64,000 nt of DNA, taken from contig SVPY01000008.1 of NCBI GenBank assembly GCA_015065615.1, positions 1 through 64,000 on the forward strand. The letters are read 5' to 3'. Below, one piece after another: positions 1 through 64,000 of this stretch. A model generated the notes under the pieces. That model saw only the letters and a program-made list of their open reading frames with translations. It was not told the DNA's origin and ran no database searches. The stretch is from Oscillospiraceae bacterium (lineage in GTDB: Bacteria > Bacillota > Clostridia > Oscillospirales > Acutalibacteraceae). The first letter of the stretch is position 1. Each line of letters starts with the position of its first letter. The translations under genes were made by a program, and so were the position numbers.

Positions 1-29
1 ACAACCATGAGCGAATCCAAAACAGAACG

Positions 30-59
30 GGAGTGGCGCCGCTGACGCTACGCCACTCC
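30..59. repeat. Palindromic hairpin (GGAGTGGCG...CGCCACTCC)
   Basis: 9-bp perfect inverted repeat with a 12-nt loop at the window edge. Confidence 0.5.
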
Positions 60-152
60 GCTTAAAATTCAATTATCCTGCAAGGGAATCCCTTTTTTGT
101 GCTGTTCGCACAAACTGGGGCAGTCTATTTAAACAGCGCCCTTTTAAAATTA

Positions 153-1172
153 TCATAAATGTTTTTCGAATTTAAACACAGGCTTAAAAGAGCCTACGGG
201 AGTACCGTTATCGTTTATAACGGTGTTGCTGTGAATTTCTTCCAGCTTTTTATCGATTTCGGGGTTAATGTACCCTATCTGATTGAAAATTTCTCTTACA
301 AGGCTGGGAATCAGGTCCATATTGCCGTCAACTGTTTTGAAAGCAATACCGATTCTTTCTTTTTTAAGACCTATACAGTAAACGCCGTTGGCACCGCTTT
401 TTGCTATAATGTTGGGGTCTGCGTTCAGTACGGTACAGCGGCTGCCCGTACCGCGTATCATTTCAGGGGCTTTATTCATTCTGGGAACGAATTTATGTGC
501 CGCCTCCATTAAAATATCGTCCTTAATTGTATCGATGCAGGCAAGATTTTTAAAAGCGATGGCGATATTTTTCATAGGGTAGGCAAATACGGGTACTCCG
601 CATCCGTCAATACCGATTATTACCTTCTCTTCGGGGAATTCCGAAAATACGCTCATGGTACGTAAAACTTCCTGCTGACAAATTGAGTCTATTCTCCAGT
701 AATCCTTAACGTCGCCGCCCATTTCGCGCTGAGTGAGCATTAAAGCCGCGTGCTTGCCGGAGCAATTGTGGTAGAGTTTATTTTTGGGGAGACCTTCTCT
801 TATTCTATCCTCATTTGCATAAGCGGCGCTGGGGGCAGCGGGCTTCATAATGAGGTCATCGCATTTGAGGTCTGCTTTTTTAAATATGGATTTAAGGGTA
901 TCTATGTGGAACTTTTCACCCATATGGGAGCCTGCGAAAATTGCGGATTCTTTTTCCGTAATGCCGTACTTTTTGTCAATATCACGGGCAATAACGGGCA
1001 GGCACTGAATAGGCTTACTTGCGCTTCTGTAGTAAACCATAGCATCGCTGTCGCCTGCTGAGTAAATTACCTTACCTTTTTCATCAACTACCGTAATATA
1101 ACCGTAATGAGTAAGGTCCAAAAGCTCACCGCGGTATTCTCCCAGAAGAAGAGCAGGTTTGTTCATATTCAT
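153..1172 (-). CDS. Asparaginase (L-asparaginase II-like family)
   Basis: ORF track; YYRSASKPIQCLP, SGKHAALML and GIDGCGVPVFA motifs typical of the asparaginase II family. Confidence 0.85.
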   Translation of the reverse strand: MNMNKPALLLGEYRGELLDLTHYGYITVVDEKGKVIYSAGDSDAMVYYRSASKPIQCLPVIARDIDKKYGITEKESAIFAGSHMGEKFHIDTLKSIFKKADLKCDDLIMKPAAPSAAYANEDRIREGLPKNKLYHNCSGKHAALMLTQREMGGDVKDYWRIDSICQQEVLRTMSVFSEFPEEKVIIGIDGCGVPVFAYPMKNIAIAFKNLACIDTIKDDILMEAAHKFVPRMNKAPEMIRGTGSRCTVLNADPNIIAKSGANGVYCIGLKKERIGIAFKTVDGNMDLIPSLVREIFNQIGYINPEIDKKLEEIHSNTVINDNGTPVGSFKPVFKFEKHL

Positions 1173-1348
1173 ATCATCCTTTTAGTTTTATTAATTATTA
1201 AATTTATGGTATATTAAAATATAAATACTGTCAATGGAAAATTCTGCTGAGGATTTGGATATTTTTGCTGTTGACGGGGAACGGAAGATAATATAAAATT
1301 AAATCATAAATAATAAATTATCGATTATCACATAAAGAGGACTTTATA

Positions 1349-2134
1349 ATGGGTAAAAAAGTATTGTTTGAAGTGTGCTGCGGATGTCTGGAAGATGCCA
1401 TAAATGCCGAAAAAGGCGGGGCAGATAGAATTGAGCTTAATTCCGCGCTGTTTTTAGGCGGTTTAACTCCCGGCGCAGGACTTTTAAGGGAAGTAAAAAA
1501 GCATATAAAAATACCCGTTATGTGTATGCTTAGACCCAGAGAAGGGGGATTTTGCTACACGGATTTTGATTATAAGACCATTTTGGCAGAGGCTGAAGCT
1601 TTAATTGAAGCCGGAGCGGACGGAATAGTTTTCGGGTTTTTAACTAACGAGGGTGAAGTTGACGTCAAGCGCACAAAAGAGCTTATTGATTTAATTAAAA
1701 GCAAGTGTGAGAAGGAAAATAAGAAAACAGATGTTGAGATAGTTTTTCACCGCGCTTTTGATTTAATTCCCGACGTTTATAAAGCTATGGATACCCTTAT
1801 TTCCTTGGGGGTAAACAGAATTCTTACAAGCGGTCAAAAACCTTCGGCTTTTGAAGGCAGGGACTGCATCAAAAACCTTGTAAAATACGGTGAGAGTAAA
1901 ATTGAAATTCTACCGGGCGGCGGGGTAAATAAAAATAACGCAAAAGAGCTTATAGAATATACCGGTGTAAGCGCTGTTCACGCTTCAGCCCGAAGCGAGA
2001 GAACCGATAAAAGCGGGCTTTTAAATCCCGAAATTTTCTTCGGCGGCAAAATTGACGGTAAATTTAACCCCGAGCATATATATAAAGTTACAAACGAAAA
2101 CCTCGTAAGGGAAGTAGTTGAGGCTATAAAATAA
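1349..2134 (+). CDS. cutC: Copper homeostasis protein CutC family
   Basis: EVCCGCLEDAINAEKGGADRIELNSALFLGGLTPG and VHASARS motifs characteristic of CutC. Confidence 0.9.
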   Translation: MGKKVLFEVCCGCLEDAINAEKGGADRIELNSALFLGGLTPGAGLLREVKKHIKIPVMCMLRPREGGFCYTDFDYKTILAEAEALIEAGADGIVFGFLTNEGEVDVKRTKELIDLIKSKCEKENKKTDVEIVFHRAFDLIPDVYKAMDTLISLGVNRILTSGQKPSAFEGRDCIKNLVKYGESKIEILPGGGVNKNNAKELIEYTGVSAVHASARSERTDKSGLLNPEIFFGGKIDGKFNPEHIYKVTNENLVREVVEAIK

Positions 2135-2140
2135 AAGAAA

Positions 2141-2170
2141 GGCCTGAAGTGATAAGCTTCAGGTCTTTTA
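2141..2170 (+). terminator. Intrinsic terminator after cutC
   Basis: CCTGAAG-loop-CTTCAGG followed by a T-rich tract. Confidence 0.7.
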
Positions 2171-2181
2171 GTTTGGCAATT

Positions 2182-4296
2182 TTAATTTGAAATGCGGTAT
2201 TTGTTCTTTCTATCAAAGGACATACGGAAGTCAATTTCCTTGGGAGGAGGACAAGTATCGTAAGCTTCGTCTATTAAATCGGCAAGAATGTTATTATCGG
2301 GGTCTTCTATGCCGCGTTCTTTTGCCATTTTAAGGGCATTGTATTCAAACCAAATATCAGTAAGAGTGCACTCGCCCTCACGGATATCGGCATATTCGCC
2401 GTGGGCAAAAACTTTTTCAATCTGCTCAAGCTTTTTAAGCTTAATAGCGGTCTGAGCGGAAGTGAGCAGGAGCCTTTCTGCATTCTGAATATTTTCGGGC
2501 ATAGAGGTGTATAAATCCCAGGCTTTCTGATATTTACCGTGCCTGTTAAGCCAGCCCATATATTCGCCTGCGAAGGCAAAGTCCACGGTGGCGGCAGGGA
2601 GTTTAAATACCTCGTCGTAGTATTTTTCTGCAGCTTCGTAGTCGCCCTTTTCGTTTGCCATACTGAATAAGCACCTTAACGCCCATACCGAGGGCTGAAG
2701 CTTAACGGATTCTTCGAAGGCGGCTATTGCTTTTTCGCGGAATTCGGGGTATTTGCCCCAGCGTGAAGCCTCGCTTGAAATTTTTCTACGCTCCATCATT
2801 TCCGCAAGCATTACGCCGTAGTGATATAAGGAATACCATGTCTTGTTATTTTCAAGGCTGTTTTCAAGAAGTTTCATCCATTTGGGAGAGACCATATAAG
2901 AGGGAGGAATGACGTTTACGTTTTCCTCGGGCAGCGCGCCGTTATTAAATAGACTCAGCCACGGGTACTGCTCAGCGCCTATTGTGGAAAGGGGGAAGCA
3001 TACGCTTTCCGGGAATTTAACGTTTTCTTCTTTTTCAGTTCTCAGTTTTTCAAGTGCGCCCCATCCGCTTGCCGTGTGGATAATATCCTTTTCGTTTACG
3101 GGTGTTTTGGCAATTTCACTATAATATTCGTTAATTTCCAAAAGCTTGTTTTCGGGAATTACAGTTTCGAGGCTTTCTTCCATATATTTATTAGCTTCGC
3201 TTAATGAAGGCTGGTGGAGTTTTTCTTTATTAAGCTTAATGCCGCCAAAGCAGTGAGTCCATTCAAAAGAAGTTTTTGCAGGGAAAAGTTTATCGTGCAG
3301 CTGTGAGCGGGCAAAGCCTCCCTGAATTTCTATATAGTCGCCCTTATCGGGGTCAGAAAGGAAATCCTGCCAATGTTTACCTGCGCTGTGGTTGCCCCAG
3401 CAGAACATTTTATGGTAAAGAAGAGGTGCGGTTGCACGGTCGAAAAATACCAGACCGTCACTGTAGGCGCCGCTTTCCCATGAGCTCTTTATACCGTCGG
3501 GGCTTTGGAAGAAATAGTCGAATGAACGGGATGCGTTATGAGGGTATGAAAGATCCTTACCGGGGAAAAGTGAAATTTCAGGTAAAGTATCATAGGTCAT
3601 ACCTGTAGAGAATACTATTGCCTTCTGTGTGGAAGAAAGCACTCTTGTGTTGCCGTCCTCGGGAATGGCGATATTTGTCCACCAGTATGTAGTTGTATCT
3701 TCTTCAAAGGGGTTAAAAACTTTGATATGAGCGAAAAGAACGGGAGAATCTTCGGGAAGATGGAAGTCCATCTGATAAACAGCGTTTTTGTTTCGTTCAA
3801 ATTCGTACATTCTTACAAATTCATTATTTTCACTATCTTTTAATATAGCTGCAAAAATATTGTCGCAGGTAAAATAGTGGTGACCGAGAGCGCCGAAATT
3901 CCACTCAATACCGCCTGAAAGCCATGCGTTTCTCAGGGCAAGGTTACCCGGCTGATATACAGGGTTGCTCATTAAAAGCTCACGGCCGTTCACTTTATCG
4001 AAAAGTGAATAAAGTCTGCCGCCATCCTCAGGCCAGAAAACTGCCTTCAGATAACTGTTTTCCATTACAATAGTCTTTTTCTTAATGGGAATACGCTTTC
4101 TTGAGTAGCGGTCCTGCATTTTATAAGGTAAAACGGGGCTGCGGTTACCTAAATCTACTTTTAAGAAATCAGGGAAATCTGCAGAACATTCAACCTTAAC
4201 TTCGTTTTTATTGTGAAATATGGGAAGGGGATTCGTGCCTTCCAACGGTGCGCCGTAAATGGTCATAACGTCTATTTTAATTGACATTGAGATCAC
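2182..4296 (-). CDS. DUF5107 domain protein with C-terminal TPR-like repeats
   Basis: ENSYLKAVFWPEDGGRLYSLFDK..., GGIEWNFGALGHHYFT; helical repeat C-terminus. Confidence 0.75.
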   Translation of the reverse strand: MISMSIKIDVMTIYGAPLEGTNPLPIFHNKNEVKVECSADFPDFLKVDLGNRSPVLPYKMQDRYSRKRIPIKKKTIVMENSYLKAVFWPEDGGRLYSLFDKVNGRELLMSNPVYQPGNLALRNAWLSGGIEWNFGALGHHYFTCDNIFAAILKDSENNEFVRMYEFERNKNAVYQMDFHLPEDSPVLFAHIKVFNPFEEDTTTYWWTNIAIPEDGNTRVLSSTQKAIVFSTGMTYDTLPEISLFPGKDLSYPHNASRSFDYFFQSPDGIKSSWESGAYSDGLVFFDRATAPLLYHKMFCWGNHSAGKHWQDFLSDPDKGDYIEIQGGFARSQLHDKLFPAKTSFEWTHCFGGIKLNKEKLHQPSLSEANKYMEESLETVIPENKLLEINEYYSEIAKTPVNEKDIIHTASGWGALEKLRTEKEENVKFPESVCFPLSTIGAEQYPWLSLFNNGALPEENVNVIPPSYMVSPKWMKLLENSLENNKTWYSLYHYGVMLAEMMERRKISSEASRWGKYPEFREKAIAAFEESVKLQPSVWALRCLFSMANEKGDYEAAEKYYDEVFKLPAATVDFAFAGEYMGWLNRHGKYQKAWDLYTSMPENIQNAERLLLTSAQTAIKLKKLEQIEKVFAHGEYADIREGECTLTDIWFEYNALKMAKERGIEDPDNNILADLIDEAYDTCPPPKEIDFRMSFDRKNKYRISN

Positions 4297-4319
4297 GCTC
4301 CTTTTTTAGGGTATAAAAT

Positions 4320-5504
4320 TCAATATAATAAGTAAGCTTTGCGCTCTTCTTTAAAGCTTTCAAGTCCTGCTTTTTGTGAAGCTAAATATGAGGCTACGTC
4401 AAAATCCTTTGAAAAAACCTTTTTGGTTCCTACAAGGCGGGCTAAAGATTCGTTGAAAATACATTCAGCGGGGTATAAATCGCTTATAACCTTAAGTAAA
4501 TAAAGGCCTGTGGCGTAGGCGTCTATAGCGTTTCTTTCTTTCACGTGAAGCTGTATGCCTGAGCAAAGTTCACCTGCGTATTTATGGAAAGTAGGTGTAA
4601 ATGCACATGGACGCATTACCATGCCTGAAAAAGTTTCTTTGGCTTCAAGAGGCAAAGAATACATAGCATCTATTACTTTATTTGGGTTCAGCCAAGGTGC
4701 TCCGAATAATTCGAAGGGCTTTGTGGTGCCTCTGCCTTCAGAAACGGCGGTGCCTTCAAAAAAGCAAGTGCCGGGGTAAAGAATGTTAGTATCAAGGGAA
4801 GGCATATTGGGTGAAGGTGGTACGAAAAGAAGATCGGTATCGTCAAACCACATATCCCTTTCCCATCCTTCACATCGAACTACGGATATATCAGCACCTA
4901 CAGAAAGATGCGAATTAAACCATAGTGCCAATTCACCCATGGTCATACCGCATAAAGCAGGCTGTGAAACTACTGCTCCTACACCTGAAACGCAGTCCTC
5001 ATCAATACGGTTGCCGCGAATATTGATGCCGCCTATGGGGTTAATTCGGTCAAGAACAATAAGCGGAATATTTGATTTAGCCGCAAGGCGCATAGAATCA
5101 AGGAGAGTGAACTGATACGTATAGTAACGCACGCCAATATCCTGTATATCAAATACCACTGCATCGAGAGAGGCGAATACCTTTTCAGCTTCGGTTCTTC
5201 CTTTGCCGAATAAATCGTAAATCGGTACGCCTGTTTCAGAGTCTATGGCACCGCTTCCGTCGTGACCGCCTGCCTGAGCCGCACCGCGAATTCCGTGTTC
5301 GGGGCCGAAAAGCGCTTTTAAACAGTATTTTTCGTTTAAAATAGCAGAAGTGGCTTTAAGTTCTCGGGTTACACCGGACATATTGGTAATAAGGCCTAAT
5401 TGTTTGCCACAGAGCAGAGCCTTTGCTTCTGTGGAGTCAATAAGGTCGCATCCGTTATAAACTTTAGCTTTCATATAAAGACCTCTTTTCAAGTTCATAA
5501 CCAA
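4320..5504 (-). CDS. DUF1343 / NamZ-type exo-beta-N-acetylmuramidase family protein (start may be internal, MKAKVYNG)
   Basis: GLITNMSGV, FGPEHGIRG, DAVVFDIQDIGVRYYTY, EGTAVSEGRGTTKPFELFGAPWL motifs. Confidence 0.85.
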   Translation of the reverse strand: MVMNLKRGLYMKAKVYNGCDLIDSTEAKALLCGKQLGLITNMSGVTRELKATSAILNEKYCLKALFGPEHGIRGAAQAGGHDGSGAIDSETGVPIYDLFGKGRTEAEKVFASLDAVVFDIQDIGVRYYTYQFTLLDSMRLAAKSNIPLIVLDRINPIGGINIRGNRIDEDCVSGVGAVVSQPALCGMTMGELALWFNSHLSVGADISVVRCEGWERDMWFDDTDLLFVPPSPNMPSLDTNILYPGTCFFEGTAVSEGRGTTKPFELFGAPWLNPNKVIDAMYSLPLEAKETFSGMVMRPCAFTPTFHKYAGELCSGIQLHVKERNAIDAYATGLYLLKVISDLYPAECIFNESLARLVGTKKVFSKDFDVASYLASQKAGLESFKEERKAYLLY

Positions 5505-5588
5505 GTTGTGTTTGAAAAGCAGGAATGAATCGCAAAAAATAAATTTACGGCATTCCGGCTTTGTTTACTTTGTGGAAACTACGTGCTT

Positions 5589-6509
5589 TTATGCGTACAT
5601 AGTAACGAAGGAGAGCATCAATCTATCGAAATCGCGGTTATAGCCGTGACCTCTGTCCTTCATTTCGAAAAGAAGCTTGGTAGCGTCGATTTTTTCATAA
5701 AGATTTTTAACGGTTTCGGGCGGGCATACGTCGTCCTTTGTGCCTGCAGTTAAAAGTACGGGGAAATTAAATCTGTGGGTATGATTTAAAGTATCGCAAA
5801 GACCGATATAGTGCCAGAATTCTTTCTCGTCCATAACTCTTAAGGCTCTTTTTAAAATATAGTAAGCGCCGCGGAAATCGGCAAGAGGGATATCAGTTAA
5901 ATAAGGCTCGTCCGCCATTACGCATCTTGTGCCTCTGCCTGAGAAAACAGATGCCAAAAGGAGACTTCCGCCGCCGCCCTGGCTTGTGCCGTGGAAGCTT
6001 ACGCGGTTGGGAATTACGGCACCTGTCTGCTGCCAAGCCCATTTAACGGCAACTGTGCACTGTAAAAGCCACTCAAAGTAGCCTTTTTCGCCCTTACTTC
6101 TTGCTGTATCGGGGAAAACGGGCCAATCGGAATTTTCCTCAAGCTTTTCGTTGGGTATGCCGTCGGGAGTCCAGTAGCCCATGGGGCAGATGCTTAAAAC
6201 CGCGTAGTTATGTACGGATGCAGAGGGGGTGAGCACCATCTCGCCGCCGTAACCGGGCACGAAGGCAACTAAAGGACGGGGACCGCTTATGGGCGCAAAC
6301 CACGCGCAGTAGAAGGGATCCATACCCTCTATGGTAAATTTTATCATGGCGGGGTTTAAATAGGTCATACCGAAGCGCTCACCGAAAAATGACCTGCCTG
6401 TATCTTCTACTGTATATTTAACGTTTTCGGAAGCTTCCCAGATTTTATCCATCCAAGCGTCAATTTCGTTTTTGTCGGGATAATATTTATATCTTTCGCA
6501 AATTTCCAT
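5589..6509 (-). CDS. Acetylxylan esterase (AXE1-family alpha/beta hydrolase)
   Basis: FHGTSQGGGGSLLLASVF nucleophile elbow, FPVLLTAGTKDDVCPPET, GHGYNRDFD. Confidence 0.85.
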   Translation of the reverse strand: MEICERYKYYPDKNEIDAWMDKIWEASENVKYTVEDTGRSFFGERFGMTYLNPAMIKFTIEGMDPFYCAWFAPISGPRPLVAFVPGYGGEMVLTPSASVHNYAVLSICPMGYWTPDGIPNEKLEENSDWPVFPDTARSKGEKGYFEWLLQCTVAVKWAWQQTGAVIPNRVSFHGTSQGGGGSLLLASVFSGRGTRCVMADEPYLTDIPLADFRGAYYILKRALRVMDEKEFWHYIGLCDTLNHTHRFNFPVLLTAGTKDDVCPPETVKNLYEKIDATKLLFEMKDRGHGYNRDFDRLMLSFVTMYA

Positions 6510-6526
6510 TTTAACTTTACATCTCC

Positions 6527-7798
6527 TTAAATTTCAACGCCGACTTCTTTAAGTTCTTTTCTGTAAAGGTAATTATCTACCTTTTCTCTTATATCGTCGG
6601 GAATAGCTCTCTTGAAGGGGAATACGTAGGAGTTGACCAAAGCCTCGGAATACTTTAAGATATGTGTACCTGTTTTCTCTAAAGCATCGGGCCATAAGTA
6701 ATCGATAACGTCGTGGCGGCAATGAATGTAACCGCCGCCGGGGGTGCAGTCTCTTTCAAAGTTAACGGCGGGAATGCCTTTATCGGCGAAGGGAATGGAA
6801 TCGGAAGAATAGATGCTCTTGTAAACGTCTACGCTGAAGCCGTTTATCTTCATAAAGGCATCTGTGTAGTGGGTTAAATCCTCGTCGGCAGTAACACCGC
6901 AGCGGTCTAAACCTAAGACGGCGCCGCCAACGTCTGCATTTATCATAAATATTGTTTTTTCTATTTCCTCGGGATTTGCTTTAACGTGGTACTTACTTCC
7001 CTCAAGACCGATTTCCTCAGCGCCGTACCAGCAGAATACAACCGTTCTCTTGGGAGGATTTTCCTTGAAGTAGCGCAGTAATTCCATAATAACAACGCTG
7101 CCTGCGCCGTTATCGTAAACGCCCGTGGAGAAGGGGACGCTGTCGTAATGAGCGCCGAAAGAAATTATTTCGTCGGGATATTCAGTACCCTCGATTTTAG
7201 CCACAACGTTGTGGGAAGTTATTACGTTTGCTCTGTTTTTGGTTGTCATGCGGACTTTGGATGCTTTTTTTGAGACTATTTCGAAAGCATCTTTGATTCT
7301 TATGTTAACACCGGGAATGATGCCGAATGCCTGCAAAGCGGAGCGAAGCTTTCTTGTGTAAAGGTCGCTGTCGTTTTCGGTATCACGCATTGTGCCGTCC
7401 ATAGTGATAAAGCCTATAGCGCCTGCTTCAATAAGCTTTCTGTACATAGGCACGCGCATATAGCCGTTTACCATTACGATTTTACCTTTAACGTTCTTTA
7501 AGTCCACTTCAAAGCCGTTGCCTGCATATACAAACTCAGCTTCTAAGTTTTCCACGCTTGCTGAGCACTTGTAAGCTGTAACTTCATATTTTTTGTTGTA
7601 GGGCTCTAAAACTTCAAGTTCCGCTTTTTCGATAACTGCGTCGCCTACTTCGAAGCTTTCAAGCTTTGCTTCTACACCGAAGCTCTCAATTTCAGCTTTT
7701 AAAATTTCGGCGGCTTTAAGTTCCTCGGCGGAACCTGCCTCTCTTATGAACCCGATTTTTTTCAAAAGTTCAAATGCTCTTTTACCAGAAACGTTCAT
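6527..7798 (-). CDS. M28 family zinc peptidase with PA-like insert
   Basis: GAHYDSVPFSTGVYDNGAGSVVIMELLRYF, WYGAEEIGLEGSKYHV motifs. Confidence 0.9.
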   Translation of the reverse strand: MNVSGKRAFELLKKIGFIREAGSAEELKAAEILKAEIESFGVEAKLESFEVGDAVIEKAELEVLEPYNKKYEVTAYKCSASVENLEAEFVYAGNGFEVDLKNVKGKIVMVNGYMRVPMYRKLIEAGAIGFITMDGTMRDTENDSDLYTRKLRSALQAFGIIPGVNIRIKDAFEIVSKKASKVRMTTKNRANVITSHNVVAKIEGTEYPDEIISFGAHYDSVPFSTGVYDNGAGSVVIMELLRYFKENPPKRTVVFCWYGAEEIGLEGSKYHVKANPEEIEKTIFMINADVGGAVLGLDRCGVTADEDLTHYTDAFMKINGFSVDVYKSIYSSDSIPFADKGIPAVNFERDCTPGGGYIHCRHDVIDYLWPDALEKTGTHILKYSEALVNSYVFPFKRAIPDDIREKVDNYLYRKELKEVGVEI

Positions 7799-7834
7799 AT
7801 CCGTTACCTCTTTTATTTTGTATTTATATTAATA

Positions 7835-9046
7835 TTAAAGCGAACCGGGGTAGTGCTTAGCAAGACCGCCTTCACTTGTTTCGCGGTATTTACTGAAAAG
7901 ATCTTTGCCCGTTTCGTACATTGTTTTGATAACAACGTCCAATGAAATTTTTCTTGTATAGGTTAAGAAATTTGCAAGGCTTAAGGCGTTTATCGCTCTC
8001 ATAGCCGCTACGGCGTTTCGCTCAATGCAGGGAATCTGCACTAAACCGCCGATGGGGTCGCAGGTCAAGCCCAAGTGATGCTCCATTGCAACCTCAGCTG
8101 CGTATTCGATCTGGTCAAGGTCCATTCCGTAAAGATGGCTTAGGCCCGCCGCCGCCATTGAACAGGCTGTGCCTATTTCCGCCTGACAGCCGCATTCTGC
8201 GCCGCTTATGGATGCTGTGCTCTTAATTATGTTGCCTATTAAACCTGCCGCCGCCAAAGCTTTTACTATTTCGTAATCGGTAAAGCCCTTTGTTTCCTGC
8301 ATATAGTAAAGAACCGAAGGTAAAACTCCGCAGGCGCCGCAGGTAGGAGCGGTAACTATTGTGCCGCCGCCTGCGTTTTCTTCGCTTACTGCGAAGGCGT
8401 AGGAGCAAACAAGGCGGTTTTCTCTTGTCTGTGGAGATTCATCAATATGGCGCTGAGCGTGAAGGTACCTTGCTTTTCTCTGCACCATAAGTCCGCCGGG
8501 CAGAATGCCGTCCGCGCGGAGTCCTTTTTTTACGGCGGATTTCATTGTGTCCCATACTTCTCTTAAGTAATCGAAAATCTCGTCACCTTCAATGTATTTA
8601 ACGTAATCGGAAAGGCTCATATCGTTATTAAGGCAGAATTCCTTAATTTCCGAAAAATGTTCAAGGGGATATACGTTTTCCGCCAAGGCGGCTTTTTCGC
8701 CTTCCAGCTCAATTTTGCCGCCGCCTACGCTGTAAACTTTCATAAAGCCCAAAAGATTTCCGTTAATATCGTAAGCTTCAAGCTCCATTGTGTTGGGGTG
8801 GTAAAGCTCCTCTTCGGGGGTATCCATAAATACTATTTCCGTTCTTACGGGAGCCAAAGCGGTTAAAATAACGCCGTCGGTCATATGACCCTTGCCGGTT
8901 TTTGAAAGTGAGCCGAAAAGCTTTACTTTGAAGGATGCGGCGAAAGGATATTTTTCTTTAAAAAGTCTTGCGGCCTTATCGGGACCCATAGTATGGGAAG
9001 ATGAAGGGCCTTTGCCGATTCTGTAAAGTTCACGTAGTGATTCCAT
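7835..9046 (-). CDS. sdaA: L-serine ammonia-lyase, single-chain iron-sulfur type
   Basis: GPSSSHTMGPDKAARLF, APTCGACGVLPSVLYY, GAECGCQAEIGTACSMAA, LTCDPIGGLVQIPC motifs. Confidence 0.95.
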   Translation of the reverse strand: MESLRELYRIGKGPSSSHTMGPDKAARLFKEKYPFAASFKVKLFGSLSKTGKGHMTDGVILTALAPVRTEIVFMDTPEEELYHPNTMELEAYDINGNLLGFMKVYSVGGGKIELEGEKAALAENVYPLEHFSEIKEFCLNNDMSLSDYVKYIEGDEIFDYLREVWDTMKSAVKKGLRADGILPGGLMVQRKARYLHAQRHIDESPQTRENRLVCSYAFAVSEENAGGGTIVTAPTCGACGVLPSVLYYMQETKGFTDYEIVKALAAAGLIGNIIKSTASISGAECGCQAEIGTACSMAAAGLSHLYGMDLDQIEYAAEVAMEHHLGLTCDPIGGLVQIPCIERNAVAAMRAINALSLANFLTYTRKISLDVVIKTMYETGKDLFSKYRETSEGGLAKHYPGSL

Positions 9047-9064
9047 TTTATTTACCCTTTTTAA

Positions 9065-9610
9065 TTAAAGTAATCCTTTTTTTACTAAAACGTCGGCTTT
9101 AAGAATACCGACCTGAGTTTTTGAATCCTTAATTTCGTTATTCAAAACCATTTCAACTGCCTTTTCAAGGGGAACTTTTTCCACTTCAATAAATTCATCC
9201 TCGTCAAGGTCCATATCGCAGTATCCGCTGACCCTTGCAGCCCATATTCTTATTATCTCGCCGCAGTAGCCGGGAGTGGGGTATAATTCACCCAGAAAAA
9301 CGTAATTTTCAGAGTAGGTACCCGTTTCTTCGCGCTGTTCACGCTTCATAGCCTCGAAGGGGTCCTCGCCTTTTTCCAGCTTACCTGCAGGAATTTCGCT
9401 TATAACCTCCTTATAAGGGTAGCGGAACTGCCTTACGAGTAAAATTTCATTGTTTTCTGTGAGAACTACCACACTTACGCCGCCGCCGTGGTCAACTACC
9501 TCTCTTTTGGAAAGTGAGCCGTCCTCCAGCTCAACGTCGTCAACGTGGACGGTTATAATTCTGCCTTTAAATTTAAGTTCTTCACTTAAGGTCTTTTCAA
9601 ATAATTTCAA
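9065..9610 (-). CDS. NUDIX hydrolase (ADP-ribose pyrophosphatase-like)
   Basis: Nudix box GKLEKGEDPFEAMKREQREETG. Confidence 0.9.
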   Translation of the reverse strand: MKLFEKTLSEELKFKGRIITVHVDDVELEDGSLSKREVVDHGGGVSVVVLTENNEILLVRQFRYPYKEVISEIPAGKLEKGEDPFEAMKREQREETGTYSENYVFLGELYPTPGYCGEIIRIWAARVSGYCDMDLDEDEFIEVEKVPLEKAVEMVLNNEIKDSKTQVGILKADVLVKKGLL

Positions 9611-9787
9611 TTTTATCTCTCCTTACGCTGAAAGATTTTTCGGTATTATATAAAAAATAATACCACAGATTTTTCGCTTTTACAAGCAAAACGAACAAAA
9701 GCGTTAACTTTGTTAAATTATTAATTATCGTTTATTGGGTACATTTATTTGTGTTTTTGAAAATTTTGTGTTATTATATAAATAAGT

Positions 9788-10513
9788 ATGAGTTATCAGC
9801 GAAATGAAGAAAGGAAACAGAAAATGAAAAAATTGATTGCATTGTTGCTTGTTTTGATTATAAGCTTATCTCTTGTATCCTGCGCAGACCGTCAGGAAAA
9901 TTATACGGGGGATACCCAGACCTCAATATCCCAGACCGAGTCAGTACCCGCTGACGACGTAAACGAAATAGGAAAAAATGAAGCCGAAAGCGAAAATGAA
10001 GGGGAAAGCTTCGTGCCTGAGAATGCCACGGGTGATATGACCACGGCAACTCAGATAATGAGCGAAGAGCAAAACGGCGAGCTTCCCGAAATAGAAGGCC
10101 CCGACGGCTTTTTGGAGCAATTCGTTTTAAATCCCATAGATGCGTATTATATTGAAAATATGGAAATGGCTTCATCTTTATCGGGTATGCTGGATATTAC
10201 CAATAATACGATGATGTACTGGGAAACGGAAGTAAACTCAGTATACTCCGAGCTTATGATGCTTTTGGGCGAGGATTCTGAAGAATTCAGTAAAATAAAA
10301 GCCGAGCAGAAGGCTTTTAATAACGATTTGAAGATTTCCGCCGATGAAATTAAGGAAAACGCCGAAGCTTCTATGACGGGTTCGATGATAAATATTGAGA
10401 TATCTTACCGCATTATGCTTTTATATCGCGGCAGAGCGGTAGAACTTTTATGCAGCGCCTATAATGTTACGGGCGAAGTAAACGTAGAGATAATCACGGA
10501 TGCAGCAGGCTGA
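9788..10513 (+). CDS. Putative lipoprotein (likely start at the internal MKKLIALLLVLI)
   Basis: Lipobox-like LSLVSC after a hydrophobic signal; acidic linker. Confidence 0.6.
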   Translation: MSYQRNEERKQKMKKLIALLLVLIISLSLVSCADRQENYTGDTQTSISQTESVPADDVNEIGKNEAESENEGESFVPENATGDMTTATQIMSEEQNGELPEIEGPDGFLEQFVLNPIDAYYIENMEMASSLSGMLDITNNTMMYWETEVNSVYSELMMLLGEDSEEFSKIKAEQKAFNNDLKISADEIKENAEASMTGSMINIEISYRIMLLYRGRAVELLCSAYNVTGEVNVEIITDAAG

Positions 10514-10545
10514 GAAAGATTACGAAATTGTGAAGGAGAATAAAA

Positions 10546-11925
10546 GTGTTTGAAAAACTGTTTAAAAACTCAAGACACAAAAGCTACGAGATAGATATGA
10601 CCAACGGTCCGCTTCTTGGTAAAATTATTAAATTTTCAATACCCTTAATGCTTTCGGGCATTCTGCAGCTTTTCTTTAATGCGGCAGATATTATAGTTGT
10701 AGGTAATTTTGCCGAGGACCACACAGCTTTGGCGGCAGTAGGCTCAACGGGCGCGTTGATTAACCTTATTGTTAACGTTTTTATAGGTCTTTCGGTTGGT
10801 ACCAACGTTTTGGTGGCAAGGTACTACGGTGCACAGGACAGAAAAAATATTTACGAAACAGTTCAGACTTCCGTAAGCATCAGCCTGATTTTCGGTGTTG
10901 GCTTAATTTTTGTGGGCATCTTTTTAGCCCGTCCCTTACTTAACCTTATGGGCACACCTTCTGACGTTATCGACCAATCCGTATTATACGTGCAGATCTA
11001 TTTCGGCGGTATGCCTTTTATGATGCTTTATAATTTCGGTGCGGCTATACTTCGCTCCGTAGGCGATACCAAAAGACCTTTGTATTATTTAAGCTTCGCA
11101 GGCGTTATAAACGTATTGCTTAACCTTTTCTTGGTGCTTTGCTTTAATATGGGCGTAGCAGGCGTGGCTATTGCTACGGTAGCTTCTCAGGTAGTAGCCT
11201 CCATTTTAGTGCTTTTATGCCTTGTTAAGACCAACGCTCCCTACAAAGTTTATCTTAAGGAATTAAGGGTTTATAAGGATAAGCTTATCGGAATGGCTAA
11301 AATCGGTCTCCCCGCAGGTATGCAGGGCGCTGTGTTCTCAATTTCCAACGTGCTTATTCAGTCCTCTATCAATAGCTTCGAGTCCGTTGCTATGGCTGGC
11401 AGTACCGCGGCTGGTAATCTGGAGGGCTTCGTATATACAGCCATGAACTCCTTCCACCAGACTGCTTTAAGCTTTACGGGTCAGAATATGGGCGCAAAGA
11501 AGTACAGCAGAATCAACAGAATTTTGGAATTATGCGTTTCCTGCGTTGCGGTTACGGGTTTAGTTCTCGGCGGACTTGAATTTTTATTCGCTCCCCAACT
11601 TTTAGGCATTTATAATCCCGACCCCGACGTTATCGCTTTTGGTGTATTAAGGCTTACATATATAGCTATTCCTTACTTTTTATGCGGTATTATGGACGTT
11701 TTGGTTGGCTCGCTTCGCGGTATCGGATGCAGTGTACTGCCTATGATAGTTTCATTGACAGGCGCCTGCGGCTTCAGAATTCTGTGGATTTATACGATTT
11801 TCCAAATGTACCACACTCCCGAAGTATTATTCACTTCTTATCCCATTTCATGGGCTTTAACTGCTTTGGTTCATTTTATTTGCTTTATAATAGTAAGAAG
11901 GAAATTCCCCAAAAAAGATTTATAA
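10546..11925 (+). CDS. MATE family efflux transporter
   Basis: MTNGPLLGKIIKFSIPLMLSGILQLFFNAADIIVVG typical MATE N-terminus; about 12 TM segments. Confidence 0.9.
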   Translation: MFEKLFKNSRHKSYEIDMTNGPLLGKIIKFSIPLMLSGILQLFFNAADIIVVGNFAEDHTALAAVGSTGALINLIVNVFIGLSVGTNVLVARYYGAQDRKNIYETVQTSVSISLIFGVGLIFVGIFLARPLLNLMGTPSDVIDQSVLYVQIYFGGMPFMMLYNFGAAILRSVGDTKRPLYYLSFAGVINVLLNLFLVLCFNMGVAGVAIATVASQVVASILVLLCLVKTNAPYKVYLKELRVYKDKLIGMAKIGLPAGMQGAVFSISNVLIQSSINSFESVAMAGSTAAGNLEGFVYTAMNSFHQTALSFTGQNMGAKKYSRINRILELCVSCVAVTGLVLGGLEFLFAPQLLGIYNPDPDVIAFGVLRLTYIAIPYFLCGIMDVLVGSLRGIGCSVLPMIVSLTGACGFRILWIYTIFQMYHTPEVLFTSYPISWALTALVHFICFIIVRRKFPKKDL

Positions 11926-11949
11926 AATATATAAGGCAGGTGCTGACGT

Positions 11950-12795
11950 ATGAAAATAAGGAACGATTATCACATTCATACCCATAATAGCTGCGACGAA
12001 GCTTGTTTGAAGTTTGAAACTTTAGTTCAAAATGCCTATCGATTCGGGTTAAATGATTTCGGCGTCAGCGACCACGTTCATTCTTCTTTGCAGGAAAAGG
12101 ATATTGCCGCTTCCAGAAAAGAATACGACGAAATTTTAGCTAAATACCCTCAGCTTAAAGGTAAATTCCATTTTGGCGTTGAAGCTTCGGTAATGAGCGA
12201 GTGGGAGGCTAAAAAATTAAGGGAAAACCCTATGCTTAAGAATTGCACCTACGGTCTTCGCGAGGGCGGCCCCCAAAATGCCAAGCCCACGATAGTAGTG
12301 GACGAGGAATTTATAGAAAAATATAAAATTGAGTACGTGATAAGCGGTGTTCATTGGCCTTTATACAGCCGTGAAGACGAGCTTTCAATGGTAAAAGAAT
12401 ACCACAGGCTCTATCTTTATGCCGCTTCCCACCCCTCAACCGATATTTTAGCCCATTATCTTTGGTGGAATCCCATCAAAGGTATGGCAAACGCCTTTAA
12501 AAATAAAAGACTCATTTCAAACGAAATGAGAAACGAAATAAAATGCGCCCTGCTTGAAAATAACGTAGCTTTCGAAGTTAACCTTTGCGCCGTGCTTTTA
12601 AGTAAGGATTATAAGGATAATAAAGCGTGGCTTGACTGGTACTTAGGCTGGGTGCACGATATTCAGAATGCAGGAGTTAAATTATCTCTTGGCAGCGATT
12701 GCCACGATAAATATTTAAACCCCCAATGGTACAAAGAAGCAGAAGAACTTTTTGAACATTATAAAATAGATTCAGAAAAATTCTTTACCTTATAA
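11950..12795 (+). CDS. PHP domain-containing phosphoesterase (histidinol-phosphatase-like)
   Basis: DYHIHTHNSCDEA, GVSDHVHSS, SLGSDCHD motifs. Confidence 0.8.
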   Translation: MKIRNDYHIHTHNSCDEACLKFETLVQNAYRFGLNDFGVSDHVHSSLQEKDIAASRKEYDEILAKYPQLKGKFHFGVEASVMSEWEAKKLRENPMLKNCTYGLREGGPQNAKPTIVVDEEFIEKYKIEYVISGVHWPLYSREDELSMVKEYHRLYLYAASHPSTDILAHYLWWNPIKGMANAFKNKRLISNEMRNEIKCALLENNVAFEVNLCAVLLSKDYKDNKAWLDWYLGWVHDIQNAGVKLSLGSDCHDKYLNPQWYKEAEELFEHYKIDSEKFFTL

Positions 12796-12800
12796 AAATA

Positions 12801-12838
12801 ACTCCCGACCTTCACTTGAAAGTCGGGAGTTTGTTTTT
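12801..12838. terminator. Intrinsic terminator (possibly bidirectional)
   Basis: ACTCCCGAC...GTCGGGAGT stem followed by T-rich sequence. Confidence 0.75.
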
Positions 12839-12842
12839 ATGT

Positions 12843-13003
12843 TTATCTTGAAAGTAAATCTTCTTCCGTCACGTAGTCTACAGGCTCGTAGTTTATAGCG
12901 AAGTTAATAAATTCCACGTAGCTTCTGTCTTCTTTAAAGTAGCTGTGAAACCTTGTTTCAAGACATTTTACGTAGGCTTTTCCACTTGTGTTTTTATTTT
13001 GAA
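12843..13003 (-). pseudogene. C-terminal remnant of a paralogue of the neighbouring lipoprotein
   Basis: Minus-strand translation QNKNTSGKAYVKCLETRFHSYFKEDRSYVEFINFAINYEPVDYVTEEDLLSR* aligns to QNKKDGITYVKCLIEKFDSYFDEDRSYIDFINFAVNHEPEPYNPYNDMTSK of the adjacent ORF; no start of its own. Confidence 0.75.
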
Positions 13004-13563
13004 GTCATATCGTTATAGGGGTTATACGGTTCGGGTTCGTGATTAACTGCAAAATTAATAAAATCAATATAGCTTCTGTCTTCATCAAAATAACTATCGA
13101 ACTTTTCTATAAGGCATTTCACATAGGTTATACCATCTTTTTTATTTTGATAACATAAAAACGGATTACGGTCGAAAATAATCAAACCTTCTTTTATATA
13201 CTCATCAGTTTCCTTTTCGCGTAAGCGATTGGCATACCACCACGGAAGAGAGCAGACATATTTCCCTGTTTTTTTAGGTGATTTTGTTTCTTCACTGAGA
13301 ATATATTCAGGTATAAATTTAAGCGATTTCACTTTATTATCTTCTAAAAGATAATACTTACCGTCTTTTATATCACCAATATCTGTATATACTGGTTTAC
13401 CATCAATAAATTCAAGTTCAAGCACATCAAACTCTTTATTACCGAGATTTTCAAATGTTGGTAACTCTACTTCGGTAATTACAATTTTTTCTTTGTGCTG
13501 ACTGCATCCGCTAAAAAACAAAGCAAGTAAAAACGCTAAAAGCAGAAGGGTGATTTTTTTCAT
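12994..13563 (-). CDS. Hypothetical lipoprotein
   Basis: MKKITLLLLAFLLALFFSGC lipobox; RBS-like sequence upstream. Confidence 0.6.
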   Translation of the reverse strand: MKKITLLLLAFLLALFFSGCSQHKEKIVITEVELPTFENLGNKEFDVLELEFIDGKPVYTDIGDIKDGKYYLLEDNKVKSLKFIPEYILSEETKSPKKTGKYVCSLPWWYANRLREKETDEYIKEGLIIFDRNPFLCYQNKKDGITYVKCLIEKFDSYFDEDRSYIDFINFAVNHEPEPYNPYNDMTSK

Positions 13564-13574
13564 TACCTATCTCC

Positions 13575-13796
13575 TTAGTTGTAATAAACGTGATCACTAA
13601 AATTGTGTGGAGTATTATAATTATCATACCACAATTGAACCCCGTTTACTCCGTAAGATTCATTTACGTAAATTGTATAAACGTAATGTCCTGTGTTTTC
13701 GTTTCGCACGATTCTGTAACCGTGCGCTGTCATAACGTGACCCGGGCGGCTAATGGTTAACGGTTGATTTGAATCAATTTCTGTTTCAATTACCAT
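13575..13796 (-). CDS. Short protein, possibly a truncated papain-/C39-like peptidase C-terminus
   Basis: PGHVMTAHGYRIV...YTIYVNESYG resembles the His/Asn half of papain-fold peptidases; no Cys half present. Confidence 0.35.
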   Translation of the reverse strand: MVIETEIDSNQPLTISRPGHVMTAHGYRIVRNENTGHYVYTIYVNESYGVNGVQLWYDNYNTPHNFSDHVYYN

Positions 13797-14043
13797 AAGG
13801 CACCACTTCCTTTCCGTAATAAAGAGTAAAGCTAAATAAAATTAAATTAAGCTTTACTTATCCCATTACTTCTTACAACATTATAATACCATAAATATAC
13901 AGTAATTTCAATTTGGGAATATTCACAATTTTGCCCCCCAAAAAAAATTTTGTACAAAAAGGAGAAAAATATTTTTCCGCCCTTTAACTATTGCGATTAT
14001 CCCAGCGGTATGGTATACTTATAGTGTTGGAGATAATAAAAAG

Positions 14044-14076
14044 ACCACTGTATTCAGAGAAATACAGTGGTTTTTT
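14044..14076. terminator. Intrinsic terminator downstream of the Mrp-type ATPase gene
   Basis: ACCACTGTAT...ATACAGTGGT stem with poly-T on the plus strand and poly-A upstream (bidirectional geometry). Confidence 0.75.
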
Positions 14077-14094
14077 GTTTGTTATTTAATTAAT

Positions 14095-14928
14095 TCAGAT
14101 TGTCTCAAGGAAGTCAGCAGTGCCTTCAAGCCAGTCGCCGTCAAACATTTCAACGATACCTCTGTCGCAGGCTGCTGCGAGGTTTACGTCCATAGGAAGC
14201 TTAGCAAGTACCTTTAAGCCGTATTTAGCTGCAACCTCGTCAATGTGGCTCTCGCCGAACATCTTGAAGTGCTCGCCGCAGCAGGGGCACTTAACGTAGC
14301 TGTAGTTTTCTACTAAGCCTAAAATCGGGATGTTCATCATCTTAGCCATTTCAACAGCCTTACTTACTATCATAGATACTAAATCCTGAGGAGATGTAAC
14401 GATAATGATGCCGTCAAGGGGAAGGCTCTGGAATACTGTTAAAGCAACGTCGCCGGTGCCGGGAGGCATATCAACGAACATATAGTCAACTTCGTTCCAG
14501 ATAACGTCGCTCCAGAACTGCTTGATAGCGCCGCCAACAACGGGGCCACGCCATACAACGGGGCTTGTTTCCTCTTCAAGAAGGAGGTTGATACTCATAA
14601 TCTCGATGCCGGACTTCGTAATTGCAGGGAAAATGCCGTCGTCACAGCCCTGTGCTCTCTCGTGAATACCAAAGCACTTGGGAATAGAGGGACCTGTAAT
14701 ATCAGCATCAAGTATAGCAACCTGGTGGTCGCGTCTTCTCATTGTAACTGCAAGCATGGAAGTTACGCTACTTTTACCAACGCCGCCCTTACCGCTTACA
14801 ACGCCTATAACTTTTTTAACATTACTCATTTTGTTCTGAGGAGCGAGCAAACTTTCAGCTTCTCTTGAGGAGCAGTTTGCGCTGCAGGTAGAACAGTTAT
14901 GTGTACAATTTTCGCTCATTTTATTCAT
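14095..14928 (-). CDS. Mrp/NBP35-type P-loop ATPase (Fe-S cluster carrier)
   Basis: GVVSGKGGVGKSSVTSMLA deviant Walker A, PPGTGDVALTVFQ, CPCCGEHFKMFG. Confidence 0.9.
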   Translation of the reverse strand: MNKMSENCTHNCSTCSANCSSREAESLLAPQNKMSNVKKVIGVVSGKGGVGKSSVTSMLAVTMRRRDHQVAILDADITGPSIPKCFGIHERAQGCDDGIFPAITKSGIEIMSINLLLEEETSPVVWRGPVVGGAIKQFWSDVIWNEVDYMFVDMPPGTGDVALTVFQSLPLDGIIIVTSPQDLVSMIVSKAVEMAKMMNIPILGLVENYSYVKCPCCGEHFKMFGESHIDEVAAKYGLKVLAKLPMDVNLAAACDRGIVEMFDGDWLEGTADFLETI

Positions 14929-15028
14929 CCTTTCAATTTATATAAACATAAAATAAACTACTGTGATATGATATAACTTAATACCACAGTACATAATAGA
15001 CCTTTATTTGCGATTTGTCAAGGAAAGC

Positions 15029-15337
15029 TCAGTTTTTATAACCTTTTTTAACAATAAGTCTGGGTTTTTCGGCGGCTTTTCGCTCTTTTTCTTCTTTTTT
15101 AAGGCGTATAGTATTATATACGGCTAAAAAGACAAGTATAAATATAACCGCGCCTAAAGCTCCCCACATAATTATGCCGTAGGGGTTTTCGCTGTTTTCG
15201 GGGGATTTTAAAGAGGTGTTATAGCCGAAGAAAGTTTCTCCCGTCACCTCGTCTGCAAAAGACATTACTGAGAATGAGAGCATAAAAATCACACTAAGCA
15301 AAAAAGCTATGGTTTTCTTGAATTTTTTAAGCTGCAC
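15029..15337 (-). CDS. Hypothetical membrane protein with signal peptide
   Basis: N-terminal signal, one TM segment, basic tail. Confidence 0.5.
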   Translation of the reverse strand: MQLKKFKKTIAFLLSVIFMLSFSVMSFADEVTGETFFGYNTSLKSPENSENPYGIIMWGALGAVIFILVFLAVYNTIRLKKEEKERKAAEKPRLIVKKGYKN

Positions 15338-15389
15338 TTTTCATTTTCACATCCTTTTAATTTAAAATATATATTCATTTTAACACTAA

Positions 15390-15659
15390 TTATATGGGAA
15401 TGCAAACAAAATCGCATATTGCTTTTATTATTCTGTAAAAAAGGCTTACGTCGTAAGTTTTGTTTATGCCGAAAGCGTTAACTGATAGTAAGGCTGAGTC
15501 GCTGTTTTTTAAAAGGCTGAAGGCAGGAGAGTCGTTTCCGTGCAAAATTATTCTTCCCATACTATCCACGTAAAGTAATGCCGTAAAAAAGAATATAATA
15601 ATAAGGGTAAAGAAAAAAGAGGCAATAAAAAAGCGGTTTTTAAAAAGTTTTTTCATCAA
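15390..15659 (-). CDS. Hypothetical membrane protein
   Basis: N-terminal TM; adjacent and co-oriented with the spoIIP-like gene. Confidence 0.45.
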   Translation of the reverse strand: MMKKLFKNRFFIASFFFTLIIIFFFTALLYVDSMGRIILHGNDSPAFSLLKNSDSALLSVNAFGINKTYDVSLFYRIIKAICDFVCIPI

Positions 15660-15669
15660 TTTATATACT

Positions 15670-16758
15670 CTACTTAAGATTTTCTAAAATTACCTGTGAG
15701 AGTATATTGCCCATAAGCTTGCCTGAATATACGGCTTCGTTTAAAGTGTTTGACTGTGTGCCCACCTCAATGAGTAAAGAGGTGCTTGTTATGTAAGTGT
15801 TGTAATTTCTGCGGCAGAACATTAAAGGACGCATAAGATTGGGGTAAAGGCTTTCGGCTTTTTTCTGTACGTTCAGGGAAAAAGGCAGACATTCCTCCCA
15901 GTTATCGAAGCCTATTTCATTATTTACGTCGCATCCTGCTATAAGCATCATCTGCGCGGCTTTTTTGCCCTCTATTTTTACCGTTGGCTTGTAGCTTAAA
16001 CCTTCGTCGGTTATCATTGCATCGCGGTGAAGGTCTATGGTTATCTTTATTGAGGGATATTTGTTCAAATAATTCATAACGGTACTTTCAGAGCGGCTGT
16101 AAGCGCCGCTGTAGGCAGGTACATCGTGAAAAGTCGTATCGTGAATTACTTTTATTCCGTTTTTTTCAAGTATGTTTTTCATAGCTTCGCCAACGGCGCA
16201 TACGTTTTTATCCGTATCCTCGGTTCTGAATATATCGTCCTCGTAATAAAATCCGCGGTAGCTTTGCTCAAAGCTCTCGCTTGTGTGGGTGTGGTAGATA
16301 AGCACCAGCGGTTCTTCGGAGAATAACTCGTAATCGGAAAAATTTTCGGAAAAATCCCTCTCGCAGAATTCATTCAGGTCGGTGCCTGAATTTGTGCTGT
16401 CGTTTACGCTTATTACCCATTTATCGGGGCTTTTTGATGCGTCTATCTCTTTTACTTCGTAGTATTTTCTGGAAGGGTCGGGGGTGGCAAGGGAAAAAAT
16501 ATCCTCGGGTATAACTTCGCCTTGAAAATTCAAGATGCCGTCGCGGTCATTTTCCACCGTGTTTTGTTTCGTTATTAACGAATTTGGCGCGTTAAAAGTA
16601 AAAATCGGCGCATTTTCATTTTTTATACTGCCGTCAAGGTATAAGTACCCTGCATAAAAAACGATGGCGGGAATTAAAGTAAGCGGTAAAATTACCGATA
16701 ACAAATAGAAAAAATTTTTGAATTTAATAATGAATTTTCTCTTTATTAGTATTTTCAT
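15670..16758 (-). CDS. spoIIP: Stage II sporulation protein P-like
   Basis: LVLIYHTHTSESF, ITIDLHRDAM, LLIEVGTQSNTLNEA motifs. Confidence 0.85.
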   Translation of the reverse strand: MKILIKRKFIIKFKNFFYLLSVILPLTLIPAIVFYAGYLYLDGSIKNENAPIFTFNAPNSLITKQNTVENDRDGILNFQGEVIPEDIFSLATPDPSRKYYEVKEIDASKSPDKWVISVNDSTNSGTDLNEFCERDFSENFSDYELFSEEPLVLIYHTHTSESFEQSYRGFYYEDDIFRTEDTDKNVCAVGEAMKNILEKNGIKVIHDTTFHDVPAYSGAYSRSESTVMNYLNKYPSIKITIDLHRDAMITDEGLSYKPTVKIEGKKAAQMMLIAGCDVNNEIGFDNWEECLPFSLNVQKKAESLYPNLMRPLMFCRRNYNTYITSTSLLIEVGTQSNTLNEAVYSGKLMGNILSQVILENLK

Positions 16759-16884
16759 GGTAATTCCTCTGAAAATCAGGATTTTGCGGAAATAAAGTTT
16801 ATAATATATTAACTTTTTCGCAGCGTATTTATGTTATACTCTTAATAAACCTATATGGAAAAATTATGAAAGGAAGGCATAATA

Positions 16885-18252
16885 ATGGCTTTAAAAAATG
16901 ATAACTACACAAGAATTACGGATGAAATATTGAAACTTACGGAGCTTTCCCTTCAGAATACTCAAATAGATCCCTCTCTTTATGCTGAATACGACGTTAA
17001 AAGAGGCCTGAGAGATTTAAACGGCAACGGCGTTTTAACGGGTCTTACCAATATTTCTGAAATACGCTCATTTAAGAATGAAAACGGTGTTAAAACCCCC
17101 AGCGAAGGTGAGCTTTATTACCGCGGATACAACGTATACGATATAGTTAAATCTATTCACGCAGATGATAACTTTGGCTTTGAGAAAGTCACCTACCTTT
17201 TGCTTTTCGGTAAAATGCCTACGGAAAAGGAATTTAAAAGCTTTAACGAGCAGCTTAATTTTTACCGCTCCTTGCCTAAAAACTTTGTCAGAGATATTAT
17301 TATGAAAGCGCCTACCAAGAATATGATGAATATGCTTGAAAGAAGCGTACTTTCTTTATATTCCTACGATAAAAACGCCGATGATATCTCTCTGCCCAAC
17401 GTATTAAGGCAGAGTATTCAGCTTATCGCCATAATGCCCCAGCTCTCGGTTTACGGATATAACGCTTACCAGCACTACCATAAAAATAAAAGCCTTATTA
17501 TCCACAGACCCGACTCTTCTCTTTCCACAGCGGAAAATATTCTCCATCTTTTAAGACCGGACAGTAAGTTTACAAAAACCGAAGCAAAAGTTCTGGATAT
17601 AGCGTTAATGCTTCACGCTGAGCACGGCGGCGGTAACAACTCCACTTTCACAACTCACGTGGTAACTTCCTCGGGTACCGATACCTATTCTTCCGTTGCG
17701 GCTTCTCTGGGCTCCTTAAAAGGTCCCCGCCACGGCGGCGCAAATATAAAGGTTGTGGAGATGTTCAATGATTTAAAGAAGCATGTAAAGGATTGGAACA
17801 GCGAAAAAGAGCTTTCTGAATACCTTAATAAGCTTCTTAATAAAGAGGCTTTTGACGGCGCAGGTCTTATTTACGGTATGGGTCATGCGGTTTACTCACT
17901 TTCTGACCCCAGATGTAAAATAATGGAGCAGTTTGCCGAGGGTCTTGCAAAGGAAAAGAAGCGCACCAAGGAATATAAGCTCTATTTAAACGTAGCGAAG
18001 CTTGCTCCTGAGATTATTTCCGAAAAGCGCAAGATATACAAGGGCGTAAGCCCCAACGTGGATTTTTACAGCGGATTTATTTACAGTATGCTGGATTTAC
18101 CCTTGGAGCTTTATACTCCTATTTTTGCCATATCGCGAATTTCAGGCTGGAGCGCTCACAGAGTGGAGGAAATTATAAACTGCGGTAAAATTATCCGTCC
18201 TGCATATAAGGCGATTATGCCCACAAGAGAATTCCCTTTTGAAAATGAATAA
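16885..18252 (+). CDS. gltA: Citrate synthase
   Basis: LHAEHGGGNNSTFTTHVVTSSGTD, GSLKGPRHGGAN, GMGHAVY, RISGWSAHRVEEI motifs. Confidence 0.93.
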   Translation: MALKNDNYTRITDEILKLTELSLQNTQIDPSLYAEYDVKRGLRDLNGNGVLTGLTNISEIRSFKNENGVKTPSEGELYYRGYNVYDIVKSIHADDNFGFEKVTYLLLFGKMPTEKEFKSFNEQLNFYRSLPKNFVRDIIMKAPTKNMMNMLERSVLSLYSYDKNADDISLPNVLRQSIQLIAIMPQLSVYGYNAYQHYHKNKSLIIHRPDSSLSTAENILHLLRPDSKFTKTEAKVLDIALMLHAEHGGGNNSTFTTHVVTSSGTDTYSSVAASLGSLKGPRHGGANIKVVEMFNDLKKHVKDWNSEKELSEYLNKLLNKEAFDGAGLIYGMGHAVYSLSDPRCKIMEQFAEGLAKEKKRTKEYKLYLNVAKLAPEIISEKRKIYKGVSPNVDFYSGFIYSMLDLPLELYTPIFAISRISGWSAHRVEEIINCGKIIRPAYKAIMPTREFPFENE

Positions 18253-18259
18253 AAAATAT

Positions 18260-18290
18260 GCCCGGAATGAGTTTCCGGGCGTTTTTATTT
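18260..18290 (+). terminator. Intrinsic terminator of the citrate synthase gene
   Basis: GCCCGGA...TCCGGGC followed by GTTTTTATTT. Confidence 0.8.
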
Positions 18291-18349
18291 GACACATTAA
18301 AAATTCGATAATATTATGAAGTTAAATAAAAGAAATCGAGGGAAATACT

Positions 18350-19076
18350 ATGAATACAATTAAAATTGACAGAAAAAATTGTAAGCTCGTTGCCCACGCG
18401 GGTCACGGCTTAGAGACCGAAAACACAATTGCAGGTTTTATAGCTGCAGGTAACAGAGATTATTACGCTATAGAAACCGATATGCACGTAACTAAAGATA
18501 AAAAGTTTGTTATACTTCATAACGATAATATGCTTGCAATCAGTGGTGTAGATAAAGTAGTTAAGGATAGCACTCTGGAAGAATTACAGGCTATACCGAT
18601 TTACGATAAGTATGACGGCACTTTCCGTTCCGATTTAAGAGTTCCCGAGGTTTCCGAATATATCAAAATTTGCAAAAAGTACGAAAAAGTAGCAGTTTTA
18701 GAGATTAAGGCAAAACTAACAGACGAAGACGCCGAAAACCTCACAGAGCTTTTCAAAAAGTATGAGTATCTTGAAAAGGCAATATTTATCTCCTTTAAAT
18801 GGGATAACCTTGTTCGCGTTCGTAAATTTGCTCCCGACTGTAAAGTTCAGTTCTTAACAGGCGGCGAAATGGTATTTACCGACGAATTTTTAGATAAGGT
18901 AGCTGCAAATAAGTTCGATTTGGATATTCACGTTTGGACTACTACAAAAGAAGTAATTGAAAAAAATGCACCAAAGAGGCATTAAGGTTAACGTGTGGAC
19001 TATCGACGGAAAGGAAGTAGGCGAAGAAATAGCTTCTTACGGCGCCGACTTCATCACAACCAATTTAATGGAATAA
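18350..19076 (+). pseudogene. Glycerophosphodiester phosphodiesterase, frameshifted near the C-terminus
   Basis: ORF 18350-18985 (AHAGHGLETENTIAGFIAAG, ETDMHVTKDKKFVILHND) ends at a 7-A run; the shifted frame continues as MHQRGIKVNVWTIDGKEVGEEIASYGADFITTNLME* to 19076. Confidence 0.8.
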
Positions 19077-19088
19077 AAGCAAAAAATC

Positions 19089-19123
19089 AGCTGACAGCTT
19101 AGTTTATAGCTGTCAGCTTTTTT
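19089..19123. terminator. Hairpin terminator with AGCTGACAGCT stem
   Basis: AGCTGACAGCT-tagtttat-AGCTGTCAGCT then T-tract. Confidence 0.75.
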
Positions 19124-19127
19124 AGTT

Positions 19128-20267
19128 TTATATATCTGATTTTTCGAGGTTATGCTCACGGCAAAGCATTTGACCGTTATCAAGTGTTGTGTGACCGCCT
19201 TTACACCACGGTATTTTATGATCGGCGTGCATATCTTCAAAATTCCAGACGATATTTTTACCTTCGGCTTTACACATAGGACAAATACCTTTTTGCCTTT
19301 CGTACATTGTCATTTTTTCGTTATCGGTAAATGCTCTGATTGACAATACCTTTTCTTTGGTTTTTCCGCTAAGCAGATATTCATAGATGCCCTTTTGCTT
19401 TGTGATATCATCGTCCTGTAAAAGCCGATTGATTTCACTTTCCAGCTCAGCGGGGTCATATACGATATTTCCGTATTCGTTGTAGAGGATACCCCAATTT
19501 AATCCTTTCATAAGTTTGCCGCGGTATTTGGGGAAGGTGAATTCAATCCAATCAATAACGGATTTATAATACTGTTTCAAAGGAGTTGCGTGAGTATCGT
19601 GCTGATGTTCAGCCATATACTGCTCAATGGTTTTCTTTTCTTTTGCTGATATCCAGCCTAAAACTGTTTGCAGGTAATCCTGCCTGATGGTTGAGCCGTT
19701 CATATAACGTTCACCTATTTTATAAGCGATACATTGATTTTTGCTGAAATATTTTTTAGTGTCACTAAGCCATTTGCCTGTGTAAATGGCGTTGCGAAGC
19801 TCTTGGTCTGTAAGTTTTTCACCTGCTATGTTTATAATTTTAAACCAGTCTAATTTTTCAGTGTCAGTGCCTTTGCAAATATAAATCATCAGTTTGTAAT
19901 CAAGCACCTGTTCTGTGATTTCTTTTGAAGTGTGCGCATAGTAAGGGGTGAGTGGGGAGTTCGGATTAGCAAAAACGGAGTATCCGTTATCAAGCCAATC
20001 ACAGATTGATATGGTTCTTTGCTGACCGTCAAGCATTTCATAGGTGCCGTCAGCATTTTCTGACCAATACATTACGTTAAGGGGGAAGTTGTGAAGAATG
20101 GAGTTCATAACGTCAACTTTCTTTTTATCGTCATATACGAACTCTCGCTGATATGCAGGGCGAACATTTAATTTACCGCCGAAGGCTACCACCTGTCCGC
20201 TTTCTTCGTCGTTTTCGTAACCTTCAAAAACGTCTCTTACTGTTATTTCGTGTAATTTAATTTCCAT
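19128..20267 (-). CDS. DUF262 (GmrS/ParB-like) N-terminal domain fused to C-terminal HNH endonuclease
   Basis: MLDGQQRTISICDWL motif; CPMCKAEG...DMHADHKIPWCKGGHTTLDNGQMLCREHN HNH/zinc motif. Confidence 0.88.
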   Translation of the reverse strand: MEIKLHEITVRDVFEGYENDEESGQVVAFGGKLNVRPAYQREFVYDDKKKVDVMNSILHNFPLNVMYWSENADGTYEMLDGQQRTISICDWLDNGYSVFANPNSPLTPYYAHTSKEITEQVLDYKLMIYICKGTDTEKLDWFKIINIAGEKLTDQELRNAIYTGKWLSDTKKYFSKNQCIAYKIGERYMNGSTIRQDYLQTVLGWISAKEKKTIEQYMAEHQHDTHATPLKQYYKSVIDWIEFTFPKYRGKLMKGLNWGILYNEYGNIVYDPAELESEINRLLQDDDITKQKGIYEYLLSGKTKEKVLSIRAFTDNEKMTMYERQKGICPMCKAEGKNIVWNFEDMHADHKIPWCKGGHTTLDNGQMLCREHNLEKSDI

Positions 20268-21411
20268 TATTTTTTCTCCTTACGAGGATTCTTTTAAATG
20301 TGTTACAAGCGTTGCCGTTATTATCATAATACACAAGACTAGTCATATTGGCAGTATAATGTCCCTTACCACCTTGTTCTCTGTATTTTGACATCCACTT
20401 ATCGCCGATTTTAGATACCCCTATTTCATCGGATCCATATTTCCCAGTATAATCTGCACAACCAACAATTTCAAATTGATCGGGATTATATTTGTGTAAA
20501 AAAGTCACTGGGACTCCCATTTCACCAAAATAATCTTCAGGTATTTCAGACACTTTATCGATATTTATAGCGTTATAGTTATCATATTTTGGATATTCTT
20601 CAGGCTTATATTTTTTGTATAAATCTATTTCCTCTCGCCTTTTTGAGGTTTCTAAGTTAGAAAACCAAACAACACTCTTAACAAATGCATATTTTTTTCC
20701 GTCAATAATTTTTCCTGTTTTTTCTGTTAACTCATAATCATCCGGTACCTGAAAATAACGATTGCTTCCATTCATTGATACTCCTAACCACATTTTGTTT
20801 TCTTTAATTAAAGGGAAAATTTCTTTATATGTAATTGCATTTTGATTTCCTATAATAAGGAATTTTTTATCATATTCGATAAGTTGCGCAACGTACTCAC
20901 GGAAAAGAGAGAAAGGAGGATTTGTTACAACAATATCTGCTTGTTTTAATATTTCAACACATTCTTGTGAGCGGAAGTCGCCGTTACCTTCTAAGAGTGA
21001 GAGGGTATTTTTTCTGTTTCGGAGTAAATAGGTAACGTCCGCTAAATCAATAGCGCCGTCGCCGTTAATGTCAATAACTTCGGTTATTTCAATTTTGTAG
21101 GGGAATTTTTTTGGCATGTTTTCTTCACTTGGTAAAATATCAAAAAGTGATAACTGGTCAAACTGTTCGCCCATAACGGGTGAGCCCATATAGCAGGTGG
21201 CAATTAGTTTTTTAAGGCCTAAATAATTAAAGTTCATCGCAAAGTATTTGAAGAAATTACTTTCGTATGGGTCATCACAGTTACAAAAAACCACTTTATC
21301 TTTAAAATGTTTTCTGTAGTGCTTTAATTCCAACTCAATATCTACTAATTGGGTATAAAATTCATCTTTTTTAGCGATATTAGCCTTATGTAAGTTACTG
21401 TTTCCCGCCAT
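20257..21411 (-). CDS. EcoRI-family adenine-specific DNA methyltransferase
   Basis: KKDEFYTQLVDIELELKHY, VVFCNCDDPYESNFFKYF, IVTNPPFSLFREYV (NPPF motif), DFRSQECVEILK. Confidence 0.88.
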   Translation of the reverse strand: MAGNSNLHKANIAKKDEFYTQLVDIELELKHYRKHFKDKVVFCNCDDPYESNFFKYFAMNFNYLGLKKLIATCYMGSPVMGEQFDQLSLFDILPSEENMPKKFPYKIEITEVIDINGDGAIDLADVTYLLRNRKNTLSLLEGNGDFRSQECVEILKQADIVVTNPPFSLFREYVAQLIEYDKKFLIIGNQNAITYKEIFPLIKENKMWLGVSMNGSNRYFQVPDDYELTEKTGKIIDGKKYAFVKSVVWFSNLETSKRREEIDLYKKYKPEEYPKYDNYNAINIDKVSEIPEDYFGEMGVPVTFLHKYNPDQFEIVGCADYTGKYGSDEIGVSKIGDKWMSKYREQGGKGHYTANMTSLVYYDNNGNACNTFKRILVRRKNNGN

Positions 21412-21440
21412 AAATATTTCCTCCGTTTGTGTTCATACTA

Positions 21441-21480
21441 ACTATAGACTATTACATTATATAATGCAATAGTCTATATG
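21441..21480. promoter_or_regulatory. 36-bp palindromic operator with two overlapping divergent promoters
   Basis: TATAGACTATTACATTATATAATGCAATAGTCTATA (21443-21478), 17/18 symmetric pairs; plus TTACAT-17-TATATG, minus TTGCAT-17-TATAGT. Confidence 0.7.
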
Positions 21481-21536
21481 TAAAGAAGGAAAATAAGATA
21501 CTATCTAACAAAAAGTGAGATATGGGGAAGTGTCTT

Positions 21537-21740
21537 ATGATAAAGTTAAAAGTTTTGGAATTGCTTGAGAAAAACGGACGAACGAAATATTGGCTTTATA
21601 AACAGCTTGGGATGAGTTACCAGAATTACAGTAAAATGATAAATAACGAAACTAAATCTATAAGATATGAAAATATCGAAACGATTTGTTTGCTTCTTAA
21701 CTGTACGCCCAACGACCTTTTTGAGATAACAACAGAATAA
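21537..21740 (+). CDS. Cro/CI-type helix-turn-helix regulator (start preferred over 21522)
   Basis: MIKLKVLELLEKNGRTKYWLYKQLGMSYQNYSKMINNETKSIRYENIETICLLLNCTPNDLFEI; RBS GGGGAAG 6 nt upstream of ATG 21537. Confidence 0.85.
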   Translation: MIKLKVLELLEKNGRTKYWLYKQLGMSYQNYSKMINNETKSIRYENIETICLLLNCTPNDLFEITTE

Positions 21741-21747
21741 AAAATTA

Positions 21748-21781
21748 AGCTGACAGTTTTTTAAATGCTGTCAGCTTTTTA
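21748..21781. terminator. Hairpin terminator with AGCTGACAG stem
   Basis: AGCTGACAG...CTGTCAGCT then TTTTT; same stem as 19089-19118. Confidence 0.75.
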
Positions 21782-21792
21782 TTTTACTTATT

Positions 21793-22620
21793 TTATTTAG
21801 AATATCTGTAAGCGATTTTGCAGGCGCGTTTGTAGGCTTCGGTGTAATACTCCGTATCGCTCATTTTTTCGTAGATATCGTTTTCGTGGCGGTTTGGCTT
21901 TGAGTACTTGCCAACTTCGAAGTTGATAATATCAAGTTTTCTTGAATTTTTAAGTCTTTCTACGTTATAATCCCAATCCGCGATGCCATCGTAGGGGAGA
22001 AGATGTAAATCGTCCGTCCAGTAAGTTACACCGTCGAAGCGGCTGATGCCTAAATTATCGTTTAAGTGGGTGACTAAAAGGCGGTCGCCAAAATCCTTTA
22101 AAAGGTCAATACTATAGTTATAGCACATTTCGTGGCCTGAATCCCAGCAGAAGCCTACGGTATCTTCGTTTTTGAAATAATCCATTAAAGCGTAAAGATA
22201 TTCCTGACCCTCGGTGTTTTCAAAGCAGATTTTTACGCCGTATTCCTTTGCCTTTTCCACTACAGTGCCGTAGTTTTTAAATCCGTATTTTGTCTCGCCG
22301 AAGGTATATTCGAATCCTATCCAGACGTGAACGACCATTTTTTCTATGCCGCATTTATGGCAAACTTCCAAATCGAAAAGAAGGCGGTCGATGCTTTCTT
22401 TGGCTTCATTTTCGCTCCACATTTTGTTTGCGTCGCTGAATTTTGCGTGGAGGTATTCTACGGTAAGCCCCACGCTTCTTGCGGTTTTAACCATTCTATT
22501 TATGTTTTCGGGTTCGCCGTAATTGAAAGAAATTGCCTCGAATCCGATATTATGAATAAGTTTTATTAATTCATCGGGTTCGTTTCCGCCCACAGCAATA
22601 CCGATTTTCTGCTTGTACAT
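21793..22620 (-). CDS. Sugar phosphate isomerase/epimerase (xylose isomerase-like TIM barrel)
   Basis: YLHAKF, VVHVWIG, CFENTEGQEYL, VGFCWDSGHEMCY, THLNDN motifs. Confidence 0.8.
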   Translation of the reverse strand: MYKQKIGIAVGGNEPDELIKLIHNIGFEAISFNYGEPENINRMVKTARSVGLTVEYLHAKFSDANKMWSENEAKESIDRLLFDLEVCHKCGIEKMVVHVWIGFEYTFGETKYGFKNYGTVVEKAKEYGVKICFENTEGQEYLYALMDYFKNEDTVGFCWDSGHEMCYNYSIDLLKDFGDRLLVTHLNDNLGISRFDGVTYWTDDLHLLPYDGIADWDYNVERLKNSRKLDIINFEVGKYSKPNRHENDIYEKMSDTEYYTEAYKRACKIAYRYSK

Positions 22621-22759
22621 AAATTTTCACTCCTTTAGTATTTGATTGGTTAATTTTATTATATATTAAAAATTGAAAAAAGAAAGAGGAAAAGCTTTTT
22701 GCGTATGAGTTTGCTTTTGCTTTCCCTCTTTTAATCGTTTTAGTTTTATTTATATTTAA

Positions 22760-23860
22760 TTATTCTTCTTCATCCTCGGGAAGGTCTTCAACTTCTTCTA
22801 TTTCTTCATCGAAGTTAAAATCGTTGAGGTCGATATCATCGAAGTCGTCGGCTTCTTTTTCTGCCTTTCTTTTTGCGATTATATCGTCGAAAGCGCTGAT
22901 GATAAGCTCGTCGTCATCATCCTCTGTTACGTTTAAGCCGTGGTCCTCTTCCTCGAAAATAACCTCTTCCTCAAAATCGGAGATATCCTCTTGGGTTTCG
23001 GGCTCTTCGGTTTCTTCCTTTTCGCTGCTTTCAATGTCGTCAAAAGTATCTTTATCGAAAACTATGGCAGGAGCCTTTTTCTCGGGATAAGATGATTTTC
23101 TTGCGTCGATTCTCTTGCGTCTTGCTTCGGCGCGAGCCTCGCGGCGCTTTTTCTTAACCATCTGACCGCGTACGTTGATAATAACCACCAGAGCTACGAG
23201 GATGAGGAATATGATAAAGATTACCTTAAAGAAGCCGCCTATAAAGCCCCAGAAACCGCCGCCGTTATTTTCCTCGGCATTTTCGTTTTCGTCAGCGCTC
23301 TCTTCGGGCTCGGATGCGCTTTCCTCAGGCTGGCTTTCGATGGGAGGTAAGCTTTCTGCAGCTTCGTAATTTCTTCTTGCCAAAGCAGAGAGTGCATCGT
23401 GAAGCTTAACTGTGCCGTCACTGTAGTTGCCGTCAGCGTAGTCGCCCTCAAGGTAAGTATCAAGGTAACCCTGAAGAACTGTGCCCGTGAAAACGTCTCT
23501 TATGCTGTCGCCGGGTTTGAGGTAATAATTATCACCTTCAATATCGAGAACCAGGATAATACCCTTATCTTCTGCGCCGCCGATATTCCAGCTATCGAAT
23601 ATCGCGTAGGTATAATCCTTTAAAGATGCGCCGCTTTTGTTGGCGGTAGTAACTATATAAAGCTCAAGACCCGTATCTGTTTTTAAGCTTTCGCTTTTTG
23701 CCGTTAATTTGTTTTCGCTGTCAAGGTCAAATACTTCAGCTTCGTCAAGCACGTAAGCTCCGCCGGGAATATCAGGTGTGCTTACTGTGGTAGCTAAGGA
23801 GACAGTGCTGAAAGAGAGTATAAGACATAAAGCGAGAATAAAACCCAATACCTTTTTCAC
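22760..23860 (-). CDS. TPM domain protein with one TM segment and long acidic C-terminus
   Basis: GGAYVLDEAEVFDLDSENKL...TGLELYIVTTANKSG; TM VIFIIFLILVALVVII. Confidence 0.8.
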   Translation of the reverse strand: MKKVLGFILALCLILSFSTVSLATTVSTPDIPGGAYVLDEAEVFDLDSENKLTAKSESLKTDTGLELYIVTTANKSGASLKDYTYAIFDSWNIGGAEDKGIILVLDIEGDNYYLKPGDSIRDVFTGTVLQGYLDTYLEGDYADGNYSDGTVKLHDALSALARRNYEAAESLPPIESQPEESASEPEESADENENAEENNGGGFWGFIGGFFKVIFIIFLILVALVVIINVRGQMVKKKRREARAEARRKRIDARKSSYPEKKAPAIVFDKDTFDDIESSEKEETEEPETQEDISDFEEEVIFEEEDHGLNVTEDDDDELIISAFDDIIAKRKAEKEADDFDDIDLNDFNFDEEIEEVEDLPEDEEE

Positions 23861-23932
23861 TTTTAAGTTCTTGCCCTTGCCCTCGCAGGGGCTCTCCTTA
23901 TATTGCTGTATTAAAATTAAACAAAATTTATA

Positions 23933-25081
23933 TTACTTGCGGATGTCAAGAAGCTTCTGCTTTAATTCGCCTTCAAGCTTAGCAAGCTCAACTTCTGCCT
24001 GACGTCTTCTCTCTCTGCCTTCATCCTGAATCTTAACAACTTCGTCAAGAGTAGAGATAAGAGAAGCGTTTGTCTGGCGGAGTGTTTCCATATCCACAAT
24101 GCCTCTTTCGCTTTCTTTTGCGGTTTCGATAGTGCTTGTCTTAAGAATTTCTGCGTTCTTCTTTAAAAGCTCGTTTGTCATATCGGAAACCTCGCGCTGA
24201 GCCTTAACTGCAGCTTCGCTGTGGGCAAGACCCAATGCTAAAACCATCTGGCTCTTCCAGAGGGGGATAGTATTAACGATTGTGGACTGAATTTTTTCAG
24301 CCATAAGCTTATCGTTATTCTGTACGAGACGGATCTGGGGAGACATCTGTACGGAAACCATTCTTGTAAGCTCTAAGTCGTGAATCTTCTTTTCAAAGTT
24401 ATCGCAAAGCTGTGCAAAGTCGTTGGCTCTCTGTGCATCCTCTGCAAGACCCGTTTTCTTGGCGTTTTCCTGAAGCTCCACAAGAGTGGTGGCTCTTTCT
24501 TTACTGAGCTTCTTTTTACCTGCGATTATGTACATGGAAAGCTCTTTGTGGTAACCGAGGTTCATCTCATAGAGCTTATCCAGCATTACAATATCCTTCA
24601 TCAATACTACCTGATGACCTTCAAGGGACTCTGCAATAGCGTTAACGTTCTTTTCGGCGCTGTCGTACTTAGCCTTTAAAGAAGCAAGTTTGTTTACGGG
24701 CTTTTTAAGGAAGCTCCAGAAGCCCTTATTTTCTTCGTCAATGTCAAAGCCTCTGAGCTCTGTAACAAGGTCAACCACCTTATCGCCGATTTCGCCTAAA
24801 TCCTTTGTTCTTACGTTTTCGAGAGCGGTATCACTGAATCCTGCGATTTTTTTCTGTGCAGCGCTGCCGTACTGGAGAACCATTGTGGAATTTTCAATGT
24901 CTATTTTCTCGGCAAAATCTTCAACTACCTTTTTCTCGGCATCGTTTAAAGTATCCTCAATGTCTACAGGCTGTGCTTCGGGCTTGTTTTCTTCAGCCAT
25001 AACTGCTTCGGGGTTAAGGGTAAGTGCGGGGGTTTCGAACTCGGGTTCGAGAGTGAGCATAGGTGTGTTTTGTTCGTTCAT
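23933..25081 (-). CDS. Toxic anion resistance protein TelA family
   Basis: NELLKKNAEILKTSTIETAKESERGIVDMETLRQTNASLISTLDEVVKIQDEGRERRRQAE. Confidence 0.9.
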   Translation of the reverse strand: MNEQNTPMLTLEPEFETPALTLNPEAVMAEENKPEAQPVDIEDTLNDAEKKVVEDFAEKIDIENSTMVLQYGSAAQKKIAGFSDTALENVRTKDLGEIGDKVVDLVTELRGFDIDEENKGFWSFLKKPVNKLASLKAKYDSAEKNVNAIAESLEGHQVVLMKDIVMLDKLYEMNLGYHKELSMYIIAGKKKLSKERATTLVELQENAKKTGLAEDAQRANDFAQLCDNFEKKIHDLELTRMVSVQMSPQIRLVQNNDKLMAEKIQSTIVNTIPLWKSQMVLALGLAHSEAAVKAQREVSDMTNELLKKNAEILKTSTIETAKESERGIVDMETLRQTNASLISTLDEVVKIQDEGRERRRQAEVELAKLEGELKQKLLDIRK

Positions 25082-25139
25082 ATTAATTTATCCTTTCATA
25101 AGTGAATTTATTTTAGATTGAATTCAATTTCAGTTTCGA

Positions 25140-26141
25140 TTAAAGTTTAAGCTTGGGTGCAGCGTCGGAATCCTTTAAGCCTTCCTGCTCAAGGATGCTT
25201 TCCATAACCGTCATATCAGCCTGAAGGTCCAACACCTGAGTGCCGAAAAGGGTATCCAGCTGCTTTTCAAAGGCTGTGGCTATGGTTTCCATCATACCTT
25301 CAATATCAAACATAGCGCTTCTGATGTTTTCTCCCTTAACGCTCTGGCGGGAGAGGGTCTCGTAGCTGTTTAAAAGCTTTACGGTGGTAGGCAGGTAGTA
25401 ATTCATAAATTTCTTGATTTCGGGAATCTGAGAGGGATTATCCTTTACGAAATCGAAAATATCCTTTGCGGCTTTCTCCATTCTGTCAATGGAATTTGAA
25501 ATGCCTTCGTGCTCAATTGCGATATTTGCTTCTCTTAATTTTTTGATATACTCGTTGCCTTCGAGAATGATTTTATCAAGCTCCTCGTTACCTGTGGAGT
25601 TTTTCTTTCTCTCCTCCTCGGCGGCTTTTTCTTTTCTTTCAGCTATTTCTTTTTTGATTCTCTCTTCTTCTTCAAAGCGGAAGCGTTCGGCTTCTTCCTC
25701 TGCCTTTTTCTCTTTGTTTTCCTTAATTTTCTTGCTTATAAATTTTCCTAAGAAAACGATGCCTGCAATTAAAGCAGCAATTAATGCGAGATTGAGCGCG
25801 CCGCTTATCACAAGGTCAAGCATATTTAAAATCACGTTTCCGAAAACAAAAATAAGAAGAATTATTATTGCTATCTTACCGTCGGTAGAAGCTTTGGTCT
25901 TGCGGGAGCTTTTCTTTTTGAAGGGAGTGCCCATATTGGCTCTTACGTCCACGTAAGGGGGAGGCGGAGCGCTGTCTCTGTGACTACCGTACATATTTAC
26001 GGGAGGCGGGGAAGAGGCGCGGCGGTTGTTATATTTGGGAGCTCTGTTCATCTCTCTGCCAAGCTCTTTAGCTATACTGTTTACAACGTTCATAGCTATG
26101 GCTTTTTTCATACTGTCGCTGTAGCGATTGTTTCGTCTCAA
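25140..26141 (-). CDS. XpaC-like (5-bromo-4-chloroindolyl phosphate hydrolysis) family protein
   Basis: TM pair, coiled coil, NYYLPTTVKLLNSYETL and TLFGTQVLDLQADMTVMESIL C-terminus; adjacent to TelA as commonly seen. Confidence 0.85.
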   Translation of the reverse strand: MRRNNRYSDSMKKAIAMNVVNSIAKELGREMNRAPKYNNRRASSPPPVNMYGSHRDSAPPPPYVDVRANMGTPFKKKSSRKTKASTDGKIAIIILLIFVFGNVILNMLDLVISGALNLALIAALIAGIVFLGKFISKKIKENKEKKAEEEAERFRFEEEERIKKEIAERKEKAAEEERKKNSTGNEELDKIILEGNEYIKKLREANIAIEHEGISNSIDRMEKAAKDIFDFVKDNPSQIPEIKKFMNYYLPTTVKLLNSYETLSRQSVKGENIRSAMFDIEGMMETIATAFEKQLDTLFGTQVLDLQADMTVMESILEQEGLKDSDAAPKLKL

Positions 26142-26400
26142 GGTTTTTCCTCGCTTTTGATTTATATAAAATGAATTAAATATAATTATACAAATATATT
26201 CTACTTTTTGTTTAAGACTATGTCAAGAATTAGGTAAAGAAAATAGTAAAAATAAATAAATTTTTAAGAATTGATTCATAAATACGAATTTAAAAAGTAA
26301 ATTATTAACTTGTGAATTAAAAAGCTTTACTTGGAAATATTAAAGCTAAGGCATAAAAATGCCCTTTTAAATGCGGTTTTAACTGCGGAAAGGAAAATTT

Positions 26401-27147
26401 ATGAAAAAGTATATAAGTATATTTTTGGCGGTAGTTTTAACCTTTACTCTTTTTACCGCCTGCGGCAGAAACAAAGATAAAAATAATTCATCCTCTATGA
26501 ATTCGAACTCAACAAGTTCAGGCATGAATTCAAACTCAGACTCAAACTCTGATTCCGGCATGAGCGGCAGTTCAGGTTCCGGCTCAAATTCAAGCGAAAG
26601 CGGCACGGAAAGTTTCCCCGATTCAAGCGGCTCGGGTATGCCTGCTTCTCCCGATGAAGGCGATTTGAGTTCAGGCGACCCCGGCAGCTCTTTGAGACCC
26701 AGCGAAGCTCAGAACAGAAATCTCGATGAAATTGCCGCCGCTTTAAAAGAGGAGTACGGCAACGATTATTTACCCGACACCGTTATAAGTAACAGCGAAA
26801 TAGAAGAGATGACGGGTATTACTTCCGATATGTACGAAGATATTTACGGTGAAAAAAGTGCGATGAGTATGCACCCTGATATTTTTATTGCTGTAAAAGC
26901 CAAGAACAATAAAAAAGATGAAGTAAAAAAGCTTCTTGAAAAGTATAAGGAAACAATGGCATCCGATAAAAATTATGAGGCTGCAGGCGAAAGAATCAAT
27001 AACGCTCAGGTAATGGAGCAGGATAACTACGTCTTTTTATACCTCTTAGGCAAGAGCGATTTCGGCGACACGGTAAGTGATATCGGCGGCGAAATAGGCA
27101 AGGAATTAAAAAGAGCCGAGGAAGTAATTAAAAATATGCTCTCATAA
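26401..27147 (+). CDS. DUF4358-like lipoprotein with Ser/Asn/Gly-rich linker
   Basis: Lipobox FTAC; low-complexity linker; IAAALKEEYGNDYLPDTVIS...HPDIFIAVKAKNNKKDEVKKLLE. Confidence 0.7.
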   Translation: MKKYISIFLAVVLTFTLFTACGRNKDKNNSSSMNSNSTSSGMNSNSDSNSDSGMSGSSGSGSNSSESGTESFPDSSGSGMPASPDEGDLSSGDPGSSLRPSEAQNRNLDEIAAALKEEYGNDYLPDTVISNSEIEEMTGITSDMYEDIYGEKSAMSMHPDIFIAVKAKNNKKDEVKKLLEKYKETMASDKNYEAAGERINNAQVMEQDNYVFLYLLGKSDFGDTVSDIGGEIGKELKRAEEVIKNMLS

Positions 27148-27251
27148 TGTTGAAAGCAAAAGTTCTTTATGTTATACTAACTATGTATAGCGTTTAAGAA
27201 CGCTTTTAAAGTCCTATAAATTTATTTTATAGGGCAATACATAAAAGGACC

Positions 27252-27920
27252 GTGAAAATGGATTTATTAAAAAATATAAAGTGCGCTATATTTGACGTGG
27301 ACGGCACTCTGCTTGACTCAATGGGTATGTGGAACAGTATAACCTACGAGTATGCGGATTTTAAAAAGATATACGCCCCCGAAGGACTTTCAAAGGAGAT
27401 GAATAAGCTCTCTTTAACGGGTTGCGCAGAGCTTTATAAGAAGCTCGGTGCTGAAGGCACCGTGGAAGAAATTGCCGAAGAGATCGTGGAGATGGCGCGG
27501 GAGCGCTACCGCACCGTGATAAAAGAAAAGCCGGGAGCAAGAGAATTTGTTAAGCTTTTAAATGAAAAGGGAATTCATATTGCTATTGCCACAGCTTCCG
27601 ATATCGGCGGACTTATGCCTGCTTTAAAAAGAGAAGGCATTGCGGATTTTATAGAGTATGCAATCTCCTGCGAGGATATAGGTAAGGGAAAAAGCGAGCC
27701 TGACGTGTATTTAAAGTGTACGGAGCAATTTAAGGTCACTCCGGGTGAATGTGTAATTTTCGAGGACGCTTTATACGCATCTAAAACCGCGAAAAAGGCA
27801 GGGTTTAAGCTGGTGGCGGTGGATGAAGCCTGCTACAGCGAAAAGGATAGGGAAGAGCTTAAAAGTTTAAGCGATTTATATATTTATGATTTCAGCGAAC
27901 TTATAAAGGAGTTAAAATAA
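27252..27920 (+). CDS. HAD superfamily hydrolase (beta-phosphoglucomutase-like)
   Basis: IFDVDGTLLDSMGMW, IATAS, VIFEDALYASKTAKKAGFKLVAV. Confidence 0.9.
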   Translation: MKMDLLKNIKCAIFDVDGTLLDSMGMWNSITYEYADFKKIYAPEGLSKEMNKLSLTGCAELYKKLGAEGTVEEIAEEIVEMARERYRTVIKEKPGAREFVKLLNEKGIHIAIATASDIGGLMPALKREGIADFIEYAISCEDIGKGKSEPDVYLKCTEQFKVTPGECVIFEDALYASKTAKKAGFKLVAVDEACYSEKDREELKSLSDLYIYDFSELIKELK

Positions 27921-27921
27921 G

Positions 27922-29340
27922 ATGTTCAGAACTATAAAAAGAAAATTTATCGGCGATAAAGCTTTTTACAAAGCCGTTCTCGCTTTGGTTATTCCTCTTA
28001 TTATCCAGCAGGGTATAACAAGCTTCGTAAGCCTGCTTGATAATATTATGGTTGGCGCTCTGGGTACTGCATCTATCAGTGCCGTTGCCATTGTAAACCA
28101 GCTTATGATGGTGTTTAACCTTACGATTTTCGGTGCGATCTCGGGCGTTGCTATTTTCGGCGCACAGTTTTTCGGAAAGGGCGATATGGAGAATTTCCGT
28201 TTTACTTTCCGCTTTAAAATGATACTCAGCATAATAGCATCTGTTTTAGGTATTCTTGTGTTCGTATTTTTCGGCGGAAACCTTATAAATATGTTCCTGC
28301 ACGAAAGCGAGGGCTCTGCCGAAGAAATTAAGGCTACCTACGATTTTGCCATGAACTATATGTACATAATGCTTGTGGGTTTAATTCCCTTTGCAATAGT
28401 TCAGGCTTACGGCAGTACTTTAAGAGAAACAGGCGAAACCGTAGCCCCCATGGTAGCAAGTGTAATTGCTATTTTAACTAACCTTGTTTTAAATTACCTT
28501 TTTATGTTCGGTATTTTCCATTGGGGTGTAGTTGGCGCCGCCTTGGCAACGGTAATTTCCCGTTACATAGAAATGGTTTACGTGGTTTTACACGCACATC
28601 GCCACAAGTATAAGTATAATTTTATTATCGGCGCTTATAAATCCTTATACGTGCCTATGCATCTTATCAAAAAGATTGCAATTACAGGTTTCCCTCTGCT
28701 TTTAAACGAAACACTTTGGTCAATGGGTATGACGGCTATAAACCAGAGCTATTCACTCCGCGGTCTTGAAGCTGTTGCGGCAGTTAATATGAATGCTACG
28801 GCATGGCAGATATTCTGCATTATTATGATGGCAATGGGCAGTGCAGTGGCTATTATAGTAGGCCAGCATTTAGGTGCGGGCGAAATCGAAAAAGCCAAGG
28901 ACGTAGACAATAAGCTTATTTTCCTTACGGTGGTACTTCACATAGGGATAGGTATTATATTTATAGCGGCTTCACCTTTTATTCCCCTTTTATATAACGT
29001 TGAACCTACCGTAAGAAGCCTTGCTACAAGCCTTATGATCATCAACGGCGCGTCGCTCCCCATTCACGCTTTCGTACACGTTGTTTACTTCACTATAAGA
29101 AGCGGCGGCAAAACAATGATAACCTTCTTCTTCGACTGCGTATACACCTGGTGCGTACCCGTTGTGCTTGCATCTGTGCTTTGTAATTTCACAACTCTTT
29201 CCCTTCCTTACGTATATTTTGCGGTACAGTTTATTGACATAGTAAAAACCGTAATCGGTATATTTATGCTGAAATCAGGTTTCTGGGCAAAAAATATTAT
29301 AGACGATGATAACAAAAAAGAGGTAAAAACAAATGGATAA
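27922..29340 (+). CDS. MATE family efflux transporter
   Basis: Multi-TM; LDNIMVGALGTASISAVAIVNQLM motif. Confidence 0.9.
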   Translation: MFRTIKRKFIGDKAFYKAVLALVIPLIIQQGITSFVSLLDNIMVGALGTASISAVAIVNQLMMVFNLTIFGAISGVAIFGAQFFGKGDMENFRFTFRFKMILSIIASVLGILVFVFFGGNLINMFLHESEGSAEEIKATYDFAMNYMYIMLVGLIPFAIVQAYGSTLRETGETVAPMVASVIAILTNLVLNYLFMFGIFHWGVVGAALATVISRYIEMVYVVLHAHRHKYKYNFIIGAYKSLYVPMHLIKKIAITGFPLLLNETLWSMGMTAINQSYSLRGLEAVAAVNMNATAWQIFCIIMMAMGSAVAIIVGQHLGAGEIEKAKDVDNKLIFLTVVLHIGIGIIFIAASPFIPLLYNVEPTVRSLATSLMIINGASLPIHAFVHVVYFTIRSGGKTMITFFFDCVYTWCVPVVLASVLCNFTTLSLPYVYFAVQFIDIVKTVIGIFMLKSGFWAKNIIDDDNKKEVKTNG

Positions 29341-29539
29341 GGCTAAAATCGACAGAATAAATTTTCTTGCAAAAAAATCCAAAACCGAAGGCTTGACCGA
29401 GGCAGAGCTTAACGAGCAGAAGGAATTAAGAAAAGAATATATCGCATCCTACGTAAACAATTTAAAGGCTCAGCTTGAAAATACTTACATTCAGGATGAA
29501 AACGGAAATAAAACAAAGCTTAAAAAGAAAGGCGAATAA
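29333..29539 (+). CDS. DUF896 (YnzC-like) protein
   Basis: INFLAKKSKTEGLTEAELNEQKELRKEYIASY. Confidence 0.9.
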   Translation: MDKAKIDRINFLAKKSKTEGLTEAELNEQKELRKEYIASYVNNLKAQLENTYIQDENGNKTKLKKKGE

Positions 29540-30469
29540 ATGAGCAAAAAAACATCAATCGGCGGCCAGGCTCTTATGGAAGGCATAATGATGGTTGGCC
29601 CTAATAAAAAGGTTGCCGCTTTCTGCGATAAAAACGGCAATATTACAACCGAAGAAATAGTTTGCCCTGCTTTAAAAGATAAATACCCCATTTTAGGCAA
29701 GCCCTTTATAAGAGGCATTTTCAGTATGGCTCACTCCCTTAATATGGGTATGAAGGCTATGGAGCGCTCTGCGGATAAAGCTATGGAAGGGGAAGAAGTC
29801 TCCGAGAGTAAGTTTGATAAATGGGTAACGGAGAAAATGGGCGATAAAATGTCCGGCGTTATTACTGCAGTAGGTAGTGTGCTGGGTATTCTTCTTTCCG
29901 TGCTTTTATTTATGTATCTGCCAAGTTTAATTACAAACGGCATCAAGTATTTTGCAGGCGAGGGCATAGAAGCCTTCAGAAGCTTAATTGAAGGCGGCTT
30001 AAGAATGGTAATATTCTTAATTTATATTCTTCTTATCTCTCTTATGCCCGATATAAAGCGTGTTTTTATGTATCACGGTGCAGAGCATAAAACAATTTTC
30101 TGCTACGAAGCAGAGCTTCCCTTAACTGTAGAAAACGTTAAAAAGCAGTCCCGTTTTCACCCCAGATGCGGCACAAGCTTTATGACTTTGATTATTTTAA
30201 TAGGTATTATAGTTGGCTTCTTAATTCCTTTCCAGGATCCCCTCTTAAGAACCCTTATGAAGATATTAACTCTTCCTGTGGTTATAAGTGTAGGCTACGA
30301 GCTTATTAAATTCTGCGGCAAGCACGACGGCATTTTATGCAGAATAATCTCTTATCCCGGACTTTTAATACAGAGAATTACCACAAAAGAGCCCGACGAT
30401 AAAATGATTGAAACAGCTATCGCCGCTATGGAAGAGGTTATCCCCGAAAACGGAGAAGACATTATATAA
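29540..30469 (+). CDS. DUF1385 membrane protein
   Basis: SIGGQALMEGIMMVGPNKKV, YHGAEHKTIFCYE, HPRCGTSFM. Confidence 0.92.
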   Translation: MSKKTSIGGQALMEGIMMVGPNKKVAAFCDKNGNITTEEIVCPALKDKYPILGKPFIRGIFSMAHSLNMGMKAMERSADKAMEGEEVSESKFDKWVTEKMGDKMSGVITAVGSVLGILLSVLLFMYLPSLITNGIKYFAGEGIEAFRSLIEGGLRMVIFLIYILLISLMPDIKRVFMYHGAEHKTIFCYEAELPLTVENVKKQSRFHPRCGTSFMTLIILIGIIVGFLIPFQDPLLRTLMKILTLPVVISVGYELIKFCGKHDGILCRIISYPGLLIQRITTKEPDDKMIETAIAAMEEVIPENGEDII

Positions 30470-31302
30470 TGAAAACGCTTAAAGAACTTTATCTCTTTGC
30501 CAAAAAGGAGCTTAAAGAGAAGGAAGAGGGAGAGGCTTTAATTCTTAGTGAAGCTTTTCTTTCTGCAGGCAGGCGCGAAATTTCCCTTTACGGCGAAAAA
30601 ACTGTGCCCGAAACAGAAAGCGAAAAATTCCTTGAGGCTGTAAAAATGCGAAAAGAAAATAGACCCCTTCAGTATATTACGGGATACGAATATTTCGGTG
30701 ATATGAAGCTGGAAGTCGGCGAAGGGGTGCTTATTCCAAGGGAAGATACCTTGCCTCTGTGCGAGGTTGCCGCCGAATTTGCAGGCGATAAAAATGTATT
30801 GGGTATTGACCTTTGCTCAGGCAGCGGCGCCATAGCCTTGTATATTGTAAATAAGTGTAAAAATTCCAAAGTTTACGCTATGGAGCTTTACGAAGGCGCA
30901 ATAAAATACCTTGAAAAGAATATTGAAGCTTACGGCGAAAAGAGAGTAAATTTCATTAAAGGCGACGTGCTTGAAAATCCCGATGAAAATTTACCTGAGC
31001 TTGATTTTATAGTTTCAAATCCCCCCTATATTTTAACTTCCGAAGTGGCTTCTTTGCAGGAGGAAGTAAAAAAAGAGCCCGTAACTGCCCTTGACGGCGG
31101 TGAGGACGGCCTTGTTTTTTACCGCCATATCGTTAAAGAGTGGGGTAGAAAACTTAAAAAAGGCGGTCTTATGGCTTTTGAAGCCGACCCTCAGGAAATG
31201 GAAGATATCAAGAAGCTTCTTTTAAACGGCGGTTTTGATAATATAGGTATCGTAAACGATTTAGGTGACCTTCAAAGGGTAGTTTACGGGTATAAAAAAT
31301 AA
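30469..31302 (+). CDS. prmC: Release factor glutamine N5-methyltransferase
   Basis: GIDLCSGSGAIALYIV, FIVSNPPYI motifs. Confidence 0.92.
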   Translation: MKTLKELYLFAKKELKEKEEGEALILSEAFLSAGRREISLYGEKTVPETESEKFLEAVKMRKENRPLQYITGYEYFGDMKLEVGEGVLIPREDTLPLCEVAAEFAGDKNVLGIDLCSGSGAIALYIVNKCKNSKVYAMELYEGAIKYLEKNIEAYGEKRVNFIKGDVLENPDENLPELDFIVSNPPYILTSEVASLQEEVKKEPVTALDGGEDGLVFYRHIVKEWGRKLKKGGLMAFEADPQEMEDIKKLLLNGGFDNIGIVNDLGDLQRVVYGYKK

Positions 31303-31434
31303 ATATTCAAAAAATTATTAAAATTTTTTATTTTTAATGTAACATTTCGGGCTTCTTTTCCGTATTATCATAGGTTAAGAAAAACCGATATAAATAAAAC
31401 ATAAACAAAACATAAACCGAAAGGAAAAAACAAA

Positions 31435-31926
31435 ATGAAAAAGTTTTTAGCACTCTTACTCGCAGTTTTATTCGCAGTTTCCGTAGCAGCTTGCGGCAAC
31501 GGCGCAGAATCTTCCAAGAAAATTGAAGGCACACTTGAAGAAGTTATGCAGCAGATTATCGACACAGTTGACGTTGACGCTGAAGTTAAGGAATACGTTC
31601 TCGGCGGTTTAATGCAGATGCCCGTTGATAAAGAAGGCGAAGCTTACTACTTAGGCAAAGAAGGTTTCAACTACGTAGAAGCTTTAGCAGCTGAGCCTAT
31701 GATTACAGCTCAGGCTTTCTCTTTGGTTCTTATCAGAACAGAAAACGCTGAGGAATCCGCTAAGATTTCCGAGGAGATCGTAAAGGTTGTAGACCCCAGA
31801 AAGTGGCTCTGCGTTGGCGTTGAAGAAGATCAGGTTAAGTCCGCTTACGTTAACGACCTCGTAATTCTCATTATGGCAGAAAATGCTGATAAGTACATCG
31901 AGGCTTTCAACGCTCTTGCTAAATAA
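31435..31926 (+). CDS. Hypothetical lipoprotein
   Basis: Lipobox VSVAAC; good RBS; terminator follows. Confidence 0.75.
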   Translation: MKKFLALLLAVLFAVSVAACGNGAESSKKIEGTLEEVMQQIIDTVDVDAEVKEYVLGGLMQMPVDKEGEAYYLGKEGFNYVEALAAEPMITAQAFSLVLIRTENAEESAKISEEIVKVVDPRKWLCVGVEEDQVKSAYVNDLVILIMAENADKYIEAFNALAK

Positions 31927-31943
31927 TCAAAAGGCAAAAAATT

Positions 31944-31975
31944 ATCCCACAGATTTATTTCTGTGGGATTTTTTC
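31944..31975 (+). terminator. Intrinsic terminator
   Basis: ATCCCACAGA-tttatt-TCTGTGGGAT then TTTTTC. Confidence 0.8.
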
Positions 31976-31990
31976 TATATTATATATCAA

Positions 31991-32491
31991 TTAAGAGGAA
32001 GTATATTTATCACTTGGCAGTAAGCCGTCGCTCCCTGAGGTGGTATTGCCGTAGCTTCTGTAGAAATTTACTGCCGCATTTTTAAATTCATTTGCCTCGT
32101 ATTTTCTTAAATAATGTGCCGCGTGGTCTGAAATCACCGTTAAATACTCTTTGCCGTTTTCTTCAGTTACGGCATATGCAATGCCTTTATAAATCACTAT
32201 GCCTTTGGCGTTTTTTGTAACTTCGGTGAAATTTTCCACGGGTCTGTAATAATAGTAACTGCCTTTATCCGTGGCTTGTCCGTTCATACATCTTGCGCCA
32301 AGGCGGAAACCTTTAGCATCGACTTCGCCTACGCCGGTAAAACTAACGTTATGGAATAGCCCTACCGTCATCTCTTTAACAGGCAGAGTGCCGCTTTCAT
32401 TCTTCTCGTTAAATATATATCCGTTTGAACAGCCCGAAAACACAGAAAGAATCAGGCACAATGTAATTATTAAACTAAAAATTCTTTTCAT
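31991..32491 (-). CDS. Hypothetical lipoprotein
   Basis: MKRIFSLIITLCLILSVFSGC lipobox. Confidence 0.6.
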   Translation of the reverse strand: MKRIFSLIITLCLILSVFSGCSNGYIFNEKNESGTLPVKEMTVGLFHNVSFTGVGEVDAKGFRLGARCMNGQATDKGSYYYYRPVENFTEVTKNAKGIVIYKGIAYAVTEENGKEYLTVISDHAAHYLRKYEANEFKNAAVNFYRSYGNTTSGSDGLLPSDKYTSS

Positions 32492-32567
32492 AAAATCACT
32501 CTCCTTTCCCGTTTCACTATATAAGACGTATAGAAAGGTAAAATATTACACCGATAATAAGAAAAAC

Positions 32568-32622
32568 AAAAATAAAAATGACCCTTGATTGTTTCATCAC
32601 CAGTAATCCACAATCAAGGGTC
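32568..32622 (-). terminator. Terminator hairpin of ncRNA copy 1
   Basis: GACCCTTGATTGT-GGATTACTGGTGATGAA-ACAATCAAGGGTC-ATTTTTATTTTT on the minus strand. Confidence 0.8.
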
Positions 32623-33118
32623 ATTTCTGTTCAATCTTAGTATCTAACATCAATTGTTTACCTTCGCTTTCTTTGAACTGAAACGATACCCATTTATTAA
32701 ATTTTCCTTATGCGTTCTCTTTATTTCGTACTACCTTTCCATATTATTTTCTCTTTCCTTAAATTCGGTTATCTTTAAGCTTAATCTTAAAGTATTTTCT
32801 AAATTTATCTTCTTTAAAAAATATACCGTAATTTATTTTTTAAGAATTCTATCGTACGTGCTTTTCGAGAACTCTTTTTCGTGAGGCATCATTTCGTGAT
32901 TCCTTTTTTCAGGAGAAATTTTGGAGTCAGTCTTGCTTTTTTTGCTCACATCTGAAATTCTGTTTCCTAATGGCGGCTCGTGCCGAATTTTAATTTTCCT
33001 AATTATTTTTTTGGTTACTTCAATTCTCCTCGCTGAATCTTTTGGCCCTTTAATAATTATTTAAATTAAATCGGTTTTAAGATTAGTACATTGGACTCAT
33101 CCTTTCTTTTCTGTGATT
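32568..33118 (-). ncRNA. Candidate long structured ncRNA, copy 1
   Basis: Repeated at 39687-40082 in inverted orientation: shared promoter, AAAGGATGAGTCCAATGTAC start, AAAAGCAC(R)TACGATA and TATTTTTTAAAGAAGA...ACTTTAAGATTA blocks, and a covarying terminator stem. Confidence 0.7.
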
Positions 33119-33120
33119 AA

Positions 33121-33149
33121 ATAATAACATAAAATTCACTAAAATACAA
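33121..33149 (-). promoter_or_regulatory. Promoter of ncRNA copy 1
   Basis: TTGTAT-17-TATTAT, conserved in position with copy 2. Confidence 0.6.
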
Positions 33150-33221
33150 TATGGAATAATGCACAAATATAAAGGCACCGAATTGTGCAAAAGGGAGAAA
33201 ATAATGTGATGTGCGCAAAAA

Positions 33222-33292
33222 CTATTGACATTTAGTATATAATGTGATAATATAAATGTGTTGGGTTGCTTTTTTCGGGAGAGCTACCCGTT
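33222..33292 (+). promoter_or_regulatory. Divergent promoter and leader hairpin of copy 1
   Basis: TTGACA-17-TAATAT then TGTGTTGGGTTGCTTTTTTCGGGAGAGCTACCCG, same leader as upstream of the YgjP-like gene in copy 2. Confidence 0.55.
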
Positions 33293-33381
33293 TAATTTTA
33301 TTTTAAATTATTATTTTATGAAGTTTATAAAAAGTAAGGCAGCTGATTTTATTCAGCCGCCTTTTTCTTTTTGTAATTTGA

Positions 33382-34206
33382 TTATACGCCCGAATAAGCG
33401 GAGAAACCGCCGTCAACGGGAATTGTAACGCCTGTTACAAAGCCTGCTTTTTCGCTGTCTACAATCCAGGAAAGTGTGCCTAATAATTCTTCGGGTTTAC
33501 CGAATCTGCCCATGGGAGTTGCGGCTAAAATTTTGCCGGTTCTTGCTGTGGGCGTGCCGTCGGGGTTAAAGAGAAGAGCCTGATTCTGTGCTGTTACAAA
33601 GAAGCCGGGAGCAATAGCGTTTACTCTGATGCCTGTTTTTGCAAAGTGAACTGCAAGCCACTGTGTGAAGTTGGAAACTGCGGACTTAGCTGCGCTGTAT
33701 GCGGGAATCTTTGTTAAGGGTCTGTAGGCGTTCATGGAAGAAACGTTTAAAACGCTGCAGCCTTCTTCACCTATCATATCCTTGATAAATACCTGTGTGG
33801 GGAGAAGTGTGCCCATTAAGTTTAAGTCAAATACGAAGTTAAAGCCTTCTTTGGGGAGGTTGAAGAATGTAAGAATATCGTCTCTTGCTTCGTCGCCTTC
33901 TTCATATTCTTCGTGAACTGTTGTACACTTGGGGTTATTGCCGCCTGCACCGTTAACTAAAAGTGTGCATTTACCAAGGTCATTAAGTACCTTTTCGTGA
34001 ATTTCTTCGAGACATGCTTTATCAAGTACGTTTGCCTTGTAAGCTTTAGCCTCGCCGCCCTCTGCGATAATTTCTTCAGCTACCTTCTGAGCTGCTGCAT
34101 CGTTTAAGTCAAGGAGCGCTACCTTGTAGCCATCCTTTGAAAGCTGTTTTGCAAATGCGGAGCAAAGAACACCGCCTGCACCTGTAACTACTGCTACTTT
34201 TGCCAT
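33382..34206 (-). CDS. SDR family oxidoreductase (D-mannonate oxidoreductase-like)
   Basis: VVTGAGGVLCSAFAKQLSKDGYKVALLD, NGAGGNNPKCT, YSAAKSAVSNFTQWLA. Confidence 0.85.
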   Translation of the reverse strand: MAKVAVVTGAGGVLCSAFAKQLSKDGYKVALLDLNDAAAQKVAEEIIAEGGEAKAYKANVLDKACLEEIHEKVLNDLGKCTLLVNGAGGNNPKCTTVHEEYEEGDEARDDILTFFNLPKEGFNFVFDLNLMGTLLPTQVFIKDMIGEEGCSVLNVSSMNAYRPLTKIPAYSAAKSAVSNFTQWLAVHFAKTGIRVNAIAPGFFVTAQNQALLFNPDGTPTARTGKILAATPMGRFGKPEELLGTLSWIVDSEKAGFVTGVTIPVDGGFSAYSGV

Positions 34207-34243
34207 TTTAAAAATCCTCCGTTTATTTATATAAATTAATAAT

Positions 34244-35638
34244 TTACTGTATTTCGGGTCCTGCCGAAACAGGGTCTGCTTTACTCGTGTGCTCTTTTAT
34301 ATTTCCGTAAGCAATCTTGTATGCAAGAGTTTTTGCACTTTCTATGGGGAAATCATCTTCAATAACCCATTTACTCAGCAAGCTGCAAAGAATACGGCGG
34401 AAATAATCGTGGCGGGCGTAGGAAAGGAAGGAGCGGGAGTCGGTAAGCATACCGTAAAATGCGCCGATAAAGCCTTCCTCCGCCATTGTTTCCATCATAT
34501 TGAGAATTCCGCGCTTGTGGTCGCAGAACCACCAGGCTGCTCCCGGTACCACGCCTCTGAATGAACCGCATATTGCTGCAAGCTGAGAGTTCATAACGGG
34601 GTTTAAGTTGTATATAATGGTTCTGGGGAGCTTATTTTTATTATTGAGAGTATCAAGAACGCTCATTATTCTTGTGCCGTCAATAATATCTCCGATACAG
34701 TCGCTGCCAGCATCCTTACCGCAGGTTTTGGTAAGAAGGGAGTTCGCATCGCGCTTAACGGCAATATGAAGCTGCATTGTAATGTTTCTTTTCTTGTATT
34801 CGCCTGCAAGGAAGTTTGTGAGGTAACCGATGAAAATATCCTTTTCCTCTTTGGTAATATCATTGCCTAAAAGAGCTTTTATAAATACTTTTTCGGCTTC
34901 CTCTCTGGGGTATATTTTTGAGGGGAAATCTTCAATGCCGTGGTCGGCAAAATTACAGCCGCGAGCTACGAATTCATCAAGAGCAAGGCGTATGGCAATT
35001 CTTAAATCGCCGATATCGTCGATATGAAGGCCGGCTCTTACGCCGAATTTTTTAATGTAATCTGAGTAGCCCTTTTTATCGATATTCAGAAGATTATCGG
35101 GGCGGAAAGCAGGCACTACTATAGTTTTGAAATTTTTGTCCTTTGCAATTTCCTTGTGGTACTCAAGGTAATCGGCAGGGTCATCGGTAGTTGCAATATA
35201 TTCAACCTTTGCTTTCTCAATAAGCTTACGGGGAGAAAGCTGAGTTTCGGTAATATATTTACCTGCCAAATCGTAAATTTCGTCAGCTGTTTCACCGTTT
35301 AAGGGAATATCGATGCCGAAATAAAGGGAAAGCTCCATCATACTCCAGGTGTATAAGGGGTTGCCGCCGCAAAGTGAAATAGTCTCGGCGTATTTTCTGA
35401 ATTTTTCACGCCAGGGCGCGCTGCCTGTAATATAATATTCATCTACGCCTGCCTGACGCATAAGCCTCCACTTGTAATGGTCGGCGCCAAGCCACATCTG
35501 ACCGATGTTATCAAAAACCTTGTCTTCATAAATTTCCTGAGGTACAAGATGGCAGTGGTAGTCGATTATGGGTAAATTCTTAATGCCTTCGTAAAGCTCT
35601 TCCGAGAGCTTGTTATCCAGAAGATAATTCTCACGCAT
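34244..35638 (-). CDS. uxaC: Glucuronate isomerase
   Basis: PIIDYHCHLVPQEI, GADHYKWRLMRQAGV, TDSRSFLSYARHDYFRRILC. Confidence 0.95.
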   Translation of the reverse strand: MRENYLLDNKLSEELYEGIKNLPIIDYHCHLVPQEIYEDKVFDNIGQMWLGADHYKWRLMRQAGVDEYYITGSAPWREKFRKYAETISLCGGNPLYTWSMMELSLYFGIDIPLNGETADEIYDLAGKYITETQLSPRKLIEKAKVEYIATTDDPADYLEYHKEIAKDKNFKTIVVPAFRPDNLLNIDKKGYSDYIKKFGVRAGLHIDDIGDLRIAIRLALDEFVARGCNFADHGIEDFPSKIYPREEAEKVFIKALLGNDITKEEKDIFIGYLTNFLAGEYKKRNITMQLHIAVKRDANSLLTKTCGKDAGSDCIGDIIDGTRIMSVLDTLNNKNKLPRTIIYNLNPVMNSQLAAICGSFRGVVPGAAWWFCDHKRGILNMMETMAEEGFIGAFYGMLTDSRSFLSYARHDYFRRILCSLLSKWVIEDDFPIESAKTLAYKIAYGNIKEHTSKADPVSAGPEIQ

Positions 35639-35789
35639 AAAAGTGCTCCTTTGTTTTTATTCCGTACTTCATATAAAATAAGAATAGCTTAAATTTTACC
35701 AATCTGCAAGGATTATTTATAATTTTGCATAAATTGCAATACGCTTGCTTATTATTACAAGATAAAAGGACGCAAAATCAAAAATAAAT

Positions 35790-37871
35790 TTATTCGAGAC
35801 ATTTGCATTTATAAATATAATATGCAGCAACCGAAGCAAAGCCGTGGTCCAGGCTTGCGTTCTCGCCCATATGCTCCCACAAAGTACCTGTTTTTTCTGC
35901 CATATTTATAAAGAAACTCTTGCATTCATCAAGCACCTTTTCGTTATCTTTTTCTCTTAAAAGTACTTCGAGTCTCAGGTAATTACCGATAAATGCATTG
36001 GATTTTGAAACCTCCGGGTAGGTTTTTTCATAGTTGCGCTTGGGTCCGAATTCATCTACCATTTTAGCCCAAAGCTTCGGGTGGCTTTCTTTGGAAATAA
36101 GCTTAAAGAACATTGCATAGTACTGGCAGGTTTCTGTAATATTTTCGGTTCTTACAAGGTTATTGCCATCTCTTAAAGAATTATCTACGAAGAATTCGCC
36201 ATTGAAACCGAATTTCAGAATGTTTTCTCTTATAATTTCGCTTTTTTCGGTGTAAGAAGCATCGCCGTATAGCTTGCCTGCCGCTCTTAAAGCATCCATA
36301 TAGAGCATATTGCTGGGGAAGTTGACGCCTGTTACATGGTCGTCGTTATTGCAGGCGCTCCATTCTACGAATACCCAGCCTTTTAAATTCTCCAGAAGAT
36401 TATATTCGTTTTCACACTCTTTGAAGTAATTCAGTACACCGTCCACTTTGTTTCTTGCAAGTTTTACAAGCTCAGTATCGCCTGTTCTTTCAAGGTAATT
36501 TTCAAGCTCAAGAATAAACCACAAAGCCCAGTTGGGAATATGGTTGCCGTTATAGTGGTCGGCAGGGTAGCACATAGGCAGCATTCCCTCGGGGAGCTCT
36601 TTGAGCTGAGGGGATAAAATTAAATTCTCCAGGAAATTTTTCTCAACAGAATTTTTACCTGTGAAGAACTTTTCTGCCTGACCTGAGAAGTAACTGTCGC
36701 AAAGCCAGCCGGCTCTTTCTCTTGCAGGGCAGTCGGTTAAAACGTCTAAAGCGTTATGAATAAAAGTATTTCTTGCAGCTTCAATAATTTTATCCAGCTT
36801 ATAATCACCTGTAGTAAAGCTGAATTTTTCCGTATCGGGGTTTTCGTAGGTAATGAGACCTAATTTTTCGATTTCAACATCACCGCCTATTACGTTTAAG
36901 CGGAAAAATCTGCCTACGTAGGGCTCGAAAGAAATTAAATCATATTCGCCTTTTTGTAAATGATATTTAACGGCAGAAGTAAGGTCATTGCGCTCGTGAT
37001 TGATTTCGGTGCAGTTTTCTTTTGGGAAAGATAATTCATCGCACAGGATATAAACGTCACACTCACTTAAAACTTTACACTTGAGGCTGAAAAATCCGCA
37101 AAGTGTACGCTTAGTATCGTAAGTTTTATAATAGCCTTCTTTTTTATCGCCGTTTTTATAGTATTCCATTTGGAAAAATTCATCATAAAGGCACTCTGAA
37201 AGCTCCTCGTATCTATAAGCTTTAAAAGTATCCTTAGAGTTTTCGGCATCATTTAATGCGCGTGAGCGGAATACAGGCACTTTTTCTTTTTTTATTATAA
37301 TGCCGCCATCTTCAAAGCTATCAGGGAAAGCAATATATTTTAATTCGGGATAGCTTACGTTACGGCTAAGCTCCTTGGGGCCTTCAACTTCATTTGTTTC
37401 AACTTCGGGGAAGAAGCTTTCGTCACCAAGGTAAAAAGCCTTCCTGTCTTTTTTCATATCATAACTTTCAACGAAGCAGCGCTGAAAACTTGCTCTGTGG
37501 GATTTTACCACACGGTCGTTTATATAGAAAGCCTTGAAATCTTTAATATCTGCAATAATTTCGCCGCAGCAAGTGATTTCGGCGCCGAAATAAGGCAGTT
37601 CATCAAGTAAATAATAGCTGTTGCAATTATTGGCGTAAACCTCAAAAACTATATTGATATTTCCAAGAGGCAAAGAATATTCGTCAATTCTTACGTATCC
37701 GTGAGCTGCTCTTGCAGGGCCGTAAGCCAGAAATTCGCCGTTAACAAACATTCTGTATACGCCGCTTGACTTTATTTTGATTTTTGCACCTTTTTTGTTT
37801 TCAAATTTATAGCTGAAAGCTAAACTATGATTCATTAAATCTCTTAATACTTTATTCCATACCGTTATCAT
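35790..37871 (-). CDS. Alpha-L-rhamnosidase-like (GH78-type) glycoside hydrolase
   Basis: ALDVLTDCPARERAGWLCDSYFSGQA motif of six-hairpin rhamnosidase-like enzymes. Confidence 0.8.
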   Translation of the reverse strand: MITVWNKVLRDLMNHSLAFSYKFENKKGAKIKIKSSGVYRMFVNGEFLAYGPARAAHGYVRIDEYSLPLGNINIVFEVYANNCNSYYLLDELPYFGAEITCCGEIIADIKDFKAFYINDRVVKSHRASFQRCFVESYDMKKDRKAFYLGDESFFPEVETNEVEGPKELSRNVSYPELKYIAFPDSFEDGGIIIKKEKVPVFRSRALNDAENSKDTFKAYRYEELSECLYDEFFQMEYYKNGDKKEGYYKTYDTKRTLCGFFSLKCKVLSECDVYILCDELSFPKENCTEINHERNDLTSAVKYHLQKGEYDLISFEPYVGRFFRLNVIGGDVEIEKLGLITYENPDTEKFSFTTGDYKLDKIIEAARNTFIHNALDVLTDCPARERAGWLCDSYFSGQAEKFFTGKNSVEKNFLENLILSPQLKELPEGMLPMCYPADHYNGNHIPNWALWFILELENYLERTGDTELVKLARNKVDGVLNYFKECENEYNLLENLKGWVFVEWSACNNDDHVTGVNFPSNMLYMDALRAAGKLYGDASYTEKSEIIRENILKFGFNGEFFVDNSLRDGNNLVRTENITETCQYYAMFFKLISKESHPKLWAKMVDEFGPKRNYEKTYPEVSKSNAFIGNYLRLEVLLREKDNEKVLDECKSFFINMAEKTGTLWEHMGENASLDHGFASVAAYYIYKCKCLE

Positions 37872-38035
37872 GTATAAAACCTCCTTTTTGAAATAGTATA
37901 GCTATAAAAAGATAACTTGTCAATAATCGTCGATTGTACTTTAAATTAAACACAGCTTCACGGTTACACTATATATAGTGTGCGGCTTGATTTTTAGCCG
38001 ATATATACAATTAAAATGTTTGTAAAATAAAACAG

Positions 38036-38064
38036 TTGACAAAAAAGAGAATGTAGTATAAACT
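38036..38064 (+). promoter_or_regulatory. Promoter of the riboswitch-transporter unit
   Basis: TTGACA-17-TAAACT. Confidence 0.6.
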
Positions 38065-38084
38065 ATAACCATAACAAAAAGGCG

Positions 38085-38207
38085 CCCCGAATTAAGGGAC
38101 GCATCTTTCGGTAACTGACGGATTATTGTGGTCACACAAAGGGAGCCGAAAGAAAATAAAGCCGACCGTCTGGGCAGATCTGCAGTGATGCAGGTTTGCC
38201 CTTTTTG
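38085..38207 (+). promoter_or_regulatory. Probable ZTP (pfl) riboswitch with overlapping intrinsic terminator
   Basis: AACTGACGGA...GTGGTCACAC...GGGAGCC...CCGACCGTCTGGGCA resembles the pfl-motif core; GGGCAGATCTGCAGTGATGCAGGTTTGCCC-TTTTTG terminator. Confidence 0.75.
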
Positions 38208-38240
38208 TTATTTATTTTTAAATTTTGGAGGATTATTTAA

Positions 38241-38849
38241 ATGATTCAGGGAACAATTAAAGGTATTTTGGCAGGCCTTTGCATTTCCATAGGCGGAAGT
38301 GTATTTTTATCCTGCGAAAGCAAGGTGGTAGGAGCTATTTTCTTCTGCGTAGCGCTTCTTGCTATCTGTATGTTTGGTTTTGCTCTTTTTACAGGTAAGG
38401 TTGGCTTTTTAGCCGTAAACCATACAAAAACAGATTTCAGAGATGTGCTTACTTCTCTTCTCGGCAATTTCATCGGCTGTGTGTTATTCGGCCTTATGAT
38501 TCAGGTAGGCGCACCTAAGTTAATTTCAGCGGCGCAGGTTATCTGTACGGCTAAATTGGCTCAGACTGTTTGGGAAGCTCTTATCCGCGCATTTTTCTGC
38601 GGTGTGCTTATGTATGCCGCCGTATGGATCTACAGAAACAAAAACAGCATATCTGCAATTTTCTTCTGTGTTCCGGTGTTTATTTTAAGCGGTTTCGAGC
38701 ACTCAATTGCAAATATGTTCTATTTTGCAGTATCAGGCTATTTTACCTGGGAGGCTTTAATTTACATAGTGCTTATCGTAATAGGTAACAGCGTAGGCGG
38801 TTTATTTATTCCCATGATGCTGAAGCTTTGCGAGGAAAAGAAGGCTTAA
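38241..38849 (+). CDS. Formate/nitrite transporter (FNT) family protein
   Basis: GTIKGILAGLCISIGGSVFL, GNFIGCVLFG, FVLSGFEHSIANMFYF-like FNT motifs. Confidence 0.88.
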   Translation: MIQGTIKGILAGLCISIGGSVFLSCESKVVGAIFFCVALLAICMFGFALFTGKVGFLAVNHTKTDFRDVLTSLLGNFIGCVLFGLMIQVGAPKLISAAQVICTAKLAQTVWEALIRAFFCGVLMYAAVWIYRNKNSISAIFFCVPVFILSGFEHSIANMFYFAVSGYFTWEALIYIVLIVIGNSVGGLFIPMMLKLCEEKKA

Positions 38850-38893
38850 AGCTTAACCGTACCGTGGGCGCGGCTGAAAAACTTTAACTAAAA

Positions 38894-38923
38894 AAGGGAG
38901 GTGCATTAATTTGCATCTCCCTT
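38894..38923. terminator. Intrinsic terminator between convergent genes
   Basis: AAGGGAGGTGCA...TGCATCTCCCTT with A/T tracts. Confidence 0.7.
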
Positions 38924-39487
38924 GACTGATTTTCTGAGCCTTCTTATAAGCAGGGCTCCTTCTTCTTTAAGCCATTTTTCGTATATTTTATAGTCGGGCA
39001 TAATTTTTCCTACTTCTGCCCAGAATAATTTTGAGTGGTTCATCTCTTTTAAATGGCAAAGCTCGTGTATTACAACGTAGTTCCTTACGCTTTCGGATGT
39101 GAGCATTAAAAGGCAGTTGAAATTCAAGTTCCTTTTGCCGCTGCAGCTGCCCCATCTTGTAAGCTGATTTCTTATTGTGATATTTCCGTAAGAAAGGTTC
39201 ATTTTGTTTGCAAAATATTTCACTCTCGAAGGTATATCAATAAGCGCTTTATCGGCAAGATTTTCTATCTCTTCTCTTGTAAAGGGCTGGGCTTCGGGTA
39301 AATTTTCTCTTTTCTGAAGCTTCTTCTTTATCCAGTCGTATTTTGAGTAAACGAAGGTATAAATACGCTGAGGGTTAACCAAATAGGGGCACCTGACCAC
39401 CACTTTATTGTCCCTCGTTATTTGCAGAGCCATTGTTTTTCTGTTGCTTCTTATAATCTCGTAATTTATATCTTTAACAAACGGCAT
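38906..39487 (-). CDS. YgjP-like metallopeptidase (DUF45, M48-like)
   Basis: VIHELCHLKEMNHSKLFWAEVGKIMPDY HExxH-type motif; TRWGSCSGKRNLNFN. Confidence 0.92.
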   Translation of the reverse strand: MPFVKDINYEIIRSNRKTMALQITRDNKVVVRCPYLVNPQRIYTFVYSKYDWIKKKLQKRENLPEAQPFTREEIENLADKALIDIPSRVKYFANKMNLSYGNITIRNQLTRWGSCSGKRNLNFNCLLMLTSESVRNYVVIHELCHLKEMNHSKLFWAEVGKIMPDYKIYEKWLKEEGALLIRRLRKSVKGDAN

Positions 39488-39499
39488 AAAAACTCCTTA

Positions 39500-39572
39500 A
39501 ATAAAAAATGGGGCAGCTTCCCCTAAAAAAAGCAACCCAACACATTAATAATAACACAAGGTATAATAAAAG
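39500..39572 (-). promoter_or_regulatory. Promoter and leader of the YgjP-like gene, shared with copy 1
   Basis: TTGACT-17-TATTAT then TGTGTTGGGTTGCTTTTTTTAGGGGAAGCTGCCCC. Confidence 0.55.
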
Positions 39573-39651
39573 TCAATAGATTTAATGCAAGTCAGAATAA
39601 ATTCTCCGTTTTACACAAAAACAAGTTTTGATATTTGTGCATTATTACATA

Positions 39652-39680
39652 TTGTAATTTTGTAAAAACTGTGTTACCAT
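39652..39680 (+). promoter_or_regulatory. Promoter of ncRNA copy 2
   Basis: TTGTAA-17-TACCAT aligned to copy 1 promoter. Confidence 0.6.
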
Positions 39681-39686
39681 ATAACC

Positions 39687-40082
39687 AGAGAAAAGAAAGG
39701 ATGAGTCCAATGTACGAATAAGTACACCGATGAATTAAATTTAAAAAGTTTAAGAAAAATCGGAAAAGAATTTTTTAAAACCTGAAAAAATCTCAAAAGC
39801 ACATACGATAAAGTCCCGAAAAATAAATAAATAAATTAAAGTATATTTTTTAAAGAAGAGAAATTTTGAAAATACTTTAAGATTAGGCTTAAAGAAAACT
39901 TGATTTAATTTTAGCGCAATAAAAGGGATAGTAAATCGACGGTAGTATGAAGAAAGAGATAAAAGGGTTAAATAAAGAAAGAGAAGGTAAAAAAACAGAT
40001 GTTAGATACAAAAATTGAACAGAAATAACCCTTGATTGCGGACTACTTGTGATGAAGCAATCGAGGGTTATTTTATTTTTGT
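39687..40082 (+). ncRNA. Candidate long structured ncRNA, copy 2 (shorter)
   Basis: See copy 1; lacks a central insertion of roughly 150 nt present in copy 1. Confidence 0.7.
40027..40082 (+). terminator. Terminator hairpin of ncRNA copy 2
   Basis: AACCCTTGATTGC-GGACTACTTGTGATGAA-GCAATCGAGGGTT-ATTTTATTTTTG. Confidence 0.8.
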
Positions 40083-40209
40083 TTCTGAAGGATATAGATT
40101 TAAACAGTGATACGTTAGGTTAATAATATATGAATATGAAAGAACGAGAGCTTGAAGTTCTCGTTTTTTTAATATATAATGAAGAAAAATCGATAGGACG
40201 GTAAAAGCT

Positions 40210-41301
40210 ATGTGTGATTATTTTAAATTTGACCCCGCTGTATTTGCGGTGGATAAATACTACGAAATTATGATGCCGGTGGAAAAAGAAAGCCTTTTCT
40301 TTATTAAAATCGGTGATAAATATTACTATGATGAAAGCAACGGCATAATGCGCTCAAGAAACGATATTCACAGAGTAAAGGTGCCTATAAAAGTTCTGGA
40401 CGAAGCCAAAGAATACACCGTTTGTATTCGCCCTATAATTGAAAGAAAGCCTTATTTTACCGATACGGCGGAGATTACAGAGAAAAAATATAAATTTTAC
40501 CCCGTTCCCGAGAAAAACATAAGAGCTTACCATATTTCCGATGCTCACAACTCGGTAAAGGAGCCCGTAAAAGCTGCGGAAACTTTCGGCGATATTGACG
40601 TTTTGATTTTAAACGGCGACGTTATAGACCACAGCGGCGACCCCTCTAAGTTTATTAACATCTACGAGATCTGCTCAATACTTATGAAGGGCGAAAGACC
40701 TTCGGTTTTCTCCCGCGGAAATCACGATTTAAGAGGTAATTTTGCGGAAAAGTTTGCAGATTTCACTCCTAATCATTTAGGTAATACCTATTATACCTTC
40801 CGCATAGGTAGCTTATGGGGAATTCTTCTTGACTGCGGCGAGGATAAACCTGACAACCACGAGGAATACGGCTATACTGTTGCCTGCCACGTTTTCCGTG
40901 AGCGCCAGACGGAGTTTTTAAAGGATGTTATAGAGAAAAAGGAATACGAAGCCGAGGGAATAAAGTATAGGCTTTTAATTTCACACAATACTTTTACCCA
41001 TAATCTTGAATCTCCATTTGACATAGAAAAGAAAATTTTCAGCGAATGGGCAAAGCTTTTAAGAGAAAATATAAAGCCCGACCTTATGATATGCGGCCAT
41101 TTACACGAACTCAGCATATATTACCCCGAAGATAAAGAGTGGAATTCCAACGGCAGTATATGTCCCGTTGTAGTAGGCGGCGATATCAAGCGGAAAGAAA
41201 AGATTTACTTTGCAGGCTGTGGCTATATTTTCGGTGAAAACGGAATTAAGGCAGTATTTACCGACAGCGAAGGCAAAGTGGTAAAGGAACAGACGATATA
41301 A
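40210..41301 (+). CDS. Metallophosphoesterase
   Basis: ISDAHNS, LNGDVIDHSGD, SRGNHDLRG, LISHNTFTH, ICGHLHE. Confidence 0.88.
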   Translation: MCDYFKFDPAVFAVDKYYEIMMPVEKESLFFIKIGDKYYYDESNGIMRSRNDIHRVKVPIKVLDEAKEYTVCIRPIIERKPYFTDTAEITEKKYKFYPVPEKNIRAYHISDAHNSVKEPVKAAETFGDIDVLILNGDVIDHSGDPSKFINIYEICSILMKGERPSVFSRGNHDLRGNFAEKFADFTPNHLGNTYYTFRIGSLWGILLDCGEDKPDNHEEYGYTVACHVFRERQTEFLKDVIEKKEYEAEGIKYRLLISHNTFTHNLESPFDIEKKIFSEWAKLLRENIKPDLMICGHLHELSIYYPEDKEWNSNGSICPVVVGGDIKRKEKIYFAGCGYIFGENGIKAVFTDSEGKVVKEQTI

Positions 41302-41377
41302 AATTGATATATTTTGCCTTTAACGGGCGTATACCATGTGTCCGTAAGAGTGAAAAAATTTTAAATTTAAATCGCAT

Positions 41378-41741
41378 CGTAGGGACAGGATTCATTCCTG
41401 TCCTTTTAAATTTGCCTCCCCTCGTAGGGAGCAGGTTAAAATTCTTCGAATTTAACCTGTCCGCCTTGTAGGGGACGGCGTTTACGGCGTCCCGCAAGAT
41501 AAGTGCAAGTTTGGTCGGGAGAGTACAGTTCTCTCCTACAATAGATGGTTATTTAATACCGCGGGAGCAGAATGAAATTCTTCGAATTTATCTTGTCCTT
41601 TGTTCATGGATAGCAATAAATGTTGTACTTGCGGTATTGCCTTAATTTTATAAAATATTTCGGGACGGCGTTTACGACATCCCTACAGGCGTAATAAATT
41701 AACGCTCAAAAAATTGAAAGGACAGGTGTAAACCTGTCCTG
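41378..41741. repeat. Cluster of about six imperfect palindromes (GTAGGG-ended REP-like hairpins)
   Basis: GGGACAGGATTCATTCCTGTCC; GCAGGTTAAAATTCTTCGAATTTAACCTGTCC; GTAGGGGACGGCGTTTACGGCGTCCCGC; GTCGGGAGAGTACAGTTCTCTCCTAC; GGGACGGCGTTTACGACATCCCTAC; AGGACAGGTGTAAACCTGTCCT. Confidence 0.75.
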
Positions 41742-41792
41742 CGTTTTATGGATGATTAATAATTGCCTTTGTTTAAAAATTTTTGATTACTT

Positions 41793-43271
41793 TTATGAAA
41801 TATCGGATATTTTAGCGGCGGCAGATTCGCTGTTTACGTTTTCGATGGGAATAAAGTAAATTAAATCTACTGCCTCTGTTTCGTTAATAAGGGATTCGAG
41901 GCTTCCTTTGTAATTTCTGTAATCGACAACGTAAGTCGTTTTGTAATGCTCTGCCACGAAGGGCGCGAAGGTATTGCCGGAAGCATCCTTAACTATTATG
42001 CAGGCTGAATCGCCCTCGATGTCGTTATTGGTAATTACACCGTACTCGTTACTATCCATAAGGAAGGTACTGTATTTATAAGGGGCGGCGTAATCTGCTA
42101 CGTTTACGTAAACCGACCAGTTTTCCATAGAAGAGTTAACGCGGTTTTTAAAGGAGAAGTTTGTGCCGCTTTTATATAAAGTAATATCTTCCGAAGAACA
42201 TATAGCGCCGTTTAAAGAGCTTAAATTACCACGGAAGTAGCTGTATGTAACTTCGGTGAGGTCTTCAAGTTTAACTGGGGTTATGCCTTTTGCTTCAGCC
42301 CATGAAGTATAGGCGTAGTAAGAAGCAAGGGAGGTTGAGCGGCTGTCACCTTTAAAGTAAAGGTCTTCGTCACAATGGGCTTTTAATCTGTCGTATACGT
42401 ATACCTTGTTGATTCTTTCATCCAAGAGGCTGTTTGCGTATCTTATGGCTTTTCTCTGGTCGCTTGTCTGGTTGGGATAATCATCAAGCAGAGATAAAGG
42501 CAATTCAATATCAATTTTGGAAGGAGCGATAACGCTGTATACGTTTATTCCTTTGGGTGCTTTGTTCAGAGCCTCTGCAAATTTATTGGTTGCTTCGTAA
42601 TTGAATTTATAATACGGGTAAGCGCTGTCGCCTATTATAAGCATGGAGTCTTTTTCGCTTATGCTCTTACCCTCAAGGCTTTTTTCTTTGGCGTATTCCT
42701 CCGTGGGGGTGTTTGCAAGTAACTTTGCTTCTTCCTCCTGCCTTAATTTTTCGGCCTCTTTGGCTTCAAGCTCAGCTTCTTCCTTAATTGCTTCCGCCCA
42801 TAAAGTATCAAGCAGATCGCTTCCGGTGTTTATACCCGTATCCGCAGGGGGCGGGGTAGGAGTAGGCGTAGGCGTAGGTGTAGGTGTAGCTGTATTGACG
42901 GAGGAAACGGATGATGAAGATGCGCTTCCTTCGGAAGTTTCGCCTGAGGTGCAGGATTTTAAAATTACAATAAGCAGGGCAATTATAATAACTGCGGCTA
43001 CGCCAAGGACCAGAACACGGAAAATTTTGGCGTTTTTCTTTCTTTTCCTTATATTCTGTTCTCTCAGCTTAAGCCTTTCTTCATGGCTTAAAGCGCGGCG
43101 GTCGCCTTCAGGGCGCGGATTCCTCGTGCGGGCGGTGCCTGACGGCTTATGGCTGTTTGTATTTCTTTCGCCGCTTCTGTAGGTGCCGTTTCTTGCTTCT
43201 GTGTTTAGGGCAGTACGGTGATTGCGGCTGTGTGAAGTTTGATTTCTCTGATTATTTCTGGTTTCTCTCAT
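41793..43271 (-). CDS. DHHW-like (SGNH/AlgJ-related) protein with basic cytoplasmic N-terminus, TM and (TP)n linker
   Basis: Basic N-terminus, TM VLVLGVAAVIIIALLIVILKSC, TPTPTPTPTPTPPP linker, YVYDRLKAHCDEDLYFKGDSRSTSLASYYAY. Confidence 0.7.
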   Translation of the reverse strand: MRETRNNQRNQTSHSRNHRTALNTEARNGTYRSGERNTNSHKPSGTARTRNPRPEGDRRALSHEERLKLREQNIRKRKKNAKIFRVLVLGVAAVIIIALLIVILKSCTSGETSEGSASSSSVSSVNTATPTPTPTPTPTPPPADTGINTGSDLLDTLWAEAIKEEAELEAKEAEKLRQEEEAKLLANTPTEEYAKEKSLEGKSISEKDSMLIIGDSAYPYYKFNYEATNKFAEALNKAPKGINVYSVIAPSKIDIELPLSLLDDYPNQTSDQRKAIRYANSLLDERINKVYVYDRLKAHCDEDLYFKGDSRSTSLASYYAYTSWAEAKGITPVKLEDLTEVTYSYFRGNLSSLNGAICSSEDITLYKSGTNFSFKNRVNSSMENWSVYVNVADYAAPYKYSTFLMDSNEYGVITNNDIEGDSACIIVKDASGNTFAPFVAEHYKTTYVVDYRNYKGSLESLINETEAVDLIYFIPIENVNSESAAAKISDIS

Positions 43272-43461
43272 ATCTCTTTTACTTAAGCTTTTTATTTAGT
43301 GTTGACGGAAACTAAAATTTTATACCTTATAAAATATTTTAATTTACTACAAATTTCGAGCAAATGCGCATAATTCCTTATTTTGATTTTATTAAAAAGC
43401 AGAGGTCTTGTCAAGGCTTAGTTAAACAAAATAAAATTAGATTGAATTAAATAAAATAAAA

Positions 43462-43489
43462 AAGCGGCTGCAATATTTTGCAACCGCTT
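43462..43489 (-). terminator. Terminator of 5S rRNA unit 1
   Basis: AAGCGGTTGCA...TGCAGCCGCTTTTTT on the minus strand. Confidence 0.8.
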
Positions 43490-43490
43490 G

Positions 43491-43607
43491 TGTTGGCGAA
43501 AACCTATTGTCCCGGGCCGTTACCAGCCAAGTATCGTGGGCACACGCGAGCTTAACTTCTGTGTTCGGGATGGGAACAGGTGGACCCTCGCAGTAATCAA
43601 CACCAAC
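43491..43607 (-). rRNA. rrf: 5S ribosomal RNA (unit 1, distal copy)
   Basis: Minus strand GTTGGTGTTGATTACTGCGAGGGTCCACCTGTTCCCATCCCGAACACAGAAGTTAAGC...GGTTTTCGCCAAC; terminal stem pairs. Confidence 0.95.
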
Positions 43608-43631
43608 TTGAAACAATTCCTAAAAAGGAAG

Positions 43632-43748
43632 TGTTGGCAAAAACTTATTGTCCCGGGCCGTTACCAGCCAAGTATCGTCAGCACACGCGAGCTTAACTTC
43701 TGTGTTCGGGATGGGAACAGGTGGACCCTCGCAGTAATCAATACCAAC
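43632..43748 (-). rRNA. rrf: 5S ribosomal RNA (unit 1, proximal copy)
   Basis: Same 5S core with a few substitutions relative to the tandem copy. Confidence 0.95.
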
Positions 43749-43781
43749 TTGTTTCATGCCGTCTCTCTTGACGGCTTGACC

Positions 43782-43810
43782 ATAATACCATAAAAGAATA
43801 AGAATGTCAA
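43782..43810 (-). promoter_or_regulatory. Promoter of 5S unit 1
   Basis: TTGACA-17-TATTAT on the minus strand. Confidence 0.8.
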
Positions 43811-43895
43811 GCATTATTTTTAAAAAATTAAATAATTTTTTCTTTTATTTTTCAGGGGGTATTACGGTTTAAATTATATAATACCCCCAAAAGAA

Positions 43896-45704
43896 TTATC
43901 CGTTATTTTCGTTATCAATAGCAATATAGGAAAGCAAACCGCCCCAGTGGTAAAATTTATCGCTTCGTTTTAAACTGCATCCCATACCGTCGTAGCAGCT
44001 GTAGTTTTCGTGTACATGACCCTTTAAACGCCATTCCTTTAAAAGAAGCTCCTCCGATTTATCGGCTAAATCATTACACTCCTTTTTAAGCCCTGCGTGT
44101 TTTAAAGAAATATAGGTAAGATAATTCATAGGCGCCCAGATACAGCCGCGCCAATATACGTGGTCGGGGAAGGCGGGGTCGTTTCGGGAAACAGAGGGCA
44201 GTACGTATTCACCCCAGAATTCTTCAGTGTTATAGAAATGCTCGTCCATCATTCTTCTTTTCTGAACTTCGCTTACACAGTCTGCCTGTAAAGCGTAGAA
44301 ATTGGTGGGGGAGATTCTCTTGGAAAACTCGTTTTTCGCTAAATCCTTATTTAAGAAAAGACCGAATTCTTCGTCCCATAAGGTTATAAGGGCCTTTTCG
44401 GTTCTTTCTTTTCGGATTTCAAGCTCCCTGATAACTTCATTGTTCCCTAAAATACGGGAGATTTCTATAAGGCTGCGGCAATCCATAATATAAAGACCCA
44501 TAAGACCTACGTCCGCAAGCTGCATCAGATGGGTCTCCTCGTCAAACGATGCGTTATCGTACATAGGGGAATTATCAAGACCGCTTTCAAGGGCGGCGCC
44601 GAAAACGTCGCCGATGCAGGCTTTCTCTTCGGGGCGGTCGCTTAAAGGTTTAAAGGGATCGCTGCCCCAGCAGAGGTAACCTTCTTTTGTGGTTCTATGC
44701 TCAGAGAACCAGCGGTTCCATTTGAGTAAATTGGGGTACACTTTTTCTAAGAACCACTTTTCAGGCCATCTCTTATAAACTTCAAGGCAGGCGTATGAGC
44801 CTACTGGAGGCTGAGAACGGTCACGGGATTTTAAATCGAATACACTGCCGAAATTGGGAATAAAGCCCTTTTCGGTTACTTCATCGGTAATTGCTATGGC
44901 GTTAAGAAAAGCAAGTTCCTTATTTTCCAGCGATTCCATAATTGCCGCGAAGTAGGTGTCCCAGTCAAAAAGTATGTAGCCTCCTCTTTCTACGTTCCAT
45001 ATACGGGAAACGGGGGAGCAGATTCTTTCATGCTCAGGCTCGTAAATCGTGTCCCACGCAAGGCAGGTTTTCATGGCTGTGTAGCTTTCGGCGTGTTTAC
45101 CGAATGCGCCGTTTGCTTTATTGAGCAGAGCTTTATTTTTATCGTAAATTTCCTGTACTTCAGAGAGGGTACAGGGCGCGGTGGAAATTACGAGAGGTTT
45201 ATCGAGAGTTACCGCAATATAAGGGGAGAGAGACGCGGTGTGCTTAATATCTGTGATATTGCCCGTTGTGAAAATTTCAAAGCGTCGGCTTTCGAAATCA
45301 CCGTAAATCTTACCGTTCTTTTTGCTTATGCTGCCTTCCTTGCCCCATAAAAGGCAGGCTTCAATAATGAGCACGGGTGTTCTTATGCCGATTTTCAAAG
45401 GTGTTACCATTATATACTGCTCATCGTTTTCTGTAGCAGTTTTTACGTCGATTTCAAGGTCTTTGTATTTTAAATTGAGCTGTGTACAGCTGCCGTCGTA
45501 ACTTCTTGCGCCGGGGAAAATCTGCTCGTCGTTTTTATTCTCCCTGCCTACAAGGCTTTCGCGCAGTATGTGTTCGCTGCTGTAGTCCTTAATACATAAA
45601 TTAACGGTAAAGCCTTCGGGCAGGTGGGAGTAAGATAGCACACTTCTTGTGTTCCAGGTATTCCAGCCTTTGTTTGTGTTCTTTTTCAGTATTTTGTAGT
45701 TCAT
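43896..45704 (-). CDS. MGH1/GH63-like (six-hairpin) glycoside hydrolase
   Basis: VERGGYILFDWDTYFAAIMESL, GFIPNFGS, RSQPPVGSYACLEVY, YWRGCIWAPMNYL motifs. Confidence 0.8.
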   Translation of the reverse strand: MNYKILKKNTNKGWNTWNTRSVLSYSHLPEGFTVNLCIKDYSSEHILRESLVGRENKNDEQIFPGARSYDGSCTQLNLKYKDLEIDVKTATENDEQYIMVTPLKIGIRTPVLIIEACLLWGKEGSISKKNGKIYGDFESRRFEIFTTGNITDIKHTASLSPYIAVTLDKPLVISTAPCTLSEVQEIYDKNKALLNKANGAFGKHAESYTAMKTCLAWDTIYEPEHERICSPVSRIWNVERGGYILFDWDTYFAAIMESLENKELAFLNAIAITDEVTEKGFIPNFGSVFDLKSRDRSQPPVGSYACLEVYKRWPEKWFLEKVYPNLLKWNRWFSEHRTTKEGYLCWGSDPFKPLSDRPEEKACIGDVFGAALESGLDNSPMYDNASFDEETHLMQLADVGLMGLYIMDCRSLIEISRILGNNEVIRELEIRKERTEKALITLWDEEFGLFLNKDLAKNEFSKRISPTNFYALQADCVSEVQKRRMMDEHFYNTEEFWGEYVLPSVSRNDPAFPDHVYWRGCIWAPMNYLTYISLKHAGLKKECNDLADKSEELLLKEWRLKGHVHENYSCYDGMGCSLKRSDKFYHWGGLLSYIAIDNENNG

Positions 45705-45798
45705 ATTCCGATTCCTTTCCGTTAAGTAATGGTATTACAAAAATTATATATAAATATTTAAGCAAATACAATACCGAAATCTTTCGGAAATAAAAAAA

Positions 45799-45827
45799 GA
45801 AGAGGTTCTTCAAGTGAAGAACCTCTT
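45799..45827 (-). terminator. Terminator of 5S rRNA unit 2
   Basis: AAGAGGTTCTTC...GAAGAACCTCTT then TTTTTTT on the minus strand. Confidence 0.8.
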
Positions 45828-45836
45828 TTGTGTTTG

Positions 45837-45953
45837 TGTTGGCGAAAACCTATTGTCCCGGGCCGTTACCAGCCAAGTATCGTGGGCACACGCGAGCTTA
45901 ACTTCTGTGTTCGGGATGGGAACAGGTGGACCCTCGCAGTAATCAACACCAAC
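45837..45953 (-). rRNA. rrf: 5S ribosomal RNA (unit 2, distal copy)
   Basis: Appears identical to 43491-43607 on inspection. Confidence 0.95.
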
Positions 45954-45977
45954 TTGAAACAATTCCTAAAAAGGAAG

Positions 45978-46094
45978 TGTTGGCAAAAACTTATTGTCCC
46001 GGGCCGTTACCAGCCAAGTATCGTCAGCACACGCGAGCTTAACTTCTGTGTTCGGGATGGGAACAGGTGGACCCTCGCAGTAATCAATACCAAC
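45978..46094 (-). rRNA. rrf: 5S ribosomal RNA (unit 2, proximal copy)
   Basis: Appears identical to 43632-43748 on inspection. Confidence 0.95.
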
Positions 46095-46127
46095 TTGTTT
46101 CATGCCGTCTCTCTCGACGGCTTAGAT

Positions 46128-46156
46128 ATAATATCACAACCTTTCCTTAATGTCAA
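46128..46156 (-). promoter_or_regulatory. Promoter of 5S unit 2
   Basis: TTGACA-17-TATTAT on the minus strand. Confidence 0.8.
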
Positions 46157-46199
46157 TACTTTTTTAAAATATTTTTTTAAAATTATTTTCAGCTTATTT

Positions 46200-47555
46200 T
46201 TAATTATAATAAATGTGATTTTCACCTCTTTCTACGAAGAAAAGCTGTTCCTCCTCGCCGTTTTCGGCGTTGATATAGCTTAATATTTCTACTTTTTCAC
46301 TTTCGTTTTCGTATTCGCACGTAAATTCATAGCATAAAACTTCGTTTTCGCCCTCGGTAGGGATAAGGGCGAGGCTATACGATGTTATGCTTAGATTTTC
46401 GTTTATTTTACTTTTCGCTTCATCGGGGCTGAGTGCGGGAGTAAGGTTGCCTCTTTCGCGGTGATTCATAAGGTAGCCTTCCGCTTCATATTCCACCATT
46501 TTGCCCTCTTTAAGCTCAACGGTGATTTTGATAAGGTCGGGGTAAAGCAATATACCGTTTTGAACAGGATAAAAGTTTATGGTGCAGGTGTTATCGTTTA
46601 TAACAAAGCTTGTTTCCTTTATATTATCATCAAACCCGCTTTCGCTTAAAAATTCTTTAGCCTCTTTTAAAGCGTCCTCATAATTTAAATTACTTTCAAC
46701 GTAATCCCCGGTTTTCTTGGCAAAACTGATTTCTCCGCCTTTTTTGGTTACCAAGGCTTTTAAATTTTCGCCCGTAATTTCAAAAGCTGAAAGGGCGCCA
46801 TCGGTCTCAAATTCGCACTTTAAAAGCGACGGATCGGCATCAAGGAAATCGGCGGCAATATTTATCGCTTCTTCTTTGGTGATTTCCTCTTTATTTTCAA
46901 GGTAAAGGGCAATTCTTCTTTTTATATGGGAGGAAAAAGGTCCGTCGTAAACAAGCCCCTGAAAAGCTTCTGACTCTTCCGAGAATTTTTTCAGAGCGGC
47001 ATCGAATTTATCCCCTTCGGGTAAGGCTAAGTCGCGGTTAAATACATTTAGCACGGTAGAGATGCTTTTTTCGTCCATAGAACTGCCTAAATTGTTTCTT
47101 ATATTTTCGCATTCCTCATTAAGTTTATCTATATATATGGAAAGTGTATTGAAATTTTCAAGTTCTTCCGCGGTGGGGGATTCCTCCCTTGCGATTTTAT
47201 TTCCAATATATCGGGCGTAATCCTCGCATATTGAAAGAAGGCTCTCTATTTTGCCGCTGTTATTTTCGCTGAAAGGGAGCGCGGCGGCACCTGCTTTAGC
47301 CGCAGAGCAGCAGGAAATAATGGTATCGGTAGCCTTGTGCTGTAAATTATCTCCCGAAGAATATTTGATTTTCTTAAGCGTAAGCGAGGTTTTTTCCAGA
47401 TTATCCCCAAGCTGACCCAAAGCGCCGCGGTAGCTTATTTCAAGATGGTTTAAATAATTATCCCCTATGTCAAAAAGTCTGGTTATAAAAACACCGCCAA
47501 GAGTAAGGCTCAGTATAAGAATAAAAGCGATGAATATGCTGATATGCTTTTTCAT
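46200..47555 (-). CDS. ypeB: Germination protein YpeB-like (PepSY domains)
   Basis: N-terminal TM; YRGALGQLGDNLEKTSLTLKKIKYSSG; PepSY-like repeats in the C-terminal half. Confidence 0.85.
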   Translation of the reverse strand: MKKHISIFIAFILILSLTLGGVFITRLFDIGDNYLNHLEISYRGALGQLGDNLEKTSLTLKKIKYSSGDNLQHKATDTIISCCSAAKAGAAALPFSENNSGKIESLLSICEDYARYIGNKIAREESPTAEELENFNTLSIYIDKLNEECENIRNNLGSSMDEKSISTVLNVFNRDLALPEGDKFDAALKKFSEESEAFQGLVYDGPFSSHIKRRIALYLENKEEITKEEAINIAADFLDADPSLLKCEFETDGALSAFEITGENLKALVTKKGGEISFAKKTGDYVESNLNYEDALKEAKEFLSESGFDDNIKETSFVINDNTCTINFYPVQNGILLYPDLIKITVELKEGKMVEYEAEGYLMNHRERGNLTPALSPDEAKSKINENLSITSYSLALIPTEGENEVLCYEFTCEYENESEKVEILSYINAENGEEEQLFFVERGENHIYYN

Positions 47556-47716
47556 AAAAATATCCTTTCAGATTCCGTTCTTTGAAGATATTTTTACCTG
47601 AAAAGCGCAAATTATAAGCATAAAACAGAACATAATAAAATAAGAAGGAAAGCCGCGGTATTTATAAAATAAAACCGATGCTTTCCTTAATGGATTTAAA
47701 GTTTAAACATTAAATT

Positions 47717-49099
47717 TTAATAATATATTTTTACTTTGGGGCGTTTTCTTGCTTCCTTTAGTTCATCAAGTTCTTCCACGTCCTTTTCGGGTGTGAAGTG
47801 GCGCCAGAACTTAGTGAGAATAATGCCCATTGAAGCCAAGCAGATAAACCTTGCCAGTGTGGAGAACTGAACGGAATAAACGGGCAGACCGAAGAAGTTC
47901 ATAAGGGTGTCGCCTGAAATTGAGCTTATGTAAGTGCCCGTCATCATACCTAAAAGTGCAAAGAGGTTACAGCCCATAGCATTGAAAACGGTATGAACGG
48001 TAGCTTTATCTTCGGGAAGATTCATATAGAAGATATTGGCGTAAGCAAAGTTAATGCCAACGCTTATAATGTTCTGAATAAGTGCGGTAGGTACCCACAT
48101 CCATGTGGTATCTTTAGTCATTAAGAACATGGGAATTTCGGTAGGAGCAAATAAAAGTACCGAAATACCGAAGGTTTTTACCCATCCGTGGTTACGCAGT
48201 ATCTTTTTCCAGAATCCCTGAGTAAAGAGAAGTATAAAGGTATAACACAGGCTTATGGTGTTCATAAGCGTGTAAGAGAAATCAAAATGGTTTAAAAGAT
48301 GGTAGGTCCATGTGCCGTTATTGAGGTTTGCTATAAAGTTCCACGCAAACATCAAAAGCATACAGTAAAGGAATTTTTTATACTTAAATGAAAGCGTGAA
48401 AATTTCCTTGATTTTCGGGAGACTTGTGTGGGGATAGGGGTATTCCTTAGCGCAAGCCTGCATAATAACGTCCAGAAGCACCATAACGAAGGCGGCGTAA
48501 CGCAAACCCAGAATAAGCTGTTCCTGAAAGGCGCTGCCCTGTACGGCATCGGTAATAATACCGCTGAAGAAGAGGATAAAGCTGCTCATTATCGTGGAGA
48601 AAATCTGATTAAGAACAAGGAATTTTGTTCTTTTCTCATTATCTTCAGGGTAGAATTTATAAAACCATGGCGTAAAGCCGGGGCTGAAAATGGAGTAAAC
48701 CGAGTAAGCAAGGAATAATATAACTATAAACCACGTAAGCCTTTGGCTCGTATCCGTTACGAATAATGGCATAAGGTTGGTTGCCACTATGTACATAAAA
48801 TAGAAGTAAATTTTGGAAAGGAGCAAAATTAATTTACGCTTTTTTATTCTTTCCAGAATAAAGGGAGAGAACAGGCTGAAAAGGCCGCCGATGTAGGGGA
48901 TAAAACTGATAATACCCGCGCCGGTAATATCAATACCGTACATGGTAAGGAAGCCCGTATAGAAAATACCCGTAATAAATACGTTGTAAAATGAGGCGGC
49001 AAGGCTGCTGCCGAGGGTAATAAGTCTTCCTTTGGCTTTTTCTTCTTTTGTGCTGTAAATTTCTTTAAGGGAATCTGTATAAGCTTTTAAATGAAGCTT
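47717..49099 (-). CDS. MFS transporter (start likely MKLHLKAY at 49099 rather than the ORF-track start at 49129)
   Basis: About 12 TM helices; SLAASFYNVFITGIFYTGFL and PWFYKFYPEDNEKRTKFLVLNQI. Confidence 0.8.
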   Translation of the reverse strand, partial: KLHLKAYTDSLKEIYSTKEEKAKGRLITLGSSLAASFYNVFITGIFYTGFLTMYGIDITGAGIISFIPYIGGLFSLFSPFILERIKKRKLILLLSKIYFYFMYIVATNLMPLFVTDTSQRLTWFIVILFLAYSVYSIFSPGFTPWFYKFYPEDNEKRTKFLVLNQIFSTIMSSFILFFSGIITDAVQGSAFQEQLILGLRYAAFVMVLLDVIMQACAKEYPYPHTSLPKIKEIFTLSFKYKKFLYCMLLMFAWNFIANLNNGTWTYHLLNHFDFSYTLMNTISLCYTFILLFTQGFWKKILRNHGWVKTFGISVLLFAPTEIPMFLMTKDTTWMWVPTALIQNIISVGINFAYANIFYMNLPEDKATVHTVFNAMGCNLFALLGMMTGTYISSISGDTLMNFFGLPVYSVQFSTLARFICLASMGIILTKFWRHFTPEKDVEELDELKEARKRPKVKIYY

Positions 49100-49309
49100 C
49101 ATAGTATTTTTATGCCTTTGCCCTCGCAAAAGCTCTCCCTCTTGGAGATGTTATTTTTACGATTGCATTTTAGCATTATAATTTGATAAATACAATAGGT
49201 AAATGTGTTTTCGGAAAAATATTTTTTCGGTCGAATTTAAAATAAACTATTGTTTTTTTGTCTTAAAAACTTTATCATAGTAATATAAAGAACAGGGAGG
49301 GAATTTTTT

Positions 49310-50134
49310 ATGTTAAACATTATTAAAAACACTATAAATATAGGTTTACAGAAGCCTTTTACCATAATCCACATGACCGACACTCACGTTACAGGTGCAT
49401 ATGACAGCGAAAACGAAAGATTAAAAGAGGAATATAAAGCAAGATCCATAAGATTCCCCAACGCAGAGGATTACTGCAACTTCGTTTCAAAGCTTTCCAA
49501 GGAAGAAAACTACCCCATTATGCACACGGGCGATTTTATAGACTACGTTTCAAAGGAAAACCTTGATAAAGCCAAAAAATATTTTGATGAAAACGATATT
49601 TTTATGGCAGCAGGCAACCACGAATTTTACCGACCCGATGACCCGGGAGTTGAAAATAAAGAGTACAGAGATTCGGGCTTTGAAATAATAAAGGATTATT
49701 TCAATAATAATATTCTTGCGGATAAAAAAGAGGTAGGCGGCGTTAATTTTGTTGCTCTCGATAACTCCTACGGTTATTTTGAAAATTGGCAGATCGATTA
49801 CCTTGAGGAAATAATAAAAGAAGGCAAGCCTATTATCATTCTTATTCACTGGCCTTTACATACAGAGCGCTTCACAAGGACCTTTATCGGCAGAGAGAGA
49901 GTTTCGCCTGTTTTATGCGTGCCCGAGGAATTGATGGCGGATTACCCCGAAAGAGCAAAAGAGAGATTCAAAGCCGACGATGCAACCAAGAAAATGTACG
50001 GTATTATAAAGGATAATCCTCTTATCAAAGCCGTGCTTACAGGTCACGAGCATATGGATTTTACCGATGAAATTAACGGTAAGCCTCATCTTTTAACCGG
50101 TCTTTACTCTATAAGGATTATTGATATAGTTTAA
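49310..50134 (+). CDS. Metallophosphoesterase
   Basis: IHMTDTHVTG, MHTGDFIDY, AAGNHEFY, LIHWPLH, LTGHEHMD. Confidence 0.9.
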   Translation: MLNIIKNTINIGLQKPFTIIHMTDTHVTGAYDSENERLKEEYKARSIRFPNAEDYCNFVSKLSKEENYPIMHTGDFIDYVSKENLDKAKKYFDENDIFMAAGNHEFYRPDDPGVENKEYRDSGFEIIKDYFNNNILADKKEVGGVNFVALDNSYGYFENWQIDYLEEIIKEGKPIIILIHWPLHTERFTRTFIGRERVSPVLCVPEELMADYPERAKERFKADDATKKMYGIIKDNPLIKAVLTGHEHMDFTDEINGKPHLLTGLYSIRIIDIV

Positions 50135-50150
50135 TGAAAGAGGAATAATA

Positions 50151-50651
50151 ATGGAAATAAAAAATAAAACGAAGTTAATTAATATACTTACTTATTCCGC
50201 TATGGGTGCGTCGGTGCTTTATCTAATTGCCTCGCTTCTTGTGAACTACGTGCCTTCAATAGTAGCGACCCTTATGCTGCCTGCAAATACTCCCTACGAA
50301 GCCGCTGCAGACAGATTCTATCTTATAAGTGTTTATATTACCTTTGCGGTAATTATGCTTCACGCCCTTATGGTGTTTTTCAAAACTAAAAAGGGTAGCC
50401 CCTACAGATGGTACCACGCGGTTTTCACTGTTATCGCTGCGCTTTTCGCCATACTTTTCCCCACATTTATGAGTATGATGGGTCTTGTGGATATTACTTA
50501 TCTTTATACCACGGGTACATACAGCGAAATCTGCTATAATTATATGACTAAGCTTTATCAGGCAGAAACAGTTGTAAGGTTTATAAGCGTTATAGCTACT
50601 GCCCTTTCCGTAGGTGCTTTTTGCGGCGGATGGGAAGGAAAAAAGAAATAA
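50151..50651 (+). CDS. Hypothetical four-TM membrane protein
   Basis: Hydropathy; co-oriented with neighbours. Confidence 0.65.
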   Translation: MEIKNKTKLINILTYSAMGASVLYLIASLLVNYVPSIVATLMLPANTPYEAAADRFYLISVYITFAVIMLHALMVFFKTKKGSPYRWYHAVFTVIAALFAILFPTFMSMMGLVDITYLYTTGTYSEICYNYMTKLYQAETVVRFISVIATALSVGAFCGGWEGKKK

Positions 50652-50666
50652 AAAGGAGAAATAAAA

Positions 50667-51002
50667 ATGCAGCTTGTTTTTATAGTTCTTAACAAAACAG
50701 AATGCCTTAAGGATATACTTATGGGATTTTACGATGCCGGTATAAAAGGCGCAACTGTTATTGAAACCAGCGGTATGGCCCGCTGCCTTACCGAAATGGA
50801 GGAGCTGCGTTTTTTAGGTTCCCTTAATGTGCTTTTAAACCCGGAGCAAAAGCATAACAAAACTATTTTTATTGCAACCGATGATAATATGATTCCTGTT
50901 ATTTCAAAAATAGTTAACGAAGTAACGGGAGGCCTTCATATGCCCGATACGGGTGTTATGCTCTCGGTTCCTATAGGTTATGCCGAAGGATTTGTAAAAT
51001 AA
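50667..51002 (+). CDS. P-II-like signalling/ligand-binding fold protein
   Basis: MQLVFIVLNKTECLKDILMGFYDAGIKGATVIETSGM... P-II-like N-terminus. Confidence 0.65.
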   Translation: MQLVFIVLNKTECLKDILMGFYDAGIKGATVIETSGMARCLTEMEELRFLGSLNVLLNPEQKHNKTIFIATDDNMIPVISKIVNEVTGGLHMPDTGVMLSVPIGYAEGFVK

Positions 51003-51015
51003 AAATGCAAAAAAG

Positions 51016-51048
51016 TACCGCGGATTTTTACTTTCCGCGGTATTTTAC
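51016..51048 (+). terminator. Intrinsic terminator
   Basis: TACCGCGGA-tttttact-TCCGCGGTA then TTTTAC. Confidence 0.75.
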
Positions 51049-51068
51049 GTTTATAAATATATTTAATT

Positions 51069-51917
51069 TTAGAATAATTTGAAGTCGCCGTGAGCATGGG
51101 GGCAGCTTAAAACGGCGCCTAATTCTTCCATCCATTTGCGTGTCAAAAGGGTGTTGAAAGGTCCGGTGCCTTCGCCCTTTTCGCCGACGTTTTCCCAAAG
51201 CCAGTAAGGAGCGCAGTAAAGGCATATTTTAGGTTTAACTATACTGTAAAATTCTTTGTTTACGCCGTTCTGACCGTGGTGAGCCATCTGTACGATGTCG
51301 CATCTAAGTTTTTCGTGGGGAATGGTTTTAAGAAAATCTATGCCTGCCTCTTCACCTAAATCACCGAGAATGAGCACGTCTCTTTTGGGGAAGTGAAGCT
51401 TAAAAACGGAAGAACTGTCGTTAATTGTGTTATATTTTTCGTAGCCTTCGCTGTCTTTAAGTATTTCTATTTTAAGCTCGCCGCAGTTAATGGTATTGCC
51501 TCTAATAAGCTTTTTGGGCTTTATGTTAAATTTATCAAGAAGCGACAAAAATTTCGTGCAAGGGGCAAAGCTTGTGCCGCGCTCTACGGTTAATAACCAT
51601 TCGGTTTCGGGAAAATCAAAATAAAGTTCACCTATTTCAATATCGAACTGTGGCAAATTCTCCATTAAGTACATTAAAGAACCAAAGTGGTCTTCGTGAG
51701 CGTGGGTTATTACCCATGTATCCACCTTTTTGTTCCGCTCTTCAAGGAGACTGTAAAGGTACATAGCATCCTCTTCATAGGGCTGACCGCCGTCTATCAT
51801 ACAAGTTTTTTTGTCGGGGGTTTCAATTAAGTAACCCATCATCTGATATTTGTAGCGGTTTGCATACTGCAAAACATAGCCGCCGCCAAGGTTTACGTCG
51901 AGCAAATTCATGTTCAT
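51069..51917 (-). CDS. MBL-fold metallohydrolase (ComEC/Rec2-like)
   Basis: WVITHAHEDHFGSLMYLM, LILGDLGEEAGIDFL, VQMAHHGQNG. Confidence 0.88.
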   Translation of the reverse strand: MNMNLLDVNLGGGYVLQYANRYKYQMMGYLIETPDKKTCMIDGGQPYEEDAMYLYSLLEERNKKVDTWVITHAHEDHFGSLMYLMENLPQFDIEIGELYFDFPETEWLLTVERGTSFAPCTKFLSLLDKFNIKPKKLIRGNTINCGELKIEILKDSEGYEKYNTINDSSSVFKLHFPKRDVLILGDLGEEAGIDFLKTIPHEKLRCDIVQMAHHGQNGVNKEFYSIVKPKICLYCAPYWLWENVGEKGEGTGPFNTLLTRKWMEELGAVLSCPHAHGDFKLF

Positions 51918-52147
51918 ATAAATACTCCTTTTGTTATATTAAATCCGGGGAAAACTATTGTTAATATCAGTAAAACAGCAGCTATAATAATTGCAGCCCA
52001 GCCGGAAAACACAATAGCTTTAATGGACCACTCTGTGGGGTCTCCGCCATCTACAAAACGCCGGTGCTCCATTTCCCATATAATATCGGGGTTAGTTATA
52101 GCTATAAATCCATAGATGGGTAATATTATTATAAATAACCACTGCAT
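51914..52147 (-). CDS. Hypothetical two-TM membrane protein
   Basis: Two hydrophobic helices; 4-bp overlap with the MBL gene. Confidence 0.55.
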   Translation of the reverse strand: MQWLFIIILPIYGFIAITNPDIIWEMEHRRFVDGGDPTEWSIKAIVFSGWAAIIIAAVLLILTIVFPGFNITKGVFI

Positions 52148-52324
52148 AAATTATTTCACTTCCTTTTTCTTTTATTATAAAGCAATCTATCAGTAAACTC
52201 AACTACATATCTGCATTAACAAAAAATTTACTTATAATTATAAAAGTCTTTAAAATAATACTGTTAATTTTCCATTATTTATGTTATACTTATATGGAAT
52301 GTAAATTTATAATGGATAAGTAGC

Positions 52325-52963
52325 GTGAAAGGGGTGGCGAAATTGAAAATACTTGGTATTGACCCCGGGTATGCCATAGTAGGTTACGGCGTTGTAGACT
52401 TTTCAGGCGGCAGATATCGCTCACTTGAGCACGGCGCTATAATTACCGAGGCAGGGGAAGATTTTAACCACCGCCTTGAAATTATATTCGACAGATTAAA
52501 CGAAATTATTTCCATACATAAGCCCGACTGCATTTCAATTGAAAAGCTTTATTTCCAGAATAACCAGAAAACCGCCATAAACGTAGCAGAAGCAAGAGGC
52601 GTTTGCCTTTTAGCGGCACAAAAAGCAGGAGTGAAAATTTTTGAATACACTCCCTTGCAGGTAAAAAGTGCTTTAACAGGCTACGGCAAGGCGGAAAAAT
52701 ATCAGGTTATGGAGATGACCAAAAGGCTTCTAAATTTAAAAGAGACTCCTAAGCCCGACGATACTGCCGATGCTTTGGCTTTGGCTATTACTCACGGCAG
52801 ATGCTCAAGTTCAATATTCCCCGACACTTATAAAATAAGCAGTACAATAAACGATAAAACACCAAACAGTCAGCTTCCGCCTACCAAGGCTTTGATAGCC
52901 GAAATATTGGCAAAAGAAAAAAGAGTTTACGTAAGAAAACCACCCCAGAGCGGTAAACAATGA
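52325..52963 (+). CDS. ruvC: Crossover junction endodeoxyribonuclease RuvC
   Basis: ILGIDPGYAIVGYGV, SIEKLYFQNNQKTAINVAEARGV, DTADALALAITH. Confidence 0.96.
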   Translation: MKGVAKLKILGIDPGYAIVGYGVVDFSGGRYRSLEHGAIITEAGEDFNHRLEIIFDRLNEIISIHKPDCISIEKLYFQNNQKTAINVAEARGVCLLAAQKAGVKIFEYTPLQVKSALTGYGKAEKYQVMEMTKRLLNLKETPKPDDTADALALAITHGRCSSSIFPDTYKISSTINDKTPNSQLPPTKALIAEILAKEKRVYVRKPPQSGKQ

Positions 52964-52996
52964 TATTTATATATAGAAAAAGAAGAGAAATTAATT

Positions 52997-53602
52997 ATGT
53001 TTTACAGTATTCGCGGTAAATTAATACATTCAGAAGCAGGCGTTGCCGTTATTGAGTGCGGCGGCGTAGGCTTTAAAGCAAATATCAGCTTCAATACACA
53101 GAGAAATCTTCCCAAGCAGGGTGAGGAAGTTATGCTCTTTACCTATTTAAACGTGCGTGAAGATGCGCTGGATCTTTTCGGCTTCTACACAAAAGAGGAG
53201 CTTAACTGCTACAAAATGCTTACAAATATAAGCGGTGTAGGCCCTAAGGTTGCTCTTGCCATACTTTCTGAATTAACTCCCGAGAAGCTTGCTTTAGCGG
53301 CAGCCGCTTCCGACAGTAAGGCGTTTGCCCGCGCCAACGGTGTAGGTCCCAAGCTTGCAGGCAGAATAGTTTTGGAGCTTAAGGATAAAGTTAAGGGCTT
53401 GTTTACAGAAAACGGAAATGAAGAAGTATCTCAGGCGGCGGTACTTAATAACGCTTCCAGTAATGCTGCAGGCGCGGTGCAGGCTTTAACCGCTTTGGGT
53501 TATTCCCCCAGCGAAGCTGCGGCTGTAGTTGGCAAAATAGATTCATCACTTAAAACGGAAGAAATTATCCGTCTTGCACTTAAGAGTTTAGCTAAGTTTT
53601 AA
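52997..53602 (+). CDS. ruvA: Holliday junction DNA helicase RuvA
   Basis: YVIECGGVGF-like start, LLTNISGVGPKVALAILS-like, NGVGPKLAGRIVLELKDK. Confidence 0.96.
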   Translation: MFYSIRGKLIHSEAGVAVIECGGVGFKANISFNTQRNLPKQGEEVMLFTYLNVREDALDLFGFYTKEELNCYKMLTNISGVGPKVALAILSELTPEKLALAAAASDSKAFARANGVGPKLAGRIVLELKDKVKGLFTENGNEEVSQAAVLNNASSNAAGAVQALTALGYSPSEAAAVVGKIDSSLKTEEIIRLALKSLAKF

Positions 53603-53631
53603 TAACGAATACGAAAGGATAAAAAACCAAA

Positions 53632-54696
53632 ATGAATATGTATACAAACGAAACAGATTACGAAAACCGTATGGTAGATCCCGAATACGGCACACAGGAT
53701 ACAGAGACCGAAAACCCCTTAAGACCGAAAACCCTTGCCGATTACATAGGTCAGGATAAGGTTAAGGAAAATTTAGCAATATATATTGAAGCGGCAAAAA
53801 AGAGAAGCGAAGCTCTTGACCACGTGCTTCTTTACGGCCCTCCCGGACTCGGTAAAACCACTTTAGCAGGTATAATAGCCAACGAGATGGGTGTTAATTT
53901 AAGAATTACCAGCGGCCCTGCCATTGAGCGTCCCGGTGATTTAGCCGCACTTTTAACCTCTTTAAATGAGGGCGACGTGCTTTTTATCGACGAAATCCAC
54001 CGCCTTCCCAGAGTAGTTGAAGAAATTTTATACCCCGCTATGGAGGATTTCTCCATAGATATTATTACAGGTAAGGGCCAGATGGCGGCCTCCTACCATT
54101 TACCCCTTCCTAAATTCACTTTAGTAGGCGCTACCACCAGAGCAGGTCAGCTTTCAGCACCTCTTCGCGACAGATTCGGCGTTGTATTAAGACTTGAACT
54201 TTATACACCTGAAGAGTTAAGTAAAATCATTACCCGAAGCGCAGGTATTTTAGGCATAGGAATTGAAGCAGACGGTTCTCTTGAAATAGCTTCCCGCTCA
54301 CGCGGTACGCCCCGTATTGCAAACCGCTTCTTAAAGAGAATCCGTGACTTTGCGGAAATTATGAGTGACGGTGTTATTACGTATAATACTGCAAAAATCG
54401 CCCTCGACAGAATGGAAGTAGACGAATTGGGTCTTGACAGCGGCGACAGACGCATGCTTTCTGCCATAATTAATTTCTACGGCGGCGGTCCCGTTGGCGT
54501 TGAAACTTTGGCTGCAGCTATTGGCGAGGAAGCAATAACCATTGAGGACGTATTGGAGCCCTATTTAATGCAGATAGGATTCTTAAGAAGAACACCCCGA
54601 GGCAGATGCGTAACCAAATCCGCATATTTGCATTTGGGTTTAACTCCTCCCGAGTGCGAAGCTTGTCCTCCCCAGCAGCAGTCGCTTCTTGATTAA
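53632..54696 (+). CDS. ruvB: Holliday junction DNA helicase RuvB
   Basis: [62 protein letters not shown]. Confidence 0.97.
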
Positions 54697-54753
54697 TTGA
54701 TATTAAGTTTTATAGGCTTATTCATATACGGTAAACAGATAAAGGAAACAAAA

Positions 54754-55623
54754 ATGAGAAAAGCAAATTGGAAAGATTACGAGCTTATTGATACAAGCAT
54801 GGGCGAAAAGCTTGAAAGATGGGGCGATATGATTTTAATCCGTCCCGACCCTCAGATAATTTGGGAATCCGACAAGAAAAATCCCCTTTGGCGAAAAGCG
54901 GACGCAAGGTACAACCGCTCAAATACGGGCGGCGGCCAGTGGCAGTGCTACAATAAAATTCCCGCCGCTTGGAAAATATCATACGGCGACCTTAACTTCA
55001 GAGTTAAGACCATGGGCTTCAAGCACACGGGCATTTTCCCTGAGCAGGCAGTTAACTGGGATTTTACAGCCGAAAAAATCAGAAAAGCCAAAGCAGAGGG
55101 CAGAGAAGTAAAGGTTTTAAATCTTTTCGGTTATACAGGCGCGGCTACTCTTGCCTGCCTGAATGCAGGAGCTTCCGTAACTCACGTTGATGCCTCCAAG
55201 GGTATGGTTGCATGGGCTAAGGAAAACGCCGAGGTATCAAATCTTTCCGATAAACCTGTAAGATGGCTTGTTGATGACTGCGTGAAGTTTGTTCAGCGCG
55301 AGCAAAGGCGCGGCAACGTTTACGACGGCATTATTATGGACCCTCCCTCCTACGGCAGAGGCCCCGGCGGCGAAGTATGGAAGCTTGAAGAGCAGCTTTT
55401 CGGCTTGGTTAATATGTGTATGCCCATTATGAGTGAAGATCCCTTATTCTTCATTCTTAATTCCTACACCACGGGTCTTTCCCCCTCGGTTATGGAATAT
55501 TTAATAGGCACTATTATAAAGAAAAAATTCGGCGGTAAAATATCAAGCGACGAAATCGGTCTTCCCGTAACGGAAACAGGTCTCGTACTTCCCTGCGGCA
55601 GTACAGCTATATGGGAAAAATAA
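54754..55623 (+). CDS. Class I SAM-dependent methyltransferase (RlmI/SAM-MT family)
   Basis: VLNLFGYTGAATLACLNAGASVTHVDASKGMVAWAKENA, IIMDPPSYGRG; RBS at AAAGG upstream of ATG 54754. Confidence 0.88.
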   Translation: MRKANWKDYELIDTSMGEKLERWGDMILIRPDPQIIWESDKKNPLWRKADARYNRSNTGGGQWQCYNKIPAAWKISYGDLNFRVKTMGFKHTGIFPEQAVNWDFTAEKIRKAKAEGREVKVLNLFGYTGAATLACLNAGASVTHVDASKGMVAWAKENAEVSNLSDKPVRWLVDDCVKFVQREQRRGNVYDGIIMDPPSYGRGPGGEVWKLEEQLFGLVNMCMPIMSEDPLFFILNSYTTGLSPSVMEYLIGTIIKKKFGGKISSDEIGLPVTETGLVLPCGSTAIWEK

Positions 55624-55755
55624 TATAAAAAATTAAAAGCAAAGCGTGGTTTTGCAGGAGATACGAAACCGTTCCCCGTGGGGGCGGATCCCTGATATCA
55701 GATTTTATAAAACGATTTAAAGTGTTCTCTTAAGGAGGACAGAAAAGATAAGAAT

Positions 55756-56598
55756 ATGAGCTTTATTGAAGTAAGAGATTTAAAATATACCTATAATCTT
55801 GGCGAAAATGATGCCCACGAAGCCTTGAAAGGTCTTTCGATGAATATTGAAGAAGGTGAATTTGTTGCTCTTTTGGGTCACAACGGCTGCGGTAAATCCA
55901 CCTTGGCTAAAATTTTCAACGGTATGTACACTCCTCTTTCAGGCAGTGTAAAGGTGGACGGTCTTGATACCTCCATCGAAAAAAATCAGATAGAAGTAAG
56001 AAGAAAAGTGGGCCTTGTTCAGCAGAATCCCGATAACCAGCTTGTGGCAGGTATCGTGGAGGAGGACGTTGCCTTCGGCCCCGAAAATTTAGGCATTCCC
56101 CCGCTTGAAATAAGGGAGAGGGTGGACGAAGCCTTAAAAGCCGTTAATATGTACGAGTATCGCGAGCACGCGCCCTTTAAGCTTTCGGGCGGTCAGAAGC
56201 AGCGAGTTGCTATTGCTGGCGTTATTGCAATGAGAACGAAGTGCATAGTTCTTGATGAACCTACAGCCATGCTTGACCCCAGAGGCCGCGAAGAGGTTAT
56301 GGAGACCATAAAAAAGCTTAACCGCGAGCACGGCATCACAATAATTCTGATTACCCACTATATGGACGAGGCGGTTCAGAGCGGCAGAGTAATAGTTATG
56401 GACGACGGCAAGGTTTTAACCGAAGGCGCACCGAGAGAGGTTTTCAGCAACGTAGAGCTTTTAAAGCGCCATAAGCTGGATGTGCCTCAGGCTACGGAGC
56501 TTGCATATAAACTTAAAAATGCAGGTATCGATTTAAAAGGCGTGCCTATGAACACTTTAGAGTGCATAGACCTTATCGAGCAGTATATAAACAGTTGA
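55756..56598 (+). CDS. ecfA1: Energy-coupling factor transporter ATPase EcfA1
   Basis: [49 protein letters not shown]. Confidence 0.93.
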
Positions 56599-56671
56599 GT
56601 TGAATTTAATTAAGATAAATATAAATTTTCGTTTTTATTTGAAGTAATTTCTATAAGAATAAGGAAATAAA

Positions 56672-57532
56672 ATGACAGAATTAAACGTAATTGAAACCAA
56701 AAATCTCTCCTTTACCTACGGTATAGGCACTCCCTTCGAGAAGCACGCCGTAAAGGACGTAAATCTCGAAATAAAGCAGGGCGAATTTTTAGGTATAATA
56801 GGTCACACCGGCAGCGGTAAATCTACCTTTATCCAGATGCTTAACGGACTTATAAAGCCTACCTCGGGCACTATACTTTTAAACGGTAATGATATATGGG
56901 CAGAACCTAAAAAAATAAGAAACGTCCGATTCAAAGTTGGTATGGTTTTCCAGTATCCGGAATATCAGCTTTTTGAGGAAACAGTTATAAAGGATATATG
57001 CTTCGGCCCGATGAATCAGGGCTTAAGCGAGGAAGAAGCCTTAAAAAGAGCCAAGGAAGCCGCCTTCTTCGTAGGTCTTCCCGATAATCTTCTGGAAAAA
57101 TCACCCTTTGAATTATCGGGCGGCGAAAAAAGACGCGCCGCAATAGCAGGTGTTATCGCCATGGATCCCGATGTGCTTATTTTAGATGAGCCTACGGCAG
57201 GTCTTGACCCCATGGGCAGAGACTTGCTTTTAACACAGATATATAATTACCACAAGGAAAGAAAGAACACGGTGCTGCTGGTTTCCCACAGTATGGAGGA
57301 TATAGGCAGAGTTGCCGACAGAGTTCTCGTTATGAATAAAGGCGAAAAAGCGATGCTTGAGAATACGCGGGACGTTTTCTCAAAGGGCTATGAGCTTCGC
57401 GATATGGGTCTTAAAATTCCTCAGGTCACCCACATTATGCAGAAGTTAAAGCTTATGGGTCTTGACGTGGACGAGGGTACTTTAAGGGTAGAGGATGCTT
57501 TAAGGCAGCTTATCCCTCTTCTTAAAAAGTAA
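56672..57532 (+). CDS. ecfA2: Energy-coupling factor transporter ATPase EcfA2
   Basis: [51 protein letters not shown]. Confidence 0.93.
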   Translation: MTELNVIETKNLSFTYGIGTPFEKHAVKDVNLEIKQGEFLGIIGHTGSGKSTFIQMLNGLIKPTSGTILLNGNDIWAEPKKIRNVRFKVGMVFQYPEYQLFEETVIKDICFGPMNQGLSEEEALKRAKEAAFFVGLPDNLLEKSPFELSGGEKRRAAIAGVIAMDPDVLILDEPTAGLDPMGRDLLLTQIYNYHKERKNTVLLVSHSMEDIGRVADRVLVMNKGEKAMLENTRDVFSKGYELRDMGLKIPQVTHIMQKLKLMGLDVDEGTLRVEDALRQLIPLLKK

Positions 57533-57608
57533 TCGGCAGAATTTAATATAGTTTATTTTAGTTTAGTTTTAATTTACAGATAATCTTATTTATATAGGAG
57601 AAATATAA

Positions 57609-58424
57609 ATGATCTCAGATATAACCTTAGGTCAATACTTTCCCGGAAAGAGCGTGATTCACCGCTTTGACCCCAGATTAAAGCTTATATTAACGGTGTT
57701 TTTCATAGTGCTTGTTTTCTGCGCGGGAAATTTTGTGAATATGGCCCTTGTATACGCTACCGTTATATGCGGTATGGTAATGAGCAAGGTGCCTATGAAA
57801 ATATATTTTAAAAGCTTGAAGCCCATATTTTTCATCGTTGCGTTTACGGGTATTTTGAATCTTTTCTACGGTACGGGTGAGCCTTTGTGGCAGTGGGGCT
57901 TTATTACAATTACTTTAAACGGTATTTTAAACAGTATTATAATTGCCCTGAGAATCATCGCTTTAATTTTAATAAGCTCAATACTTACTTTCACCACATC
58001 CCCCACACAGCTTACGGATGCAATTGAAAGAATACTTAAGCCTCTTACTTATATAAAAGTGCCTGTACACGAATTTGCAATGATGATGACCATCGCTTTA
58101 AGATTCGTACCTACGCTTTTGGAGGAGACGGATAAAATTATGTCCGCCCAGAAAGCCCGCGGCGCCGATATGGAAAGCGGCGGCTTTACTCAGAGGGTAA
58201 AAGCATTGATTCCCGTTTTGATTCCCTTGTTCGTTTCTGCTTTCAGGCGCGCTTACGATTTAGCTACAGCTATGGAGAGCCGCTGTTACAACGGCGGAAA
58301 CGGCAGAACAAAAATGAAGATACTCAAAATCCAGAGGAACGATATTATTATGATAACTTTCTGCGTTGTTTTCCTTGCAGGATTTATCGCTATAGCCTTT
58401 TTCGTTCCACCTATAATAAGATAA
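57609..58424 (+). CDS. ecfT: Energy-coupling factor transporter transmembrane protein EcfT
   Basis: ITLGQYFPGKSVIHRFDPRLKL, AQKARGADMESG, AMESRCYNGG. Confidence 0.93.
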   Translation: MISDITLGQYFPGKSVIHRFDPRLKLILTVFFIVLVFCAGNFVNMALVYATVICGMVMSKVPMKIYFKSLKPIFFIVAFTGILNLFYGTGEPLWQWGFITITLNGILNSIIIALRIIALILISSILTFTTSPTQLTDAIERILKPLTYIKVPVHEFAMMMTIALRFVPTLLEETDKIMSAQKARGADMESGGFTQRVKALIPVLIPLFVSAFRRAYDLATAMESRCYNGGNGRTKMKILKIQRNDIIMITFCVVFLAGFIAIAFFVPPIIR

Positions 58425-58439
58425 TCCAAAAATAATATA

Positions 58440-59177
58440 ATGAAAAATATTTTAGTTAAAATCAGTTACGACGGATCATACTTTCACGGGTGGCAGATTC
58501 AGGAAAACGCCCACACCGTGCAGGAAGAATTTCAGTCTGCTCTATACAAAATAATCGGTGAAAAGGCGGATATAAAAGCCTGCAGCCGTACAGACTCGGG
58601 CGTTCACGCCAACGTTTTCTGCATTAGCGTTAAAACCGAGAGTAAAATAACTCCCGAAAGGCTTAAAGGCGCGTTAAATCATTATTTCCCTCTCTATATG
58701 GCATGCTTAAGTGCCGAGGAAGTCCCCATGGATTTCCACGCAAGGTATTCCTGTAAAGGAAAGGAATATGTCTATTTGATACATAACGCCGAGGTACGCA
58801 ACCCCTTTTTGAAAGACAGAGCCCTTCATTACTACCATAAAATAGACGAAGAAAAATTAAACACAGCCGCCTCCTACTATATAGGTACTCACGATTTTAC
58901 GTCCTTCTGCACGCAGGATGCAAGAGAGATGGAGGATATGAGCCGCACCGTATATGATGCGAAGGTCACAAGAGAAGGAGATATAGTGAAATTTACCGTA
59001 TCTGCCGACGGTTTCCTTTACAATATGGTGCGTATAATGGTGGGGACGTTAATAAGAGTTCAGGAAGGCAAAATAAAGCCAGAGGAGATTCCCTCTATTT
59101 TAGAAAAGAAGAACCGCGCTTTTGCAGGCCCCACTGCTCCTCCCGAAGGCTTATATTTAAATAAGGTTTTCTATTAA
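58440..59177 (+). CDS. truA: tRNA pseudouridine synthase A
   Basis: ISYDGSYFHGWQIQ, ACSRTDSGVHANVF, YNMVRIMVGTLI. Confidence 0.95.
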   Translation: MKNILVKISYDGSYFHGWQIQENAHTVQEEFQSALYKIIGEKADIKACSRTDSGVHANVFCISVKTESKITPERLKGALNHYFPLYMACLSAEEVPMDFHARYSCKGKEYVYLIHNAEVRNPFLKDRALHYYHKIDEEKLNTAASYYIGTHDFTSFCTQDAREMEDMSRTVYDAKVTREGDIVKFTVSADGFLYNMVRIMVGTLIRVQEGKIKPEEIPSILEKKNRAFAGPTAPPEGLYLNKVFY

Positions 59178-59216
59178 AATAAAACAATTTAATTTTTATA
59201 TATAACAGGAAAAATT

Positions 59217-60644
59217 ATGTCATTATTTAAAAAGAAGAAAAAAGAAACAGAAGTTACCGAGGAAGAAGTTTCTAAGGTTCAGGAACATACCGAAGAACCG
59301 GAAAAAGAAGCCGAAACCAAAGAAGATAACAAAGAGGAAAAAGAACCTCAAAAGGAAATTATCATCCGCGAAAAGGTGGATGAGGGCGATTTCTACGATT
59401 CCCCCGAAATAAGCGAGGAGGAGCTTTTAAACTACAATCCCGACGATGAAGAGGACGTAGACAGCGTAAGAAAAAGAAAAAGGGAAAACCCCAAGAAAAA
59501 GACCGTAAGAAACGCTATAATAATTTCTGCGGTGGCTTTGGTTCTTCTGGTAGTAAGCGTGTTTTTTATATTCGGCGGCGGATATTCATTCAGTAACGCT
59601 ATGACTAATATAGAAAACTGGTTTATGGGAACTGACGCAGGCGACGGCTACCCCGTAGGCTTAACGGGCTCGGGCGCCGATAAAATGGGCTTTTTCTCCG
59701 AAAACGGCAACGCCTACGTGCTTACGGATTCAAGCTTTACAGCCGTGAGCTTATCGGGTGAAGAAATTTTCTCTCACCGCCACAACTGTTCCGCTCCGGG
59801 TATTTCCTATTCAAACGGCAATTTCCTTATCTACGATATGGGAAATACTTCTTATACCGTAGGCTCAGGCAGCGATAACGTTGATAAATTCACAAGTATC
59901 AACAACATAAACGCGGCAGATATATCCAAAAGCGGTAAGTACGCGGTGTTCACTCAGTCTCAGGATTATTCCTCCGAACTTTTGGTATATAATAAGAACG
60001 ACGAGCTTATATTTACATATAAATATGCCGAAAATTACCCCGTTGCGGCAGCGGTAAGTCCCGACGGTAAAAAAGTATGCGCCGTAACAATAAATGAAAA
60101 TGTAGGAGAGCTTTATTCGGTGCTTGCTGTGTTCAATCTTGACGATACCGAGCCTCAGGCGCAGTACGTTTCCACAGGTAACTTTATTACTGAGCTTTAC
60201 TGGGAGGGCGGCACATTGTTTGCTCTCGGCAATACTTCGGCAATATCCTGCGATTCCTATAATAATTTCGTTGAATATAAGTTTGAAGGTTCCACGGTAA
60301 CTGCGGCGGATTATAAGGATAACAAGCTTTTCGTAAGCGTTTCCGACTATAATTATCAGGGCTCCTGCGTGCTTTATATTTTCGACGGCTCAGCTTCAAG
60401 CGTGAGAACCATTGAATCGAGCGAAAGAATTGAAGATATAAGCGTGTACGGCGGAAAAATATCGCTGTTTATAAAGAAAAACATACATTGTTACGATTTA
60501 AATACCCTTAAAGAAACTTCAAAAGGCAGCGCAGCTTACGATACCGTAAGTATTGCAATGGCTAATGATACAGGCGTGTATACTTTAGGCGTTACAGAAA
60601 TAAACTATGTTCCTTTAACGTATATAGAAGAGTCAAATGAATAA
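59217..60644 (+). CDS. DUF5711-like membrane-anchored beta-propeller protein
   Basis: Acidic/basic N-terminus, TM, repeated beta-propeller-like blades. Confidence 0.7.
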   Translation: MSLFKKKKKETEVTEEEVSKVQEHTEEPEKEAETKEDNKEEKEPQKEIIIREKVDEGDFYDSPEISEEELLNYNPDDEEDVDSVRKRKRENPKKKTVRNAIIISAVALVLLVVSVFFIFGGGYSFSNAMTNIENWFMGTDAGDGYPVGLTGSGADKMGFFSENGNAYVLTDSSFTAVSLSGEEIFSHRHNCSAPGISYSNGNFLIYDMGNTSYTVGSGSDNVDKFTSINNINAADISKSGKYAVFTQSQDYSSELLVYNKNDELIFTYKYAENYPVAAAVSPDGKKVCAVTINENVGELYSVLAVFNLDDTEPQAQYVSTGNFITELYWEGGTLFALGNTSAISCDSYNNFVEYKFEGSTVTAADYKDNKLFVSVSDYNYQGSCVLYIFDGSASSVRTIESSERIEDISVYGGKISLFIKKNIHCYDLNTLKETSKGSAAYDTVSIAMANDTGVYTLGVTEINYVPLTYIEESNE

Positions 60645-60713
60645 ATTCTCCTGTTTAAGTAAAATTTCTTTTTCCGCGTAAATGTTTAAAAAGGGAAAAG
60701 GTGAGGTATAAAG

Positions 60714-61403
60714 ATGAATTTTATTATTGATATTCTTATTCTGGCTTTATTTGTATTTCTTGCTTTGATAGGAATAAAAAAAGGACTTATAAAATCGGCG
60801 TTTGAACTTGTTGGTGCTTTTCTTGCGGTTTATCTCGCTTCTTATTTTGGCACTATGCTGGCTGAAACGATATATAACGAGGTTTTCAGACCGGGCGTAT
60901 ATGAAAAAATGCTTGAAACTACGAAGGACCTTTCAGTTGAGTCTGCGGCAAAAAACTTCTTCGATTCATTGGAGCCCTTTGTTCTTGAGTTTTTTGAACT
61001 CAACGGTGTAACCTATGAAACAATAAGCGAAACCTATACGGGCTTCGGTGAAAAAGCGGCTCTTGCAATTACGGATGCTATTTCTCCCGTGTTTATATCG
61101 ATGATAAGAGTGTTCGTATTCCTTGTGCTTTTTATCGTTTTCTTCGTGCTTCTTGCTTTACTTGCAAATTTACTTACAAAGATAATAAAGCTCACCATTC
61201 TGAAAAAAGTAAACCAGATTTTAGGCGCGGTGCTGGGTGTGGTTAAGGCATTGGTTATAGTGTGGGTAGTATTCGGCGCTGTTGCCGCCCTTCTGCCCCT
61301 TTGCTCAGAAGGTTTCAGAGAGCTATTAACAGAAGGCGCAGAAAATTCCATACTGGGTTCGTTCATAATGGGTATTAATCCTCTTACCTGGATATTTCAG
61401 TAA
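60714..61403 (+). CDS. CvpA family membrane protein
   Basis: FIIDILILALFVFLALIGIKKGLIKSAFELVGAFLAVYLASYFG. Confidence 0.85.
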   Translation: MNFIIDILILALFVFLALIGIKKGLIKSAFELVGAFLAVYLASYFGTMLAETIYNEVFRPGVYEKMLETTKDLSVESAAKNFFDSLEPFVLEFFELNGVTYETISETYTGFGEKAALAITDAISPVFISMIRVFVFLVLFIVFFVLLALLANLLTKIIKLTILKKVNQILGAVLGVVKALVIVWVVFGAVAALLPLCSEGFRELLTEGAENSILGSFIMGINPLTWIFQ

Positions 61404-61512
61404 AATATAAAGTAAACCGATATATTTGCGGCTTTGAAACTATAAAAGTTTCAATTCCTTACAAACCGCCACAAATAATACATGAAAGGAAAGTTTTTGC
61501 AGAAGCAAAACT

Positions 61513-62103
61513 ATGGTCATAAAAATGAAAATATTTACAAAGGAAAATCTTACAATTCCTAATCTTTTATCTCTTTTCAGAATTATCACAATACCGTTCT
61601 TCGTGTATTTTTATATGAAGGATATGGTTTACACGGCTATTATTATTCTTGTAGCAGGCGGCCTTTCTGACTGTGTGGACGGTTACATAGCAAGACGTTT
61701 CAATCAGATAACGGAGCTTGGCAAAATGCTTGACCCTCTTGCCGATAAACTTACTCAGGCGGCTATTGCCATCTGCATCGCCTTTAAGTATCCTATCATA
61801 AGCCCCCTGCTTGCTTTCTTTATTATCAAAGAACTTATTATGTTGATCGGTGCCTGCGTGCTTCTTAAAAAAGGCGCAAGACCTGTTGCCGCCAACTGGT
61901 ACGGAAAGCTCGGTACGCTTTTATTTTACCTCTCCGTTACCGTTGTGGTTGTAATGAGCTTATTTATGGTGGCAAGTCCCGTATTTGAGATAGTTTCCTA
62001 CATTCTTTTGGGTATTACCGCCGTTATTATGGCATATTCCCTTTATAAATATTTCATTATAGCTTTAGAGCAGATTAAAGCTGCTAAAAATAGCAAGGAA
62101 TAA
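61513..62103 (+). CDS. pgsA: CDP-diacylglycerol--glycerol-3-phosphate 3-phosphatidyltransferase
   Basis: LTIPNLLSLFRIITIPFFVYF; DCVDGYIARRFNQITELGKMLDPLADKL CDP-alcohol phosphotransferase motif. Confidence 0.92.
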   Translation: MVIKMKIFTKENLTIPNLLSLFRIITIPFFVYFYMKDMVYTAIIILVAGGLSDCVDGYIARRFNQITELGKMLDPLADKLTQAAIAICIAFKYPIISPLLAFFIIKELIMLIGACVLLKKGARPVAANWYGKLGTLLFYLSVTVVVVMSLFMVASPVFEIVSYILLGITAVIMAYSLYKYFIIALEQIKAAKNSKE

Positions 62104-62242
62104 TCTTTATAAAAATTCAAAAATTATTAACTAACAGTTTTTCAATATATGGTATTATTTTTGCGTTAAATTATTCGTATTCAATGCGAAGTTAAAAATT
62201 GCAAAAATACAGTAAAATCCCCTTTGGAAAGGAATTTAGAAT

Positions 62243-64000
62243 ATGATAATGTGTTCAAGGTGCAAAAAGCGCCCTGCGGTGGTTTTTGTGTCACAGACAA
62301 ATGATGCATCTAAAAGTCAGGGTTTATGCCTTACCTGTGCAAAAGAGCTTGGTATAAAGCCCGTTAACGATATGATGCAGGATATGATGAATAAATTAGG
62401 TATTACAGAGGAGCAACTGGAAGCTATGACGGAGGAGATGTCCGCATTGGCTGAAACTGACGACGGCGAGGATTTCACTCCCGGCGGTACTGCTTCCATG
62501 CCCATTGAGCAGATTTTCGGCGGCGGTGCAAACGGTTTCTCTCAGAATGGTTTCGATCCCTCTATGCCTCCTTCTCAGAATAAAGGTCCCAAGAAGGACG
62601 ATTTCCATAAGCAGAAAAGAAAGCATATAATGGCTTACTGCACAGATTTAACAAAGAAAGCAAGAAACGGCGAGCTTGACAGAATCATCGGCCGTGAAAA
62701 AGAAACCGAGCGAGTAGTTCAGATCTTATCCAGAAGAACCAAGAATAACCCCTGCTTAATCGGTGAACCCGGCGTAGGTAAAACTGCGGTTGCTGAGGGT
62801 CTTGCCCTTCGTATTGCAAACGGTCAGGTACCTATGAAGCTTATGGATAAGGAAGTTCAGCTTCTTGATTTAACCGCTTTAATTGCAGGTACACAGTTCA
62901 GAGGCCAGTTTGAAAGCCGTATAAAGGGCCTTGTGGAAGAAGTTAAACAGGCAGGCAACATCATTCTTTTTATTGACGAGGTTCACAATTTAGTGGGCAC
63001 GGGTGATGCCGAGGGCAGTATGAATGCCGCCAACATCTTAAAGCCTGCTTTATCCCGCGGTGAAATTCAGGTTGTGGGCGCTACAACTTTCAACGAATAC
63101 AGAAAATATATTGAAAAGGATGCGGCTTTGGAGCGCCGTTTCCAGCCCGTTACCATAAACGAACCCTCCATAAGCGAGGCTATAGACGTTATTAAGGGTA
63201 TTAAGAGTTACTACGAAGGTTTCCACAGCGTAGAGGTAAGCGATAAAATAGCAGCAAGAATAGTTATTTTATCCGAAAGATATATCAACGACCGTTTCCT
63301 TCCCGATAAGGCTATAGACCTTCTTGACGAAGCCTGCACAAGAGCTTCCCTGCGCAACCGCTATTTAGAGGAATTCGAAAGCACTATGCGTGAGCTCAAA
63401 AAGCAGAAAAATAAGGAGCAGGAGCTCACAAACGCCGATTCTCCCGACTATGAAAAGCTTGCCGAGGTAAGATATAAGGTTGCAAATCTTGAAAAGCAGA
63501 TAGACGAAATAGATAAGGAAAAAATCATAGCAAAGGTAACGGAAAGCGATTTAGCCCACGTTATCGAGCTCTGGACGGGTATCCCCTCCGAAAGAATTCA
63601 GAAGTCCGAGCTCTCTAATTTAGCAAACCTTGAGGATGCTTTAAAAGCTAAAATAATCGGTCAGGACGAAGCCGTGAAGGCTGTTTCTGCCGCAGTAAGA
63701 AGAAGCCGCGTGCAGATAAGCCCCAGAAGACACCCGGCGTCCTTTATATTCGTAGGTCCCACAGGTACGGGTAAAACCGAGCTTGTAAGAGTTCTTTCCA
63801 AGGAATTATTCGATTCCCCCGAAACTATGATTCGTTTAGATATGAGCGAATTTATGGAAAAGCACTCCGTAAGTAAAATCATCGGTTCACCTCCCGGATA
63901 CGTTGGCTACGACGAAGCAGGTCAGCTTACTGAAAAAGTCCGCCGCCGCCCTTACAGCGTAATCCTTTTTGACGAAATCGAGAAGGCTCACCCCGACGTT
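62243..64000 (+). CDS. ClpE/ClpC-like ATP-dependent Clp protease ATPase subunit, truncated by window edge
   Basis: Read directly (absent from ORF track because no stop lies in the window): [16 protein letters not shown]...[12 protein letters not shown] zinc finger; [38 protein letters not shown]. Confidence 0.93.

What the first reader, a model, noticed from the sequence alone, without database searches (positions are those of the whole stretch)
32568..33118. Candidate unannotated long ncRNA, copy 1, with a covarying terminator stem
An intergenic region of about 550 nt with no credible ORF aligns (minus strand) to 39687-40082 (plus strand). Shared segments: AGAAAAGAAAGGATGAGTCCAATGTAC at the 5' end; AAAAGCAC(G/A)TACGATA; (G)GTATATTTTTTAAAGAAGA(T/G)AAATTT(A/T)GAAAATACTTTAAGATTA(A/G)GCTTAAAG; GATGTTAGATAC..A..ATTGAACAGAAAT at the 3' end. 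The 3' hairpin shows compensatory or wobble changes: GACCC/GGGTC vs AACCC/GGGTT, ATTGT/ACAAT vs ATTGC/GCAAT, and TTGATT/AATCAA vs TTGATT/AATCGA. The loop GGA(T/C)TACT(G/T)GTGATGAA is conserved. This pattern suggests a selected structured RNA. I cannot match it by eye to OLE, GOLLD, HEARO, ROOL, 6S, tmRNA or RNase P.
Basis: partly seen in the sequence, partly recalled or inferred. Interest (0 to 1): 0.82.

Follow-up and report, generated by a model that had tools for sequence, protein, structure and literature searches.

The report
New two-ORF RNA family in Clostridia
The stretch is one copy of a previously uncatalogued, free-standing RNA gene, found in many species of gut and rumen Clostridia, that folds into a conserved shape and carries a three-codon reading frame at its start and a nine-codon frame at its end, built in a way that matches no RNA class tested here.

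Summary
Copies 1 and 2 belong to a dispersed family: at least four copies in this genome, 1-5 per positive genome, in at least 18 families of class Clostridia (48/398, 73/396 and 24/392 genomes in family, order and class draws). No other genome matched in a phylum draw, and no viral contig. Nothing in Rfam 15 matches.

Shared anatomy: (1) a conserved divergent promoter with operator-like half-sites; (2) on the far side, a promoter firing straight into a terminator hairpin; (3) a strong Shine-Dalgarno and a 2-3-codon ORF at the 5' end (112 of 123, 34 different tripeptides); (4) a variable middle with a long-range helix (z=16 against swapped arms) and a CUUA-loop hairpin; (5) a conserved 9-10-codon ORF (consensus MLDIKSEQK) whose stop lies in (6) a terminator in which all 18 pairs show compensatory changes.

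Neighbours vary and downstream genes run either way (33 same, 39 opposite), so it is not a leader or attenuator. Best reading: an autonomous, regulated, dual-function RNA stabilised at its 5' end by ribosome loading. Targets, expression and peptide function are untested.

The parts
33263..33304 (+). Copy 1, divergent unit: terminator-like hairpin GGGTTGCT..AGCTACCC + U-run, about 10 nt after its promoter
   Evidence: Fold -12.4 kcal/mol; homologous hairpin in other copies, present at score >=18 in 60% of 116 divergent promoters against 1% of shuffles
33225..33253 (+). Copy 1, divergent promoter TTGACA-N17-TAATAT
   Evidence: Located; conserved TTGAC/TATTAT pair in the family
33147..33192 (-). 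Copy 1, operator-like element: half-sites TTTTGCACAA and TTTGTGCA..TTCCATATTG, ungapped to the promoter
   Evidence: position-specific conservation over 125 non-redundant promoters
33121..33149 (-). Copy 1, RNA promoter TTGTAT-N17-TATTAT
   Evidence: spacing 17 in 143 of 145 family promoters (the scoring favoured 17)
32568..33114 (-). Copy 1, the RNA gene (predicted transcript)
   Evidence: Promoter and terminator positions; fold z=-5.1
33083..33107 (-). Copy 1, 5' Shine-Dalgarno AGAAAGG and ultra-short ORF ATG TAC TAA (MY*)
   Evidence: family-wide 2-3-codon ORF
32680..32895 (-). Copy 1, long-range helix P1: 5' arm GAAATGATGCC (32885-32895), 3' arm GGGTATCGTTTC (32680-32691)
   Evidence: In the minimum free energy fold; equivalent helix covaries in the family
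32773..32792 (-). Copy 1, inner hairpin CTTTAAG-ATTAAG-CTTAAAG, possible equivalent of family hairpin H2
   Evidence: conserved in copy 2 and in G001
32621..32650 (-). Copy 1, 3' ORF ATGTTAGATACTAAGATTGAACAGAAATGA = MLDTKIEQK*, Shine-Dalgarno at 32661-32667
   Evidence: 72 of 81 family hits have this 9-codon ORF
32568..32627 (-). Copy 1, covarying terminator hairpin and U-run; the ORF stop codon lies in its 5' stem
39499..39538 (-). Copy 2, divergent terminator-like hairpin
   Evidence: fold -12.1 kcal/mol, z=-1.4
39548..39576 (-). Copy 2, divergent promoter TTGACT-N17-TATTAT
39609..39654 (+). Copy 2, operator-like element
39652..39680 (+). Copy 2, RNA promoter TTGTAA-N17-TACCAT
39687..40080 (+). 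Copy 2, the RNA gene (predicted transcript)
   Evidence: fold z=-4.65
39694..39721 (+). Copy 2, 5' Shine-Dalgarno and ultra-short ORF ATG TAC GAA TAA (MYE*)
39779..39969 (+). Copy 2, long-range helix P1: arms AACCTGAAAAAATCTC (39779-39794) and GAGATAAAAGGGTT (39956-39969)
39999..40028 (+). Copy 2, 3' ORF MLDTKIEQK*, Shine-Dalgarno at 39981-39987
40022..40080 (+). Copy 2, covarying terminator
13871..14030 (-). Promoter-only relative: same divergent promoter/operator element, without the RNA, ahead of a 73-aa ORF and a small lipoprotein gene (13563-12994)
   Evidence: R2 profile E=2e-11; ORFs

Best explanation
It is a member of a new family of autonomous, dispersed RNA genes of class Clostridia. 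SHOWN by comparison: each gene has its own regulated-looking sigma-A-type promoter, a 5' strong Shine-Dalgarno with a 2-3-codon ORF, a variable middle folded by a long-range helix and a CUUA-loop hairpin, a conserved 9-10-codon ORF, and an intrinsic terminator that contains that ORF's stop codon. INFERRED: a transcription factor acting on the half-sites turns the gene on. The transcript is then kept stable because ribosomes continually load on the tiny ORF about 10-17 nt from the 5' end and block 5'-to-3' decay (RNase J type), while the terminator hairpin protects the 3' end. The long-lived structured RNA acts in trans as a dual-function regulator: the rapidly evolving middle makes the base-pairing or protein contacts, and the conserved 9-aa frame supplies a micro-peptide, or a fixed translation event, as the second output. 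The divergent promoter that fires into a terminator is read as part of the switch (a micro-RNA or a transcriptional insulator).
For: Family and spread. Specificity: 0 other genomes in a 349-genome phylum draw and 0 viral contigs for a 3'-module pattern. The promoter model lies upstream of nearly all 3'-module hits and 145 promoters stack without gaps. 5' ORF: stop after exactly 3 sense codons in 102 and after 2 in 10 of 123 Shine-Dalgarno/ATG 5' ends; 7.9 expected with the stop as 4th codon, maximum 21 in 1000 shuffles; other frames 1 and 1; 34 different tripeptides. 3' ORF: 72 of 81 hits have exactly 9 codons; changes at Leu2 (11) and Lys5 (10) are synonymous apart from one re-registered row; most of the other nine are 10-codon forms such as MKLDFKSEQK with a GTG start. 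Structure: P1 cognate arms 18.31 against 14.34, z=16, control window -1.7; CUUA-type hairpin in 49 of 145 RNAs against 9-16 in shuffles; terminator covariation. Autonomy: downstream gene same strand 33, opposite 39; 81 units in 65 locus groups. 5' ribosome protection of RNA in Bacillus: PMC3997798.
Against: No expression, ribosome-profiling or genetic data. No target was sought. The ribosome-protection step is by analogy with B. subtilis. Of 142 unique 5' ends, 19 show no Shine-Dalgarno/ATG in the first 60 nt. The 9-aa peptide is short and hydrophilic, matches nothing here, and part of its nucleotide conservation may come from overlap with the terminator. Presence is patchy, so it is not a housekeeping function.
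Confidence: 0.5

Rival explanations
1. It is mainly an mRNA for the conserved 9-10-aa micro-peptide. The long structured leader with its 2-3-codon upstream ORF only regulates translation of that peptide, and the RNA has no function of its own.
For: Codon-level conservation, alternative starts (GTG, TTG, shifted ATG) that keep the frame, and a Shine-Dalgarno 9-11 nt upstream. P1's 3' arm ends 22-40 nt before this Shine-Dalgarno.
Against: A 200-550-nt structured leader would be very long for 27 nt of coding sequence. The peptide has no signal sequence or hydrophobic part. Two copies in this genus lose the C-terminal half of the peptide (MLDTKNHI*, MLDTKFHRNDP*) yet keep promoter, 5' motif and terminator.
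Confidence: 0.2
2. It is a cis-acting leader: a ribosome finishing the 9-codon ORF covers the terminator stem and lets polymerase read into the downstream gene (translation-coupled attenuation).
For: The stop codon lies inside the terminator's 5' stem in nearly all hits, the geometry of a ribosome-mediated attenuator. Copy 1 is followed by a co-directional lipoprotein gene, and the same promoter precedes other lipoprotein genes.
Against: Downstream genes are on the same strand in 33 and on the opposite strand in 39 cases and are of unrelated kinds. Copy 2 is followed by a second terminator-like hairpin before the next gene.
Confidence: 0.1
3. It is a non-autonomous mobile repeat (MITE-like) with hairpin ends; its conservation reflects mobility, not host function.
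For: Dispersed, multi-copy, tandem in several loci, and with hairpins at both outer ends, as in IS200/IS605-like elements (the last from general knowledge).
Against: Three loci are shared between two species of the genus with the copies diverged in place, and close relatives share loci with both neighbours. No hits in the phage or plasmid records searched or in viral contigs. Internal codons, promoter spacing and pairings are under selection.
Confidence: 0.07
4. It is a trans-acting sRNA family (sibling sRNAs) in which both 'ORFs' are only ribosome docking sites; neither peptide matters.
For: The sequence of the 5' tripeptide is free while its length is fixed, as a docking site would be. Multi-copy sibling sRNAs under one regulator are a known arrangement (general knowledge).
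Against: The 3' ORF keeps its amino-acid sequence through synonymous changes.
Confidence: 0.13

Closest known systems
Dual-function sRNAs (SR1/SR1P of Bacillus subtilis, RNAIII/delta-haemolysin of Staphylococcus, SgrS/SgrT)
   Same: Free-standing structured RNA with its own promoter and terminator that also carries a short ORF
   Different: Their ORFs are longer; here there are two conserved ORFs of 2-3 and 9-10 codons, the second ending inside the terminator. No target is known. Comparison from general knowledge, and (PMC8501984) for SR1
Large bacterial ncRNA families (OLE, GOLLD, ROOL, HEARO)
   Same: Long (~400-550 nt) conserved RNA in Firmicutes, of unknown function
   Different: No Rfam match of any kind over the unit; a much smaller paired core; conserved mini-ORFs; several copies per genome
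5' ribosome-binding stabilisers of Bacillus (ermC, cryIIIA, gsiB, hbs) and the mini-ORF protection of a T3SS mRNA
   Same: A strong Shine-Dalgarno at the very 5' end that protects long, even untranslated, downstream RNA (PMC3997798)
   Different: There it is one feature of an mRNA; here a 2-3-codon ORF is present in most members of an RNA gene family. The analogy is one of working, not of descent
Translation-coupled attenuators with leader peptides
   Same: A short ORF whose stop overlaps the 5' half of an intrinsic terminator
   Different: No conserved or co-directional downstream gene
Gut-1 RNA (RF01706)
   Same: A gut-bacterial RNA of unknown function, found next to two members in one genus (L263, L264)
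   Different: It lies outside the unit, beyond the divergent hairpin; other members searched lack it

Membership tests
Any Rfam 15 family (including OLE, GOLLD, ROOL, HEARO, 6S, tmRNA, RNase P) | Score at or above the family's gathering threshold over the unit | tested here: not met
   Searches (whole window; 10 loci of other genera) give no match in the unit; at E<=10 gives only sub-threshold matches, mostly microRNA models on the terminator hairpin
6S RNA | It would be the genome's 6S RNA | tested here: not met
   The genome has its own 6S at C55:76036-76239, 58.2 bits, over the cut-off
tmRNA | tRNA-like domain plus tag ORF | tested here: not met
   ARAGORN finds no tRNA or tmRNA in the window, Rfam none in the unit; the 9-codon ORF has its own Shine-Dalgarno and start codon
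Dual-function sRNA (works-like class, not a homology family) | Own promoter and terminator, stand-alone locus | tested here: met
Dual-function sRNA (works-like class, not a homology family) | Conserved translated ORF inside the RNA | tested here: inconclusive
   Codon-level conservation is strong; translation itself is not shown
Dual-function sRNA (works-like class, not a homology family) | Base-pairing or protein-binding activity of the RNA on targets | not tested
   No target search was made; it would need expression or pull-down data
Leader-peptide attenuator | Conserved co-directional regulated gene downstream | tested here: not met
   33 same strand, 39 opposite, unrelated genes
Mobile element / MITE | Presence in mobile replicons, empty sites, target duplications | tested here: inconclusive
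   No hits in viral contigs, plasmids or phages (one query each); loci shared by related species; empty sites not examined, synteny with G002 lost

The most novel reading that the evidence does not exclude
A new class of bacterial RNA gene that uses an ultra-short 2-3-codon ORF as an obligatory ribosome 'cap' on a structured regulatory RNA, paired with a conserved 9-aa micro-peptide frame locked into the terminator and a divergent micro-RNA consisting only of a terminator hairpin, all controlled by one divergent promoter. It would be a translation-coupled RNA device without a known counterpart, widespread in gut and rumen Clostridia.
Probability: 0.35. Interest if true: 0.92.

Novelty: new variant of a known kind. 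Interest (0 to 1): 0.8.

Why it matters
A selected RNA gene present in many gut and rumen Clostridia, often in several copies, has no Rfam entry. Its frame of fixed length but free sequence (2-3 codons) is an unusually clear signature that the act of ribosome binding, not a product, is under selection. It makes testable the question whether bacteria use ribosomes as 5' caps for regulatory RNAs, and it adds a candidate conserved 9-aa micro-peptide below the size that gene finders report. The covariance-model alignments can be used directly to annotate it.

Tried and rejected
Decayed coding sequence: rejected, since pairings, codons and promoter spacing are conserved across families. Known Rfam class: none; sub-threshold microRNA-model hits on the terminator hairpin and a weak sbrA match (21 bits against a cut-off of 45) were taken as chance. 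Missing 6S RNA: rejected. Gut-1 RNA as the divergent transcript: first suspected, rejected because it lies beyond the divergent hairpin and occurs in one genus only. Weak promoter-profile hits in other genera (E 1e-4 to 1e-7; L056-L069): the eight inspected are ordinary AT-rich promoters before genes or nothing, so the lipoprotein link is claimed only for this genus. Pfam for three of the lipoproteins and the 73-aa protein: nothing. G002, the third genome of the genus: no homologue by DNA or model at E<=1e-3, and synteny around copy 2 is lost, so no empty-site test. Duplex energies for P1 timed out and were replaced by an ungapped helix score. Literature: no description found; a large human-microbiome survey of structured RNAs (PMC8040213) could contain pieces of it, but its supplementary tables could not be opened.

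Full report
OBSERVATION. The two regions align as stated, on the stated strands. Similarity continues about 180 bp upstream into a shared promoter/operator and a divergent promoter with a terminator-like hairpin. Both RNAs fold better than dinucleotide shuffles (z=-5.1 and -4.65).

FAMILY. A DNA search of the own genome (2.65 Mb) found further copies on C23 and C27. A second species of the genus has the same pair plus the C23 and C27 counterparts. Two models were built from separate parts: R1 on the 3' module and R2 on the promoter. In a family draw of 150 genomes both hit, in the same order and on the same strand, in nine further genomes of eight or more genera. A broader model, R3, from 29 diverse sequences matched 48 of 398 genomes of the family, 73 of 396 of the order and 24 of 392 of the class at E<=1e-3, in at least 18 families at strong E-values. 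In a phylum draw of 349 genomes only the own genome matched at E<=1e-6. Positive genomes carry 1-5 copies; tandem arrays occur (L093, L135, L154 and others). One query each against plasmids and phages gave nothing.

PROMOTER. The R2 element sits upstream of nearly every 3'-module hit. Over 125 non-redundant promoters the profile is TTG(A/C)AA-N17-extended -10 (TGnTATATTATAG), preceded at fixed distance by two half-sites, about TTTTGCATAA and TTTGTACAAA, and by TTnCATnTTG running into the -35. The -35/-10 part was used to stack the sequences, so only the upstream columns are independent evidence. On the other side a second promoter (TTGAC-N17-TATTAT type) is followed within about 10 nt by a terminator-like hairpin with a U-rich tail: score >=18 in 60% of 116 cases against 1% of shuffled sequences; six examples fold at -11.5 to -15.8 kcal/mol. 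In this genus the same element, without the RNA, precedes genes of small lipoproteins, including one site in this window (13871-14030, minus), which suggests a shared regulon. Pfam has no family for those tested.

5' MINI-ORF. Of 142 unique 5' ends, 123 have a Shine-Dalgarno and an ATG within 60 nt. In 102 of these the stop comes after exactly three sense codons and in 10 after two; shuffling the downstream sequence gives 7.9 with the stop as fourth codon (maximum 21 in 1000 runs), and the other two frames have one each. Codons two and three are free: 34 different tripeptides. Length, not sequence, is conserved. The Shine-Dalgarno is often extended (GAGGTGAT), the perfect complement of the 16S rRNA 3' end (general knowledge), and the ATG usually starts 10-17 nt from the inferred 5' end. 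The copies here read MY* and MYE*.

MIDDLE. Length varies (median about 280 nt between 5' end and second Shine-Dalgarno). A long-range helix P1 joins a 5' arm 105-150 nt and a 3' arm about 22-40 nt upstream of that Shine-Dalgarno. With 109 dereplicated RNAs the own arms pair far better than swapped arms (18.31 against 14.34, z=16, 0 of 20000 permutations), while a neighbouring control window gives z=-1.7, which argues against shared base composition as the cause. Inside P1, 49 of 145 RNAs show a hairpin with a CUUA/ACUUAC/GCUUAA-type loop and freely varying stem (shuffles 9-16).

3' ORF AND TERMINATOR. In the pattern-based set all 81 members keep the frame, and the TRR position is always a stop (TGA 50, TAA 28, TAG 3, TGG 0). 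In the model-based set, where the pattern imposes nothing, 72 of 81 have exactly nine codons; Leu2 varies TTA/CTG/TTG/CTA, Lys5 AAG/AAA and Lys9 mostly AAA/AAG, and most of the other nine are ten-codon forms with a shifted start (MKLDLKSEQK, MKLDFKSEQK with GTG, MTLDIKNEQK). The consensus is MLDIKSEQK. The stop codon lies inside the terminator stem. On 84 distinct sequences 97.9% of cells pair and all 18 pairs show changes on both sides; 0 of 500 shuffles and no slid version reach this. That alignment was fitted to the model, which favours pairing; the smaller sequence-based alignments agree.

CONTEXT. The next gene downstream is on the same strand in 33 and on the opposite strand in 39 cases and is of no constant kind. 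The 81 named units fall into 65 locus groups, shared only between close relatives. It is therefore a free-standing gene inherited in place over short times and spread to new loci over long times, not a leader of one gene.

WHAT IT IS NOT. No Rfam family reaches threshold in the unit. The genome has its own 6S RNA. Gut-1 RNA occurs beside, not in, two members of one genus.

MECHANISM. Shown by comparison: dedicated promoter, mini-ORFs under selection, structured middle, terminator, autonomy. Inferred: (a) a regulator on the half-sites; (b) ribosomes loading on the 2-3-codon ORF protect the 5' end, as strong Shine-Dalgarno sequences do for untranslated RNA in Bacillus (PMC3997798); (c) the RNA acts in trans through its variable middle; (d) the conserved 9-aa frame is a second output. 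I hold the existence of the new RNA gene family at about 0.95, and this mechanism as a whole at about 0.5, with (d) the least certain. The label 'new variant of a known kind' reflects that it most probably works as a regulatory RNA with small ORFs, although nothing with this architecture was found; the reading as a separate class is given as the novel case.

Noticed in passing
window 13871-14030 (minus), 13575-13796, 12994-13563: The promoter/operator element of the RNA family without the RNA, ahead of a 73-aa ORF and a small lipoprotein gene; similar promoter-only sites on C30, C44 and C2 of the genome and in G001 also precede small lipoprotein genes without Pfam family.
   Followed up: partly
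window 33225-33304 (+) and 39499-39576 (-): Conserved divergent promoter that fires into a terminator hairpin within about 10 nt (transcript about 30-45 nt starting near GUUGGG). Its 5' GUUGG could pair with CCAAU/CCGAU beside the start codon of the 5' mini-ORF, but only over about 5 pairs.
   Followed up: partly
window 43491-43748 and 45837-46094 (minus): Four 5S rRNA genes in two near-identical pairs (Rfam 78-80 bits) on either side of a large ORF (43896-45704); spurious ORFs of 101 and 151 aa are called across them.
   Followed up: no
window 38101-38182 (+): ZTP riboswitch (RF01750, 52 bits) directly upstream of a membrane-protein ORF (38241-38849).
   Followed up: no
G001 contigs C155, C116, C193: In the second species the two inverted copies corresponding to copies 1 and 2 are nearly identical to each other, while here they are about 75% identical: possible gene conversion between inverted copies, also the likely cause of assembly breaks there.
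   Followed up: no
L263:2147-2220 and L264:2154-2227: Gut-1 RNA (RF01706) beside a member of the family, in a stretch rich in GTGAAGTT repeats.
   Followed up: partly
L093, L135, L092, L124, L126, L144, L127, L154: Tandem arrays of two or three promoter-RNA units; in L093 the first unit has a TTG start and reads MTDFKSSQK.
   Followed up: no
L012:1132-1541 and L004:1263-1669 (minus): The C60/C23 subfamily repeats the block around GGATGAGTCC two to three times and has shortened or altered 3' ORFs (MLDTKFHRNDP*, MLDTKNHI*).
   Followed up: no
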